From contig WMKJ01000009.1 of assembly GCA_009733715.1 (NCBI GenBank), forward strand, positions 62,001 through 126,000: DNA of 64,000 nucleotides, in the 5' to 3' direction. The translations under genes and the position numbers were made by a program. The DNA comes from Herpomyces periplanetae (lineage: Eukaryota; Ascomycota; Laboulbeniomycetes; Herpomycetales; Herpomycetaceae). The notes beneath the pieces are model-generated. The model saw only the letters and a program-made list of their open reading frames with translations. It ran no database searches and was not told where the DNA came from. Positions 1 through 64,000 of this stretch are shown here, in pieces (position 1 is the stretch's first letter; the number at the start of each line of letters is the position of its first letter).

Positions 1-487
1 TCACTCGAGATGCCAAAGTCCTTTGTGCCTCCAGCATCACCATTGAAGGCTCTCCATCCGGTCACGGGGAACACTCACTTACTAACTGGCTCTTACGTCG
101 GCTGCCCCAGGCACGTGATCACCATGAATTATTCCGGGAACCGCGCTCGACGGCCTAGGGCAGAGTGTGGCACACGATAATTATTAGTTGGTTGATCATT
201 GAAGCAATTAAGTGTTATACGGCACAGTTCAGCCAAGTCATTCTCATCAAAGTGGTGCAACACACATACAACCCATCGTGTAAACTTATACTACGCAAAT
301 CGTTAACATTTATTGCTTCTGGCGGCCTGCCTAACTTCCATGCGTTAAATCTTCTGCCAAAGTGTGAAGTAATCGAGTTATCATCTTTCAGTTCAACTCC
401 TTTTTTTCTCTCAAAGCAAAGTGCACAACAGCACAGAGTTACTGCATCCTTCTTTTGTGCGCGCACATGCATGCATATATATCTACT
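1..487. other. Window edge and upstream region of GUK1
   Basis: No gene is assigned here. A plus-strand frame is open from base 1 to a stop at 178-180, and short open stretches exist on the minus strand, but neither resembles a family I recognise. A CACGTGAT element lies at 112-119, about 370 bases before the GUK1 start; it belongs to the recurrent TCACGTG class described in the findings. Confidence 0.4.
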
Positions 488-1633
488 ATGCCAAGTGAAC
501 AAGTCAGCATCTCAAACCCCGACTCAGGCATGAAAGTCGATACGAAGCCGCCCCCCCCTCCTTCACCACCAGCCGGTCATAACGATACCGCGGCAATGAA
601 AATCCTGATACTGACAGGTCCAAGTGGAGCCGGCAAGAGTACTCTAAAGGATAAATTATTGAAAAAGTATCCCCATCTCTTCGAATTTAGCGTATCCCGT
701 GAGTCCCGTTCATACACTTTTGTATACATGCATACCTACATATCTTTACTGCTGAGAATTTGTTTCCGTGCAAATACCCTCTGATGTCGAAATTATACCA
801 ATACACAAGACGGCAGACGCTTGTTTAACATACTGTAATAATGTCTTCCTTGGCAATGTTAATGTCGTCCGTGTATGTGTGTGCGTGTGCATGTGTCCAT
901 GCGTGAAATACTCCTTCACTTTGTGAAGGAGGGAAGTCACTTAATTAACATTGTCGTAAGCGTAGGCACGTATTAACGAATACGAGCAGATACAACACGC
1001 AAACCTCGCCCGAAATCTACCCGTAACAGGGGTATAGGTGATCCAGAGTACGAACAGGATGGAATTGATTACTGGTTTGTTGATAAAAAAAAATTCGAAC
1101 AAATGATTCAGTCTGGTGATTTTTTCGAGCACGCAATTTTCAGTAACGAGTACTACGGAACTTCATTCGCTGCGTTAAATCGGATCGCTTCATCAGGGAA
1201 AATTTGCCTGCTTGATATTGAACAGGATGGTGTTCGTCAAGCTCGCCTTAAAGGCCTTCCAGTTAAAGTTCTGCTCATCGCTCCACCATCCCTTGATATA
1301 CTAAAACAACGGTTACTTGCACGACGTTCTGATGATGAAGCTGCCCTGAAACGTCGTTTGGACAGGGCAGCTCAAGAAATGACATCTCTACAAACTTCAT
1401 CTCCAGATGCACAGCAAAAATCTGATGGTCTATACGATCATATTATCATAAATGATGACCTAGACGAAACTTTCCAAAAAGTCGAAGAGTTATGTCTAAC
1501 TGCTTTCAATTCATCCCCAACTTCCACAGCCTCTTCATCATTTCCCCCTTCCCCTTTACCACTATCTTCAACCTCCTCGTCATCATCCTGTGATTCCTCC
1601 ACCTTGCTGCCCCCATTACCAACTCTTCCATAA
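488..1633 (+). CDS. GUK1: Guanylate kinase with Ser/Pro-rich C-terminal tail
   Basis: The enzyme phosphorylates GMP to GDP with ATP in the cytosol. There are two exons, 488-698 and 990-1633, giving about 284 residues against roughly 190-200 for the family. The P-loop GPSGAGKST lies near residue 42, and splicing restores the GMP-binding motif FSVSHTTRKPRP across the junction. Later family blocks follow: DYWFVDKKKF, the GDFFEHA and YYG segments, CLLDIEQDG and the arginine-rich lid RRSDDEAALKRR. A segment of about 15 residues is inserted between TTRKPRP and DYWFV, and the last 45 residues are Ser/Thr/Pro-rich. The start at 488 is the first ATG giving a full N-terminus; in-frame ATGs at 455 and 596 are alternatives. 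The intron holds a GT-rich tract at 871-897. Confidence 0.93.
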
Positions 1634-1846
1634 TTATGCCCTTCCTTTTTTCTGTACAAACTTAGTATAGTCGAGTACCTCCAGCCCTGTCGGCCTCATT
1701 TCTCGGGTAACATTCTCACAAATCTTCCCTTTGGAGATCCACTTATCTTTTCTCATCAAAACCGTTTACTTGACCCCACTTTTACCCCTTGACCCACTTT
1801 TAACTTAGTCGTAATCGCCAGAATCCCTAGCACAAAAAACCATCGT

Positions 1847-4800
1847 CTACGTAGGATTAGCTCCAGTATCAGACCCAGAATCCACAATTTCTTTGCGTCG
1901 TTTCCGGCTCGATTTATCTGAACTCTTGGACTTTTTTAACCGTTTCTTTCGCCCACCCGTTTCTTCATCCGTCGTCGATTCTCTATCTCCTCCATCTTCA
2001 ACTTCTGCTTCCTTAATTGCCCGCTTATACGCTAATTCTCGATCAATTTCTTGCATTCGTGTACGCTCATCCTCCATGCGTTTACGCTCTTCTTCTGCTA
2101 ATCTTTCCGCCTCCCTACGCTCCTCTTCTTTCCGCTTAATTTCTGCGTCTCGAAGTTCCTTAGCTTTTTGAAACTTTTCACGCTTCATTTCTTCATACTT
2201 TTTCTGATTCTCGTAGGCTCGTTCCAATTGTTTCTTAATTGTATTCTTGCACATATTAGCTCGTTGCTCAATGCTACTTCTCGGAAACGGTGGATTCTTA
2301 TTCTCGCATACTTCCTTGAATATCTCAATGGCTTCGTCAATCCCTTTCATCGCAAACTCCACCTCTTCTAAACTCTTTTCACTTTCTTTTAGTTGATACA
2401 CTAACTGTCCAATTTGCGTTTGAATAAACGCATTATTAAACTTGAGATGAATCAACTTTTCCCGCTTTTCCGCTTGTTTAGAATATTCTAAGGCTAATTG
2501 CATAGACCTAAACTTTTTATCCTGCCGTGACTTGAGTAACCAAGCTCGTCCCAAACACGTTAAAATATTTCCTTCTTCTTTCGCATCTTGTCCATTATCC
2601 TTCTCTCCCTCTTTACCTTCTTCCCCACGACCTTGACTCTTTTTACTCTCTTGACCCTCTCGACGTCGCTTCGCCAATCCATTCTCGTAATTCTCAATCG
2701 CGCGACTGTAGTTCTTCAATTCACAGTATGCATGTCCAACATTAACATATACATTTAAATCCTTTGTGGCCTCTCTCACTTGACTAAATATCTGTATAGC
2801 TAAATTCAAGTCCTTTTTATCTTCAGCAATAGTAATCGCTATGCCTTGAGCTGCATACGCATTCGTTGGATCAATTTGTAAAGCTTTTTCAAAAAATTCC
2901 ATCGCTCGATCGTACATTTTCTGTCGTTTTTCTTGATCGTAATTCACATCCTTTCTCATTTCCCGTGCGACTGTTAGATAAATATTTCCCATGGCTGTTA
3001 ATGAATACAAATCATGCTTATCCAAGTTCTGTAATGTGTACTTATAGTGCTTTTGTTCAAGATCTTCCGCTACATTAAGTGTCTTCTTCTTAACTTTATT
3101 TAAATGCCATCCGTAGAACGCCCGTATCTCAATATTATTCGAATGCTCTTCGAACAATTCCTTAAACTGCTCTCCCGCATTTTCATGCCCTCGTCTCTTA
3201 ACATCAATATAGACTAACCGTGCCCTAGTGTCAACATACCCTTCATGTTTTGCATGAATTTCTTTATACAGCTTTTCGGCTTCTTCTATTCGGTTCTCTG
3301 CCTCATAAACTCTTGCTAAATTGTAACTTATTATAGTGTTCAACGCCTCAATGTTTTCTGCATTTTCTGTTCCACTTTTGGCTTCGCCCTTAGTTTGGTC
3401 AACTCTGTTGCATGCCTTCAATGCGATGCTGAAGTATTCCCTAGCTTCAGCGTAACGTTCAAACTGATAGTGAAAACATCCAATGTTATTCAATAATTGC
3501 GATGGTAAATACTCGCGCAATGATTTTTTCAGAGCATCCTTTTCTTCGTCACTAATGTCTTCACCACTTCCAAATGCGCTTAGCTCAATTTCTTCCACTT
3601 GTTCTAAACATTGTAGACTTTTCTCCGGATAATCTTCGTACAATCGTGCCAAATACAGCAAAATACTTGAATCTGGTCCCGTTTTGCGCTTCCTATCATT
3701 CCAACTCGCGCGGACCCCTTCTAATAATGATACTGCCTTATTCCGTACACTGATCTTCGTTTTACCTCCACCCCGCCACTCAGTATTAAATACCATATCG
3801 GCTAACAATGCCCCCAATAAAATTACACATTCCTGTGTTTTGCTTTCCTGTACCATTTTTTCCAATAAAAATTTGGCATTTTCGACGTCCCCCATCCATG
3901 CTTTCATTTGTGCAATTCCAAATTTAGCTGCCCCTCCCCCACCAGTTCCCACTCCACTTTTATCATCACCCCTTGCTGCATCTGCCTTAATGTAGCACTC
4001 CATTGCCTTCTCTGCATTCCCTTCGTAATGTTCCTTACGAGCCAGTAGGTACCACCCATCACTAGCAATAGCATTAACATCTGTCCATTCAACGGCTCGT
4101 TTTCCTAAATGTTCTACTTGAGTCATAGCTTTTCTCATTAAAAAGTAACCTCCGAATGTAGCGCAAATTAGAGGAAAGTTTTCACCCCCAGGTAGCTTAA
4201 AAGCCTTCTGCGTGTATTCTGTCATTGCTTTCTTATAAGACTCGGCGAATTCAGGCTCATTAGTCGAGTATTGAGAGCTATACTGTAAATAATATATTCC
4301 CAGTAAGATATTAGCAATTTTGGAATCCGGATTTAAAGAAACAGCTCTGTCCCATGCGACTTTTGCTCCATCCTTGTAGCCGAGTTTCCAGAGACAACAG
4401 CCAATGCCAATCCGAGGATCAGGACTTAATAAATCAGGCGCTTTTTCGAGTACATTCTGATAGCCCTTCAAAGCTTCACCGTATCTAGCCATAGAGTATA
4501 AAACTCTAGCTCTTCCTAACATAGCCATTAAATTCATTCCATTACTATAACGCAAAGAGTCTTCAAATGATTTTAACGCTTGGTGCAAAGTATTCATTCG
4601 TTCAGAATCGTTAACACTAGTACTCAAACCACGGGTCGGTCCAAATAACGAAGCTTTTAGCAAGCTAAGTACACCCCATGAGAGAGACAATGGGGGATAG
4701 TTGGGCTTAAGTTGACTTGCTTCGTTAAGCGTTGCCATGGCCAGCCCAATATAATCCTCTTTAGTTTTCACATTGGCTCCTTCAATGTGGACACGAGGGG

Positions 4801-5221
4801 ACTCTCGACACTTTCCCAAATATGTCCAGCAAAGAGCGTTTAAAAGGTTAACCCTATCATCGAGTTTTGCACTTGATATAGACTTCAACGATTGTGTAAG
4901 CACACTGATTGATAGATCCAACTTTCCCTGTTTAGCATAAGCCAAGGCTATCCACATCCAAGTGTCTTTAGATATTTTTTCGTTCTCTAGGAGCATGCAT
5001 AGTTCCGATGGATCATCATCTAGCGTAGTAAGATCCACCTCTACGGCTTCTTCTGTATCACCACCCTCACTGATCGCGATATCAATAGTGGTTGGAACGT
5101 CTGAGAAACGCTGAAATCTTGATTTAATGGAAATATTATCCTCACAATTGTATCTGTCCTCCATATCAACTCTATTACCTCCACCGGCCATGCCGTTCGA
5201 GCGACAAGGAAGCGAACTCAT
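1847..5221 (-). CDS. CTR9: PAF1 complex subunit CTR9 (TPR protein)
   Basis: CTR9 is the TPR scaffold of the PAF1 complex, which travels with RNA polymerase II and promotes histone modification and elongation. The reading frame is uninterrupted, 1124 residues, close to the family length. TPR units run from about residue 90 to 900, for example the stretches DPTNAYAAQGIAI and DLNVYVNVGHAYCELKNYSR that are typical of CTR9. A long charged helix (EERREAERLAEEERKRMEDE) follows near residues 1000-1060, and the protein ends in a Lys/Arg/Ser-rich tail, also usual for the family. It is divergent from MED18 across a 529-base shared promoter and convergent with GUK1, with 213 bases between the stop codons. 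No introns are needed despite the length. Confidence 0.95.
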   Translation of the reverse strand: MSSLPCRSNGMAGGGNRVDMEDRYNCEDNISIKSRFQRFSDVPTTIDIAISEGGDTEEAVEVDLTTLDDDPSELCMLLENEKISKDTWMWIALAYAKQGKLDLSISVLTQSLKSISSAKLDDRVNLLNALCWTYLGKCRESPRVHIEGANVKTKEDYIGLAMATLNEASQLKPNYPPLSLSWGVLSLLKASLFGPTRGLSTSVNDSERMNTLHQALKSFEDSLRYSNGMNLMAMLGRARVLYSMARYGEALKGYQNVLEKAPDLLSPDPRIGIGCCLWKLGYKDGAKVAWDRAVSLNPDSKIANILLGIYYLQYSSQYSTNEPEFAESYKKAMTEYTQKAFKLPGGENFPLICATFGGYFLMRKAMTQVEHLGKRAVEWTDVNAIASDGWYLLARKEHYEGNAEKAMECYIKADAARGDDKSGVGTGGGGAAKFGIAQMKAWMGDVENAKFLLEKMVQESKTQECVILLGALLADMVFNTEWRGGGKTKISVRNKAVSLLEGVRASWNDRKRKTGPDSSILLYLARLYEDYPEKSLQCLEQVEEIELSAFGSGEDISDEEKDALKKSLREYLPSQLLNNIGCFHYQFERYAEAREYFSIALKACNRVDQTKGEAKSGTENAENIEALNTIISYNLARVYEAENRIEEAEKLYKEIHAKHEGYVDTRARLVYIDVKRRGHENAGEQFKELFEEHSNNIEIRAFYGWHLNKVKKKTLNVAEDLEQKHYKYTLQNLDKHDLYSLTAMGNIYLTVAREMRKDVNYDQEKRQKMYDRAMEFFEKALQIDPTNAYAAQGIAITIAEDKKDLNLAIQIFSQVREATKDLNVYVNVGHAYCELKNYSRAIENYENGLAKRRREGQESKKSQGRGEEGKEGEKDNGQDAKEEGNILTCLGRAWLLKSRQDKKFRSMQLALEYSKQAEKREKLIHLKFNNAFIQTQIGQLVYQLKESEKSLEEVEFAMKGIDEAIEIFKEVCENKNPPFPRSSIEQRANMCKNTIKKQLERAYENQKKYEEMKREKFQKAKELRDAEIKRKEEERREAERLAEEERKRMEDERTRMQEIDRELAYKRAIKEAEVEDGGDRESTTDEETGGRKKRLKKSKSSDKSSRKRRKEIVDSGSDTGANPT

Positions 5222-5750
5222 TCCTCTATTTGATTAAACCTGAAGAAGAAGCGCGTCTTCTAATTTAACAATGCCAATTAAGACGCGCAATTTAGAACTT
5301 TCTATCAAAAAGCCTCTTGTAAAAAGTATCAAACAATACACCCAAACGTAGGTGATTAAAACAACCTTCAGTTCAATGAATCATATAAACTACCCTTTCC
5401 ATTTCCAGTCATACGAAGATACACAGCATTTCTTCGCGTATGCCCGCGTCTTCGTCGGCCCTGCGTCAGATACCTGTCCCCTATTCTCAATCCTCTTTTC
5501 GTACTTTTTGTTTCAATTTCCTTCTCTTATCCTTCACCTAAACCATCCTCCTCCCTTCGCCCATGACTAATCTTAGATCACGTGCTGATTTCGCTAATTG
5601 CTATAAATTGAGCTTGGCAGGTTTTGGCGTCCTGCTCGCGCACATCACGGAATTTTCTGTTTAGAATCGTGTTTTTATTTGAATCTGTAAATCGAGCCTG
5701 GTATTACCTTCAGACATTTCGAGTTTTTGTTTTATCTTTCATGCATATTG
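5222..5750. promoter_or_regulatory. Bidirectional promoter CTR9 / MED18
   Basis: This is the whole spacer between two divergent start codons. It carries ATCACGTG at 5577-5584, 167 bases before MED18 and 356 before CTR9, and pyrimidine-rich DNA at 5500-5565. No open frame here resembles a gene. Confidence 0.6.
5577..5584. promoter_or_regulatory. ATCACGTG element
   Basis: bHLH-type E-box of the recurrent class, 167 bases before the MED18 start. Confidence 0.6.
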
Positions 5751-7042
5751 ATGATTCAACTTGAACTTTCGGCTAGTTTACCATGTCACCGCAAAGAGCG
5801 GATTCTACAGATTCTCGCTGGTCACGCCGCTATGGCTCCAGAACCTATTGAAGAATTGCATATTTTACTACGTCCTATTGACTTTTTTCCACCTGTTTTA
5901 TCAAACACTGAAATTGGAACCAACGAGCATCAGCCAACAATTACTAACAAAACTTCAAATGGAGTTCAATCAGATAATCGTATGTGAATTCGTATCGTAA
6001 GGTTTTCTTAGAGATCTTGCCCAGAACTACAGTTTGCACGTTAACTAAGTTAACACCGTTTATTATTCTGTTCATAGCTTCCTCTACAGCACCAATCCCA
6101 ACATCAATGCCTTCCAGAGGGTCCCCTGCATTTCAGACCTCAACCAGCCCTACCATTTCATCTAGTGCACCAGCTTTAACCTCTCAAAATTTCGCCTCGC
6201 GCTCGCCGCAGAATTTTGAGATGCCCGTCTCTCAAGCACCAACTGAGTCCGTTCGATTGTCATCTAAGATACAAGCTTCATTCCCCCACTCACAACCTGC
6301 TACGACACCTAAATCCACTGCACTAATCGCCCGTTTAGTAGCTAATATTGCACTTGTACGCCGGAAGACCGTTTCTTCCCATAATTCTCCTTTCATTCCC
6401 TCCCCAATATATGAGCCGTTACTTCATGCCACTCCGACTCCCGACATTCCTTCCGTCCTGCCACCTCCATCGTGGGATTTCATTGTCTACGAACCCCCCC
6501 GGCCGAATCGCAGACCTGTTCTCATGCGCACCGTTACATCAACTCGTTTTCTAAGTGGTAATATTCCTGCATACATTTCTGATTTGGGTTACAGTTATAT
6601 TAAACATTTCCTGCTAGCGGGAAACTATCTTGTTTTAAGTCACCTGGTTATTCGCATTTACGAGATTTTTCAGTTTCCCGAGTTTCGTTTACCTAAAGTA
6701 GCTAATGATTCTAAACCAGTCGATAAAACATCGGCTACCGGACCTATTGAAATTTCTACTTCATCCCAATCATCCCAGTTTACTTCAGAAGACAAACTTC
6801 ATCGAATATTTCAAGATCCCGTTCCACATTTCTCGGAATTAGAGCCATTGGACTCCCATCGGTCAGCTTTCTTAGAAGTATATATACGCCTTCCTGATGA
6901 TCCAAAATCAGAACTTTTGTCGGCTGCTCTAAATGAGCTGGAATCATTGCGAAAAGCCCTGAGTGATATTGTGGAACTAGTCGTACCCGACAAGAAATCA
7001 GTGGACAGTAGCGTTTCCAGTCGTCCTTCACAACCAGTTTGA
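5751..7042 (+). CDS. MED18: Mediator complex subunit 18
   Basis: MED18 (Srb5) is a head-module subunit of Mediator that joins activators to RNA polymerase II. Exon 1 is 5751-5979 and exon 2 is 6078-7042, about 397 residues. Exon 1 carries the family opening: QLELSASLP, RILQILAG and the signature PEPIEELHILLRP. Exon 2 has the central SWDFIVYEPP, RRPVLMRTVTSTR, the YSYIKHFLLAG strand-helix unit and the closing YIRLPDDPKSELLSAALNEL. Long Ser/Thr/Pro-rich loops make it larger than yeast Srb5. Two in-frame acceptors 12 bases apart (exon 2 from 6078 or 6090) are both usable. The ATG at 5751 begins the first conserved strand. Confidence 0.85.
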
Positions 7043-7195
7043 TTATAGCTGTATATCCGACTTCAATATTTTAGCCAACATCAAAAAGTTTGGCTTATGC
7101 GATTTTATTGTATTTTGCAGAGCCAAAATTACACCAAAAGCGGACTGGTTTGATGCTCCGGTGAGATTAAGTTTGTGGTACCACTGCGTGGACTA

Positions 7196-8249
7196 CTACT
7201 CTTTGGAATGGGAAATATTAGTTTTTAAGTTTTTAATAACAGGTCCAAGTTTGCTGAGAGATGGAAATCGCTCATAATCACCGAACCATGGATCAGTAGC
7301 CCAAATTCTTCGTATACATAGTTCGAACGGTCCCGGTATACGATCTACGACGCTGATACCGACACTACGAAGTCGGTGTCGTAGAGGGGGAAGAGGAGCT
7401 GGTGGCTCTATTACCATGCCGAAATTAGTTCGAACCATTGACGATAGTGAAATCTTAACAGTGTGCCATAAACCATCATTAGGTACGGAAAGACGATGTT
7501 GTAATATATCGGTGTCAAGAACGGCATCTGGAGCTCCTGGTTGAATGTTAACCATGTAATCACGGCCATCGGACCGGACTCGTAAAGCGATTGATTCGAA
7601 TGCGTCCAGATTCCACACAAATCGGCCAAAAAGATTAAGTTTGTGATCTCGAGTTCTCCAACCGGCGTATCCAGATCTCATGACATCACGAGAATCTTGA
7701 CGTTCGGGAATCTTCAGGGATATTTCACCGGAGAATTTCGCGAAGGCAGCGTGATCATCAACTTGATTGAAGCGGTCCATCATATATGGATCTAAATAAC
7801 TGTTTTTTTTCACAGATTCCCGAGTTAACTTGACCAATTCTTCGGTAATATTGGAAGGAGAAGTTGTGGAATTCTCGCGTGGAACAAATTCTAGTTTGGC
7901 ACGCGAAGCACCCCCGAAATCATCGTCTGACATGATTTTGCATTCGTCTACGGCGTGTGGGCTGGTAAAATCAATTAAGCACATTGGAGCAGTTGGTGGT
8001 CTCACACCTTCGGCAGATAGAGCTAAGGTAAAAATGGGTAAAGAAAACACACACGGTTAGTGCTTTGTTTCGAAAAATTTAAGATTTTATAAATGTTGCG
8101 ATAGTGAAATATTAAAAGGAGACCCCCAATATAATTGGTAGTTAAATTAAGTAGAATGATATTTTACCTATGCGTGTTATACGTTTAACTTCATTTAAAC
8201 TTCTTTCCCAAAAACCAGACGGACTTCGTAAAGTTGCTGTAAAAATCAT
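7196..8249 (-). CDS. CIA30: Complex I intermediate-associated protein 30 (CIA30/NDUFAF1)
   Basis: CIA30 is a mitochondrial chaperone for assembly of respiratory complex I. Exons on the minus strand are 8249-8168 and 8022-7196, about 302 residues. Exon 1 gives FWERSLNEVKRITRI, the usual N-terminal helix; exon 2 opens with CLIDFTSPHAVDECKIMSDD and DFGGASRAKLEF, then the CIA30 fold with SGYAGWRTRD, FESIALRVRSDGRDYMVNIQ and a C-terminal strand before IRRIWA. An in-frame ATG at 8342 would add 31 residues rich in Arg/Lys and Leu with no acidic residue, a plausible mitochondrial presequence, so the true start may be there. The gene is convergent with MED18, 153 bases between stops. ATCACGTG lies upstream at 8507-8514. 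Confidence 0.9.
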
Positions 8250-8342
8250 TGTTGAAAGGATCCAAGATAATTTTTTGATGAAACGCGCAGAATGTAGGAC
8301 CGAAACGGTGATTAGATTGAGGGGCAGCAAATACAAGCTCAC

Positions 8343-11210
8343 TGGAATTATAAAAATAAAGATTTATTGAGTAAGGAATATGATGCCAACTGTCGTGGGC
8401 CAAACGGACATACCATGCGTACAAACGTAAAAATCGCGCCATTCTTCAAGCTAAAAAATCCAAAAACTCGCTTATACCCAACGTTTGGCGTGATCCCCCA
8501 GGTCCAATCACGTGGTGCCACAAGTGCGGATTGCCGAACAGACGGTTAAAGGAGGAATGGTGAGAGGTGGTGATAATGAAAAGGTAGTAGTTAATAGACA
8601 TTTGAACGAGGTTTAGGGTGAAAATTGAAGGGAAGATTTGATGGCGAACTCCATACACATTAATTTGAGATTAGCCTGGACAGTTGATACATATGGAAGT
8701 TTTAGTTATCAGTGTGCCTTTGGCGCCGATCAATCCAATGGGAAATTTATGAAAGTTACAATGATTTGTCTTCCCGATTCATAGTATTCAATATTCGTAT
8801 TGCATTGTTAAAAAATGCACACTCTCATGACCATGAATGTGCTACATTTCTGCAAGGTAATCCCCGATCTCAAGTTAGCATTGGCATGATCTAGGCCGAT
8901 GTGCACCCACCCACATGTTATACGTATCCAGGCGTCTAATTGACGAAAAATAAACGCGGTAACTTCATGAATTAATCATTAATACCAAAAACATTCCATG
9001 CGTATTAAGAATAAGTTGGATGAACATAAGCTCGCTTCAATCAATTGGTACGGATGAATTTTCCTTTGAGCGTAATACTTATTGCCAGGCAGACCAAGGG
9101 AGCTTGGTCAGCTCTAAATTTCAAGAGTTAGCAAAGATAGATTATATTGAGTAAAATTGACCGATGGTGTAAAGCAATCGATTTGAACTGGGATATTCTG
9201 GTTTTGAAAGGATCGATGGACCGGCCACAACCATATATAAAAGTGAAGTGATTTGGTCTGTCGTATGTGCTACACCGAATTATCTTCATACCTCACACAT
9301 ACTTGCAGTCTCTTGTAAAACCTCGGATTTCCATTTAGTGAATTCAAATATCGGGTGTGCAACTCCCCCCTCGTCTGCACTTAAACACTGTAACGATAGT
9401 TTAACCAAAACTTGGACAAGCTTTAAGTTGACAAGCTGTTCGTCATACCTATCTACTACTCCTTAAGCCAATTAGTTGACGAATGTAATCGCATACCGGC
9501 GTAGCAGATACACATGGAATTACTAACTAAGCGAAGTAATTACCGTGTGCTAAGTCTCATAGTTTTGAGAACCACCAAACCCTCATTTGATTTTGCCGCA
9601 CTAGAAACGAAGAACAAGACTGGACGTGGCCAGAAGTACGACAGGTGAGAAATTTTCCAACACAAGAGAACGAAAACTATGCCAGATCCTCATTTATATG
9701 AGCCCGAAGATCAATGTGTCACATATGCCAGATTGTGGTCGGAACTAGCCATGCCTATGATGCTGCTTTAATGGCACAGCACAGCAATAAGTTGAACGAA
9801 TTAAAATACCCGCTCATCCCAGACTGAGCATTTAATTATCCATCCGCTGCATCATCAAATGCTAGAGCCATTAATGGCATGACCGGGGTAAATTGATTAA
9901 TATTGACTTGAAACAGTAACACTATATTGTAGACTATTCGTTGATTTCCTTCCAAGTCAAAATAACCCATCATTTAGATTGTGTTCACAACACACTTTAT
10001 TCGACAAGCAAGGCTACATTAATTAACATACCTTCCATCGATTTTCCACGACCACTGGTCCTAGGCAGATATTCTGTACTTTAACATGCTGGAAGCCCCG
10101 CATGCGTGATCTTGCCTGCGTGGTGTTTTAACGATAAAGCCTTTGTCCAGACTGCATTAAGCTTATTAAACGACTAACGGTAAGGTTCACAATCATATCG
10201 AGTAAATGTGGTGAACACGTGTTTAGACCAATCGAAATTTTGTGTTAATATGTAGTGTGGGTGTTGATAATTTATACGTATTTCCGACTAATTCATGTAC
10301 ACTTGATGGTTTTGTAATAGGGATCATATAGATACAATGGCAAAAAGTCTAGCAAGGTTTAGCTAGTGTCAGGTAAATAGAACCAAATTAACCTAAACGT
10401 CAAGTTGCCTCCTGGAATATATTGGTCATAGTTGATCGGTGATCCGCTTAACTTCGTCATACAACATCCGTAAAATCGGGACTGTACGGTCAACTGTTTA
10501 GTGTTAATTCGTTCTTCCTTGAGAAAAAAAATTGTGTAGTAACTAAAATGATACTTTGAATCATCCACGAGTTGTCGATCCTCATCACAACTTGCCGTGA
10601 ACACTTGTAGTTAATAGTATATAAATTAATTGTGATTAAAATGTATTCAAAACCCATTAACTAGTTAAAGTCTTCCGAAAAAACTTGTTATATGAATGGA
10701 TTAGTATGCCGAACCATCTTGACATGACCTGGTAAATCTTTTGCATTGTGATTCCTTATAAGATTTTATACTAAAAAAGGTTTTTTCACCTTAGCAATGG
10801 CATCCAATAGCAACATTTCCATGTAGGGTATATATCATTTTGTTCATTGAGAAAGTTAAGACTAAAGAATTTGCATAAATCTTTCAACATAATTTAACGG
10901 TAGTATAACTTTTCCTAAAATTCCAATGGTTAGCACATTAGCTTATTATACTAGATTTTTATCTTACCCACTATAGATAAACGAAAATATTTTGAAATGA
11001 AATGATATGCCCTTCCATTAAGCAGAGTTAGTTAATTATCATTAGATGAATCAAGCAAATAATGTTTCACTTGATAATTATTTACGCATTACTACATTCC
11101 CATAAACTCGTACAAATTTTCACAATGATATTAAACTACTTCAATCAATTATCACCAAATAACTTAACCATCTCCAACACTTCCAAACTAAAATCGACAA
11201 ATTGCCGCAC
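8343..11210. other. Gene-poor region between CIA30 and SOD2
   Basis: About 2.9 kb of AT-rich DNA holds only short open frames, the longest near 80 codons, none of which I can relate to a family. ATCACGTG at 8507-8514 probably belongs to the CIA30 promoter. I see no terminal repeats, transposase-like frame, tRNA or long tandem array. It may hold non-coding RNA or an eroded gene, but nothing in the sequence proves either. Confidence 0.4.
8507..8514. promoter_or_regulatory. ATCACGTG element
   Basis: E-box of the recurrent class, 165-258 bases before the two possible CIA30 starts. Confidence 0.6.
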
Positions 11211-11212
11211 TC

Positions 11213-11276
11213 TGCTGACTCAGCATTAGAGGTTTACCCTGTTATCACGTGAATTTGACGTCATAAAGTCATGTGA
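11213..11276. promoter_or_regulatory. Stress-type promoter cluster upstream of SOD2
   Basis: Four short elements are packed in 64 bases, 112-217 bases before the SOD2 start codons. TGCTGACTCAGCA at 11213-11225 is a 13-base palindrome around an AP-1/Gcn4 core. TCACGTGA at 11245-11252 is a bHLH E-box palindrome. TGACGTCA at 11256-11263 is an ATF/CREB palindrome. TCATGTGA at 11269-11276 is a one-base variant of the E-box. In fungi such sites bind bZIP factors of the Yap1/Pap1, Gcn4 and Atf1 types and bHLH factors; which one acts here is not known. Confidence 0.65.
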
Positions 11277-11429
11277 TAGCGGGGAAGAGAATATATTTGG
11301 AAGGGGAAAAGACCATTGACGCGGATAAATAGTTTATGGTTAAGTTTTGAAGAAAAAATTATCGCTGGGCTAATCAACAAGAGGAAAATGAGCTTGACTA
11401 AAGCTTTTAATTTCAGTGCAGTGCATGCA

Positions 11430-12366
11430 ATGAATAGCCTTAGAGGTTTATTTCGAGTAACTGGGCGTTGTTATTTACGACCATTCGGTACAACATCATC
11501 TCGTGGTAAAGCTGTGTTGCCTCCCTTACCTTGTAAGTGAATATTTTAAAGAATTGAATTTTAAAAATCTTTTAACAATGCTTGCAGATGATTATGGCTC
11601 CTTAGAACCATATATTTCAGGAAAAATCATGGAGCTTCACTATTCCAAACATCATAATACTTATGTTACATCCCTAAACCAGGCTATGGAAAATTTTGAA
11701 AAAGCAGTTGCAACCAATGACTCTTCTTCTATAGTTGCTTTAACTTCCCTTATTAAATTTCATGGAGGTATATCGTGAAGACTTTTGGGTTTATTATCAA
11801 GACCGAAAAACAGTAAATGCTGATTTTAGGGGTGTAAATATTGTATCAGGTGGTCATATAAATCATTCCCTTTTCTGGGAAAATCTTAGTCCGAAGTCAC
11901 AAAATGGTGGAAATCCTCCAACGGGTGCTCTAGCATCCGCAATTAACGAAACATTCGGAAGTCTTGAAGGTTTCAAGGATCAGTTTAATACGGCCCTGGC
12001 CAGTATTCAAGGAAGTGGATGGGCTTGGCTTGTGCAAGACGTGAATACTAATCGTATTGGCATCAAAACTTATGCGGTAACCCAAATTATAAATATTGAT
12101 ATTGTGAAAACTTGACTAACGACCTTTCGTTCTTGCACATAGAACCAAGATCCTGTGATAGGCCGGTTTAGACCATTACTCGGAATTGATGCCTGGGAAC
12201 ATGCTTATTAGTAAGTTGAATTGTTTATTTGGCCATACTTCAACATGCTACATGATACGATAACTAATTAAAAAATAGCCTTCAATATGAAAATCGTAAA
12301 GCTGAATACTTCAACGCCATCTGGAATGTTGTGAACTGGAAAACTGCAGAAAAGCGTTTCATTTGA
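11430..12366 (+). CDS. SOD2: Mitochondrial superoxide dismutase (Mn type)
   Basis: SOD2 converts superoxide to hydrogen peroxide and oxygen in the mitochondrial matrix. Five exons (11430-11532, 11588-11767, 11850-12076, 12143-12210, 12279-12366) give about 221 residues. An Arg-rich N-terminus ([18 protein letters not shown]) looks like a presequence. Metal ligands are visible in [24 protein letters not shown] and DAWEHAYYLQY; the Gln of [10 protein letters not shown] points to the manganese form. Each junction restores a known family block, for example [12 protein letters not shown] and [12 protein letters not shown]. An in-frame ATG at 11388 would lengthen the leader by 14 residues. A possible AATAAA is at 12590-12595. 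The stacked bZIP/bHLH sites upstream suggest oxidative-stress control. Confidence 0.95.
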
Positions 12367-13473
12367 TACAACAATGTTGACCATGAGTTAATTCATTTTA
12401 ACCGTTGATTATCGTTGGAGTACCCTTCCACTAAGTTAATATGCTGATACATCGATATCAGCTTGGGTCATTTGCATTAGTGCATCCGGATGCTGTAATT
12501 CGATTACGCTTGCATTTAAAATTGGATTGTTGTAATGTTAACTTTAGTGTTTCCTACCATGCTTGTGGGTGTGTATACATTCAAGGATAAATAAACTTTA
12601 TCACGCCGAGAGATCTGGCAATTTGAATGAATGTACAGTGAATTTACAAAGTGAACTTATAGTTAAATATATCCGTAATATGTATTTCGATTGCATGACT
12701 GCTGTTTGACGAACACGGAATTCGGGATTTACAGTGGATACATAGAGTAAACTAAACCCCAAGAGTGACGAGTTGGTGTGACAAATTTTATGAAATATAG
12801 TATTGAAGACAGCATCCCAAGCAATTCATTTCTTTAATATATCGTGGGTATATTGAAATTTCCACTTTGCACTGCGCAACAACGCAAAATATGTCGTCTC
12901 GCCAAATTCCAACTTTTCCTAATCCGGTATGACGTCGGGCCGTTTACTACCGGAGGTGCCGGGGCAATGAAGAAGCCAAGACTTCCCAATATATTCCGAG
13001 GTTTCGGTATGCCGATACAGATAGTAAAACTAACCCGGCGGTGGACGAGGTAAAGGTAAATGGAAAAGGAAAAGTTGTGTTCAAGCTTTCACTCTATTGA
13101 ATTAAGTAGGAATAATTTTTATCACTATGCAATTTGGAGATTGGTAAATGGTATTGTAAGAGATTAATTATCTCGATTTACATTGCCGTTGGTTGACGTT
13201 TGATGTGCACGAGGCCTCTTGGTATATATTTATTTAGTGCTACGCGTGATCAAAACGTTCTATTAATTATACCTGTGTGCTTTGCAAATCTTGAACGATT
13301 CAAGTATTTTTCAAATATACTTGGTTTGACTTGAGAGGAGCATATACATTAACAGATACTTAACAAGTGACCATTTACAAGGTTCTGAATGTAATATATA
13401 CGTTCATACATACTTAAACACAAAATTATTTAATGTTAGCGCAAAGGCTAGATCATTTGGTATACAATAATCT
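12367..13473. other. Spacer between SOD2 and QCR6, with an unresolved coding-like patch
   Basis: Most of this 1.1 kb shows no gene. A patch at about 12890-13175 looks partly coding: an ATG at 12890 opens a 12-residue frame (MSSRQIPTFPNP) that meets a GTATGA donor-like site, an overlapping frame reads VGPFTTGGAGAMKKPRLPN, and a later frame after an AG reads NFYHYAIWRLVNG. I could not join these into a convincing protein. An inverted repeat GCTGATA/TATCAGC lies at 12443-12462. Confidence 0.3.
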
Positions 13474-14203
13474 ATGGACTACCTAAGCGGAATAGTGACG
13501 TACTTATCACCAGGATGGTCTGGGATTGCAACCAGCAAAAGGCTAATCGTGATTACTGGTGAAATGGACGAAGAAAAGTCGATAAGTGAGACGAACGATT
13601 CGATGGATTCTGGTGAGGAATATGTGCCTATTAAGACCCTGGACGTTGAAAGTGAACGAGAAACTAGTGGAGATGACGATGATAATGATACGGAAAACAG
13701 TACCGGTAATAACGATGACGAGGATAATGATGAATTTGGAGGGGAAAATGAAGGGGATGTTGATGGTAATGATGATGAAAATGAAGAGGAAGAGGAAGAA
13801 AGTGAAGAGCCGGTAGATGTTAAGCCGGAGCTTGAAGAAGGTTAGTCAAAGTTTCACCCGACAGGACGTTTCAGTGTTTCAAAATAAGTGTAATATCTTA
13901 ACTGTATAACTACAGAATGCATCAAGTCGGTGTGTGCTTCCCATAAACATCACTACGATGAATGCGCCACGAGAGTGACAACGCAAATCGAAGAGAAGGG
14001 TAGCCCGTTGGAGGATTGTGTAGAAGAGTGTAAGTTATCAGTTTAATGAGTGAAGTTAAATGGAAAGTTTACGCAAACTTTGACCATCTATATTACTGCA
14101 CATGGTATGATATAACTAACGAGTCTGGTTTACACAAGTTTTCCATTTGACGCATTGCGCTACTGGCTGTGCGGCACCCAAACTATGGAAGCGCTTAAAA
14201 TAA
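13474..14203 (+). CDS. QCR6: Cytochrome bc1 complex hinge subunit (QCR6/UQCRH)
   Basis: This is the acidic hinge subunit of respiratory complex III, on the intermembrane-space side beside cytochrome c1. Exons 13474-13840, 13916-14029 and 14139-14203 give about 181 residues. The conserved C-terminal part spans exons 2 and 3: SHKHHYDECATRV, EKGSPLEDCVEE joined to FFHLTHCATGCAAPKLW. Its cysteines form the two disulphide-linked helices of the family. Exon 1 carries a short hydrophobic start (MDYLSGIVTYLSPGW) and then an acidic tract of about 90 residues dominated by Asp, Glu and Asn, longer than in most relatives I recall. An in-frame ATG at 13564 would drop the hydrophobic start. It lies in tandem with SOD2. 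Confidence 0.93.
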
Positions 14204-15692
14204 TACACTTCCGATTTGTTAGTTTACACGTCGCTTGTTAATCGTTCGCTCATGTATCCTTAACGAATCAACTGAATTCACGTAATGCAAGTTCGTGGAA
14301 AGCTTTTTTCAAACATAGCTGACAATGCTGACCATAGTAATCCATAATTTGAGTAGGTCACTTTGAATGAGGAGTATTCCCCATGCTATTCATGAGTCAG
14401 CTTTCTGGAAAGCTGGACATAGCTATGTGTAGCAATCTATACAAAAGATGGGTTAAATTGAATTGGGTTGATGAACAGCCTCACTAGGTTGTTTCATGCT
14501 GTCCGAAACACGAGTGTATTTACACGGTAAATAAAGTAGAGTTAGTTCACACCGTTCCAATCAAGATATATATCCATACGGAAGGCCGCATCAATATACC
14601 CGTAATCACAGTTTCACTTGGATGCGTGCGTACAATGATCTAACTTAAGATAATAGTAGCGAAGCTGTTTTGAAAAGGTAAAAGTTTGTGTGTATACGCA
14701 TTAAATTTTTAATTCGAGGCAAGAATTAATCAAATTTACTATATATAGAGGGAAAGATGATGGGATAAACGGTTTGAAAGGGTCCCTTTTATATGAATCA
14801 AACAGCTTATACAGTGTATAGTTGAAAATATATACAATTATCAATACTAAAGTAAGCTGCCGTTAACACAATCAAATTTAATGGTATAATTGATTGAAAA
14901 TACTTTTATGAGACTTCCTATCAATTTTCTACCAAAGAGAAGTTTACGGTGTCGACGCACAGTTGATCGTATCGAAATCACTGTCGATATCAATGTTCGT
15001 GGGTCAATTTTGGTGTCGTCTTCGCTTCTATATTCACGAAACCCATCACGTGCTTCCTCTACATTGCCATCGCCCACCATTAGTCATCACCAGCCCCGCG
15101 CCACAGGCAAGCCACAGGTTCGCTGATTCATCTGCCTTACCTAAGCTGCTTTGTTTACATTTTTGCTTAGTAAGGAACTACTAAGAAGTGGCAGCGTGAC
15201 ATTGACAGTCGACACGTTAAGAGACATTTTCGAATTTATTTGTGCTTTCTCCATTTCTTCTTTCCTAAATTCTCTTTTTATCCCTTTCTCTCTATCCCTT
15301 TCACTTTCGCACTCTCTTCCTTTCATTCTATTATCTACGAAAAATTTATCGCGTCGTAATTGAGCGTTTTAAATTTCCTTCTCCCCACTTCTTGCTTTCC
15401 ACTTCTCTCTCATCCTTTGCGTTCTCCCCGTTATCTCATTCATCCGTTTGTTTGTTCATTTCATACTAACAATACTCTTGATTCTCATTTCATTTTGTAC
15501 CTTGAATTGTTCCTCATTTAGCTCTACTTCTTGAATTTCTTTACCTTAATCAAATTTCTCTCTTCGCATCTCGTTTTTTCATATATACATCATAATTTAT
15601 TTTCTCAATCTCTCCTCATTTAAAGGAAGTTCACACATTTTGTTACTCTACTGAATGTAACAAAAAATCTAGTCCCAAAACAACGTTTCCCA
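14204..15692. other. Spacer with pyrimidine-rich leader of the 15.7 kb gene
   Basis: The first 800 bases show no gene. ATCACGTG lies at 15045-15052. From about 15240 to 15690 the plus strand is strongly C/T-rich, which reads as a long 5' leader or core promoter of the following gene. Short open frames on both strands (14847-15126) have no recognisable features. Confidence 0.45.
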
Positions 15693-17486
15693 ATGCCTCC
15701 ATCTACTCCGCGGTGCTCTAATTCACCGGCAAGAATTCACACCCCGCCAGCTCCCTTATACGGGTCAAAATTTGATACAAATTGGAGTCCTTATTCTACG
15801 CCACGTCGATCTAGTCGAATTATCGCTAAAAATGCTAAGCTGGCATCCGAGCAGGCCGAAGCTAATTTGGCTAAATCCCCCCAACTAACTGACAAAATTT
15901 CAATAGTAGTCAAATCCCCTACTTGTTCCATACCTGTCGCATGTTCCACGCCAAAAACTCCCCGAATTCCTCGAACTCCTTCGACTCCCAAACAACCCGT
16001 TACAACCCCGCGCAAAAATGTGCCTAAAAATGCTCGAATAACGCGATCAGCCAAGACCTCTACCGATAGAGTAGTTAGACTCTCCCCTCGAAAGCAAGCC
16101 ATCGATAAAAGTGTCAAAAATATTAAATGTACAGGTTTAAGTGATGATTTCTTTGAGGATATTGCCCCAGCTCGAAAACGAGCTGCCACAACAGCTAATA
16201 CTACTAAGCATAACGTTAAACCTTTACATTCTCGGAGGCGTCATTCAGCCCTTGATAACCATTTAAATACGGACATAGAGTCGACATCAAACGGTCTTAA
16301 TATTAACCCTCTTGCTTTAGCAAGTTCTATCCACCAGGGAGCATCGCCCCCTATATCCCCAATCTCCGATAAGATTGACGATTACCTTTTAACAACACCC
16401 AAGAAATATTCTAAACTCGATAATTTTGACTCAAGGCTTTCTCAGTCAGTGGGGTGTCGCGGCCATGTGGAAATAAATCGAGAGAGTACCGAAACTAAAT
16501 TATCATCAAGTGTAACCTGCCGATCACCCATTCGTAACAGCAGATCCAAGAAAAAGGATGCCGTTGCAGATGAGTTATGTACATCCCCAGCAAGTATGCT
16601 ATTGACACCTGCTAAAACTCCACGGAAAAAACATATAAAATCTGAAGATTTGGCGGTGTTCACAGGGAGGCAATACCGTTTGGCCCAGATAGACCATGCT
16701 ATGCCAACGCCGAGACGACGGTTACGAAATTTACCATCTGTATTACTCGATGATGATAATGATGATTTACGCGAGCTAATGAACGATAGTGCCCAAAAAA
16801 TAGAAATATACACGGACTTCCGCGAGAAGATTCCATGTTTGGATCTGAACGATGATAACCCATTTGTCACTAGGCATGATAAGCCGAAATCATGCGATGA
16901 TGATAGAGTGAGATTAAGGCCTCGTACTAAAAAGGTTAAAACAGTGGAAGAAGATGAAGAAATCAGAGCTATGGAGGAAGCAGCCCGACGTGGGGAAGGG
17001 CTAATATACGTATTGTAAGTCGGTGTAAGAGTTTATTTTGCGTAAGGTTAAGCTAATTGGAACTTTTAACATTGATTGAACAGTCGGGGTAAAAAGGTAT
17101 TTCGGCCTTTTCTAGACTCAGTGAAATCGGGTGGGCAAAAGTGTGGTGGTAGAACGGGTGAAGATCCAATGTCCGGGAGTTCAGCAATCATAAACAGCAG
17201 TTTAGCCGGTCCATTTTCAAGTCAGGCTCAAATATTGCGTCAGGCAGGGAGCTTGGCGCAAAAGCCTATACGAAGGTCTAAACTAGGAAAAAACGCGTGT
17301 AGGCGGCTTTGGCCAAGTCAGGAAAGTTTAACAGTTAGCAAGAATGATGATTTTGAAACTGGTAGAGGATGCGTCAAATTAAGCAGAGATGGCAAAACTG
17401 AAAGACGGGCGGACTTTGAAGATGAGGAGGCAACAACGGAAGTTGATATCGACTTGAAAAAGATTGCACGTGTAAAGAAGCGATAA
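15693..17486 (+). CDS. Uncharacterised fungal protein rich in CDK-type S/T-P sites
   Basis: Exons 15693-17014 and 17084-17486 give about 574 residues. The N-terminal 330 residues are disordered and basic, with many S/T-P-x-K/R sites (TPRRS, TPKTPR, SPRKQ, TPRKK), as in cyclin-dependent kinase substrates. A conserved-looking block follows: TPRRRLRNLPSVL, IEIYTDFREKIPCLD, DDNPFVTRH, then RRGEGLIYV joined by splicing to FRGKKVFRPF. I recall this ENPF...GxxYVFRGKKxFR pattern from uncharacterised proteins of many fungi; I know no function for it. The splice is well supported because it restores YVFRGKKVFR. The tail is acidic then basic. It is convergent with POP5. A nuclear cell-cycle role is an inference from composition only. 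Confidence 0.75.
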
Positions 17487-17851
17487 TCCTTGATGGCTTC
17501 AGGGTATTGTTAATGTTAAGAGATATTTTTTGGGATTATTTTGATTTCATGGTTAAAGATCTTCTTTTACTCTAGAGTGAACATTATTTTGTACAGCGGG
17601 GGGTTTATTATGTCGAAAAATTTTTGAGGTTGAAAAAGCACAATAGCATATTAACGAACAATGAAAAGCCATAAATTAGTTTAATTACTAGTAGTTTAAT
17701 CTTCCAGATGAATCGCCTACCTTTAGTATTTCGTTGATATTAATCAACCGCTTAGGCGAATAAAGAAGTAGCTGTGATGGCGAAATTCGTAGTTTCGTGA
17801 GATTGGAGAGGTGGGTTAGAGGGGACTTGTGGAAGCAGATAGAACGGTAGG
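17487..17851. other. Shared 3' region of the 15.7 kb gene and POP5
   Basis: These are 365 bases between two convergent stop codons. The DNA is AT-rich and must hold both transcript ends. No gene or repeat is seen. Confidence 0.5.
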
Positions 17852-18388
17852 CTAAGGGTTGGGTGTAGTTCTCTGTCTTTTAGAGGGAGGGGGCGTGAAT
17901 GTATAGGGTAAGGGTCGTTTAAGTGAGCCAGGATCTGGTAGAGACTTAGCTGGAGGGGGACAGGTAGAGAGCGATTTAACTAGATACGATGAATGACGAA
18001 CTATCGCAAGTTGTGCATGTTTCATGGTGGCGGAAACGTGAAAAACGCGCAAAACTACGCTTAAGGGAGGATCTAGTGGAAAAGTTGATAAGAAGGTCAG
18101 AGCGAACCAAAGTAATCTATAGTGGGGACGCAAGCAACGCAATATAAGTGTAGAAGAGGCAGGTGAATAGTAAGGAATTGTAAATGATCCGGCAAAAGCT
18201 GAGCCGAAATCCCCAAAAAGTTCCGCTAAAGATTGGCGTATAGTACGTTGAAGGATTGTAAGTGTAAGATTATCATCGACGGGGGAACGATAAGCCAAGC
18301 AAGATGATGAAATAGTTGATGGATTAGGGAGGGTTAATAAAGGGTTGAGTATCTCTACACACAACCAACGATGCTTCAATCGAACCAT
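17852..18388 (-). CDS. POP5: RNase P/MRP protein subunit POP5
   Basis: POP5 is a protein subunit shared by nuclear RNase P and RNase MRP, which trim pre-tRNA and pre-rRNA. It is a single exon of 178 residues. The family pattern runs in order: MVRLKHRWLCVEIL at the start, IRQSLAELFGDFGSAFAG, IPYYSPASSTLILRC, RPHYRLLWFALTFLS and VVLRVFHVSATMKHAQLA. The Ser/Pro/Lys-rich tail of about 35 residues varies between species. The ATG is fixed because the protein family begins at MVRLKxR. It is divergent from the class II aldolase gene across 315 bases. Confidence 0.93.
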   Translation of the reverse strand: MVRLKHRWLCVEILNPLLTLPNPSTISSSCLAYRSPVDDNLTLTILQRTIRQSLAELFGDFGSAFAGSFTIPYYSPASSTLILRCLRPHYRLLWFALTFLSTFPLDPPLSVVLRVFHVSATMKHAQLAIVRHSSYLVKSLSTCPPPAKSLPDPGSLKRPLPYTFTPPPSKRQRTTPNP

Positions 18389-18703
18389 GACTGTTGAGAG
18401 ACTAAACCAAAAGAATTAAAAGTATTTTGATAAAAAATAAATATAAAAGCCAGATCCAACGAAAATATTTTGCAGGTTGAAGTTTTAAGAAGATTAAAAA
18501 CGCATTAAATCAAGATTAGTCGACTGTTATCATTAAATAATAATTTGATCGTTATAAAATAATACTTCATATTTTCCTAGTCTCCATCCAAGAAGAACTC
18601 CAAAACTAATTTTCACAAAAAATTTAAAAATTTGTGTCCGGCAAATCTATATCTCCAGAATCCGAATATAATAGTCATTACTTGAAAAGTGTATTAGGTC
18701 ATC
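18389..18703. promoter_or_regulatory. Shared promoter POP5 / class II aldolase
   Basis: This is a 315-base AT-rich spacer between two divergent start codons. I see no E-box of the recurrent type and no open frame of note. Confidence 0.5.
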
Positions 18704-19765
18704 ATGACGACAACAATTGTTGAGGCGTGTGGAAACAAGACGGCCAGGGGAAAGGAGAGTTGTATTGAAGTGGACAAAGTATTGCAGGATGATCGTTCCT
18801 TGGAAAACGAACCGCTTCAGCTTAAAGTATTCGCTGAACGACCCAAGTTTACAGACGGTTTTGCTGAAAGAGAATATTTAAAGGGACGTTTGGCAGCTGC
18901 GTTTCGAATATTCGGTGATCGTGGCTATGATGAAGGCATTGCAGGCCATATTACCTTACGTGTAAGTTACTAAATTTATCGGCATTATCATATTATTTTA
19001 TAATAGTTTTCCTGTTACTGATAATAGCTAATTTATCAACCTTTTTAAACTTGGGCGAATAAATTTTTATTAAACCTTTGCTCATGTGTATTGTCTTATT
19101 TTTGGATATCATCATACATATTATAGGATCCAATACTTAAAGATTGCTTCTGGGTAAACCCTTTTGGTAAACCGTTTTCACTTATTAAACGGTCCGATTT
19201 GATATTGGTTAATGAAGAGGGTAAAGTTATAGATGGTGGACCCAATCGAAATTTGAATGCCGCTGCTTTTATGATACATTCTGCTATTCATAAAGCAAGA
19301 CCTGATGTACATGCTGCCGCCCATTGTCATAGCACCCACGGTAAAAGTTTTAGTACTTTGGGTCGTAATATTGACTTTATAACGCAAGATTCATGCGTAT
19401 TCTACAATGATATTGCTTTATATGAATCCTTTAGAGGTGCTGTCGTACGGAAGAAAGAAGGTGAAGAAATAGCCAAATGTTTGGGAAACAAAAAAGCCGT
19501 AATACTTCAAAATCATGGCCTTTTAACCGTGGGTCATTCTATCGAAGAGACCATCTTTTGGTTTGTCTCCTTGGATAAAACCTGCTATGCTCAATTACTC
19601 GCCGATGCTGCTGCCAGTGGTCGTAGTCATGAAACAGTCAAAATTGACCAGGAAGATGCTCAGTTTACATATAATTTAGTAGGCTCTCATGATGCCGGTT
19701 ACTTTTCCGGCCTACCCCTTTTTGAAGAAATCGCTGAAAAATCGTCTCACGCCTACTTGAATTAA
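18704..19765 (+). CDS. Class II aldolase/adducin N-terminal domain protein
   Basis: This is a zinc-dependent class II aldolase-fold protein of the fungal Mug14-like type; the substrate is unknown. Exons 18704-18961 and 19127-19765 give about 298 residues. The fold begins with FGDRGYDEGIAGHITLR joined to DPILKDCFWVNPFG across the intron. Zinc ligands are visible in AAAHCHSTHGKSFSTLG and LQNHGLLTVGHSIEE. The end of the domain (LDKTCYAQLLADAAA) is also typical. The first 55 residues have no clear domain. It starts 315 bases from POP5 on the other strand. A sugar-phosphate or related carbonyl substrate would be usual for the fold. Confidence 0.9.
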
Positions 19766-20253
19766 ATCTCTACTATCGTATAAGACAATCGGTTACCTTT
19801 ATTCGATTCACACGCATTACTACAAAATATTATGGTACAACGTGGCCGTAATCAATCCCGAAATTGTATTCAAGATATACAACCCTTCTAACATTCATTT
19901 CTTTACTTATAAACCTTTTTTTACTAAATTATTCCTTATCCTTGTACATACTCATCCGCTTATACAATTCCTAAACATGTACGTATATCTGTAAACTAAT
20001 TTTCACCCCACTACTTGATTTAATTGTTCATCTTATTCAACATCTACACTATAATCCAACCTTTCGAAATCTTTCCCTTGTCTACATTTCCTCATTCGGT
20101 TGCTTTCTCACGGTCATCCCTTACATAATTTGTGCACGTGATCATCGCTAATTTTTATGTGGAAGAAGACGATAATCGTTTTTGGGAAAATAAAGTTCCA
20201 AATTGAGTTAATCAGATTGTTGCGTGCATGATATTGTTTAAAAGGTTTTAATC
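19766..20253. other. Spacer with ALG6 promoter
   Basis: These 488 AT-rich bases hold the 3' end of the aldolase transcript and the ALG6 promoter. CACGTGAT lies at 20135-20142, 112 bases before the ALG6 start. Nothing else is recognised. Confidence 0.5.
20135..20142. promoter_or_regulatory. CACGTGAT element
   Basis: E-box of the recurrent class in reverse orientation, 112 bases before ALG6. It is the only one found upstream of the ALG6/NDUFAF8-like/desaturase trio. Confidence 0.6.
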
Positions 20254-21876
20254 ATGAAGAAGTTAAAATGCATACAAATATTCTTGATGCTACTTACTAT
20301 AAGAATATTAATTGCCTGCTGGCCGTATTCAGGATACAATTCACCACCAATGTATGGAGATTTTGAAGCACAGCGGCATTGGATTGAAATCACCAGTAAC
20401 TTACCCGTATCACATTGGTACTTTTATGATCTTCCTTACTGGGGACTTGATTATCCTCCACTTACGGCTTATCATAGCTTACTACTTTCAAAACTGATTC
20501 CTCCAACGTTAAAATCATCTTTCAGTCTATACACTTCACGTGGTACCGAAACGGGATTTCTAAAGATTTTTATGCGATCTACAGTTATTCTTAGCGATTT
20601 TTTCACATATTTACCTGCCGTTTATCTGTGTACTAAATGGAAAGATCGCAACATATACTATTTTACTCTTTTAGCAACAATTCCTGCCCTTCTTCTCATA
20701 GATCACGGTCACTTTCAATATAATAATGTCATGCTAGGCTTGTTTGTATACAGTGTATACTTTTCCAGATACAAAAATTTTTATGCCATATCAAATATAC
20801 TTGCAATTCTTTCAGTTGCATTTAAACAAATGGCTCTATTTTACATTCCCGTACAGGCAACTTTTCTCTTAGCCATGGCGTTTAAAACTCACCTTACCAA
20901 TGAATCATCAATTAACTTCTTAACCAAAATTCTCATCTTCAGCTTTGCTACTTGCTTCATACTTCTCTATCCATTTATTAATGCGTCCCGCACAATTCAA
21001 TTCACTGAAATCCTGTCTGAATCTGTCCTATTCTCTCCCCTTCCTCCACTCTATCCTTACCCAAAGGCACCCACCAAATTTATCCAAATATTGACCCTCC
21101 AAATCACCCAATTAATTCATCGTATATTTCCCTTTCAGCGAGGTATTTTTGAGGATAAAGTGGCCAACTTTTGGTGTACTTTTCATAATTTAGTCTATAA
21201 AATTAACCGAATTCCCTTAAATTGGCTTAAACTATCCTCTCTCATATTAACTATAACCTTTAGTGCACCAACTCTCTACTCTGTTTATCGCAACCCTTCA
21301 AAAGATCGTCTTTTCGCTTCCTTTGCAGCTGTAGCTTGGGCTTTTTTTCTCTTTGGATTCCAAGTTCATGAAAAATCAGTTCTGCTTCCACTCATCCCAA
21401 CATTTCTTCTCATTCTTGAATCCGATTATTCCTCCGCTCCCGTTTGGGTTTCTCTTGCAAACTTCCTGGCAACTTTTTCCCTCTTTCCCCTTCTAGCACG
21501 TGATGGCCAGGCTATTCCATATTTTACTCTTCAGTTACTCTGGTCGAGAGTATTTAATCTTCCACCATTTAACTGGCGATTGTTATCGGAGTCTGGAAGA
21601 TTTGTCTTGCTATCGCATGGTCTTTTATACTTATCCATAATAATTTGGCATACATTAGAATTTTTTGTTCAACCTCCGTCGAGTTTACCTGATCTTTTTG
21701 TCGTAACCAACGCGATCATATCTTTTGGGGGTTTTTTTATTGTGTATTGCTGGTGTATGCTTGCATCAGTTTCGGAGAAATCATTAAAAGACCAACTAGA
21801 CTCTTTGTTCCCACGTTTAGCAAAACTAATATTTCCGGACCCCTTGGACAAACATAAGAATACCAAAATTTCATGA
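20254..21876 (+). CDS. ALG6: Dolichyl-P-Glc:Man9GlcNAc2-PP-dolichol glucosyltransferase ALG6
   Basis: ALG6 adds the first glucose to the lipid-linked oligosaccharide in the ER lumen during N-glycan assembly. It is a single exon of 540 residues with many hydrophobic membrane segments. The luminal loop signature is clear: MYGDFEAQRHWIEIT, WYFYDLPYWGLDYPPLTAYH, and later LLIDHGHFQYNNVMLG and FLFGFQVHEKSVLLPL. The DYPPLTAYHS form and MYGDFEAQRHW favour ALG6 over ALG8. The stop codon at 21874-21876 overlaps the next gene's ATG (21873-21875) as ATGA. It is the first of three same-strand genes with almost no spacing. Confidence 0.93.
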   Translation: MKKLKCIQIFLMLLTIRILIACWPYSGYNSPPMYGDFEAQRHWIEITSNLPVSHWYFYDLPYWGLDYPPLTAYHSLLLSKLIPPTLKSSFSLYTSRGTETGFLKIFMRSTVILSDFFTYLPAVYLCTKWKDRNIYYFTLLATIPALLLIDHGHFQYNNVMLGLFVYSVYFSRYKNFYAISNILAILSVAFKQMALFYIPVQATFLLAMAFKTHLTNESSINFLTKILIFSFATCFILLYPFINASRTIQFTEILSESVLFSPLPPLYPYPKAPTKFIQILTLQITQLIHRIFPFQRGIFEDKVANFWCTFHNLVYKINRIPLNWLKLSSLILTITFSAPTLYSVYRNPSKDRLFASFAAVAWAFFLFGFQVHEKSVLLPLIPTFLLILESDYSSAPVWVSLANFLATFSLFPLLARDGQAIPYFTLQLLWSRVFNLPPFNWRLLSESGRFVLLSHGLLYLSIIIWHTLEFFVQPPSSLPDLFVVTNAIISFGGFFIVYCWCMLASVSEKSLKDQLDSLFPRLAKLIFPDPLDKHKNTKIS

Positions 21877-22129
21877 CGCCTTCTCCTAAACCCCGCGTTA
21901 AACCTATTCAACGCATGTCAAAAGCTCTACAGCAATGTTCTGAGCAGGTTTGTCTAAATTTTTATCTCTATTCTTCACTATTTATTAAAAAATGGCTTTA
22001 TCCCAGTCTGTCAATTACGCCAAGTGTATAGCTCGCGATTATCAAAATATTGGTTTAAATTCGTGTCAAGAAGCGTTTCAACACCTTAAAGCTTGTTATT
22101 CTAAAGCATTTGCCTTCTCTCGCAAGTAA
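21873..22129 (+). CDS. NDUFAF8: Small twin CX9C protein, NDUFAF8-like
   Basis: Exons 21873-21947 and 22007-22129 encode 65 residues, too short to notice without joining the exons. The product has exactly two CX9C motifs, C-SEQSVNYAK-C and C-QEAFQHLKA-C, the coiled-coil-helix layout of small intermembrane-space proteins. The spacing and the YAKC motif resemble NDUFAF8, an assembly factor of complex I; other twin-CX9C proteins remain possible. The first ATG overlaps the ALG6 stop codon; a second in-frame ATG at 21914 would give 51 residues and still include all cysteines. The next gene's ATG is 28 bases past its stop. The intron is 59 bases with a GTTTGT donor. Confidence 0.75.
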
Positions 22130-22156
22130 AGACGTTTGCTCTACAAGTTTCAAACA

Positions 22157-23683
22157 ATGACTGTTAAAAAATGTGGGCGAACTCTTCGTATGTTTTCGGC
22201 ACTTGAAGTTCAAGAGCTTATTGAACGTGGAAGAACCATAATTATCTATAAAGATCGGATTCTCTTGTGTGATGCATGGCTTCCTTATCATCCAGGAGGT
22301 TCTTTAGCAATACAACATCTAGTCGGTAGGGACGCCTCGGACGAAATTGATGCTCTACACTCAATTGAAGCCATTAAACTCATGGAAAAATATCAAGTCG
22401 GCCGTGTTCAACTTCCGTGGGTTAGTTTGGTGCCCCCCCTTCATTCTACTTCACGAAATATTCACAATACCCCCAATCTTTCTAAAACTTTTGACAAGAC
22501 GCTTGATAAAAATAGGAAAAAGCAAAATCACCCAGTCCACATCGATCTTATCTCTGGGAAGCAATTGCATATTGATTGCTTGGAGTATCCTCCACTAGAT
22601 TCCAACGTTCAAGTTAACATAAAAGAGAAGTATAGGATGTTACGCAATAAGCTCGAAAGTGAGGGACTGTTCGAATGTAACTATTGGGCATATGGCCGAG
22701 AATTTGCTAGATACCTAGCACTCTTAGGTCTTAGTTTGGGATTTTTGCATGTTAAATGGTACGTGACAAGTGCTGTATTCATGGGGTGTTTTTGGCATCA
22801 GTTAGCCTTTACTGCTCATGATGCAGGACATATGGGAATAACGCACAATTTTTACATGGATACATTAATTGGAATATTCGTGGCAGATTTATGCGGAGGA
22901 TTATCATTAGGATGGTGGAAGCATAATCATAATGTTCATCACATTGTCACTAATTCCCCAGAACATGATCCCGATATACAACATTTACCATTTTTTGCCG
23001 TTTCGTCCAAGTTTCTCGAGTCAATTTACTCAAGCTTTTACGGCTGTAAATTGCCGTATGATGCAGCGAGTAAATTTTTCGTTCGATACCAAAATTATCT
23101 ATATTATATTGTACTTTTATTTGGAAGGTTCAACTTGTATCGTTTGAGTTTAATTTACCTTATCAAAGGACAAGGGCCACGAAGAGGAAAGGCTCGATAT
23201 TTTCGACATACGGAAATAATGTGTCAAATTATCTTTTACTTTTGGTTTGGGTACCTTCTGTGTTATCGTTCAATACTGAACATGCGGTCAAGAGTGATTT
23301 ACATACTAGTTAGCCATATGATCACCATGCCGTTACATCTTCAGATTACCCTGAGTCATTTCGCTATGGGAACAGGACATATAACAAATGGACAAGAGTC
23401 ATTTCCACAGCGTATGCTTCGTACCACTATGGATGTAGATTGCCCGGAATGGTTGGACTTCTTTCATGGGGGATTACAATTTCAGGCTATACACCATTTG
23501 TACCCTAGAATGCCACGACACAATTTAAGAAGAGCGCAAAGTCTAGTTAAAGAGTTTTGCACTGACGTAAAAATTCCCTATGCATATTATGGGTTTGTCG
23601 AAGGAAATAGAGCTGTGCTAAGTCGATTGGAACAGGTCGCGAGACAAGCTTCTATATTGTCAACCTACAATAAATCTACTTAA
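22157..23683 (+). CDS. Delta-8 sphingolipid desaturase with cytochrome b5 domain
   Basis: This ER membrane enzyme puts a double bond at C8 of the ceramide long-chain base, a step in fungal glucosylceramide synthesis. It is a single exon of about 508 residues. An N-terminal cytochrome b5 domain shows the haem motif HPGG (in LPYHPGGSLAIQ) and a second His in IDALHS. The desaturase part has three histidine boxes, HDAGHMG, HNHNVHH and QAIHHLYP; the Gln in the third box marks front-end desaturases. Membrane helices flank the boxes. The delta-8 assignment over a front-end acyl-lipid desaturase rests on general resemblance. The ATG at 22157 lies 28 bases after the upstream stop, leaving no room for a normal promoter between genes. 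Confidence 0.87.
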   Translation: MTVKKCGRTLRMFSALEVQELIERGRTIIIYKDRILLCDAWLPYHPGGSLAIQHLVGRDASDEIDALHSIEAIKLMEKYQVGRVQLPWVSLVPPLHSTSRNIHNTPNLSKTFDKTLDKNRKKQNHPVHIDLISGKQLHIDCLEYPPLDSNVQVNIKEKYRMLRNKLESEGLFECNYWAYGREFARYLALLGLSLGFLHVKWYVTSAVFMGCFWHQLAFTAHDAGHMGITHNFYMDTLIGIFVADLCGGLSLGWWKHNHNVHHIVTNSPEHDPDIQHLPFFAVSSKFLESIYSSFYGCKLPYDAASKFFVRYQNYLYYIVLLFGRFNLYRLSLIYLIKGQGPRRGKARYFRHTEIMCQIIFYFWFGYLLCYRSILNMRSRVIYILVSHMITMPLHLQITLSHFAMGTGHITNGQESFPQRMLRTTMDVDCPEWLDFFHGGLQFQAIHHLYPRMPRHNLRRAQSLVKEFCTDVKIPYAYYGFVEGNRAVLSRLEQVARQASILSTYNKST

Positions 23684-23963
23684 TTTTATGCTTATCTACC
23701 CTTATCCTTATTTTGCTATCTGAAAAATCCCAAGTCCCTGAATATTTTACGTTTTACTTCGGCTCAAAGCAATCCGATAATTTTGGACCATTTCCCCAGC
23801 TGGCCAAAAGAAGTTTTTTACCCAATTGGGAATTAATGTATTGCAACACACGTGAAATCATGTGATGGCTTCTCGAACAGGATATTTAGGATGCCAAAGT
23901 GTGGTTGTGATTGTGATAGAGAGAATGAACAAGTGAGATCACGATCTTGTTAATTTTGGAAAC
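23684..23963. promoter_or_regulatory. RGP1 promoter region
   Basis: A 280-base spacer carries CACGTGA at 23849-23855 and TCATGTGA at 23859-23866, a pair 109-98 bases before RGP1. This pair has the same E-box plus variant arrangement seen before SOD2 and RPF2. Confidence 0.55.
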
Positions 23964-25550
23964 ATGGACAGTCCTTTTTCCGTAACGGAAAAGTTAGCTG
24001 ATGTTGAGTATACTCATAAACTTTTCGGACAGTTAATGTTGAAAGTTTGTTGGAAGAAAGGCTGTATGTGGAGTGGTGAACGAGCTAAATTCTCGATTAC
24101 ACTAATTAATGGAGAGGAATTACGGGAAAATATCGAGGAAGAATACCCCAATGATGATAAAAGGGATGTTTTACACAGTGAACATTTAATGCTGGGCTTT
24201 GTCCAACTTTCAGGCTGGCTATCCCTAAACAAAGTATTAAAGGATGTGGATTTGAGTACTTTAAGAATCATTGGAAATGGGAATCAGGAAGAGTTAACAA
24301 GTGATTTTCATGGAGGCGGAATTATCGGTGTTTCGGCAAAGTTGCCGGAAGAAGTTGATCAAAATGTCAAAGCTGAAGCCAAAAGAGGTTTACTCGATGG
24401 TGTGAGACAATACACCAAATGGGCAGTTACTGGTAAAGCATCAGATGAGATTAAAGACTCAGATAATGCTTCTTCAACAGCTTTAATAATACCTAATTCA
24501 TCAAAAATAAGGATACTTTTTGCCGCACCCAAAATTCTCTTCGTTGATTTACCATTAAAATGTTCAAGTTCAAGGACATTTTCTTACGAAGTAGACCTAC
24601 CTCATGGCCTACCACCATCATATAAAGGTGGTATGCTAAGAATTAACTACTGGATTGAAGTAGGTGTTCAAAGAAAAAAATCAACTCATGTTGATCAAAG
24701 CCAGGAAAATCTGGACGATAATAATCATGAAATGGTGTGTATAAGGATCCCTCTAGGTATTCTGGGCAGTAAAGAGATGGTGGGAAGTAATCAAGCTAAG
24801 GATATATCACCGAAACTTTTATTCGGTGAAGCTGCTAGAGTTAGCGAAGAGAGTAAACCTAAAGTAAGGAATGGTTGCTATGGTACTAAAGTGTTAGGTC
24901 GAACTGGCCTTATGACTGGATCAAGAGAAGGGTTTACGGAATTTTTGCGCAAAAGAATCAAGGAGGATACATACAAAGCGGATGATGATATGCAAAATTG
25001 TAGTACCCATAACCAGATTACTGGGTTAACTAGGAAGCCAAAATGCATTAAAATAACTCGGGAGGGTAAGTTAATGTCGGAAGTTCACGTTAATCGTAAC
25101 GTATTCAAATTGGGGGATATGGTAAGAGTTCGATTGGACACGCGGAAATGTGAAATGAAAATATTACAATTTACAGCGTCACTTGTAACACTAGAAAGTA
25201 TAATTGGATCCATTACTGAAAGAAAAGTGAACTTGAATGATGAGGATTATTATGAAAAAGATTTCAAAGTTTGGACAAGAAGTTTATCATACTCGATGAT
25301 ATTTGCGCAGGCTAAATCGATAGTATTGTGTATTCCTTTATATGCTATTCCCCAATTTATTGCTGGACCTATAGCGGTCAACTGGGCTATCCGGCTCCAC
25401 TTCACAATTTTAAGAGGCAAAAGTTTGACTGTTGATGAGTCTCCTACACAAGTCCACCATGAAAGTGATTCGTTTGACGTGAACATTCCAATACATGTTC
25501 ATAGTGGGGCTATACGAGAGGCGGTTGGAGTTCATGATACAAAAGGGTGA
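23964..25550 (+). CDS. RGP1: RGP1 subunit of the Ric1-Rgp1 exchange factor
   Basis: Rgp1 partners Ric1 as guanine-nucleotide exchange factor for Ypt6/Rab6 at the Golgi. It is a single exon of 528 residues with an arrestin-like fold. Family blocks visible are GFVQLSGWLSLN near the N-terminus, KILFVDLPLKCSSSRTFSYE, LPHGLPPSYKGGMLRINYWI and the C-terminal region HFTILRGKS. An ELREN-to-DDKRD acidic loop and a Lys-rich middle part vary. Its stop lies only 36 bases from that of convergent POT1, so transcript ends must overlap. An E-box pair lies about 100 bases upstream. Confidence 0.83.
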   Translation: MDSPFSVTEKLADVEYTHKLFGQLMLKVCWKKGCMWSGERAKFSITLINGEELRENIEEEYPNDDKRDVLHSEHLMLGFVQLSGWLSLNKVLKDVDLSTLRIIGNGNQEELTSDFHGGGIIGVSAKLPEEVDQNVKAEAKRGLLDGVRQYTKWAVTGKASDEIKDSDNASSTALIIPNSSKIRILFAAPKILFVDLPLKCSSSRTFSYEVDLPHGLPPSYKGGMLRINYWIEVGVQRKKSTHVDQSQENLDDNNHEMVCIRIPLGILGSKEMVGSNQAKDISPKLLFGEAARVSEESKPKVRNGCYGTKVLGRTGLMTGSREGFTEFLRKRIKEDTYKADDDMQNCSTHNQITGLTRKPKCIKITREGKLMSEVHVNRNVFKLGDMVRVRLDTRKCEMKILQFTASLVTLESIIGSITERKVNLNDEDYYEKDFKVWTRSLSYSMIFAQAKSIVLCIPLYAIPQFIAGPIAVNWAIRLHFTILRGKSLTVDESPTQVHHESDSFDVNIPIHVHSGAIREAVGVHDTKG

Positions 25551-25586
25551 CGTTTCTCCGTCTACATTACATATCCATAATTACAA

Positions 25587-27824
25587 TTACACTTCATCCA
25601 ATACTCTTTCTTGTATATCAAAAAATTTGAAACAGCGGATCCACTTACCGTCCAAGCGTATACCATACTCTTGGATACAGCAATGAAATGGCACATTTTG
25701 CAATGCACAGCAACAATAACGTTGTGGAATTATTACATCGCTTGCGGCTGAAGTTGAATGTTCCTTTTCGCGACGATTACCACTCTGACCGGGTGATTCA
25801 TGAAAGATCCCGTGATGCTTGGGCTTGTTATGGGTTAACCAAGTTCCTGATCGTTTGATTTCTTCTAAATTTCCCCAAAGAAGGAATAATCTATTTTTCA
25901 ATCTCTCATAACAACCCGACCCATCTTTTACTTCACACGCTTCAAATCCAATGATCTTTCGACCAGTTTCATCATCTATTATTATTTCACAGCATTCTGA
26001 TAGATTTACGCACGAGCATACTTCTCCACCACATTTCTTCTTGGTCATAGGATCACTCACCAATAGTCTGAAGGCCCATTCCCACTTCCTGTCATTTTTA
26101 CTCAAATCATCATGACGATTCACCGCACCAGCGGGAATATAGCCAGACTTATCATTGATCAAATTGCGTGAGAATTGGCTAATTTTCGGTGGATGAAAAT
26201 CAATAATTTGGATGAAACTTCGGCACTTTAGATTGACAAATGGTGCGTAATGTATACGTTTGTCGGGTGTAACGTACCAGTGAAATTGGTGTTTTACAAG
26301 ATCTCGAATCGTTAAACACTTTCGCTCTTCATGGCTTGCTGTGAAAATTGAATTATCGGAAAGTGGTACTTGTGTGTTTCCTGGTATTCTTTCACCTCTC
26401 TTTGGTCCGGTAATGCATTCGATTTTCTCGCCGTTATCTCTTCGAATATTCTCTGCTAGTAAGCTGTTTTTAAATGAAGTTTCCTTGTAAGCGTGCTCGC
26501 GCTTTGTTAAGTCATCGTAATCTGTAGTGTACAATTTTTCCTCACGGGTAAGCTTCTTGATGAAACTTTTTTTTTCACTTATCACATCATCCGATATATC
26601 TGCTTCAAGTATATCGTGAAACAATTTTGTGTGAATATTACCAAAGATGACTACATTGCCACTTGATATACATTTTTTTGTATAATTGGCTTGTTTACCG
26701 TTAATGTAAACTTGTAAAGTTTTCTTACCAAACGGACCATCCCATTCTCCATGCTTTGCACTATCGTAGTAAATGAATCCACCTTTCTTGACCCGTTGAA
26801 CGCCCGTCCCGGAGCCGTCTAAATAATTAGTATTTCCAGATTGCCCCTTAACAGGTGGTTTAGCGAAATTGTACAGCAATGAGTTAGTCGTGTAATCCGT
26901 TACGAATAGAATTACTCTTGACTCCTGCACTACAATCTTTTTTGTCACAATACACACCAATGAGTATGAATTTTCGGGTTCTAGATCCTTAATTTTTGTT
27001 AAGTCAAGTCGAGTCGGTTCTTTGGGCTCAATAATCGTGTTGAGTGTTTCGTCGGTAAATTGATCGCCAGTTAACCCACAATTTTGAAGCCAATCGTAAA
27101 ATTCACTCATGTAAGTTGCTACTTCCTGTCCCACACTACTTGACATGCCGGCGGGTTGCCATTTACGTAGAAATCGTGTTCTATTCTGCCGAGAAAATTT
27201 ATTCACGCTAACTTGTTCCAATTGTGTAAAACTTTGGCATAACAAGCCACATTTACGCTGTTGCCGGAAAATCTGTAGTGTTGTAAATGTTGTATTAACG
27301 TAGTTAAAACCCAGTATATAAATGTCAGATATGAGCTTACACACAAACATTCATTCACCGTTTGGCGGGAAAAGGATGAGGAATACATTTAATTAAGTAA
27401 AGCAAGACACTTGACATGAAATTTTTACGAGTTAACAAATACAAACCTGTGCGTTGCGTAGAATGATAAATTCGCTTTTTTCTTGAAATTTGGGTAAGTT
27501 ATCTCGTGCACGAAAAAAGCGTAAATCAATAAATCGTGCAGGGCCCAAAGATGGATCCATTAGAGCAATACTTAACATCCAATCTAAAAAAATTAAACGC
27601 AGTTAATCTCACCTCTTAATATATTCCGAATTAGCTTACACTTAACTCCACATCCTCATTAACATACCCGATCCTCTAGTTTTGGTTGGTTCAGGAACTC
27701 GCGCAATAAAAGCAATAATGTCAACTCGATTTTTCAATGGGTAAGCATCAAGAGTTTGAAGTGCGTCAAACCCAGACGGTGGTCTGATATAAGCGCTATA
27801 CATCGAAGATAAACTTTGATTCAT
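25587..27824 (-). CDS. POT1: Telomere single-strand binding protein POT1
   Basis: POT1 binds the G-rich telomeric overhang and protects chromosome ends. Exons on the minus strand are 27824-27668, 27583-27447 and 27272-25587, about 659 residues. The first OB fold is rebuilt by splicing: VDIIAFIARVPEPTKTRGS, then DWMLSIALMDPSL and FIILRNAQ. A second OB fold follows with VTDYTTNSLLYNF, GEWDGPFGKKTLQVYINGK and GNVVIFGNIHTKLFHD. The C-terminal third is Cys-rich (KKKCGGEVCSCVNLSECC) with IDFHPPKISQFSRN before it, like the C-terminal module of POT1/TPP1-binding proteins. The start at 27824 is the best placed ATG; a long upstream frame is probably leader. Divergent from the MSD1-like gene; ATCACATG lies at 28058-28065. 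Confidence 0.87.
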
Positions 27825-28652
27825 AATTTCATATAACGGAAAAGTTAAGTGATAAATAGTGTGCATAGAAATATATAGGTATATAAACCTTTGATACTTG
27901 CAGTTATCATTACACGCCACAGTGATAGTTATTCGCATCCACTTTCCCCTAAGAATACCAGCAATAACCCCGTCAATTATCACTAATTTTATCCAATAAC
28001 TTAAACTACCAATCCTAAATATTTTCCTAGACTTGCGTCCTACCGCTCTCTCTACAATCACATGTAAACAATCCTCCAATTCCACGGGTCTTAGTCAGCC
28101 AAGCTATACATCTGAACTTTTTCAACTTTGGGAAGGAAAGGGCAAACAGCAACTTACAATACATCCAATTAGTCGTCTGAAGTTTAGACAGTAGCTCCTG
28201 CCGAATTGTTTGGGCGGACCGAATTTAAGCCGGGTGGACAGCATCGTTTCGGAAAGGAATAACATTTTTCACGGGGAAGGGGTTTTTTAGGACGAACGCG
28301 AGTATGCGCAAGATTGAATGAAGATTTTTTCTACTTACTGGGAGAATATTGACCTGAAATTGTTTTGTATTCGTTGTTGCGTTTTATCTTATTTGATTGT
28401 TAAGTGGTGAAACAAAGGAATTCAGTATCAAAGCGTGTACGCGTACACCCGCTCATACACAAGGATTGGACACGCTGAAAAAGGGCAAATTGAGTATGCG
28501 CGTACATACATCTTGATCAGTTGATCATAGAACAACGCGGCTGGTTTGGTGAACTTGACAATTTCTATTCATCGGTAGTGCTGATACTAGTGGTGCTAGA
28601 ATTGTCTCATTTACACTGAAGAATTAAAAGTTATACACATTTTGAAATTGAG
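27825..28652. promoter_or_regulatory. Shared promoter POT1 / MSD1-like
   Basis: An 828-base spacer separates two divergent start codons. It carries ATCACATG at 28058-28065 and the perfect 14-base palindrome GTGTACGCGTACAC at 28435-28448, 205 bases before the MSD1-like start. Confidence 0.5.
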
Positions 28653-30636
28653 ATGACCGTGGCCGTAACATCTATTGCATCCGACGTTTCGGTATCTGCA
28701 CCACCCGTACCAACGCTGGTAGCGAACGGCTTTGAAAGTTTGCGCTCCGCTTCGACTTATTTGAATAACTTGCTACTCGGTCATGGTTTGCTACGTAACG
28801 CAAAGATTATCGACTTTGCTAATCCCCAAGGCGCTGATGGCGGTGTGGAAACTACTATGAATCTCATTATTAACTTAGTCCACGATTTAGTTCAACGTCA
28901 TGAAGCCGAACAAAAACACTGTGAATCGTTGTCGGATACCCTACAATCCCTTCGCAGTGAAAATGCACGTCAACACAAAGAGTTAAGACGTATGAACAAT
29001 AAAAATGAAGATTTACTTCGACAATTAACCTCTTCACAAGCTTTAGTTCGCACGGTTAATGCATCAGCTAAAGCCTCGGAGATGACCTTAAAAAGTTTAC
29101 GTGATGAAGTGACACGGTTAAAGGCAAATTTGGCACAATTGCGTGTGAGTTGTGCTAACGACGTTCGAAAAAGAGATGTGCAAATTACCCGTTTGAAGCA
29201 ACACTTAGCGTCAGTACAGCGTGGCGGAAAATCTACTCATATTAAGGGCGGCGTTACAGTTTTACAGCCCGGTGTATCCATGTCCAGTGTCCGGGAATCT
29301 TCTCCGGCATTAAATTCCTCTACACAAGATTCACCGGCTGCGTATATCGATATCGACGACCCTTCGTATACCTTACGTCATGAAACAACGGAATTTTTAA
29401 CCCAGTTAAGCCAAAATTTGAGCGAAGAGAACGACAACCTCATTGCGCTAGTCCGTCGCACCTTAATGATTTTGCGCCGGTTACAAGGCTTACCCGAAGA
29501 ACAATACGTTACTAACGGCTCAACAGACGCTAAGGCATCATTACATGATCCCGGAGAAACTCACGATGATCGGCGTAGTTTTAGTCCCTCACATTCATTA
29601 TCATCAACTCCAGCGCCCGAAGAGCTACTTACTCTGTTGCCTACGTCATTTGAAGTATTGGAAAGTGACATGAACGCAGCTTTATTGAGCATTTGTCATA
29701 TGTTAACGAATCCTAACTTTGTGTCAATTGATGAAGTTCACGCCCGTGAGGAACAGATTCAAAAGTTGAGATCAGGTTGGGAAATTATGGAGCAGAGATG
29801 GCAAGAAGTTATATCATTTATGGATACATGGCGTAAACGAATGCAAAGTAACGGAAATAGTATAGACTTGGAAGAGCTGCGACAAGGCTTAGAAATGAGT
29901 ATTAATATAACACCATCTATGCCATTTGTACGCAATGGAAAAATTATCGATGGGATCGGGCAATTGCAATCTAGCGAAAGTGGTGGGGATAATTACGATG
30001 ATTTGGGAAATGATGGAAAGGGTACTTCATTTTCATCCAGTGAGCTGTCTGATCAAAATGTTAAAATCTCTGATCTACAGTCTGAAGTGTATGAGCGGCA
30101 CACCCGATTGTACGGTATGTTAGTATTTTCGGTATTGCCAACTTGTGTAGTCTGAATGTTCATACCTTTAAGGGACAGCGTGTAAAAAACAAAAAGCACA
30201 ATGTGGTAACTAACGTGGTTGATATATAGATGATACATTACAGGGTTCGCCCCCGATGTCGAATTGTGGTGCTAACGGATCCCATGAAAAAGAATTGGTT
30301 AAGCAGGAGCCGCAATCATCTAATTCAACCCCGAGGTCAGTGTCTACGGTAACTACGTCAGCGTCGACGTCGACGTCAGTGGTAACAACAGCGACGAATG
30401 AAGAATTGAATTCTAAGGATGAAGGAACGAGTTTTCTTGATATAAATGAAACGGAAGAATTTAGTGAAACGATAACGGCATCGGGGAAGTTGAAAGCTGC
30501 AACAGCGGAGGCCATGACGCGGAGGATTGGCGTTAAAAGTTTTGCATGTGGATTACGTGCGGGACGAGCAATGAAATTACGATCATCATCACGAACACTT
30601 TTTCCTCGAGACACGGGAACGTTTCATCCGTCCTAG
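28653..30636 (+). CDS. ADIP-family coiled-coil protein (Msd1/SSX2IP-like)
   Basis: Exons 28653-30114 and 30230-30636 give about 622 residues. The N-terminal third is the conserved ADIP domain: SASTYLNNLLLGHGLLRNAK, then TTMNLIINLVHDLVQRHEAE and a coiled coil to about residue 190. In animals SSX2IP and in fission yeast Msd1 act at the centrosome or spindle pole body, anchoring microtubules; that role is inferred here. A second helical part (FEVLESDMNAALLSICHM) is followed by a Ser/Thr-rich C-terminus with a basic end. The splice keeps frame when the acceptor at 30228-30229 is used; the later AG at 30244 does not. It diverges from POT1. Confidence 0.8.
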
Positions 30637-33048
30637 CTAGGATGTAAGTGGCTAGTCATTCGGCGTGGAAAGACTGGACATAGCATACAATGCGTGGAGC
30701 TGTGCCTTAAAATACATATACCATGAGCTAGACAATTTGTGCAGGGGTGAGAGTAGCGTGAGATGTGTGATTGGAAAATAACAGTGCGGAGATGAAGGGT
30801 TTGACTAAATTGGACGAATTACTCGTTTGTACCAACAGGCAAATTATCGTGTGCGTGCATATGCACATGCATATGTGCGCTTGTGCTTGCGCATACATGA
30901 GTATGCGTACTCATTAAACTATCCGTTCAATTGCGTGGCCGGTAACAGTTCTGTACAAGTTTTACAATTGATCATTTTCTGTGCATGTTGAATCGCCGCA
31001 TAGTCATAAATGTTATCAGTACACAGCTGGAAGGGCAGTGGACTTGACTATGCAGTCAAATTGAAGCCAAATTTACGGATTTTTAGCATGACTTTACCTC
31101 TATCCGATGTTCACAATGGGGTGTGTTCAAGTATAGCTAGGCAGTGAGTTAATACTACTAGATAGAGCAAGATTTTGAAAGCTATACACTATTAACAGAA
31201 CGGTGGTGGTGATGATGGAAATGGTATGTAAGGGTATATGCATGAAATTTGATTGGTAATAAAGTGAAAACTTGTCAAGAATATTGACAGTTTACTAGTA
31301 AAATTGGTTTATGTACATTGGAGAAATGATTACATTATGATTATAGTCAGAAAAGTACGTTAAGATGGCCGGATATGCGCAGAAAAAGGTATCAGAGACA
31401 ACATTGGCGGACGTGATTCATAGTTGACATGCCGCGAGCACATACGGTGTGATGAACGGGGAGCGAGGAACGGGTCTGTAGTGTCGCATGAGTTGTTACG
31501 CCTGCGGGATGTAAGGAATATTCAGTGTGGTATGTAAAGAATGAAGAACATGGTAGCCATGACTACGCACGCAATGGGGCCGGGAAGATGAGATATTCAC
31601 ACGATCATGTAAGTGTGTACAGTGTTAAAAGTGCGCCCGAGCGGGTAAGCACGTAGGCGCTGGCGTGCGCATAAAAAAGAGGTAGAAATATTACCAAGCT
31701 TGCGGTATGCAGCACGACAATGATGAGGCCATTGCACGGCTAAGTTCAGTAACAATAGTGATAAGATGTGGAGTTGAATGATGGATCGCATTACTGAAGA
31801 AGAGAGTGTGGGGTAGCAATGGTGATGGAAATGAGAATCATACGGTTAAAGTTTAAAACAAAAAAAGGGATTGGAGGAGGCCGTGTTGATCGATTTGGGT
31901 TAACACAGTATTATAATCCCGAACAGATTAACACTCTAGAGATGAAGGATAGGCTTGCATTCGTAAACGGAGTTTTCACGTTCACATTAATCACTCGAAT
32001 GATCCGTTTCCGGCGTAATCACCGTTAAACGTAGTTACAGCTATACACGATACGCCCGAGTAAAAGTTGCAGCTGATCGGGATAATGCTGCCGTCACTCA
32101 CGATGGTCTAGGATACCGTAGAATTGGCAAATCCAGCGTTCACAACTTCGTAAATGTGTCTAGACAAGTATGCGTAAACCATGGTACAGGGAGGATGGAT
32201 TCGTACATGACCCACCTTGTCTTATGCAGCAAGATACAGAATGCATAATTAAGCTTTTATGTACACAGTCCACTACATTCCACAGTATTATACTACTAAA
32301 CGGGGGCGTGTACGGATCGAAGTAAACTGATGAGTTCTGGAGTGAACAATTTCATACCCTGGACCACCTTGCGTCGGGGGATTTCCGCAGCAGACAAATA
32401 GTATCATGACACACTATGATTAGCCAAGCGGCAAATGACAAACGACAAGCGTCATAGACTAGTGGCGAGTGGTGGATTTATGCGTGAGCGCCAGGCTAGT
32501 CAAGCGTTATTAAAAAGAAAGAAGACATGCCACCGTCGCTCCACCATGATGAGTACGGGTGATGTGTTGTTTAAATTAAGAGGAGTTAGCTATAGTAAAG
32601 GAGAGACCGTTGTTGCCGTCACGCGGGACGACGAGCTTGGTAGCGCGTGTAATGTAGAAAGTTCAGCACTCAAACAGCCAGCCAACTGGCCAGCCATTCA
32701 GCTGGAAAGTTTGCACACCAACGGACCAGGGGGTCACCCCCGCGTGGCTCTAGGATAAGTTGAACTGAAGTATGTATGCATACGAGTTTCACGAACACGG
32801 AGGGGGGAAGGGAGAATGATCGGTCGGAGTTTTAATATTTTATTTTTCTGCTTCGCTTAGCTTTGTCTTGCATTGCTCATATCCATCAGTTTAATGCGCG
32901 TGAATTAAGCAAGGGATTAAAGAGTGAGTGGAGTAAACTAGTTTAGCAACTAGTCAAGTTGGAGTGTTAGGGCACGCGCGCACACACGAGTACGTGCCAA
33001 AGCGTGTACGAGCTAGCAGTAACAGAGAATTCGAATCTTGTCTTGTGA
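30637..33048. other. Gene-poor region before the mitochondrial lysyl-tRNA synthetase gene
   Basis: About 2.4 kb has no assigned gene. An open frame at 32435-32758 (107 codons) is basic and has no family I recognise. A purine-pyrimidine alternating patch lies at 30849-30912 and a GC-alternating tract at 32972-32988. Plus-strand DNA is purine-rich in places. Non-coding RNA cannot be ruled in or out. Confidence 0.4.
30849..30912. repeat. Alternating purine-pyrimidine patch with nested palindromes
   Basis: The patch alternates purines and pyrimidines almost throughout and contains the perfect palindrome GTGCATATGCAC (30855-30866) and the short hairpin GAGTA-TGCG-TACTC (30899-30912). Such DNA can adopt Z-form or cruciform structure. 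It lies about 210 bases after the MSD1-like stop codon. Confidence 0.6.
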
Positions 33049-33072
33049 ATGCACATGTATACGAATTCCAAC

Positions 33073-35289
33073 ATGATATCAAGATTGGTTCATATACGAT
33101 TCAACGGGAAAGGATTGTATATAGGTGACCGACGGCATGTACCGAACCAAGTGAGGAGGACAGCAGTACGGTTGGCAAGATCGGAGCCTTGTAACAGTAC
33201 AGTCCAACGTGTAGCTGAATTAACACGGTTTGCCGACTTTAACAAGCTGTACCCGCGATTGAGCGATGATTTATCGCAATCTTATAAGCGATTAAGTGTC
33301 ACGGAAATAATGCGTCGTGCTTCACAAAGTGACATTGGTTGTACAGCCGACCCGGCTACCGGCAAAACGGAGCATCGCGATGATGATAATGATGCGTATA
33401 ACGTGTGCGGTAGGCTTGAAAGATTCGAAGGCTAACAATTATAAGTTTTAAGGGTATAAGGCTCGGTGAACTGACATTAGCATGAAATAGGGAGGATTGC
33501 GGCCATGAGAGTAGTTGGTTGGAAACTGGTTTTCATGGATATTCAAGATCATCTGGAGAAGCTGCAGGTTAAAATTAACCACGCTGAGCTTGCCACACGA
33601 TGCAATACCAACAAAGCGACGGAGGCGGAGGCGGCATCCTGTTCATCGCGTGAACAATTTCGCAAATTAATTAAACTGCTTCGCGTTGGTGATCATATTT
33701 GTAAGAGCTATACATTATTCTGTCTATCATTTTCGTGTGGAAGCGTGTTCACGCTCTTCCGGTAACCTGTGCTCCCAGTACAGTGAACCAGCGATAGTTG
33801 TATTGTGTTGAGTAAAGCGGGAGGTTGCGGCAATGAGATTTCCCTTCAATTTGAAAACTTGACATGAGCGTTTATGCTGACAGATTGATGCGGCTCGGAT
33901 GAGCGTATGAATGTTTCACATTAATTAGCGGTGTCGGGTAAATTATTTCTTTCGCGTAGCGGTCAGATATCCTTAAACGCGGATTCTCCGCCCATATTAC
34001 TTGCACCTTCGCTGCACTTAATACCGGCACGCATAAGCAATACTGAAACGTTAGCTTGTAAACGACACGTTAATTTGCTGGTAAGCTCGGAATTAAGAAG
34101 CTCGCTACGATTTAGAGGTCGCGTGGAAAGTGTTCTGCGTAATACGTTGGAACGCGAAGGTTACTTGAACGTTCATACACCCGTTATCACCCCGGATTCT
34201 AATGGCGCAACGGCTCGATCATTCGATACACAAGCCAGGGAATTTCCAGACATTCCGATGAAACTGAGAGTTGCTCCCGAACTTTATTTGAAGCGACTAA
34301 TCATCGGAAATATGGGTCGTGTATACGAAATAGGGTCATGTTTTCGCAACGAAGGGATAGACTCGACACATAATCCCGAATTTACCATGTGCGAATTCTA
34401 CGCACCATACGAAAACTTGAATTATCTGTTAACGTTTACGCACGAAATTTTGCGAAAGTTGAGCGAACATTTAAGCGAGATACGCGAACAAGATTTTCCG
34501 GATATCCATGAAAAGTCTATCCGACAATTTAGCGTACGAGATAGCATACGGCGAATCGATTTCGTACCATGTTTAGAGGAGATTCTGGCACGAGAGTTAA
34601 ATGAGCCAGATTTTTCTTTACCGGGTAAAGATATGAGAAATGGTAAGGATGTTAAAACGGTACAGCAAGAAATGATTCAAATTTACCGGCAGCTTAACAT
34701 ACCCCTCCCTGCCGCGGTGAATATCGTAGAATTAATGGAAAAGTTGGCCACAAAATTCCTGGAGTCCCAATGCACACAACCTACATGGATCATTCACCAT
34801 CCTGAAGTGCTAAGCCCATTAGCGAAAACCTTTTATGACCAACGAACCAAAGCTTGGGTCGCCGCACGAGCTGAGTTGATTGCTGATACCACGGAGGTTA
34901 TCAATTGTTACGAAGAAGAAAATAACCCACGGTGCCAGCATGAAAAATTCCTCAGTTTTAACCGTTTAATTTGCCAAAGTAACGCTGATAATGAAGATAA
35001 ACCATTTCTAAATGCTGATTATTTGCAAGCTTTGGAATGGGGACTTCCACCCACTAGCGGATGGGGATGTGGAATTGAAAGGCTTTGTATGATGATGATT
35101 ACGCCTGGGCCAGTTCCGGTGCAGCGTCAAATAGTATCTCCTCATCCTCCCCCCAATAAAGACAGCGTTCCCCGTAATTTTCCCCATCCCGTCAACGCCA
35201 AATCTTCCCCAAATCCCTTTCCCCATCGCCAAATTTCTCGCTTCTTTGCCTTCGGAAATCTTCGAAACGTCGTCGCCAACTCGCGTTAA
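33073..35289 (+). CDS. MSK1: Mitochondrial lysyl-tRNA synthetase (class II)
   Basis: The enzyme charges mitochondrial tRNA-Lys. Exons 33073-33409, 33491-33700 and 33929-35289 give about 635 residues. The anticodon-binding OB fold is rebuilt by splicing: YNVCG joined to RIAAMRVVGWKLVFMDIQ, then LRVGDHI joined to SVSGKLFLSRSGQ. The catalytic core shows motif 1 (LEREGYLNVHTPVIT), motif 2 (YEIGSCFRNEGIDSTHNPEF) and motif 3 (GWGCGIERLCMM). The start ATG at 33073 gives a basic presequence-like N-terminus; 33049 is an alternative. Unusually, about 44 Pro/Ser/Asn-rich residues (about 35101-35232) separate motif 3 from the final RFFAFGNLRNV. There is no AG acceptor at the far end, so this looks coded rather than an intron. 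Confidence 0.92.
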
Positions 35290-35958
35290 ACCTGTTCCGT
35301 CCCGCCGATGACTAAGCCGGCCCTTTTTTTATAAATTTTGGCCGCGAGAAAAAATTTTACCAGTTTTGTTCCTTCAAAATCCCTTTTTCCCTTCGTTGTG
35401 CCGCCTTTACTTTTCCAATCCTGTTATTCCTCTTCTTGATCTTCGTTATGTTTTTTATTCCTCTTGTTTCTTGATCTTTCATCCCTTTTTTCTTCTCCTC
35501 CGCCTTTTTTCCGGGGTTTTTTTCCCCCGTCTATTCCTCTTGTTCTTGTGTTGTCAGTGTGGGCATACGTGCGTCCGTACGTACGTTCTTCCCTCTGTCT
35601 TTCCGTGTGCCTTTATCCGTTCGTGCTGCCATCCAGCCTGACCTAATCTTCCCCGTTCGTCCCCTCTTCGATTGACTCGATATTTAATCTCACTTACCCC
35701 TCCTATCGTTAATCCTTCTTCTCCTTACCCCTCCATCCTGATCCTTTACCTTCCTACCGTTTTATTTGTAGAATTACTCATTAAATTTACTTCTACTCTG
35801 ATCGTCCGAGTTTTTCTTCCGTTAACTATTCAACAACACAATTACTCCTCTTACTTCAACTTCCCATTCCCCCCCCCGCTTTACCTTATTCTGGCGTATT
35901 CTCTCGCTCTATCTCACCTCAGGAAAAATTCACTTCCACGTAACCGTTTACTATAATC
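35290..35958 (+). promoter_or_regulatory. Pyrimidine-rich leader of the 36 kb gene
   Basis: Most of these 669 bases are C/T-rich on the plus strand, including long T and C runs. This is best read as promoter plus long 5' leader of the next gene. Open frames here reflect composition only. Confidence 0.5.
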
Positions 35959-37314
35959 ATGAATCATCCTAACCGTCAAGCACCTCGATCGTTTACGCCC
36001 CCAGTTTGCAAACCTTCCCCTTGTCAAATTCACTCTCCCGTCATCGTCAATTCTGATGGTTATTGGCTTGATGAACCAAGCTTGTTCCTTTCAAATGTCG
36101 ACATTTTCCCCGGTTCATTTCGTGCCTCCCCTTTGTATGATAACCTAACTTTACGTGGGGATTGTCGATTTCCCGATTCTAAACTGCCCACTGCAGCTTC
36201 ACCTTCTCAGTCATATCTCGCCGAAGAGAGTCTACCTATCCAGATTCCTAATCGTCCGCGTTACGCGTTTACTTCTACCGTTGGGTACAGCCCTTCATTA
36301 CTAGAAACTTCACCTACCAACAAAGGTTTATTATCGTTAACCCAACCAAATTCGTCGGCGTCTTCAACTCGGAGCTTTGCGATACCAAACAGTCGTCCAC
36401 AAGGTTCCGCTTTGGTAAACGTAGATGAAGCCAGTTACGCTGCTCCAAGCTTAATCAATTCATCGAGTTGCCGCACGAGCATGGATAAAGCATCATGGAT
36501 TCTCGGTTCATTTTCCCGTTCAAGACCCAAAACTACGGAGTCTGTTGGCTTTGGTAACGGCTGTAATGTACCAGGTGGTGCCGGTGGAAGCGCTGCTAGC
36601 AGTACTAATGTTATAACGGGTTTACCTTTACATTCAGTTTCTTCCGCACCGAATGGACATTCTTCAGCAGCATGTGAATTTGCAGCTTTTCAGCGTGCAG
36701 CACAAATTAGTTTAGCTCGTCAAGAGTATAATGCGAGAGAAGAGGCTAAAGATAAGAAGCGACGTCGTGAGCAAATCAAACGACAGGAGAAACGTCAGGC
36801 TCGCAGCGTTCGGAGTAATCATAGCTCTCGAAGTGGGAAGAGTCGAGGGCCCAGCTTTGACCATATTTCCTTACCACGCTACAAATTCTCGACGCCCGTA
36901 GCTACTTTAGCGAAAACGGTATCAAAGTCAAACCTATTAACGCAGAATTTATTTCCCGCTTCATCCAATACTGCAAGAACTTCTCCATTTGTGGGTTGTT
37001 CAGATTTTCTATTTCGCTATTATTCGCCCGCAACATCGAATGGAGTGGTTAATTCGGAAAAAGTGATGAATCGACAGGAATCTGTATCCGAAGCCGCAAC
37101 AACAACAACAGTATATTCAGGAATAACCTGCGAAAAGAAGTCTACGGCCAAAACTACTCGACCAGCATCCGTTGTAAAGGTATCACGGGGTACTGAATTC
37201 GAGAACGGCAGACACCGTGCGAAACGGGCATGGCTCAACTTTATTACATGGTTTCGCACGCGAATGCTCCGACTCCGTCGGAAGTTATCATGTCGATGTT
37301 ATAAAGTATCGTGA
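35959..37314 (+). CDS. Unknown Ser-rich protein with basic C-terminal helix
   Basis: This is a single open frame of 451 residues. I do not recognise the family. The protein is Ser/Pro/Asn-rich and probably disordered for its first 240 residues. A charged helix (EYNAREEAKDKKRRREQIKR) lies near residue 260. The last 35 residues are strongly basic and amphipathic, with KRAWLNFITWFRTRMLRLRR followed by two cysteines near the end; similar Arg/Lys-Trp-rich tails occur in uncharacterised fungal proteins and could bind membranes, which is inference. The even codon use and the long pyrimidine leader support a real gene. It is convergent with the universal stress protein gene. Confidence 0.65.
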   Translation: MNHPNRQAPRSFTPPVCKPSPCQIHSPVIVNSDGYWLDEPSLFLSNVDIFPGSFRASPLYDNLTLRGDCRFPDSKLPTAASPSQSYLAEESLPIQIPNRPRYAFTSTVGYSPSLLETSPTNKGLLSLTQPNSSASSTRSFAIPNSRPQGSALVNVDEASYAAPSLINSSSCRTSMDKASWILGSFSRSRPKTTESVGFGNGCNVPGGAGGSAASSTNVITGLPLHSVSSAPNGHSSAACEFAAFQRAAQISLARQEYNAREEAKDKKRRREQIKRQEKRQARSVRSNHSSRSGKSRGPSFDHISLPRYKFSTPVATLAKTVSKSNLLTQNLFPASSNTARTSPFVGCSDFLFRYYSPATSNGVVNSEKVMNRQESVSEAATTTTVYSGITCEKKSTAKTTRPASVVKVSRGTEFENGRHRAKRAWLNFITWFRTRMLRLRRKLSCRCYKVS

Positions 37315-38379
37315 AACTTGTACGTTTTCCGTATGTACGTGCACGCGCGCTCATCTGCGTCTGGGAATAGCGCAAAGAAGCCTTTTCGCAAACCTTCCCC
37401 TCCCGTTCGTATGCATATACAATATTCTATCCGATTCGTCTATTCGATCTTTTCATTTGCACACACCCACACACTCTGCTTTCTCTATCGCCTGCGCACT
37501 GCCATTCTACTCGTGGAACGGGTGACTTTTACCAGTGTGAATCATAGAGCGGTCTCGACGATCGTGAAGCTCTGTAGAGCGGGATTACCCCGAAACAATT
37601 ACTGCAACGACTCTGCTATTATCAGCACATCATCATCTACGTGGACATGTTTAACTTATACACCTTACGATTTACGAAGATTTACCTTGTATGTTTTCCG
37701 TGTACTTCAGTTAGCCAGCCAGCCTGTGTCTAAGTGCACTTGCATTGTTCTACGTGTCTTCAATATCTATCCATAACTTTTTAGACGTGTGCACACGATA
37801 TCATTGCGTGCTGTGTCCAGCGCTGCTCAACACCGCATTTCCTGCCGACAGCGCTAACCCGTCCGGTGTATCCGCTCCCCACTAGCCTAGTCTCATCACG
37901 GAGTGTTTTTCTCGTTTCAACAGCACACACCACCTGTATGTACGTATTCAAAACAAGTTGAACGTTGCTGTTATCGTCTTAAGTTGCCCGTTCTTCTATT
38001 CCATCCCATCACAGTGCATCGTATCCCGCTGCCCCTTGTCCGTTCTACCAGTCTTTTTGTACATTTTCGCGCACGCGCGCGCTGTGTTCATCACCCTAAT
38101 TGTCTCTTCTCCATCACCCTCGCCCCTCTTACTTCTAATGCATCCGCGCGTGCGCACGCACCCCACGAGTCATACATGTGCTTCAACCTGATCGGTGAAG
38201 CTCTCATCTCCATTTCTGGTTAAGTATGCGCACAATGTAAAAACATGTACACACACACACGCACACACACCTTTATGCGCGTGCGCCGTCATTGTGAAAA
38301 TGTGCCGCTGCCACCCGGCCTGGAAAAATGTTTACTGGCACCACACCGTACATACCAATAACATCATATCACCTACAAA
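37315..38379. other. Convergent 3' region with CA and CG alternating tracts
   Basis: About 1.07 kb separates two convergent stop codons. It is C/T-rich and holds CGCGCACGCGCGCGC at 38068-38082 and an (AC)n tract with one G at 38249-38270. Several open frames are present but none has a domain or motif I recognise. Confidence 0.45.
38249..38270. repeat. (AC)n microsatellite
   Basis: Eleven AC dinucleotides are interrupted once (GC for AC). It lies in the 3' region between two convergent genes. Confidence 0.85.
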
Positions 38380-40377
38380 TCAACTTTCCTCGTTCTGTGA
38401 GGGTACATCAAGATTGTTGGACTTAGCGGGTGATCGGGTCCGCAGACCGGATGTATTGCTTGTTGGTGTTGCTGCTGTAACGGTCGAATTCATAGATAGT
38501 AATGTGTCGGGCGACGCACTTTGTAATGATGAGGGAGACTTATCAGTAGGTAACGTTGTAACGTTTATCTTAACGCGCGGAGGGCCATGGTTAAATGAAA
38601 CGTTAGATTCATTTAAATTATGATGTGTATAGTTCGCATAACCTCCGTTTAAAGGATTATTCTCATCGGTTGGTGTTGAGTGCGGAGTAGCCACCGGAGT
38701 GGCCACCATAGCCGTGGGAGATAATGATGCTGCATCATAAGATTTAATTGAGTGCATATCGCTTGTAAAGTTCGTGTTCACGCCAACATTGGTGTGAGTT
38801 CGTGTACACGAAATCGGAGAGCGAGTTTCGTTCTGTATATTATCCGGGTAATTGGACGTGGCCGACGTTTGTCGAGGAGTTTTTTCATCAATCATGTTGG
38901 CTCGACCATCTGCCACATCAAAACTGAACGACAAAGACCTTTTACCCGACACAGGTATTTGTGAAGCATTGGGCGTGGCAAGCTTTCCCGCTTGTGGAGT
39001 AGATAACGTACGAACTAATCTTGGTGATTGATGTAAAGGTGTGGGTGGAATAACGCGAGGTGTCTCGGGAAATCGAATTTGGGAATTAACGGGAGAATCA
39101 TTAGTAGTATCGCTGGGCTGGCCGACTAACATTTCTGCTAAACTGCTCCTACGGCGATGCATTTCAAGCGGGTGAAGTCCACGGTATTCACATCTATCCA
39201 ATAAGTCTCGATACGCACGTCGGCTTGCATTTTCCAAGCGCTTTTGTTTGCTAAGTGTACGCTGAGCATTTGGCCTGACAACGATGACGGGGACGGGAGA
39301 GTGTTGTAAACAGTACTTTGATACCGACCCGGGTAACAGTCCCATTATACCGTTTAAACTTCTACCACGGGTACCGACTACAAGGATAGCAGGTTGGTAC
39401 AAGGTAATCTATCAGTGATTTAGCACGGTATACGTTAAGCAAAAAGCGAGACTTAGTGCAATTGATGTACATACCATATCACCTATAACATCTTGAACTT
39501 TACCAACGGCAAACTCCACGACTATATTTATAACTTTATTTCTCGGATTCTTAGCTTGAATTGAATTCATTAAAGTTTCGGCTTGCTCACGATAATGCCG
39601 TTGGTTCATATTTCCTGGTGTGATGATACGGGAATCTTTTTCCACCACCCGAAGGCATACAACCTCATCGCCATCTTGAACCAATTCTTCCATGAGCCAT
39701 TCAAGGGCATACTCAGAATAGTCATTGGAATCTAAACCGCACAGAAATGTACGTGAACGTCGAGAGTACTCGTAATTTCTGTGCTTTTTGTTCAGGGAAA
39801 ATGATGTAGATTCAGTTTCCTTTTCAAACGTATCAAATGATACTCGTGAACGGAACAGCCTAAGCGAATGCAGCAGTTATAATCAGAGCACACAATCGCT
39901 GGGTGGGGTAAAAGCATTATGAGGAAGTGGAGACGATGACGGATGGTATGTGCAATCGGGTGTTTGCAAGCGAAAATGGGGTAATGCTGAGTGGAGGAAG
40001 TGGAGAAATACATGCACCAGAAGAAGTGAAAGGGTATGTGTGGGAAGAAGGGTTGACGACAGAATGAGTGATTAAACTTACGAGGGAGTAGGTATAGTGG
40101 GATAACTTTTCTTGGGTAACCGGGCGGGTAAAGAAGAAGGTGAAGTTGAAGAGATGGGAGAATCTAGTTCGTTATTCGAGGGATGAGTGGATAGATGGCG
40201 AATGTAGGGTTGGTCGGAGGAAGCAGTGTCGATGAAAACGGGTGTTGATACAACAGGGGAAACGGATTGACTTTTGGAGGAATCGGCGGAATCTTTAACA
40301 GGAGATTGTAGGGATTTAGCTATGTTTAGTGAGTAGGGCTTTTTTGATTTATCGAGTCGTTTTGCCATGCCGATCAT
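38380..40377 (-). CDS. Universal stress protein family (fungal long form)
   Basis: This is a UspA-fold protein of the long fungal type, probably ATP-binding; its role is not defined. Exons on the minus strand are 40377-40082, 39859-39475 and 39408-38380, about 569 residues. Splicing restores the family opening VSFDTF, SRRSRTFLCGLDSNDYSEY and ALEWLMEELVQDGDEVVCLR in exon 2. Exon 2 ends in FAVGKVQDVIGDM and joins ITLYQPAILVVGTRGRS in exon 3, followed by the ATP-site-like GLLPGSVSKYCLQHSPVPVI. The N-terminal 100 residues and the last 260 are Ser/Thr/Pro-rich. Start at 40377 or 40368; a further ATG at 40503 is less likely. The upstream DNA is pyrimidine-rich on this strand. Confidence 0.9.
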
Positions 40378-42017
40378 GTTGAGTATGTGAAAATGAGTAA
40401 GGCGGGGAAGGAATTGAGAAACATGCGAGGGTGTGCAATGTTGCACAAAAAATAGTTTAAGCAGTGAAAAGGCTGGTGAGTAGATGGATGCTGAATTAAG
40501 CAATGATACGATTCGCTAGTATGGAGATGATTGCGAGAAGGTTAATGAAGGTTTAGTATCACTATGATAACAGGTAGAGGAAGGATTTTGGTGATCGATA
40601 GTCAGGCCTATTTGAGGGATGATGATGTGAAAGACAAGACAAGTTGAAGTTGAATACTTCGTTGAGGAGGGAAAAATCAATGTTTAGAAAAGTGATTTTG
40701 ATGAATATTTCCGGTTAGGAGGTAGATTAAACAAGGACTTATGTGAACAGAATTAGCAGGGTGATGAGACTAGTACCTAGTAGTACGTTAACTGGGAGAG
40801 GGATTGATGTCTAAGAAGCGGTAGAATGGATAATCGAATGACGATCGAAGTTGATGAAAGTTGGTTGGAGAGGTAGGTATACAGAAGTACGTAGGGGAAT
40901 GGGAATAAAGGAAGATTAGGAAGAGATAAGAGCACGAAACTGACTGAGGAGGCTGAAATTATTAAAACGTGTAGGAAGGAAAAGTTTTCAACTAATTTAC
41001 GGGAAAATTGAAATAATTTAAGGATGGATTTTCTTGAAAAAGGAAGAAATGAACGTGAGAAAGTGGAAAAAGCGTTTTAGAAACTGACGATTCAGTGAAA
41101 GAAGCGAGAAAACCGGGTGGATAGTCACGTGTACTGTGGATGAGTCAGCAATTCTTGGCAGTGGAAGTGGTTGCGGTAGTAGTTTCAGTTGCGGGCATCG
41201 ATGTGCAAGCGGGTGTGGGAGCAGGTGCGGGAACAGGCGTGGTGGCAGGTGCACATGTCGGTACCGGTGATATTAGCAGTACAGAGAATAGTTATTTTGG
41301 TGGGGTTAAGGCAGATGATGTTATGGAAAGGACGTATTAAAGTGAATTGTTATTGTGAATATCTTGAAGTGAAACGGCAGGAAAATAGAGGTGAAACAGA
41401 ATGGAAGAAGACGATGAACTGACTGATGAGCGAATTAACCAGCGGGTACAAAATGGGAAAATCAATAAATGTGTGATAAGTAAGTGGGCATAAAAGTTAC
41501 CGTTGGTGTTGGCTGGGAAGGCGATGATGCGGGTGACGAACACTACGCAGACGGAAGAGGAGGAGGGGGTTTTATTACCAGAGTTGAGCCAGATAAAAAA
41601 CTAATGCGAGGAAACAAGCGAGTAGGATGTAAACGAACACTCCCGTACGAAAAAAGCAAAGTGTAATGAGGTTCTCACTAGTATAGTGTAGGGAAGTCAA
41701 GGACGGGAAATAAGAGAATGATTACTTATTCGATAGCTTACCAACTTAACTAATTAACAAGCCTACCAAACCAAATCACTGTGAAGCGTAGACGTTGGTC
41801 CAGGATCAAGGTAGTAGTTCATTGAAGCGTATAAAAATTTCGTGATAAACCTCATAAACTAACCCGCGACTTAGTCCATACACGGGATGTCACGTGAAAA
41901 TCAAAATAGATGCACTAAAGTGTGAATGGGAGGTTGAGGTTGAAGTTTGAGGTGAAGAGTTGGAAGGATGAAGGGCGTGAATGAGATGAGACTGGAAGGG
42001 GGAAGGAAAGAGGGAAT

Positions 42018-42074
42018 TTGTTGAGAGAATGTTTTTGGAATGTTGAGAGAATGTGTTGGAATGTTGAGAGAAGG
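42018..42074. repeat. Three near-copies of a 21-23-base unit
   Basis: The unit TGTTGAGAGAATG followed by a T/G-rich stretch and GGAA is repeated, the third copy being cut short. It lies about 630 bases before glyoxal oxidase. It may be simple slippage or a cluster of binding sites. Confidence 0.7.
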
Positions 42075-42511
42075 TCTGGCGCATTGTTTGAGACGAGATG
42101 GTCGCATCAGACTGATTGAGGAGATGGATGAAAAGATACTCGTGAGTATAGCGTTCGAATAATTTTAGTTCACAAGTTAGCCAAATTGTAGTCTAATGCG
42201 CTAATCCTTCGGTAGGAGGATTTCACGAGCCATGCCGCTCGTTTGCTTGCCTGCTCTCTTGTCCGCACTCTCAATGATGAATTGAAAGTTAAACTAATTG
42301 CTATAATCAGGCTAAACTGGTTTGGGATTAATTACGGGCAGGAGAAAATCGTTGTTAAAAAGGAGACGTCGTGAGTACGGGGGACGATAGAAGGGGGGTA
42401 GAAGAAGGAAAAGAATATAAACGGGGGTGAAGTACGCGCAGAGTAAGAAGCTTCTCCTTCAGAAAGTGCTGGGCGTGCAATCTTTCGTACATTAGAATCT
42501 TACTTTCCCTT

Positions 42512-42547
42512 AAGCAAAGCAAAGCAAAGCTTGCTGCTGCTGTTGCT
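42512..42547. repeat. (GCAAA)n then (TGC)n in the glyoxal oxidase leader
   Basis: Four AAGC-type units are followed directly by four TGC-type units. The two halves are partly complementary and could pair as an imperfect hairpin about 155 bases before the start codon. Confidence 0.65.
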
Positions 42548-42700
42548 TCTATCGCGCTACTTGTATCCTTCTTTACTTAACTTCTTGTTCATTTTTTTAA
42601 ATTTCATCTTGTACACGAGTGACGGTTTTCTCATCCTTCATCCTTAAAAAGTTACAATTCTCCCGCACTCGCATGATTAGCATAGTTTTTCCTAGAAATC

Positions 42701-45339
42701 ATGAAATACTTTTACCCCAGTGCAGCTTTTATTCCAATAGTCTCAGCAAATATCATATTCAATTACGTTCAGCCTACATGCGATTTATCTAGCAATTCAA
42801 CCCAATATTCATGTCTCCGCGGTCAGATTTGTCAAGCTAACGGAGTGTAAGTGTACTGTCTCTTCAATTATTTCCAATAACGTTCACATCGATCAGACCT
42901 ACCCCCAAAATCTTTCATACGCTCACTTATATGCGAGTAAATAATTTTCGTTGGCCACCAAATGCTAATTCATTCTATTCTATTCGCATAATCTCGTCCC
43001 AAACAGATGTTTAGCAGTCCGCGATAATATTGAATCGTTGAATAAGGCTAGCGCTTTCAGTTCAACGTTAAACTGCAATCAACTCACCCAAGGTACTCCT
43101 AATCAATGGAATAACAATGAATCAGTAATAGTCTCTTGCCTAACTAAGACCGAGTAAGTTTAAAATGCTCACACTTGCCAGACTATTGGCATGATCTACT
43201 CAAGCTTCTTAACGTAAAGTCCTCTCTGTATTAATTCAATTTGTTACTAACACACAACTCATTAGCGTGAACGAGGGAAATGAAAAAAAATTTACGGATA
43301 GTTGGACACACTTTTTACAGGGCAGTAAAAGTATCCCATCAATTAACACCTTTGCGCAAATTCAAGTTGAAAACGACGCAAGTGATGACAGTGATGAAGC
43401 ATCGAAAGGAGATGCCATCGGTAGCATTGAAAGAGATGCGACTGTTGGCAATGGTAAAGTTAAACCTGGCGAACAAATTACTAAACCTAAAGACCCGATT
43501 GGGAAACCCAATAACCAAAATAATCCTTACAATAATAGCTCTTCGACGTTAACTACAACGGATGGAACATGTGGTGCTAAGTACGGGTACAGATTCTGTG
43601 GTAATTGGGCAGCTGGATCGTGTTGCAGTATGTACGGGTACTGTGGTAAAAGTGAAGCGCATTGTGGACTAGGCTGTCAGTCTGGTCCTTGTTTAGGTGC
43701 TGCTGGTCTAGTACAAAGTCAAGGACCTAAAGCCGCTAAAGTTAATGGATTTCCCGGGAATTTTCGAGTAGTCGGATCGTCCAAAGTCCCCGTCATGCAT
43801 GCCGCTGTTATGCCTAACGGAAGAGTTGCATTTTTGGATAAGGTAGAAAACTATACGGAAATTCGTTTGGCTAATGGTCAATTTGCCTACTCTGTTGAAT
43901 GGGACCCTGTTACTCAAGAAATTGTACCCTTGCCATATAAAACTAATGCATTTTGCTCAGGAGGTGGGTTTCTAGCTGACGGAACTCTCGTATCAGTTGG
44001 GGGGAATGGTCCTTTAATGCACGTTGATACCACGGTTGGAGATGGTTTTAGTGCTATCAGGTACCTTAAGCGAAGCATGAGAAGTGGATTTTCCGATGGA
44101 AGTGGATGGATTGAAGATGATAGAGTCAAATTGACCAGCGCTAGATGGTACCCGAGCTTCCAAATTCTACCGGATAAGCGGTCTTTCGTCGTATCAGGGT
44201 CCAAAAATGGGCTTGATCCGGGAAATCCCGTTAACAATAATCCTACTTATGAGATTTTGAATAAGGATGGCGTTAGCGAAGGAAATACCTATACCATGGA
44301 CATTCTGGTAAGAAATCAGCCATATTATATGTATCCTTTTCTTCACCTGTTGAAAGATGGAAATTTGTTCGTTTTTGTGGCAAAATCTTCCCAATTATTT
44401 GACGTTTCAAGGAATGCCGTAATACGCGATTACGATGAACTCCCGGGCGACTTTCGTACTTATCCAAACACTGGATCATCCGTACTTTTACCCTTAACAT
44501 CCAAAAATGATTGGGAACCTGAAGTTTTAGTTTGTGGTGGTGGTCCGTACCAAAGTCTTGATGCTCCGACCGATTCCACGTGTGGAAGAATAGCTCCTTT
44601 GTCCACCAAACCCGGTGGTGCTAAATGGCAAATTGAGTCTATGCCAGACAGTCGCTGTATGGTAGAGGCAGTATTATTACCAGATGGAACATCTCTATGG
44701 CTTAACGGAGCTCACCGTGGCGCTCAAGGTTTCGAATTAGCTAGTGATCCAGCCTTAACTGCTTTACTATATGACCCCGAAATGCCTGCAGGTGAAAGAT
44801 TTACAATCGATGCATCGACAAGTATTGCAAGATTGTATCATTCTGTTGCACTACTTTTATTAGATGGAACTGTTTTGGTTGGTGGAAGTAATCCAGTTGA
44901 GCAACCTATACTACAGTCAACTAAAGAAAAAGAGTTTGTAACGGAATTTCGACTCGAGATATATACACCTCCATACTTGTCGGGACAAAATGCCAAGTTA
45001 AGACCGACTGATGTTAGCCTTTCCAATACTAACATGTTAACTGTTCAATCCACGAAAGCACAAGCTGCACAAGCTCCATTTTGGGTAAACTTTGCCACCC
45101 ATGAAAATTCCACCGACGTAAAAATTTCCCTGATATACGGAGGATATGTTACGCATAGTTTACACATGGGTCAAAGGTTGGTCTATCTTGATCATACAGG
45201 ATTTAAACCGGGTTATACACGACAACGTTTAATGGTTCAACCTCCTCCCAATTTGAACATAGCTCCTCCCGGTCCATACATGTTGTTTGTAGTGGTGAAC
45301 GGAATTCCGAGTCATGGTCAAATGATTATGGTGGCATAA
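42701..45339 (+). CDS. Glyoxal oxidase (copper radical oxidase) with chitin-binding module
   Basis: This is a secreted copper radical oxidase that oxidises simple aldehydes to acids and makes hydrogen peroxide. Exons 42701-42846, 43007-43153 and 43266-45339 give about 788 residues. A hydrophobic N-terminus (FIPIVSANIIF) suggests a signal peptide. A Cys-rich region (SCLRGQICQANGVC) and a spacer precede a type 1 chitin-binding domain (YRFCGNWAAGSCCSMYGYCG). The catalytic part has the radical Cys in NAFCSGGGFLADG, the cross-linked Tyr in SARWYPSF, copper ligands in ARLYHSVALLL and GGYVTHSLHMGQR, and the C-terminal early-set fold. The chitin module suggests action at fungal or insect chitin. Each junction keeps frame and conserved spacing. 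Confidence 0.92.
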
Positions 45340-45868
45340 GACAACGGCACAAATTTGGATATATTTAATCCCTTCAATTAATAATTTGTATAGGAGGGGA
45401 GAAGTAAGGAAGGGTGGAAACGTGTGCAAGCAAGATTAATTGACGTGAGTGCGTTCAAGTTGCTGCTGGAGTTGATGTTAAACTATAATATACTTTCATC
45501 CCTACACCCACCGATGCACACGTCTTTTGTCGATGCATTCACTGCAACTCTTTAACTGGATTGTTTATTGACTATATGTATTTGCGTAAATGGATGTTTA
45601 AACGTTTGAAATGCTGTGTAGGGTGTGTGTGTGCTAAGGAGTATCGGCTTGTTTGTCTCTTATCTTTCCAAATCATCATATCCTATTCATTATTTTTTCC
45701 AAATCTACTTTGAATCATTTGTTAATGTTAATTTATACTTCATTAATATTACCTCATGTCAATACTTAATTTCAACAGCACATTTCTCTTTATACCGGCC
45801 AAATCCCTCCGTAGGCCAGCTCAACTCTATACATTATGAGCTAATCGTGTATAGCCATCGCCATTTGG
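45340..45868. other. Shared 3' region of glyoxal oxidase and ZUO1
   Basis: These 529 T-rich bases lie between two convergent stop codons. A short GT-rich run is at about 45620-45632. No gene is seen. Confidence 0.5.
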
Positions 45869-47409
45869 CTAATCTATATTCATGGCTTCCCTCATCTCTC
45901 GTACCGCTGTCTCCTCTAATTTCCCTGTTGACACAATCCTGTCAACCTCTCCACAAATTACCCGGTTAATAGCCTCCTGTTTGTCCCCCTCTACGTTAAG
46001 TCTTTCTACTAACATGGCCAGATCGTCCGGTTCAATCACACTCAACATCAACTCTACTCCATTCATTATCACATCCTCCTTTGCACCAGCATTGGCATCA
46101 TACTGACCACTACTATCAGTAGGCAATGAGGATTTAGACGATAGTAATAATGGTAGTACGTCCTTGACGCGAGCCCGTACTACCCGTTTATTCTTTTTGA
46201 CCGCCGTTTTAGCCGCTTCTTTAACCCGTTTGTTGGCAGCACGTTCAAGTTTCGCCGCTTCGGCCGCTGCAGCTTCGGCCGCTGCTTTAGCCTCAGCTTG
46301 TTTGGCCTTTTCCAGCTCTTCTTGTTCGGCTAATTTGCGCGCTTCCGCTTCCTTTTCATCTTTCCAACGTGTCTTCCGCGCATTTTTCTCCGCGCGAAAC
46401 CGGTTTATACGCTCGTCATTTTTCATAGCTCGGTCTATCAGGCTAATCAAGCGGCTTTTATCCTCCGTTTTCTTTTTCTTGCGTGAATTTTGATTCTTCT
46501 TTTCAACGTAACGCTTTCGCTCTCGATTCTCTCCATCGTCTGCTACATCTTCATCCTCGTACTCAAACGTTCGCCAACTGTCAAAGTTGTACCAAAAATT
46601 ATAAAAGTTCTCCACTTCTTCACGTCCGCTACTTTCATCCCCAAATTTGGGAACGGGCTGCCGATTCGAAAAACGAGCTTCTGATTCAAACACTTTCGAC
46701 CATAGTGTGTAATAGTTTTCTTTAGATAGCTCAAGCTCACTAGGTGGTGTAACATTGGCTAATTTATCCACTGAATCATACTGCCGCCGTTTCACGGGAT
46801 CCAACAGAATTTCAGTTGCTTTTTGTATACACTTGAAAAATGAATCATCGTCGTCCCCCCCTAAGGCTGCTTTTTTGTCTGGATGATGTCGTAAGATCTT
46901 TTTTCGATTCGCCTTTCTAATTTGCTCTTCCGTAGCTCTATACCTTAGTCTTGACAACCCTAAAATTGCGTAATGATCTTGATTCTGCAAGTCATTTGTG
47001 TATATAAGTATGAATTTTTGTGTGAGAAAATTAATTTATCATCCACGAGGCTGTTGTCATTGTGAAGCACAATTACCTCATTAACCGTACTAACCTTCCA
47101 ATTCATGGGATCTGAACTTAAGAGTAACGGAGTTTCCTCTTCACTTTGCTCGTCCGTGTTTTCCATTGCACTTGACGATTTTGAATTGGGTAACGTTGTA
47201 TTATCATGCAACAGTACTTTAGCATCCTCGGTGATTAAATGTTCCTTTGGATCTAGTTGATCCTTAATTATTTCGTAGTATGCTTCGCCCACCGGCTCAA
47301 TCTTACGCATTATCGGTTTCGTTATATTGTTGTAAATCTTATACTGTTTACCCTCTTCCCAATCCGGTGGTATCGGAGGCAAGTTACTTGCCGAGATGTG
47401 TATTTCCAT
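45869..47409 (-). CDS. ZUO1: Ribosome-associated J-domain chaperone Zuotin
   Basis: Zuotin is the Hsp40 partner of Ssz1 in the ribosome-associated complex at the tunnel exit. Exons on the minus strand are 47409-47095 and 46984-45869, about 476 residues. The N-terminal block RKIEPVGEAYYE and LLLSSDPMNWK joins NQDHYAILGLSRLRYRATEE of the J domain, with the HPD motif in RHHPDKK. Next come the Zuotin homology region (NFYNFWYNFDSWRTFEY), a long Lys/Ala/Glu helix that binds the ribosome, and a C-terminal four-helix bundle. There is no SANT domain, as usual in fungi. The start MEIHISASNLPPIPPDW fits fungal relatives. A (GT)7 tract lies 100 bases upstream and a 29-base palindrome about 360 bases upstream. 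Confidence 0.95.
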
Positions 47410-47508
47410 TTTGGTAAACGAGTCTTTAAGTTTTACTTTACCCAAAAATTTGCAAGTCGATGAATATGATGAAATTTCCCTTTGCGTCGGCCAACGACTA
47501 AGGGGGAA

Positions 47509-47522
47509 GTGTGTGTGTGTGT
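47509..47522. repeat. (GT)7 microsatellite
   Basis: Seven GT units lie 100 bases upstream of the ZUO1 start codon, next to a possible CTTAG acceptor on the minus strand, so it may sit in a 5' leader or leader intron. Confidence 0.8.
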
Positions 47523-47766
47523 TTAAAAGTTGAGATATGTTAGTTAATTTAGTAATAATTTTTGTCGTATTATTTATTCTCCACCACACACTCGTGTAAA
47601 CTTGAATTAAAATTCTCTTGTTGTAGTATTGAGCGAAGCTGATTAAAAATAGAGCATAACTTGCCTTGCTCAACCCCACCTGTTTAAAACGCCATGTATC
47701 GATGAAATCCGTCCAACTCAAGCAATTATAATTGATGAAGTGTGGTCACGATTGCAATACGACCCC

Positions 47767-47795
47767 TAATCGTATCAGCTGAGCTGATACGATTA
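47767..47795. repeat. 29-base near-perfect palindrome
   Basis: Two 14-base arms, TAATCGTATCAGCT at 47767-47780 and its exact complement at 47782-47795, flank a single base. The arms could form a hairpin or a double site for a dimeric protein. It lies about 360 bases upstream of ZUO1 and at the edge of a gene-poor block. Confidence 0.9.
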
Positions 47796-50702
47796 GCTTA
47801 GCTTGGCTTAGTACAGCATATGTCGTCCCATCCCGACTATGTACTTTCCCATCGTCTCGTCTCTACCACTAGTCATGTCATTTTCGGTCACCCTTTTCGG
47901 CCCATTTATCCATAAAGCCTCATCGTCTCGTCCCGTCTATGTTGAGACCCACGCGTCCGCTCCTGCTTCGGGTTCGTCTCGTCTAGTCTCGTCTACATCC
48001 CAATTTGGTTACTCAAATCAAGCAAACCGACTTGGGCTTTGGCTGCCATTTTGTTGCCTTTACTTCAGCTTCCGCTTCTTGGTTTAATTCACTCTACCTT
48101 CACAAACTTCGCTGACGAAATTTTTTAGTGTCTCGTGAGGGGATTGTTTACGATTGTTTGGTTGACTTACATCTTTGGTCCACTTTACTCTTGTACGTTT
48201 TTCCCCTTTTACCCTCTCGTACCTTTAATTTCCTATACTAAACACATTCTCCCCCTAGCTCTATTTCTTACTCCCTTTCGCTCTTTATCCAGGCTATCTC
48301 ATGTAGATCAGTAATAAATTACAACTTTACAAATATCTCGTTAACTTCTTTGTCTCTTCAACCATACCATAATATCATAAAATTCACTACTCGGGCCATT
48401 TCCGACATGTTACAACGCATAGTCCCCGTATTTAAGCGTACCATCCTCACCCTTTTACTGTACTGCTACTCCATACTTGCGTACTTTTAGATTTCCACCC
48501 GCAGGCTCAGCCGCCGAGTGTTAGTATGCTCAACATCCACTTAATTTGACAGGCAATAACATCTTATTACGCTGTAAACAAGACTTGGCTGAAGTTTGCA
48601 TACGAAAATGTATTAAACGTGACACTCCCTCGTATATTTTACGTAGAACATCAAAGTTTCACTCACATTCCCACTTCACCACTACTAAGTTAGTATTTAG
48701 CACTAACACAATTTTCAAGCCAACACATTATCATATCTTAAAGTATTATCCCAACTGTCAACGTAACTATTCCAAATTCATCCAATATGGAGATTTTGTC
48801 CGCAAATTTTATTTTTTGGAGGAGTAATAATTAATACAAATTATCAGGCCAACACTACCACCACACCATTAACAGAATTGTCAACATACAATTGGTTTAA
48901 TGAACTAGTTTCTCAATTGAATATTGAATTCGTTAAATTGTGTATTCGTACATGTGGAAGTGTCGGGCCAGGCAAACAGATGTGTAATTTAGTTCGTGTA
49001 AATGATTATGCTTGAATTACAACTTCTTTCGGAGTAACACGAGCTCTAAGTTTCTTTGATATTACACCATTAAACGGCAGTGCGACTTTGAAGAATAATC
49101 GTGTAGTCGGTTATTATCCGCACTTGAATAGTGCGCCTTTTGAAAGCCCAGCCCGGCATCTAATCCCATCAATTTTTCACGTAGTCACCAGAAAGATCGA
49201 CCGTAAGGGGGAATGTTGTTGATTCAATCATCGGCCTGACCGTCTATCCTATCTGTTTGTCTGCCAACTTGCCCGCCTTCCCGTCTGTACATCGATGCGT
49301 TACGTTTACAATAACGCAGTACCTCGGACTATTTAGGTCAACCTCACCAAGTGACGTACCGGCCCAATTGACCAAATATTCTCCAATTTGCATTTCCCCT
49401 TCCCTTCTTCCCTAAATCGACAAATGTACACATTGTTTAACTGTTGTGTTAACACATTTCCATCCACAAAGTACAACGGTAGGCATACTTTCGCCACTCT
49501 ATATTCATATTGGTACACAATCCCATGAATTAGCAGTCAGCTTAAGGGGCAGCTTCAAAGCATCGTGTCCCGTTCCGCATTGCATCCCGTCTGTTTAACT
49601 ACTACCAATACATCTATACCATCGCTACTCTCTACTTTGAAATTGGGCTCTTTACCACCATCGTGCATTCGCATTGATAAATGACATGTTAACCTTGTCA
49701 TGTCGAACTTTGCTTTCAAGTGTATCCTTGTATTGCTATAATTACCGTACTATGTATTATGTTTAATATGCATTACTGCCAATTAGCCTGACCGCTCGAG
49801 ACATTTGCCTAAATTGCGTTACAAGTAAACAATAACCACCTTATTTGGAAAGACTGTATTGGCCAGTATACGCACAATTACACTTGCATATATCACGATC
49901 CATGGTCTCCATTAATTAACCCTAAGCTGCTTCCTACCGTACGAATGCCATTAAGCGCCTTTTCACGGTGTTGAGTCTTTATCTCACCGATTAACATCCT
50001 TGTACATTAAACTAGTCTCTTTTTTCTCCATGTTTCGCCCATTACCCATTCGCAAAACTGCTTCAACTTTCCTCATCACCTCAAAATTATCCAGCCTACG
50101 GCTCTTTGCTTTAAATTATCTTATATCTCTACAAATTTCGTACATGATTAGTATTTTCACCAGGCATACCTCCTTGTCCGTGTAAAATACATTTTCTAAT
50201 GTTCTAACTAGTCCAGCTTCCTTAACCCAGTTCAACGTGACCGAGTTAAATTCACTAATCGCACAAGCACCTTTCACTGTCCTCTTTTTATCAATTTTCT
50301 CTCTACCCTCTGCGTATACTCTTGCACTCGTTTCACAACATTATTTTGACATGTGTTGTAGTGCTGATCATGTTAATTTACTGAGTGTAAATAAAATTTC
50401 AACGTACATCCGTAAGATATGTTATCATTTTGTTGTATGAGTACACAAATATTTTTATGCATACACAAGCGCAGCGCGCTTGCACTTCTATACTGATGCA
50501 TCTACAACGCCGGTATTAGCTATATCTTGACTCAGTACATTCCCATGGGTCAAGTTGCGCAAACATGGTTTACCTCTTCTGTCGTATTTCTCATCACAAT
50601 CTCGCATCCTCGCCTTACTGTGGATTCTTAAATTTGTTAGTGGGCTTACACAACAATCCTGCGGATGAGTTTACTCACTCTATAGGAATTCATCCTCAAT
50701 TC

Positions 50703-50718
50703 TATATCAGCTGATATA
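50703..50718. repeat. Perfect 16-base palindrome
   Basis: TATATCAGCTGATATA reads the same on both strands. Its core TATCAGCTGA is also in the left arm and centre of the 47767-47795 palindrome. Confidence 0.9.
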
Positions 50719-51538
50719 AACTGCCTTAAATCAATGGCGTTTGCTGCCCACGCATACGATAATACGTATAAAGTTACCCGACATAAACGCCCAAGTACCA
50801 TGGAAGCTATAAACTCTACCCTGCTATACCATCTACAAGATAATCTGCTCATCACTCCTTAGTAAAACAGCCTTCCAACTCCACATTACATACAATTGGA
50901 TAGTCAATTGGAGGGGGGTTGTTATTTTGTACGTTTATACTGCTACCATTTTGTTCGCTGGTTAATCTGCCTACCACCAATCCATTTACACTACCAAATT
51001 AATACTAACGACAAATAAGGAGCGCGTGTAACCGATCCGGATATTTCAGCTTTCTAACACATTTGTTAGCCGCTGACAGTCGAGAAAATCATCTTTCCTC
51101 TTGACTCTACGTTAGTTATCTAGCCATATATGTTCCATGTAATTCGCCGACATGCTTTTAAATCCATTTCAAGTTGACCATTTGTTTTCCTCTTTTTCCC
51201 CACTTGTGCAAATTCCTTTCTTACAATATGTACGAAACCTGCCAAATATTCCTTAACCTGATTCTCAAGGTCAAATGCGTATTCTTCACATTATACCGTC
51301 TTGCTTTGTTTGTCGGATTTTCTCGACCACATGAGATCTTGTTTAAAGTTGAGTAATTTGTTACCTTTCCGCATAATTCCATTTTACATTTAATTAACCA
51401 CACATTAATCCATTTAATATTCCGTATTAGCGTACTTTTAATTGTATGGCCCCATGCAGACTTTCCATGAACAAGTATTATTTGACATACATTGTACATA
51501 GCGAAATATTGTCATGGATTGGTTTAGATTGAATTAAA

Positions 51539-51557
51539 CAACACAACACAACACAAA
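51539..51557. repeat. (CAACA)n microsatellite
   Basis: Just under four units of CAACA in tandem, in the gene-poor block. Confidence 0.8.
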
Positions 51558-52374
51558 GTTCCCTTTTCTTCATTGTTTACGCTATTATTACACTTCCCTA
51601 CAACACAGAAGCAATCCAGCCCTAGTCCCCCAAGTAAACCCTGCATTCAGCTTGAATTTTATCCCAATAACTCTCGTCTAACAATCATCAAGCGGATCTT
51701 TGCCAACTACAACAACAATTATGGTGCATCGTGGACATTTCCGTTTGCTTGAAAATAAGTTTTGTATTGATGAGAAATACATCAAATTATATTATCATTT
51801 TATTACTCTGTGCTAAATGAAAATATCTGCTGCTCGTTACTTCATGGCAGTATACATTAACTTTTATTGAGTAAGTTTCTCTAGGCATAAATGCTACTGC
51901 AGCTTTGATTTTAAATATACATGTTTTGGGGAGTGTTTTTAGTGGTATTGGTCGTTAGCACTGGTTCGCAATGTATAACCAGCCTGGAATAAACATCACT
52001 ATACCAATTGTATGCTACAACAATAATGGACCTTTATACGTTACGTTAAGCCCAATGTGTGTGGTCAACTTTACATCATCAACTGATAAAATTTAAACTT
52101 CAGGCCATCGTAAAGGACTCTGAAGCCTAGCTCATTATCGACTTAGTAATTTCTGAAGTACCTCATAATTCAAATGTAATGTGGAAGTAACCCAACCCGA
52201 AGTACGAAGCCGGGTTTTAATAGTCCGTGAACGTCTTTAAAAATGCAGAACGCTTACTAGATGTTTACCTGAAGTTCACATGCGGAAATATTTGACCTAT
52301 CGGTTGTTAAAAGTACAATGTATCACGGCATTGTGATGTATCTATGTTGTTGTGTGGACATTATGGTACGTACG

Positions 52375-52398
52375 AATGTGTGCATGTATGCACACATT
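52375..52398. repeat. Hairpin with 11-base arms
   Basis: AATGTGTGCAT and its exact complement are separated by two bases. It lies about 530 bases before MZM1, without a T-run that would suggest a terminator. Confidence 0.85.
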
Positions 52399-52923
52399 AG
52401 AGTAAAGCCATCAATCATACATCAGTCATTATCTTAAATAAGGTTCATCATATTAAATATAACAAGCTGCCTATCAGAGAGCGGATGATAAGCTTAGTAT
52501 AATACAAACATCAGTTCATCACAAATACTACGCAGCTGATTAACACGTAAAAGTACATATCGCCGTTCTACGTGTCACTCAATACACGTTTATAAATGTT
52601 AACCCGAGCTGAGGAGCTAAGGATAGGAATTCAAATATTTCCAAGTTGTCTTCTAAGAGTTAATTAGTCCCACTCTAACAACACTCTAAATGCTTAAACT
52701 TGTCAACTTTAATCGTTTATTCTCCATTTTCTTCCAAATTTATTTTCCCCTTTCGGCAGAGTCATGCCGGCCCGACTGATTTCCCGAGAAGTGTTGGAGG
52801 AGCTTATGTAATCGGCGTGAAGTTCCGCGTGCGTCAGAAAATGAGCCGATTGTAGGAAGGATTAGCGAGTCAAGAGATTGATAAATTCAAGGGTATTACT
52901 ATTGTTATCATCGAATGGATTAA

Positions 52924-53396
52924 ATGGCACTTTCAGCATATAGGGACGTAATTCGTTCTATCCGTAAAACATTTCAAGGCATGTGTAAAGGGAAAATTAT
53001 GGATTTCAAACAGATTGAATTATTGAAAAACGAGTATGTGCTAACGTGAGGATAGGAGACAGTTTAAGACTTAATGCTGCCCTTACCCAAGCTAGAGTGA
53101 AATTTGAAGAGAACAAAAACATTGTGCCTGACAGTTCACACGCTGCTGAGTATATTAAGCATGCAAAGGCCGTAGCGAGAATATTACGAGAAAACATTGT
53201 TCAAGGACGCGCCGTAGATCAAAATTTTACGCATTACAGTATGACAAACTTTTTTAACATACGCTCACTCCTCAATGGCAAAAACTTTTTAACTAATTTT
53301 GCTTCGAATGTTAATGCAGAACTTCGATTTCACGAATACACACAACTTAAGAGTAATAACTCATTCCGGAGTGGGGGCTGCTGCTCAGTGACATAG
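52924..53396 (+). CDS. MZM1: LYR-motif complex III assembly factor MZM1/LYRM7
   Basis: Mzm1 is a matrix LYR protein that stabilises the Rieske iron-sulphur protein before it enters complex III. Three small exons, 52924-52982, 53051-53238 and 53320-53396, give 107 residues, the expected size. Exon 1 begins MALSAYRDVIRSIRKTF with the LYR-type SAYR motif. Exon 2 continues GDSLRLNAALTQARVKFEEN and ends ARILRENIVQGRAV. The second splice restores YKLRFHEYTQLKSNN, the family's C-terminal motif; reading through that intron stays in frame but loses it. The first donor is GTGTAA, a weaker match. It stands apart from the 5 kb block upstream. Confidence 0.87.
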
Positions 53397-53779
53397 CAAA
53401 GGTTTATCGGCGGCGCACTTCTACCAGTCAACTTAGTACTAGTTACTCCTACCAATATTCTTCCAGTATTAGCAGCCGTATGTTGACGAGCCATAGCCGA
53501 CGCGTATCGTATCTGCCGTTGAATTTGCTTGCCCCAGCATATTATCTTGCACGAAATTTCCGTAATCGCCCGCGTCTGCGGTTTTAAAAAATATCACATG
53601 ATAAAGTGAAAAAGTTTGGGTGAACAAAAGGCTTTGTTTGAAAAAGATGGTGACTGGGTAACTAAACTTGGTGCACCAGGAAATATATCTTCAAGCGGTT
53701 TCGACTGAGCAAGGGAAAAATTTTAATAGGAATTTATTTTGCGCGCACGTACGCGTGAACGTGTTAACGGGTGAAAGCA
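53397..53779. promoter_or_regulatory. SLT11 promoter region
   Basis: A 383-base spacer carries ATCACATGAT at 53593-53602 (an E-box variant) and an alternating tract GCGCGCACGTACGCGTG at 53741-53757, ending 22 bases before the SLT11 start codon. Confidence 0.5.
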
Positions 53780-54829
53780 ATGCCTAATCAGATTAAACAA
53801 GATTTGAACCGTTCGGGTTGGGAGACTACAGACTTTCCGTCAGTATGTGAAAGATGTCTTCCCGATAACCCGTTCGTTCAAATGCTCAAGGAAGATTATG
53901 GTGCCGAATGTAAAATTTGTACACGGCCATTTACAGTTTTTAGATTCAAAACTGGTCGTACAGCGCAACAGAAGCGAACGAATATGTGCCTTACATGTGC
54001 ACGACTCAAGAACTGCTGTCAGAGCTGTATGCTAGATTTATCATTTGGATTACCGATAGTGGTCCGGGATGCTGCATTAAAAATGATAGCGCCTGGACCT
54101 CGAAGTGAGGTTAACCGGGAATATTACGCACAGGAGCATGAGAAGGAGATTGAAGAAGGTCGAGGACCGATTGAAGCCTACGAGAAAACAAACGAAAAAG
54201 CCATGGAATTGCTACAACGTCTTGCAAATAGTGAACCTTATAATCGAAGTAACCGAAATTTGGAGCATATTGATGATCGAGATTCTGCTGTCGCGGGGTC
54301 ATCTGCCCGAGGTGGGACCGAAGACAACAGTTACAATTGTACATCGCGAGGGTCAAATAAGAGGGATACAAGATTCCCCAATAATATGCAACAATTGAGA
54401 AGGTCAATCGTTGAAGAATCGGTTAAACCACCCGAAGATAAAAATATTTCTTCGTTATTTATAACGGGCATAGAAGATGATTTGCCCGAGCATGAAATAA
54501 GACAGTACTTTAGCAAGTTTGGGGCGTTAAGGTCTGTGGTATGTTCGCACAGATCACACTGCGCATTTATCAACTATCAAACGCGAAAATCAGCAGAAGA
54601 GGCAGCTGAAAAATGTCAGGGAAAAGCAATCATTTCTGGATGTCCCTTACGGGTCCGTTGGGGTAGACCAAAAGTGTTGGATACATTAGAAAAAGAGCAA
54701 AGGATAGCTAACGCTCGTGAAGGGAGGTCAATATTAGTGAAAAAGAAGCGGAAGATATCTTACAATGCGCCTGGTGATCATAAATCGGAATCCAAACCGC
54801 CATACTATAATGTTATGTCGGAGCATTGA
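53780..54829 (+). CDS. SLT11: Pre-mRNA splicing factor SLT11/RBM22
   Basis: This protein (Ecm2/Slt11, Cwf5, RBM22) contacts U6 snRNA and the intron in the active spliceosome. It is a single exon of 349 residues. The N-terminal zinc-binding part has ETTDFPSVCERCLPDN, YGAECKICTRPFTVFR and TCARLKNCCQSCMLDLSFGL. The central segment is the torus-contacting region (DAALKMIAPGPRSEVNREYY). The RRM lies at about 215-290, with SLFITGIEDDLPEHEIRQYF and HCAFINYQTRKSAEEAAE, and is followed by PLRVRWGRPK. The ATG at 53780 matches the family start MxxxIKxDLNRSGWE. It lies downstream of MZM1 on the same strand. Confidence 0.95.
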   Translation: MPNQIKQDLNRSGWETTDFPSVCERCLPDNPFVQMLKEDYGAECKICTRPFTVFRFKTGRTAQQKRTNMCLTCARLKNCCQSCMLDLSFGLPIVVRDAALKMIAPGPRSEVNREYYAQEHEKEIEEGRGPIEAYEKTNEKAMELLQRLANSEPYNRSNRNLEHIDDRDSAVAGSSARGGTEDNSYNCTSRGSNKRDTRFPNNMQQLRRSIVEESVKPPEDKNISSLFITGIEDDLPEHEIRQYFSKFGALRSVVCSHRSHCAFINYQTRKSAEEAAEKCQGKAIISGCPLRVRWGRPKVLDTLEKEQRIANAREGRSILVKKKRKISYNAPGDHKSESKPPYYNVMSEH

Positions 54830-55426
54830 ATTGATTGTGAGATGAAGTATTTTTTTGATAAGGAGCAAACCGGTGAATGGGCGTGAAAGTAATGATAATA
54901 ACGGCGAAATAGGACAAGCTTTCCAAATATTGTAGGTCGATTGGGGGCTAGAAGCACTGTGACAAAGTGAACCATTCGGTGTCACTGGCATTCCATACTA
55001 ATTTGACGACAAAAATTTGGAAAGAAGAATTTTCAGTGTATACCAAAAAATGGCGACTAGTTGTAGTTCTTAAGAAGGGGAATAAGACGAAATTTTCTTA
55101 AGCAAATCCAAGCCAATAGCAAGACGAGACGAAACAAGGGAAAGAATCCAGATTAACGGGACGACGAATGGAAGGAGCAATCGCGAGCGTCCACTAAAGT
55201 AGGCAGGAGCGATTTATGCGTGTCTGCTTACCCTTTTGGGAAGTAGAAGATTTTTTGGGTTTGAAGAAGAAAATGAGACAAAACTGAGGAAGAATGCATG
55301 GGCTTTTTGAATATATTACGGGGTGAGGCCGTAGAGGTATTTACTCTGGGATATCTGGGGAGTTGTAAATTTCGGTTTTCTCTTCTACAGGCACACGAAT
55401 TTTTTTAATATTCAGGGTAGTTTTGA
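54830..55426. other. Spacer upstream of phosphoglucomutase
   Basis: These 597 bases are purine-rich on the plus strand in part. No gene, repeat or recurrent E-box element was seen. Confidence 0.45.
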
Positions 55427-57187
55427 ATGATGGAACCTCGACGTGTGGAATTTTGTGCTTTTAAAGACCAGAAACCGGGAACGTAAGTGGATTTATGATT
55501 TTGTAACCAAATATGTCGAAGAATATGTTTATTCATGTTAAATTTGAGAATTTATCAGTGACGTGGTGTTATTAGATCTGGATTGAGAAAGAAAGTTCGT
55601 GTTTTCCAGCAGAAACATTACTCAGAGGCTTTTGTCGCATCAATACTCCTATCTATTCCCCAAGGATGTGAAGGTTCTACTCTAGTCATTGGTGGAGATG
55701 GAAGGTATTGGAATCGGCAAATTTTACAAATTATCGGCCAAGTCTCTGCAGGCTACGGTGTTAAGAAGCTCATTATCGGTCAACACGGTATTTTGAGCAC
55801 ACCAGCCTCTAGTAACCTTATTAGAAAAGCTTCAGCTACAGGAGGAATTCTTTTAACGGCTTCCCACAATCCTGGTGGGCCCGAGAATGATTTTGGAATC
55901 AAGTTCAACTTGGCGAACGGCGCGCCAGCTTCGGAGATGATAACTGACAAGATATATGAGATATCTAAAAATCTCAAGTATTATCAGATATGTGATATTC
56001 CAGAGATTAACCTGGACGAGCTAGGTGAAAAGTCATATGGAAATTTACAAGTTGAAATTGTTAGCTCGACCAAAGCGTATGTAGAAATGCTGAAGGAGAT
56101 ATTTGATTTTGATTTGATTCGGAATTATTTAAACAAATTTCCCGAATTTAATTTTCTCTTTGACGGATTGTCCGGTGTCACTGGGCCGTACGCCATTGAA
56201 ATATTCGAAAAAGAATTGCAAATTAAAAATTGTACGCAAAACTGTTGCCCTAAACCTGACTTTGGTGGGTTCCACCCCGACCCGAATCTCGTTTACGCAC
56301 GATCGCTAGTGGATGAAGTGGATCGCCAGAAAGTTCACTTTGGTGCAGCCTCTGATGGTGATGGTGATCGCAATATGATCTATGGATATTCTTGTTTTGT
56401 TTCTCCCGGGGACAGTTTAGCAATCATAGCGCACAATTCCCACAGTATCCCCTATTTTAGAGATCGAAAGATACTGGGAGTAGCTCGAAGCTTGCCAACT
56501 TCACGAGCAATCGATGAAGTTGCTAAGCATTTGAATGTTAAGTGTTTTGTAGTGCCTACAGGATGGAAATTTTTCTGTGGATTGTTCGATGCTGGCTTAA
56601 TGAACATTTGCGGCGAAGAGTCGTTTGGGACGGGGTCTGATCATATTCGAGAGAAAGATGGGATCTGGGCAATTGTAGCCTGGTTAAATATTATTGCCGA
56701 TCTTGGTATGAAAGCTGGAAAGCTTGTCGATGTCGAGTATGTTCAATCAGCTTACTGGAAGAAGTACGGACGAACTTTTTTCATTCGTCAAGATTACGAA
56801 AATATTGCCAACGATGCCGCCACTCAAGTCATGAATAATTTAAGGAATAAGATGTTTAGTACGTCAACTCCGTTTGTTGGGTCCTCCGTCAACGGCCTTG
56901 AAGTTATCGAAGCCAATGACTTTTCGTATAAAGATATTGATGGAAGTGTTAGCAAGAATCAAGGCTTATATACCGTCTTTAAAGATCAGAGCCGTATCGT
57001 TGTTCGCTTATCCGGCACTGGAAGTTCATTGGCAACAATTCGCGTGTACATTGACCTTCATACTAATGATGAATCGAAATTTAAGCTTTCTGCTCACGAA
57101 TTTCTCAGTCGTCAAATATGCACAGCCGTTCAATTACTCGATTTACCAAATCTCATTAATCGATCTACACCGGATCTCGAGACTTGA
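55427..57187 (+). CDS. PGM2: Phosphoglucomutase
   Basis: The enzyme interconverts glucose 1-phosphate and glucose 6-phosphate in the cytosol, linking glycogen, trehalose and cell-wall precursor pathways to glycolysis. Exons 55427-55482 and 55576-57187 give about 555 residues, the family length. The splice restores KPGTSGLRKKV. Catalytic phosphoserine lies in TASHNPGG, magnesium site in DGDGDR, sugar-binding loop in GEESFGTGSDH, and phosphate-binding loop in RLSGTGSS. Two ATGs stand side by side at 55427 and 55430. The naming as PGM1 or PGM2 is conventional and not decided by the sequence. Confidence 0.95.
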
Positions 57188-57618
57188 TATGAATAATTGG
57201 TCTGTTCTGCCTACATGGTTGATTTCTTTCGTTTCGATTTGTATAGCCCCGAGATGTTATTCATACCTATTTACTCCTTATTCAGTATACAAATATACGT
57301 CCACACTTGAATGTTCCAGTAAGCGCAGCGTGTACTCCGATCCGTCAAGTAAACTGTTAAGCAAACATGGTCCGACCTGATAAGATTTGGCCAAATTCTT
57401 CCTTATTCCGTCAGTGTCACCCTCTTTTACTCTGTTTTTGACCCGAGCTTCGTCCCGCTCTAGGTTTACGTAAGTGGAAACGGTAGGACGATGGTATTGT
57501 TCTGTTAACTTTTCGATGATGCACGCATAATCTACCAGCATTTAAACTACACAATTATCCAAGACAGAGAGCCATTTAGTACAGGTTGTCGATACGCATA
57601 CGCATATACACTCTCGCG
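57188..57618. other. Spacer between phosphoglucomutase and ribosome recycling factor
   Basis: These 431 bases hold the 3' end of phosphoglucomutase and the promoter of the next gene. An opposite-strand frame at 57278-57541 has no recognisable feature. Confidence 0.45.
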
Positions 57619-58605
57619 ATGATTCCACTGTGGAGCCACGGCGCGGTGAACGCGTTAGCAGGTGCACGTGAACTGGCGGGCTGGGCAATGCGGAGCGCAT
57701 GGGTATCACGACATCTACGCCTTCATGCTATGACACGCATTATGAACGTGCACACGCAACATGAACGGCTAAGATCGAGTGCGTCGGGCGGTCGAAGTTC
57801 GGGCAGTGAACAAGTTTCCAAAACGATCTTCGATTATACTCGTGTACAAGCGTGTATCCGCGACGGTATTAACAAGTTAACCCAGGCCACAGAGCAATTT
57901 AGCGTTAACAAACGCTCCGCATGGCAAGCAGTCGTACTTCGGGATATCGAAGCCTTACCCGTTAAACGTCCCGTTCAACCAGCCGCTAATGCTAACAAGC
58001 GTACTCGATCGCCTCTTGCGTCACCCGAAGTTGTTCACATTCGCGATATCGCCTTACTCGTGGTCCGTGGCCCGTACATCCACATCACACTTGCCGATGT
58101 CAGCGTGAGTACGCGTTTATTTCATTTCGTCTTATAACTCAAACTCCAATATCAACTTTGGTCTTGTGTTAATCATGCCTGAGCCGAATCGAATTCTTTG
58201 TTGTATTATGTGTACGCTTACATTCTCTCTACTTAGTCTGCTAAAAGTGTCCGCTCCGCTATTTCTGCATCCAAATACGCACTATCGTGTGAACCATCCA
58301 CAGGATCGCTTGACGCGACATCATTGTCTGATGCTGCTACGTTGCGTGTGAAACTTCCGCCTGTCACAGATGAGGTGCGGAAGGCAGCTCAGGACGATGT
58401 TAAAATGATGGCGGAGCAAATTAATGCACGCATACGCGAAGCACGTCAACAACATCAACGTTTACTTCGCACTCTACAATCGACACACGGACAGAAAATT
58501 CGTCCTGACGATCTATTGTGTGCAAAAAGTGAATTAGACGCTCTAGTAAAAAAGGCAGTTCGGGATATCAAGTCGATTGTTGACCGGGCTCTGGCATCAA
58601 TTTGA
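57619..58605 (+). CDS. RRF1: Mitochondrial ribosome recycling factor
   Basis: The protein splits mitochondrial ribosomes after termination. Exons 57619-58104 and 58237-58605 give about 284 residues. A long basic N-terminus (MIPLWSHGAVNAL, then several Arg and Ala) is a likely mitochondrial presequence. The RRF fold follows, and exon 2 restores the diagnostic segment SAKSVRSAISASKYALS, then LRVKLPPVTDEVRKAAQDDV, and the long helix INARIREARQQHQRLL. The bridge to the last helix (SELDALVKKAVRDIKSIVD) is typical. Splicing with the acceptor at 58235-58236 keeps phase 0. The sequence is more divergent than bacterial RRF, as expected. It is convergent with EMC5. Confidence 0.85.
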
Positions 58606-58952
58606 CATCATTTTACACTATGAACCTCCAAACTCTCTACATCCCTCTTCAACTCAACACGGCTGCGGGAAAGTGGTAGGTTGGATAGCCCAGTTTTCCC
58701 CATTTAGTTCGAATTGTACGCGCGTGATTTCTATATGCCGTGTGAGGTTCGCGACTGTAACACTTCACGATCAATTGAATTATAAGTCGAGTAAGGTGTG
58801 ACGTGAAAAATATTACACGAGACACGCAATACGATTTATTCGGCACTACGAGGCAAGTTTCTGTACGCTTGTTTTATTTTTGGAAAACCACACGGCGTAG
58901 TCATTGCGCATAGCCTACATTATCCATTGGTTAGACTGTTAATGAAATATAT
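58606..58952. other. Shared 3' region of recycling factor and EMC5
   Basis: These 347 bases lie between two convergent stop codons. Nothing further is recognised. Confidence 0.5.
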
Positions 58953-59623
58953 TTACGGGATGTATAACGGAAAAATTATGGTGATTGAATTAAGTCTATC
59001 AAGACAACGACTTACGCGAACATCGATAAAGCTAGGTCTGAATTGCAAACCGAGAATAGCATCCCCTGCGGTAATTAGCGGGTCGGATGAAGCACGAATA
59101 ACAGCTTCATTTGAGGGGCTGCGCTGAGCGCGACCTCGGAGCATTTCAATGTCATGCGCCCAATCTGCCCAGTGAACTGGTCGTAAGGGACGGGCGTACA
59201 TTAATACACCAGTAATGATTAGGACGAGCGAAGTTAGCGCTTCATAAATTACATCGAGCGGCAGTCCATGAGCGCTAAGGGAATTGACAATTAATGACTC
59301 ATCCCTGGCGCTTCCAACGGTGTCGGACGATAGGCGAAGTATCATGGTTAACGTTCGCCAGATAAAGTTTCCCGTTCCAGAGCTTGTAGTATCTGTTCTA
59401 ACCGATACTGTATCCGTGTACGGCATAATTAAACTAGCATATTCCCATGATGAATACATTCTATAAGCGCAAGGATTTTTTTCGCGAATTTCGTCAGTAT
59501 ATAGGGTCAACGAAATGCCTGGATATCTTGTTTGAATAATATAGCAGAAACTTACGCGTGCCCGAGTAAAAGAAATCCGAGTGTAAAACACGCGTAACAG
59601 AATGATCTTCGGAATTTTCCCAT
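58953..59623 (-). CDS. EMC5: ER membrane protein complex subunit 5
   Basis: EMC5 is a small core subunit of the ER membrane complex that inserts tail-anchored and polytopic proteins; animal MMGT1 is related. Exons on the minus strand are 59623-59556 and 59460-58953, about 191 residues. The first membrane helix is rebuilt at the junction: CFTLGFLLLGHA joined to MYSSWEYASL. The second helix follows the motif LPLDVIYEALTSLVLIITG and leads into RPVHWADWAHDIE. The C-terminal fungal signature is LQFRPSFIDVR. A loop of about 45 residues between the helices is longer than usual. ATCACGTG lies 214 bases upstream at 59837-59844. Confidence 0.82.
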
Positions 59624-60143
59624 TATTACTTTGTCGTTTAATGTTGATGTTAGCGAAAGATCTGTAAACTCATTTCTCTCTTGTTAAACGGCAACAACAA
59701 GATAACCATTGATGTTTGAAAAATACGCAGCCAATGTATAAGGCAAAGTTTAATTTATCGTTAGTTTAATTGTTTAAGAACCACAACGCCGTCCCTTGAC
59801 CTTCGCTTAAGCTTTCAAAAATTCGCGTGAGGATGTATCACGTGGGCCAAAGACGAGATAAGGCACGTGGTGGTGGGCGTTGGAGTATCGAGTTGCGATG
59901 AATTGAAAGGTAGGAGTTATTGTGGACAAAGTTTACCCAAGGTCTGCATTGAATGGTGAAATATAATAGAATTTGATTCAAGGTAAGATAGTGGAAAGGT
60001 AGAGGGGGAGGTCATTGAAAGAAGATGTTAATGGAGAGAGCGCATTATTTGTACGAGGAAATGGAGTAAGGTAAATGGAATGAAAGGACACGAAGATTGG
60101 TGAGAGCATATAGTAGTTTATGTTGTGTTAAGGTATTAGAAGC
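59624..60143. promoter_or_regulatory. EMC5 promoter and 3' end of the ubiquitin hydrolase gene
   Basis: A 520-base spacer carries ATCACGTG at 59837-59844 and CACGTG at 59864-59869. No gene is seen. Confidence 0.5.
59837..59844. promoter_or_regulatory. ATCACGTG element
   Basis: E-box of the recurrent class, 214 bases before EMC5, followed by a bare CACGTG at 59864-59869. Confidence 0.6.
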
Positions 60144-61393
60144 TTACGATATGTCTGGATGTTGGTAGTCAAAGTTAGGACCTAGTGATATAATGCTAAA
60201 GCGTAAATCACCGTGGGGCCCGTTGGATGTACCAGAAGGAGAGTAATTGTCGGACTCGTTGGGTTCATTCTGCCTGGCAAAATTGATGAACTTACGTATA
60301 GTAGCCGATAAAGCCTCAGGACAGAGCATATCAGTGGAGTTAACTGAATTAGCCATATGCCTAGGTGAGGTAGGTTCAATTTTACCACGTAAAATTGGAC
60401 CGTCATTCTGGCCGTCCAATTCCCAAATTTTGTTGTCATCGGTCTTGATAAACGTAACAAAGTGTAGGTCAATATTATCGTCGGAAGATGGTGCACTAGT
60501 ATCACCCATGACAGCTGCAGACTGGTGAATTTGTTCGAGAAACTCAGATTGTTCGATTAATTTAGCCCGTTTCATAGGCTCAATATTGTAGGATTGAGCC
60601 ATAATTTTACCAAGTGGTGAGTTTGGATCTGTGTAGGTATGTAAAAGGACGAGGGAGATAAGTTAATAGTTGGACGAATATTTTAGTGGGATAAGCTAAT
60701 CTATTTGTATAGGCAGACAAGTTTATAATACTTACCAACAAATTGACGGGCGGGACCGTTAGTAACAGCGTGTAAAACAGCATAAAGTCCACAGGCATTA
60801 CTGATGGTTTGGGGAAACCATAGGATTGGCTCAGAGTTACATATAGCTTCAGCATTAGCCACTGATGGGGAACTGGAGTGTCGGCGAGCAGTAACAGCAT
60901 CTATAGGAAATACGAGAAGTAAAGCGTAAGATGGGCGAGGAATGAAGCCCAGAAGGTCTGGATCATCAATGCTTAAGACATCGGAGAAGCAGAGCTCTTT
61001 AGAGACACCTAATTCATGAATGATTTTGTTCATAACGTCTGGATTATTTTCTACATCCCGATAAAGTTACGTTAGCAAACAAGATGTAAAGTTGGACATC
61101 GTATAGGAACGAAGATAGTGTATATTAGCGGCAAGCAAGAATGCGAGATGATGGAAAGTAAGAAAGAAGGGAGGGGAGAACAGTATGATGTACGAGAAAT
61201 ATAGGATAAGTATTTCGCTGGTATGAAGATGTGTATATGGAATGATCAAAGATATGGACGTACCCAGAGGAGTAAATCGTTTTACAGGTTGCCTATCGCA
61301 TCGGTAAAGTTGATTAGTGTCATGAGAATTAGCGGTGCAAGAAGGGGGAGATTTTGGATTAGAGGGAAGAGAGGTGGAGGGAGAGGAAGCCAT
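60144..61393 (-). CDS. YUH1: Ubiquitin C-terminal hydrolase, family 1 (Yuh1/UCH-L type)
   Basis: This is a cysteine protease that frees small adducts from the ubiquitin C-terminus. Exons on the minus strand are 61393-61264, 61050-60736 and 60628-60144, about 309 residues. Splicing restores the family start RFTPLENNPDVMNKIIHELG and later QFVDPNSPLGKIMAQ. Catalytic residues are visible: Gln and Cys in FPQTISNACGLYAVLHAV, His in IDLHFVTFIKTDDNKIW and Asp in ELDGQNDGP. The C-terminal ALSATIRKFINFA and RFSIISLGPN close the fold. The start at 61393 gives a Ser/Pro-rich leader of about 35 residues. A donor-like GTAAGC overlaps the stop, so a further small exon is possible but not needed. Confidence 0.92.
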
Positions 61394-61935
61394 GATGAAT
61401 ATGGAGTAAGGGAATAAGAAGGGGAAAAAGAAGTGGAAGAAAGAGTAAAGTGGAGTGAAATAGAATAGACTGAAGTGCAGATCAAAGCAGCGCAACGAAA
61501 CGACGAGCAAAGCAGAGCTGCGGAGTGTCGACCGGCGCCCAGCTATATTGGACCGGACCGAGCGGGACTGGGCGGCTATACACAAAATTGGTTACCGGAA
61601 TTGTCAGCTGCTCACAAAAATCACTAACCGCCGAACCCGTGCCGTCCATTCCAAATCCAAAATCTAGACCATCCTTCCCCCGCAACGGCTTCCCGGAATT
61701 GGGCTCCTTCCTCGCGCTGGCCTGAATTTCCCGTGATATGCCGGGCGGCGAAGGCGGCGGCAAAGACAGTTTCGGGTGCTTCGGAGCAGTTCCGAGGCGC
61801 AAATTTGGACAGATTTGGTGATAATTGGTAAAAAAGGGTAGAGAGTCTTGCCTTTACAATTATTGTCTTTGTCCCTGTAGACTCGTTCTTCTGCCTCCTC
61901 TTCTCACTCCCATTCATTTACTCCATTACATTGCT
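61394..61935. other. GC-rich spacer upstream of the ubiquitin hydrolase gene
   Basis: Between about 61500 and 61810 the DNA is markedly GC- and CpG-richer than its surroundings. It lies upstream of the hydrolase gene and downstream of RPF2 on the same strand. Open frames on both strands reflect composition. A plus-strand 27-codon frame at about 61738-61821 begins MPGGEGGGKDSFG and has no clear identity. Confidence 0.45.
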
Positions 61936-63140
61936 TCAATCACTAAACACTAGGTTTTTCAAGCGTTTAGGTGATGAGCTATTCTTGTCATCGTCAATCA
62001 TTCCTTGATCGTCCATGTTATCTTCTATAGAATTCCTCCGCCTTTTCTTCAAACTTTTAACCTTTCGCGTTTGCAATTTATCTAAATTCTGTCTCTCAAC
62101 GTGAATTTTACCCAACTTATCACCCAATATATCCGTATGAATATTCTTTTTAGATTTAGCCTAATATTAATACATATCGCATTAGTTTGCATTTTTAATA
62201 TAGGTAGTAAACCAATTGATATCCTCTCCTTACCTGGTTATACTTAGGCTGTTTCAAGGCCTGCTTCATAACTGCCTCATCGGCGTACATGACTCTTCCA
62301 ACTCGAAAGTCAATCCTTGGTCCAATTTCTTCCAACTCAATCAATGGCATACTTTGGCCACTCTTCTTACTTATCAACCTATACACTCGAATTCTGATAC
62401 TAGGCGCAGGTTGCTGATCATCCAACACTTCATCCTCCGCGGATATTTGAATCATATGCTGTAAAGCTTCCAAATCAACACTTTTAATGTCAACGCCACG
62501 GAAAAAATCCACGAACATATTTTTCGCCAATGTATACGGCGTTTGTAATGGACTTTCAAATGGCATACCCGAAAACGAAATTAACGGCTTTGATCCAACC
62601 GTGCACTTTTCCGCCTTAAATTGACTCAATGTACGAAATGTGTTGGGCTCAATGTACAATTCTAGCATATCTAACACTTTAAAATCAAAAAATCGTATAA
62701 ATGTTAAACTGTGCGGTCGCTTCTTGCTGTGGTGACCAAATATCATTAATGATGTATCATTTCTTTCTGCAAAAAATTCCATAGATGTAGCGTCTTCAAA
62801 CGGACGAATATCATTTTTCTTTGTAAATCGTTTTACCATAGGCAGTTTAAGCCTGTACAAATCCGATAATGCCGAATGAACAACTTGGCTTGCTTTCTGT
62901 CCTTTCAATATCAAAGTTTTCTTTCCAGTTTCCACAATTTGAGGAGCTCGCTTTTCCGCTTCTCTCTTAGCTCGCGCTGTGCGCGGTTTACTGCTGACCG
63001 TTAGCTTTCTGTTTCATTGATCTGTAAACTTGCCGTATGCAGCTCGCTTTAAACTCTCCGCTAAGGTTTGCATCCATTTAACCCATCAATCATTAGAGGA
63101 TAACTTACACATCGGTTAGTATTTTACTGTTTTCTTCCAT
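61936..63140 (-). CDS. RPF2: Ribosome production factor 2 (Brix domain)
   Basis: Rpf2 works with Rrs1 to load the 5S ribonucleoprotein onto the pre-60S ribosome in the nucleolus. Exons on the minus strand are 63140-63109, 63008-62234 and 62160-61936, about 343 residues, matching the yeast length. The first exon is only 32 coding bases (MEENSKILTD). The Brix domain begins PRTARAKREAEKRAPQIVE and contains RPFEDATSMEFFAERNDTSL, GHHSKKRPHSLTFIRFFD and ELEEIGPRIDFRVGR. The last junction restores QPKYNQAKSKKNIHTD, then GDKLGKIHVERQNLDKLQTR. The tail is Lys/Arg-rich. An E-box (63274-63280) and a variant (63289-63296) are 134-149 bases upstream. Confidence 0.95.
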
Positions 63141-63859
63141 GATAACTAACACACTCCACCCTATCTACTAATCGGATATTCACCTCTCTTGTCGTTAAAA
63201 CGATTAAACTTGTCAATTTAGCAAACTCTTTACACGCCATTTTGTTCCCTGGTGTGTGTGCTGCCTTCAGTGGTCACGTGCTTTCCACCATGTGATTGCC
63301 TTACTGTGCCCAGAGAGTTTAGAATTTTTTTAATGTTTGTGGAGTTATGTGTTAACTCGTTGCCAGCTACTATCCAGGGGAATAAACTGGTAGACTGAGT
63401 TTCTTGTAAAATTTAAACTGACCAATAGCATAAATTGAATTATTTATCTAGATAGCTCTCGAATTTTTGATGTCCTAGAATGTTATGATATATAGCTTAT
63501 TTTGCCGCACAGTATCGTTATAATGAAGGATATTTTTGGCATACATGGAAATACTCATTTATATTTTTCTACGTACCCCTTAACTTAATCTAATACTTGA
63601 CACCCACCATAGTATTGCCAATTCTCATACTCTATGTTACTTCCACTTACTCTTCCCTACAAACTCCACCGCTAACTTTCCCCACACCTTTTGCGACAAT
63701 CACGTGCTAGGGAGTTCGGATATGCAGTTTAGGTAAGCAGGGTGATGAAATTTTGTGGACAAATTTTCTCCGTCGTGAGTGCGAAAATAGAAAAATCTCT
63801 TGAATTTAAAAGGTTTTGTTAGCTGCTGAAATTTACTATAAAGATTCACCAAATCACTA
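63141..63859. promoter_or_regulatory. Shared promoter RPF2 / proteasome-chaperone-like gene
   Basis: A 719-base spacer separates two divergent start codons. TCACGTG at 63274-63280 and CATGTGAT at 63289-63296 lie near RPF2. ATCACGTG at 63700-63707 lies 153 bases before the plus-strand gene. No open frame of note. Confidence 0.6.
63700..63707. promoter_or_regulatory. ATCACGTG element
   Basis: E-box of the recurrent class, 153 bases before the proteasome-chaperone-like start. Confidence 0.6.
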
Positions 63860-64000
63860 ATGGAAGATCTATTAAATGACGAAATAAAACCAATCCAAAC
63901 CTTTATTTCATTAAATGATCCTTTTGGCACTAAAATTTACGTTCATCTTACCAATTTTCCATCTGCCGTGACCGTTTTTCTCAATTCCTCTTCTTCTTCT
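63860..64000 (+). CDS. Proteasome assembly chaperone 4-like protein (partial)
   Basis: The open frame starts at the ATG at 63860 and runs off the window after 47 residues. The fragment includes NDPFGTKIYVHLTNFPSAVT and VFL before a run of serines. The pattern of a polar strand, then YVHLT and a hydrophobic VTVFL strand, is like the N-terminus of fungal PAC4/PSMG4 proteins, which pair with PAC3 to guide proteasome alpha-ring assembly. The match is short, so the name is tentative. It diverges from RPF2, and an E-box 153 bases upstream supports a start here. Confidence 0.45.
   Translation, partial: MEDLLNDEIKPIQTFISLNDPFGTKIYVHLTNFPSAVTVFLNSSSSS

Follow-up and report, generated by a model that had tools for sequence, protein, structure and literature searches.

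How three consecutive but unrelated nuclear genes are expressed when almost nothing separates them is the question raised by a locus in the 64,000-nt stretch of Herpomyces periplanetae DNA that we analyzed (the window). ALG6, a twin-CX9C gene, and a cytochrome-b5/desaturase gene succeed one another on the same strand, the two gaps measuring −4 and 27 nt (Table 1). The tight packing was confirmed and is unusual in a nuclear genome; its most likely basis is promoters concealed in coding sequence or a two-protein message of a kind already described, not a novel mechanism.

Table 1. Features of the ALG6–NDUFAF8–desaturase locus (window positions).
Feature	Position	Strand	Details
CACGTG, candidate ALG6 promoter element	20135..20140	+	119 nt before ALG6 ATG
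ALG6, dolichyl-P-Glc:Man9GlcNAc2-PP-Dol glucosyltransferase	20254..21876	+	540 aa, single open frame; Pfam Alg6_Alg8, 357.7 bits
CACGTG in ALG6 coding sequence, candidate buried-promoter element (a hint)	21497..21502	+	376 nt before NDUFAF8 ATG
ATGA shared by NDUFAF8 start and ALG6 stop	21873..21876	+	Translations; NDUFAF8 family alignment
NDUFAF8-family gene, twin CX9C	21873..22129 (exon 1, 21873-21947; exon 2, 22007-22129)	+	65 aa; spliced translation, profile match
NDUFAF8 intron, GT-AG	21948..22006	+	59 nt; gap-free family alignment over junction
Spacer, NDUFAF8 stop to desaturase start	22130..22156	+	27 nt; TTTCAAACA directly before ATG
Cytochrome b5–fatty acid desaturase fusion, Delta-8 sphingolipid desaturase type	22157..23683	+	508 aa, single open frame; Pfam Cyt-b5, FA_desaturase

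Gene content of the locus

The first gene matches the yeast ALG6 chain 6snh_X with E=1.8e-89; the last aligned stretch is weak (i-Evalue 0.0031) and ends at residue 513, the end of the 6snh_X chain, leaving 27 residues beyond it. Another member of the same Pfam family lies on contig C213. Delta 8-(E)-sphingolipid desaturase is the name carried by many of the best database matches to the third gene, whose N-terminus agrees in length with those of its relatives. The motifs HDxxH, HNVHH, and QA[IV]HH, which we take to be the three His boxes of the desaturase, are present in this gene's product and in 12 aligned relatives. Delta-8 regioselectivity on the long-chain base is a prediction, the name being given by homology.

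The small gene between them belongs by homology to NDUFAF8, a fungal family of complex I assembly factors. Its product matches a profile of 120 database proteins over the full domain with 59.6 bits (E=1.8e-15, set for 177,635 sequences), and the best score among 4000 shuffles was 18.5 bits, which rules out a chance frame. The 120 relatives listed, of 425 found, include one annotated as NDUFAF8 (P0143) and many that bear the name “IMS import disulfide relay-system.” The CX9C-X12-CX9C spacing, a Y three residues before the second Cys, and the R/K-P-I motif before the first Cys are all present. In an alignment of 15 rows, P11, C22, Y29, C32, C45, and C55 are invariant; the R-P-I motif reads K10-P11-I12 here, with R (column 10) and I nearly invariant. 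The twin CX9C motif requires the 59-nt intron, which is absent from the preliminary description of the locus; an unspliced small protein is ruled out because the frame runs into an early stop. A mitochondrial location and a role in complex I assembly are predicted from family membership. A search of solved structures with the small protein gave nothing significant (best E 0.23 and 0.95), an NCBIfam scan returned irrelevant matches alone, all below the cut-off, and querying the database directly with the 65-aa sequence by itself was unproductive. The family matched a single place in the assembly, so the protein, if expressed, comes from this locus.

The start codon of NDUFAF8 is very probably the one that overlaps the ALG6 TGA. 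M1 coincides with the start position of 14 aligned relatives, picked from the 120 listed; an in-frame TAA at 21855 lies upstream of M1, and the family R/K-P-I motif lies upstream of M15, the sole alternative methionine. A start at M15, which would leave a 38-nt gap, is ruled out because the conserved motif would be lost. The preliminary description had held that a start well inside the small frame, with a distinct promoter, would speak against its reading; the motif and the relatives' starts favor M1 instead.

Spacing of the genes

The same-strand abutment and the ATGA overlap described earlier were confirmed by the coordinates: the NDUFAF8 ATG (21873-21875) and the ALG6 TGA (21874-21876) overlap by 4 nt. 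The desaturase ATG at 22157 does closely follow the NDUFAF8 TAA (22127-22129), with a spacer of 27 rather than the 28 nt first given. Gaps across the window were taken as distances between supported coding stretches, between which missed exons or genes may fall. The 21 supported genes form 20 neighboring pairs, 9 of them same-strand; two of these 9 gaps are the −4 and 27 nt of this locus and the other seven span 280 to 9867 nt, so that such tight gaps are not typical of supported genes in the window. The earlier statement that neighbors elsewhere lie at least about 200 bases apart fails for convergent pairs, which are closer (Rgp1/POT1, 36 nt; Med18/CIA30, 153 nt). Among 29 long open reading frames (ORFs), 12 stop with TGA and a single one, ALG6, ends in ATGA; the overlap thus requires merely a TGA after an A, yet is uncommon here.

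Unsupported same-strand frames of at least 100 aa sit closer in places within the window, at gaps of 150, 100, 18, 98, and 33 nt. Unsupported close frames include small ones at 17169 and 30256, and a Pfam scan matched neither the frame at 37333-37776 nor the one upstream of it; the pairs 60144/60701 and 60701/61067 resemble exons. Across the 142 kb examined, unsupported same-strand frames of at least 100 aa less than 100 nt apart also occur outside the window, at a gap of 83 (contig C213) and with an overlap of 20 (contig C2). As a weak control, we took seven further genes for small intermembrane-space proteins from the assembly (3 of 4 Tim10/DDP matches, 2 CHCH, and 2 Cmc1). Three loci (L016, L017, and L018) have no same-strand ATG frame of at least 70 codons within 100 nt, and four (L019, L020, L021, and L022) have unsupported same-strand frames of 82-158 aa that overlap or lie within ~100 nt. 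Since these neighbors are unsupported frames and gene ends were unmodeled, the control is evidence neither for nor against further tight pairs. Codon-usage scoring is too weak for gene calling here, its own list missing ALG6.

Possible buried promoters and the CACGTG motif

All transcription starts and ends at the locus are inferred. Two readings rate highest: promoters buried in neighboring coding sequence, and a joint NDUFAF8–desaturase mRNA. The former, in which three real genes form overlapping yet separately initiated transcription units, we regard as about evenly balanced between right and wrong; the intact frames and conserved families of NDUFAF8 and the desaturase count in its favor, as do the single NDUFAF8 match in the assembly and the failure to find a coupling element at the ATGA. 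ALG6 would be transcribed from its own upstream region of 488 nt. An NDUFAF8 promoter within the ALG6 coding sequence, toward its 3' end, would leave the NDUFAF8 start free to sit on the ALG6 stop, and the desaturase promoter would lie in the NDUFAF8 gene or the end of ALG6, NDUFAF8 thereby occupying what would otherwise be a 280-nt ALG6–desaturase intergenic region. Within this favored view, desaturase transcripts most likely begin in the NDUFAF8 gene or carry NDUFAF8 as first cistron. Independent transcription accompanies polycistronic RNAs in Agaricomycetes, where the genes carried on such RNAs also have transcripts of their own (PMC4503453). If promoters are buried, the start codon of a housekeeping gene is locked in its neighbor's stop, and changes in either gene constrain the other.

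The recurrent E-box of the preliminary description, CACGTG, proved not to be confined to the ALG6 promoter: it occurs 19 times in the window against ~10 expected, twice within ALG6 (20537 and 21497), and also 115 nt before Rgp1. In the window, 3 of the 19 sites fall in supported coding sequence, where 7.7 are expected (P=0.02). A site lies no more than 600 nt upstream of 6 of 11 confident starts, with one site counted for two of them; NDUFAF8 is among the six by way of a site inside ALG6, and the 600 nt upstream of the desaturase start contain none. This weakly suggests a promoter-element-like distribution in the window for a single candidate motif, chosen because it had been named beforehand. 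The ALG6 stretch that bears the site aligns with the yeast enzyme and is protein-coding anyway, which argues against the promoter inference.

Alternative explanations

A functional dicistronic mRNA begun inside ALG6, with ALG6 separate and the desaturase reached by leaky scanning past weak contexts, is possible, if doubtful. The locus combines a short first frame, a short spacer, and, by a crude context score (29 unverified first ATGs of long ORFs, loose consensus), a weak start context for the first frame with a better one for the second: M1 scores above 4 of the 29, M15 above 15, and the desaturase AUG above 25, the −3 bases being T, C, and A, respectively. ORF 1 measures 195 nt plus stop, the spacer 27 nt, and ORF 2 1524 nt plus stop, against medians of 291, 40, and 1185 nt in leaky-scanning bicistrons of the green alga Auxenochlorella (PMC11892635). 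Those bicistrons likewise pair a short, weakly started frame with a longer, well-contexted one encoding an unrelated product across a spacer of tens of bases, but they belong to an alga and their mRNAs have been demonstrated; here a third gene abuts upstream and AUG depletion is not evident. M1 is followed by two more AUGs, the in-frame M15 of middling score and an out-of-frame one with G at −3 that opens a two-codon frame; two or fewer AUGs are found in 18% of comparable coding windows, a level of depletion that is not unusual and may count against leaky scanning. Precedents in animals lend it some support: in humans, the SLC35A4 mRNA encodes both a mitochondrial microprotein (STREMI) and a Golgi transporter (PMC13303939), and conserved Drosophila upstream ORFs include twin-CX9C peptides, for example on the mRNA of CG9865, a putative mannosyltransferase (PMC2276209). 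In some of these cases a small mitochondrial or twin-CX9C protein lies just upstream of a secretory-pathway gene, as here; they differ in being described as single transcripts and in their protein families (PMC13303939, PMC2276209). Were NDUFAF8 and the desaturase to share one mRNA, they would add a fungal example to the animal and algal cases of a small protein ahead of an unrelated gene.

The ATGA at a probably true start also invites a reading in which ALG6 and NDUFAF8, or all three genes, share an mRNA and NDUFAF8 is translated by termination–reinitiation. Overlapping stop and start codons occur in viral stop-restart, as in the AUGA of victoriviruses. In the ascomycete Glarea lozoyensis, a nine-base operon spacer (IGG6) gives bicistronic expression in yeast, proposed as reinitiation (PMC10352335). 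The desaturase spacer shares TCAAAC with it, six bases of CAATCAAAC (PMC11677970); the chance over 22 start positions is ~0.7%, and among the 29 long ORFs the desaturase alone has TCAAAC there. The match is partial, was sought only post hoc, and is located in the NDUFAF8–desaturase spacer, not at the ATGA junction. The Glarea operon is alike in its same-strand genes and very short spacer, and differs in that the full nine-base IGG6 is absent here and that its spacer is 9 nt and ours 27 (PMC10352335, PMC11677970). Calicivirus stop-restart signals (TURBS; PMC5972666) share the overlapping codons, but here a cellular gene pair lacks their UGGGA core, which occurs nowhere in ALG6, and shows no unusual nested fold: the nested fold of 21753-21902 is ordinary (z=+0.78), with 154 of 200 shuffles folding as well, pseudoknots lying outside the model. 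With regard to a spliced-leader operon, scanning the window against Rfam at gathering scores gave 0 matches. The ALG6 frame is long, reinitiation after long cellular ORFs is presumably very rare (PMC5972666), and 19 AUGs in all frames, counting ALG6's own start, precede that of NDUFAF8. Shared ALG6 mRNAs with reinitiation are thus improbable, and among the readings a tricistronic mRNA ranks last in likelihood; that a three-gene nuclear operon with stop-restart at the ATGA couples ER glycosylation, sphingolipid modification, and complex I assembly by expression seems very improbable indeed. Just as improbable as reinitiation is packing by chance, whereby ALG6 lost an earlier stop and ran to the first TGA, inside the NDUFAF8 start, the overlap having no role in expression. 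The 27 terminal ALG6 residues past the yeast match and the simplicity of an ATGA-type overlap would fit, but that tail may be old, the comparison being with the yeast enzyme, and the short desaturase spacer would make a second coincidence. Chance packing is compatible with both buried promoters and leaky scanning. Scans of contig collections for fungal relatives in which to compare gene order were unproductive, and a Mo25/hymA search was without match, as were its controls. Fungal bicistronic transcripts are described in Agaricomycetes and Saccharomyces cerevisiae; for Neurospora crassa the authors report none (PMC4503453, PMC8573964). Those cases resemble the locus in their tandem genes with possible co-transcription, and short spacers accompany bicistronic transcription in yeast; they differ in that stop-start overlap is not described in the passages drawn on here and that the mean inter-ORF distance is 364 nt in P. 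crispa (PMC4503453, PMC8573964).

Gene models at the ALG6 locus

The assembly containing the window comprises 13.8 Mb in 220 contigs (window, contig C219:62001-126000). The preliminary description claimed that three same-strand genes abut here, and this arrangement, with an ATGA overlap and a 27-nt spacer, is confirmed and its parts are well identified. The alignment of ALG6 with yeast ALG6 (6snh_X) reaches residue 513, with a weak final stretch, leaving a 27-residue tail. Database searching with the desaturase matched 4179 proteins; local identity is 48-64% among the 120 listed, whose named organisms we take to be filamentous ascomycetes, and 54-58% in full-length alignments with 12 listed relatives, so that the source of the window is itself probably an ascomycete. 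The first Met of the desaturase agrees with the N-terminus length of its relatives, although one of the 12 compared (P0098) starts at the position of our M12.

Coordinates of the genes and frames described (window numbering unless a contig, or an L-numbered stretch cut from one, is named)
Feature	Position	Strand	Description
ALG6	20254-21876	+	Single 540-aa frame; Pfam Alg6_Alg8, 357.7 bits
NDUFAF8-family gene	21873-22129	+	Requires 59-nt GT-AG intron, 21948-22006; spliced product 65 aa, CX9C-X12-CX9C
Desaturase	22157-23683	+	Single 508-aa frame; Pfam Cyt-b5 and FA_desaturase domains
Rgp1 and POT1-like gene ends	25550-25587		Convergent; stop codons 36 nt apart
TPR frame	1847-5221		1124 aa, many TPR repeats
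Glyoxal oxidase	43213-45339		N-terminal chitin recognition domain; Chitin_bind_1, Glyoxal_oxid_N and GO-like_E_set in one frame
MULE transposase frame	L007:1786-3672 (C219:53786-55672)		MULE transposase and AFT matches, FAR1 below cut-off; 45 nt from convergent Snf7 gene
Cmc1-like gene and overlapping frame	L021:1226-1707		Unsupported, possibly spurious 86-aa same-strand frame overlaps the gene's end by 19 nt
698-aa and 101-aa predicted frames	L014:5194-7576 (contig C2)		698-aa frame has no Pfam match; 20-nt overlap with the next same-strand frame, of 101 aa

Pfam matches of the small protein to CX9C/CHCH families lie below threshold (best E=0.0017, 18.6 bits; cut-off 26.4), and a direct database search with its 65 residues gave no candidate. 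A family search, queried with an alignment of the protein and three composed probes, found 425 database proteins at E<=1, 120 of them listed; against a profile of these 120, built without our sequence, the protein scored 59.6 bits, compared with 18.5 for the best of 4000 shuffles (half keeping the cysteines). The 120 include one protein annotated as NADH dehydrogenase 1 alpha subcomplex assembly factor 8, and many bear the label IMS import disulfide relay-system. The assembly holds no second match to the NDUFAF8-family protein. Alignment with 14 listed relatives places an R-P-I motif, K-P-I in our protein, ahead of the first cysteine. Because this motif precedes M15, the next in-frame Met, and an in-frame TAA lies 18 nt upstream of M1, translation very probably does begin at 21873, where the start codon and the ALG6 stop overlap as ATGA. 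At least four family members from filamentous fungi (P0194, P0207, P0218 and P0231) are named 'Conidiophore development hymA protein', and the names of P0170, P0177 and P0188, visible in part, begin likewise. HymA is a Mo25-type protein, and these names may reflect fused or adjacent NDUFAF8 and hymA gene models in those fungi, i.e., tight packing with another partner.

Spacing of neighboring genes

The 21 supported genes of the window form 20 successive pairs, nine of them same-strand, with gaps of -4, 27, 280, 474, 488, 732, 1532, 3769 and 9867 nt; the large gaps probably hide further genes. Unsupported same-strand frames lie closer in places (window gaps of 150, 100, 18, 98 and 33 nt), and those judged resemble exons or have no Pfam match; in a weak control, such a frame was found near four of seven other small intermembrane-space genes of the assembly and was absent from three. 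With the supported gaps compared, and the unsupported frames and weak control weighed, the -4 and 27-nt gaps are outliers among the supported genes of the window. Long ORFs end in TGA in 12 of 29 cases and in ATGA in one (ALG6). The closest convergent pairs of supported genes are 36 and 153 nt apart; the 3' ends of Rgp1 and the POT1-like gene must therefore overlap or be very short.

Expression of the small gene and the desaturase

The mechanism at the locus is most likely ordinary or of a known kind. Up to 8% of the genes transcribed in Agaricomycetes contribute to polycistronic transcripts, and the same study reports none from Neurospora crassa (PMC4503453). Spacers in yeast bicistronic transcripts are shorter than controls (PMC8573964), and bicistrons of a selected yeast strain are reportedly expressed via 80S reinitiation, longer spacers lowering output, with no functional yeast bicistrons reported before according to the same authors (PMC11952965). 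A small mitochondrial protein precedes the Golgi transporter in human SLC35A4 (PMC13303939), and twin-CX9C upstream frames are known in Drosophila (PMC2276209).

The preliminary description had suggested a di- or tricistronic mRNA or promoters buried in coding sequence. On an ALG6 mRNA, 19 AUGs (all frames) precede that of NDUFAF8, so that scanning from the cap could hardly deliver NDUFAF8. Stop-restart at the ATGA is improbable: UGGGA, the core of a known reinitiation cis-element, is absent from the ALG6 sequence, the nested fold at the junction is ordinary (z=+0.78), and reinitiation downstream of long cellular ORFs has been called presumably very rare (PMC5972666). Together, these points favor NDUFAF8 transcription that would start inside ALG6, and we give separately initiated, overlapping transcription units an even chance. 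CACGTG is over-represented in the window (19 sites versus about 10 expected) and depleted in its supported coding sequence (3 versus 7.7, P=0.02); one of the three coding sites, 376 nt upstream of NDUFAF8, hints at a candidate promoter element, and a second lies further upstream within ALG6.

An mRNA starting inside ALG6 could carry the desaturase as its second cistron. Translation of the desaturase by leaky scanning past NDUFAF8 is conceivable, though less likely than separate units. The first frame is short, the spacer is 27 nt, and the start context is weak for NDUFAF8 (T at -3) and strong for the desaturase (A at -3). The pair has several visible features in common with leaky-scanning bicistrons described in green algae but, unlike them, no clear AUG depletion (PMC11892635), and the in-frame M15 has a middling start-context score. 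Chance packing with no role in expression, which would be compatible with both separate units and a dicistron, seems unlikely to us. TCAAAC, just ahead of the desaturase AUG, is part of CAATCAAAC, the nine-base IGG6 spacer (PMC11677970) of the Glarea operon (described in PMC10352335); the motif was sought after the fact, with a 0.7% probability of a chance match.
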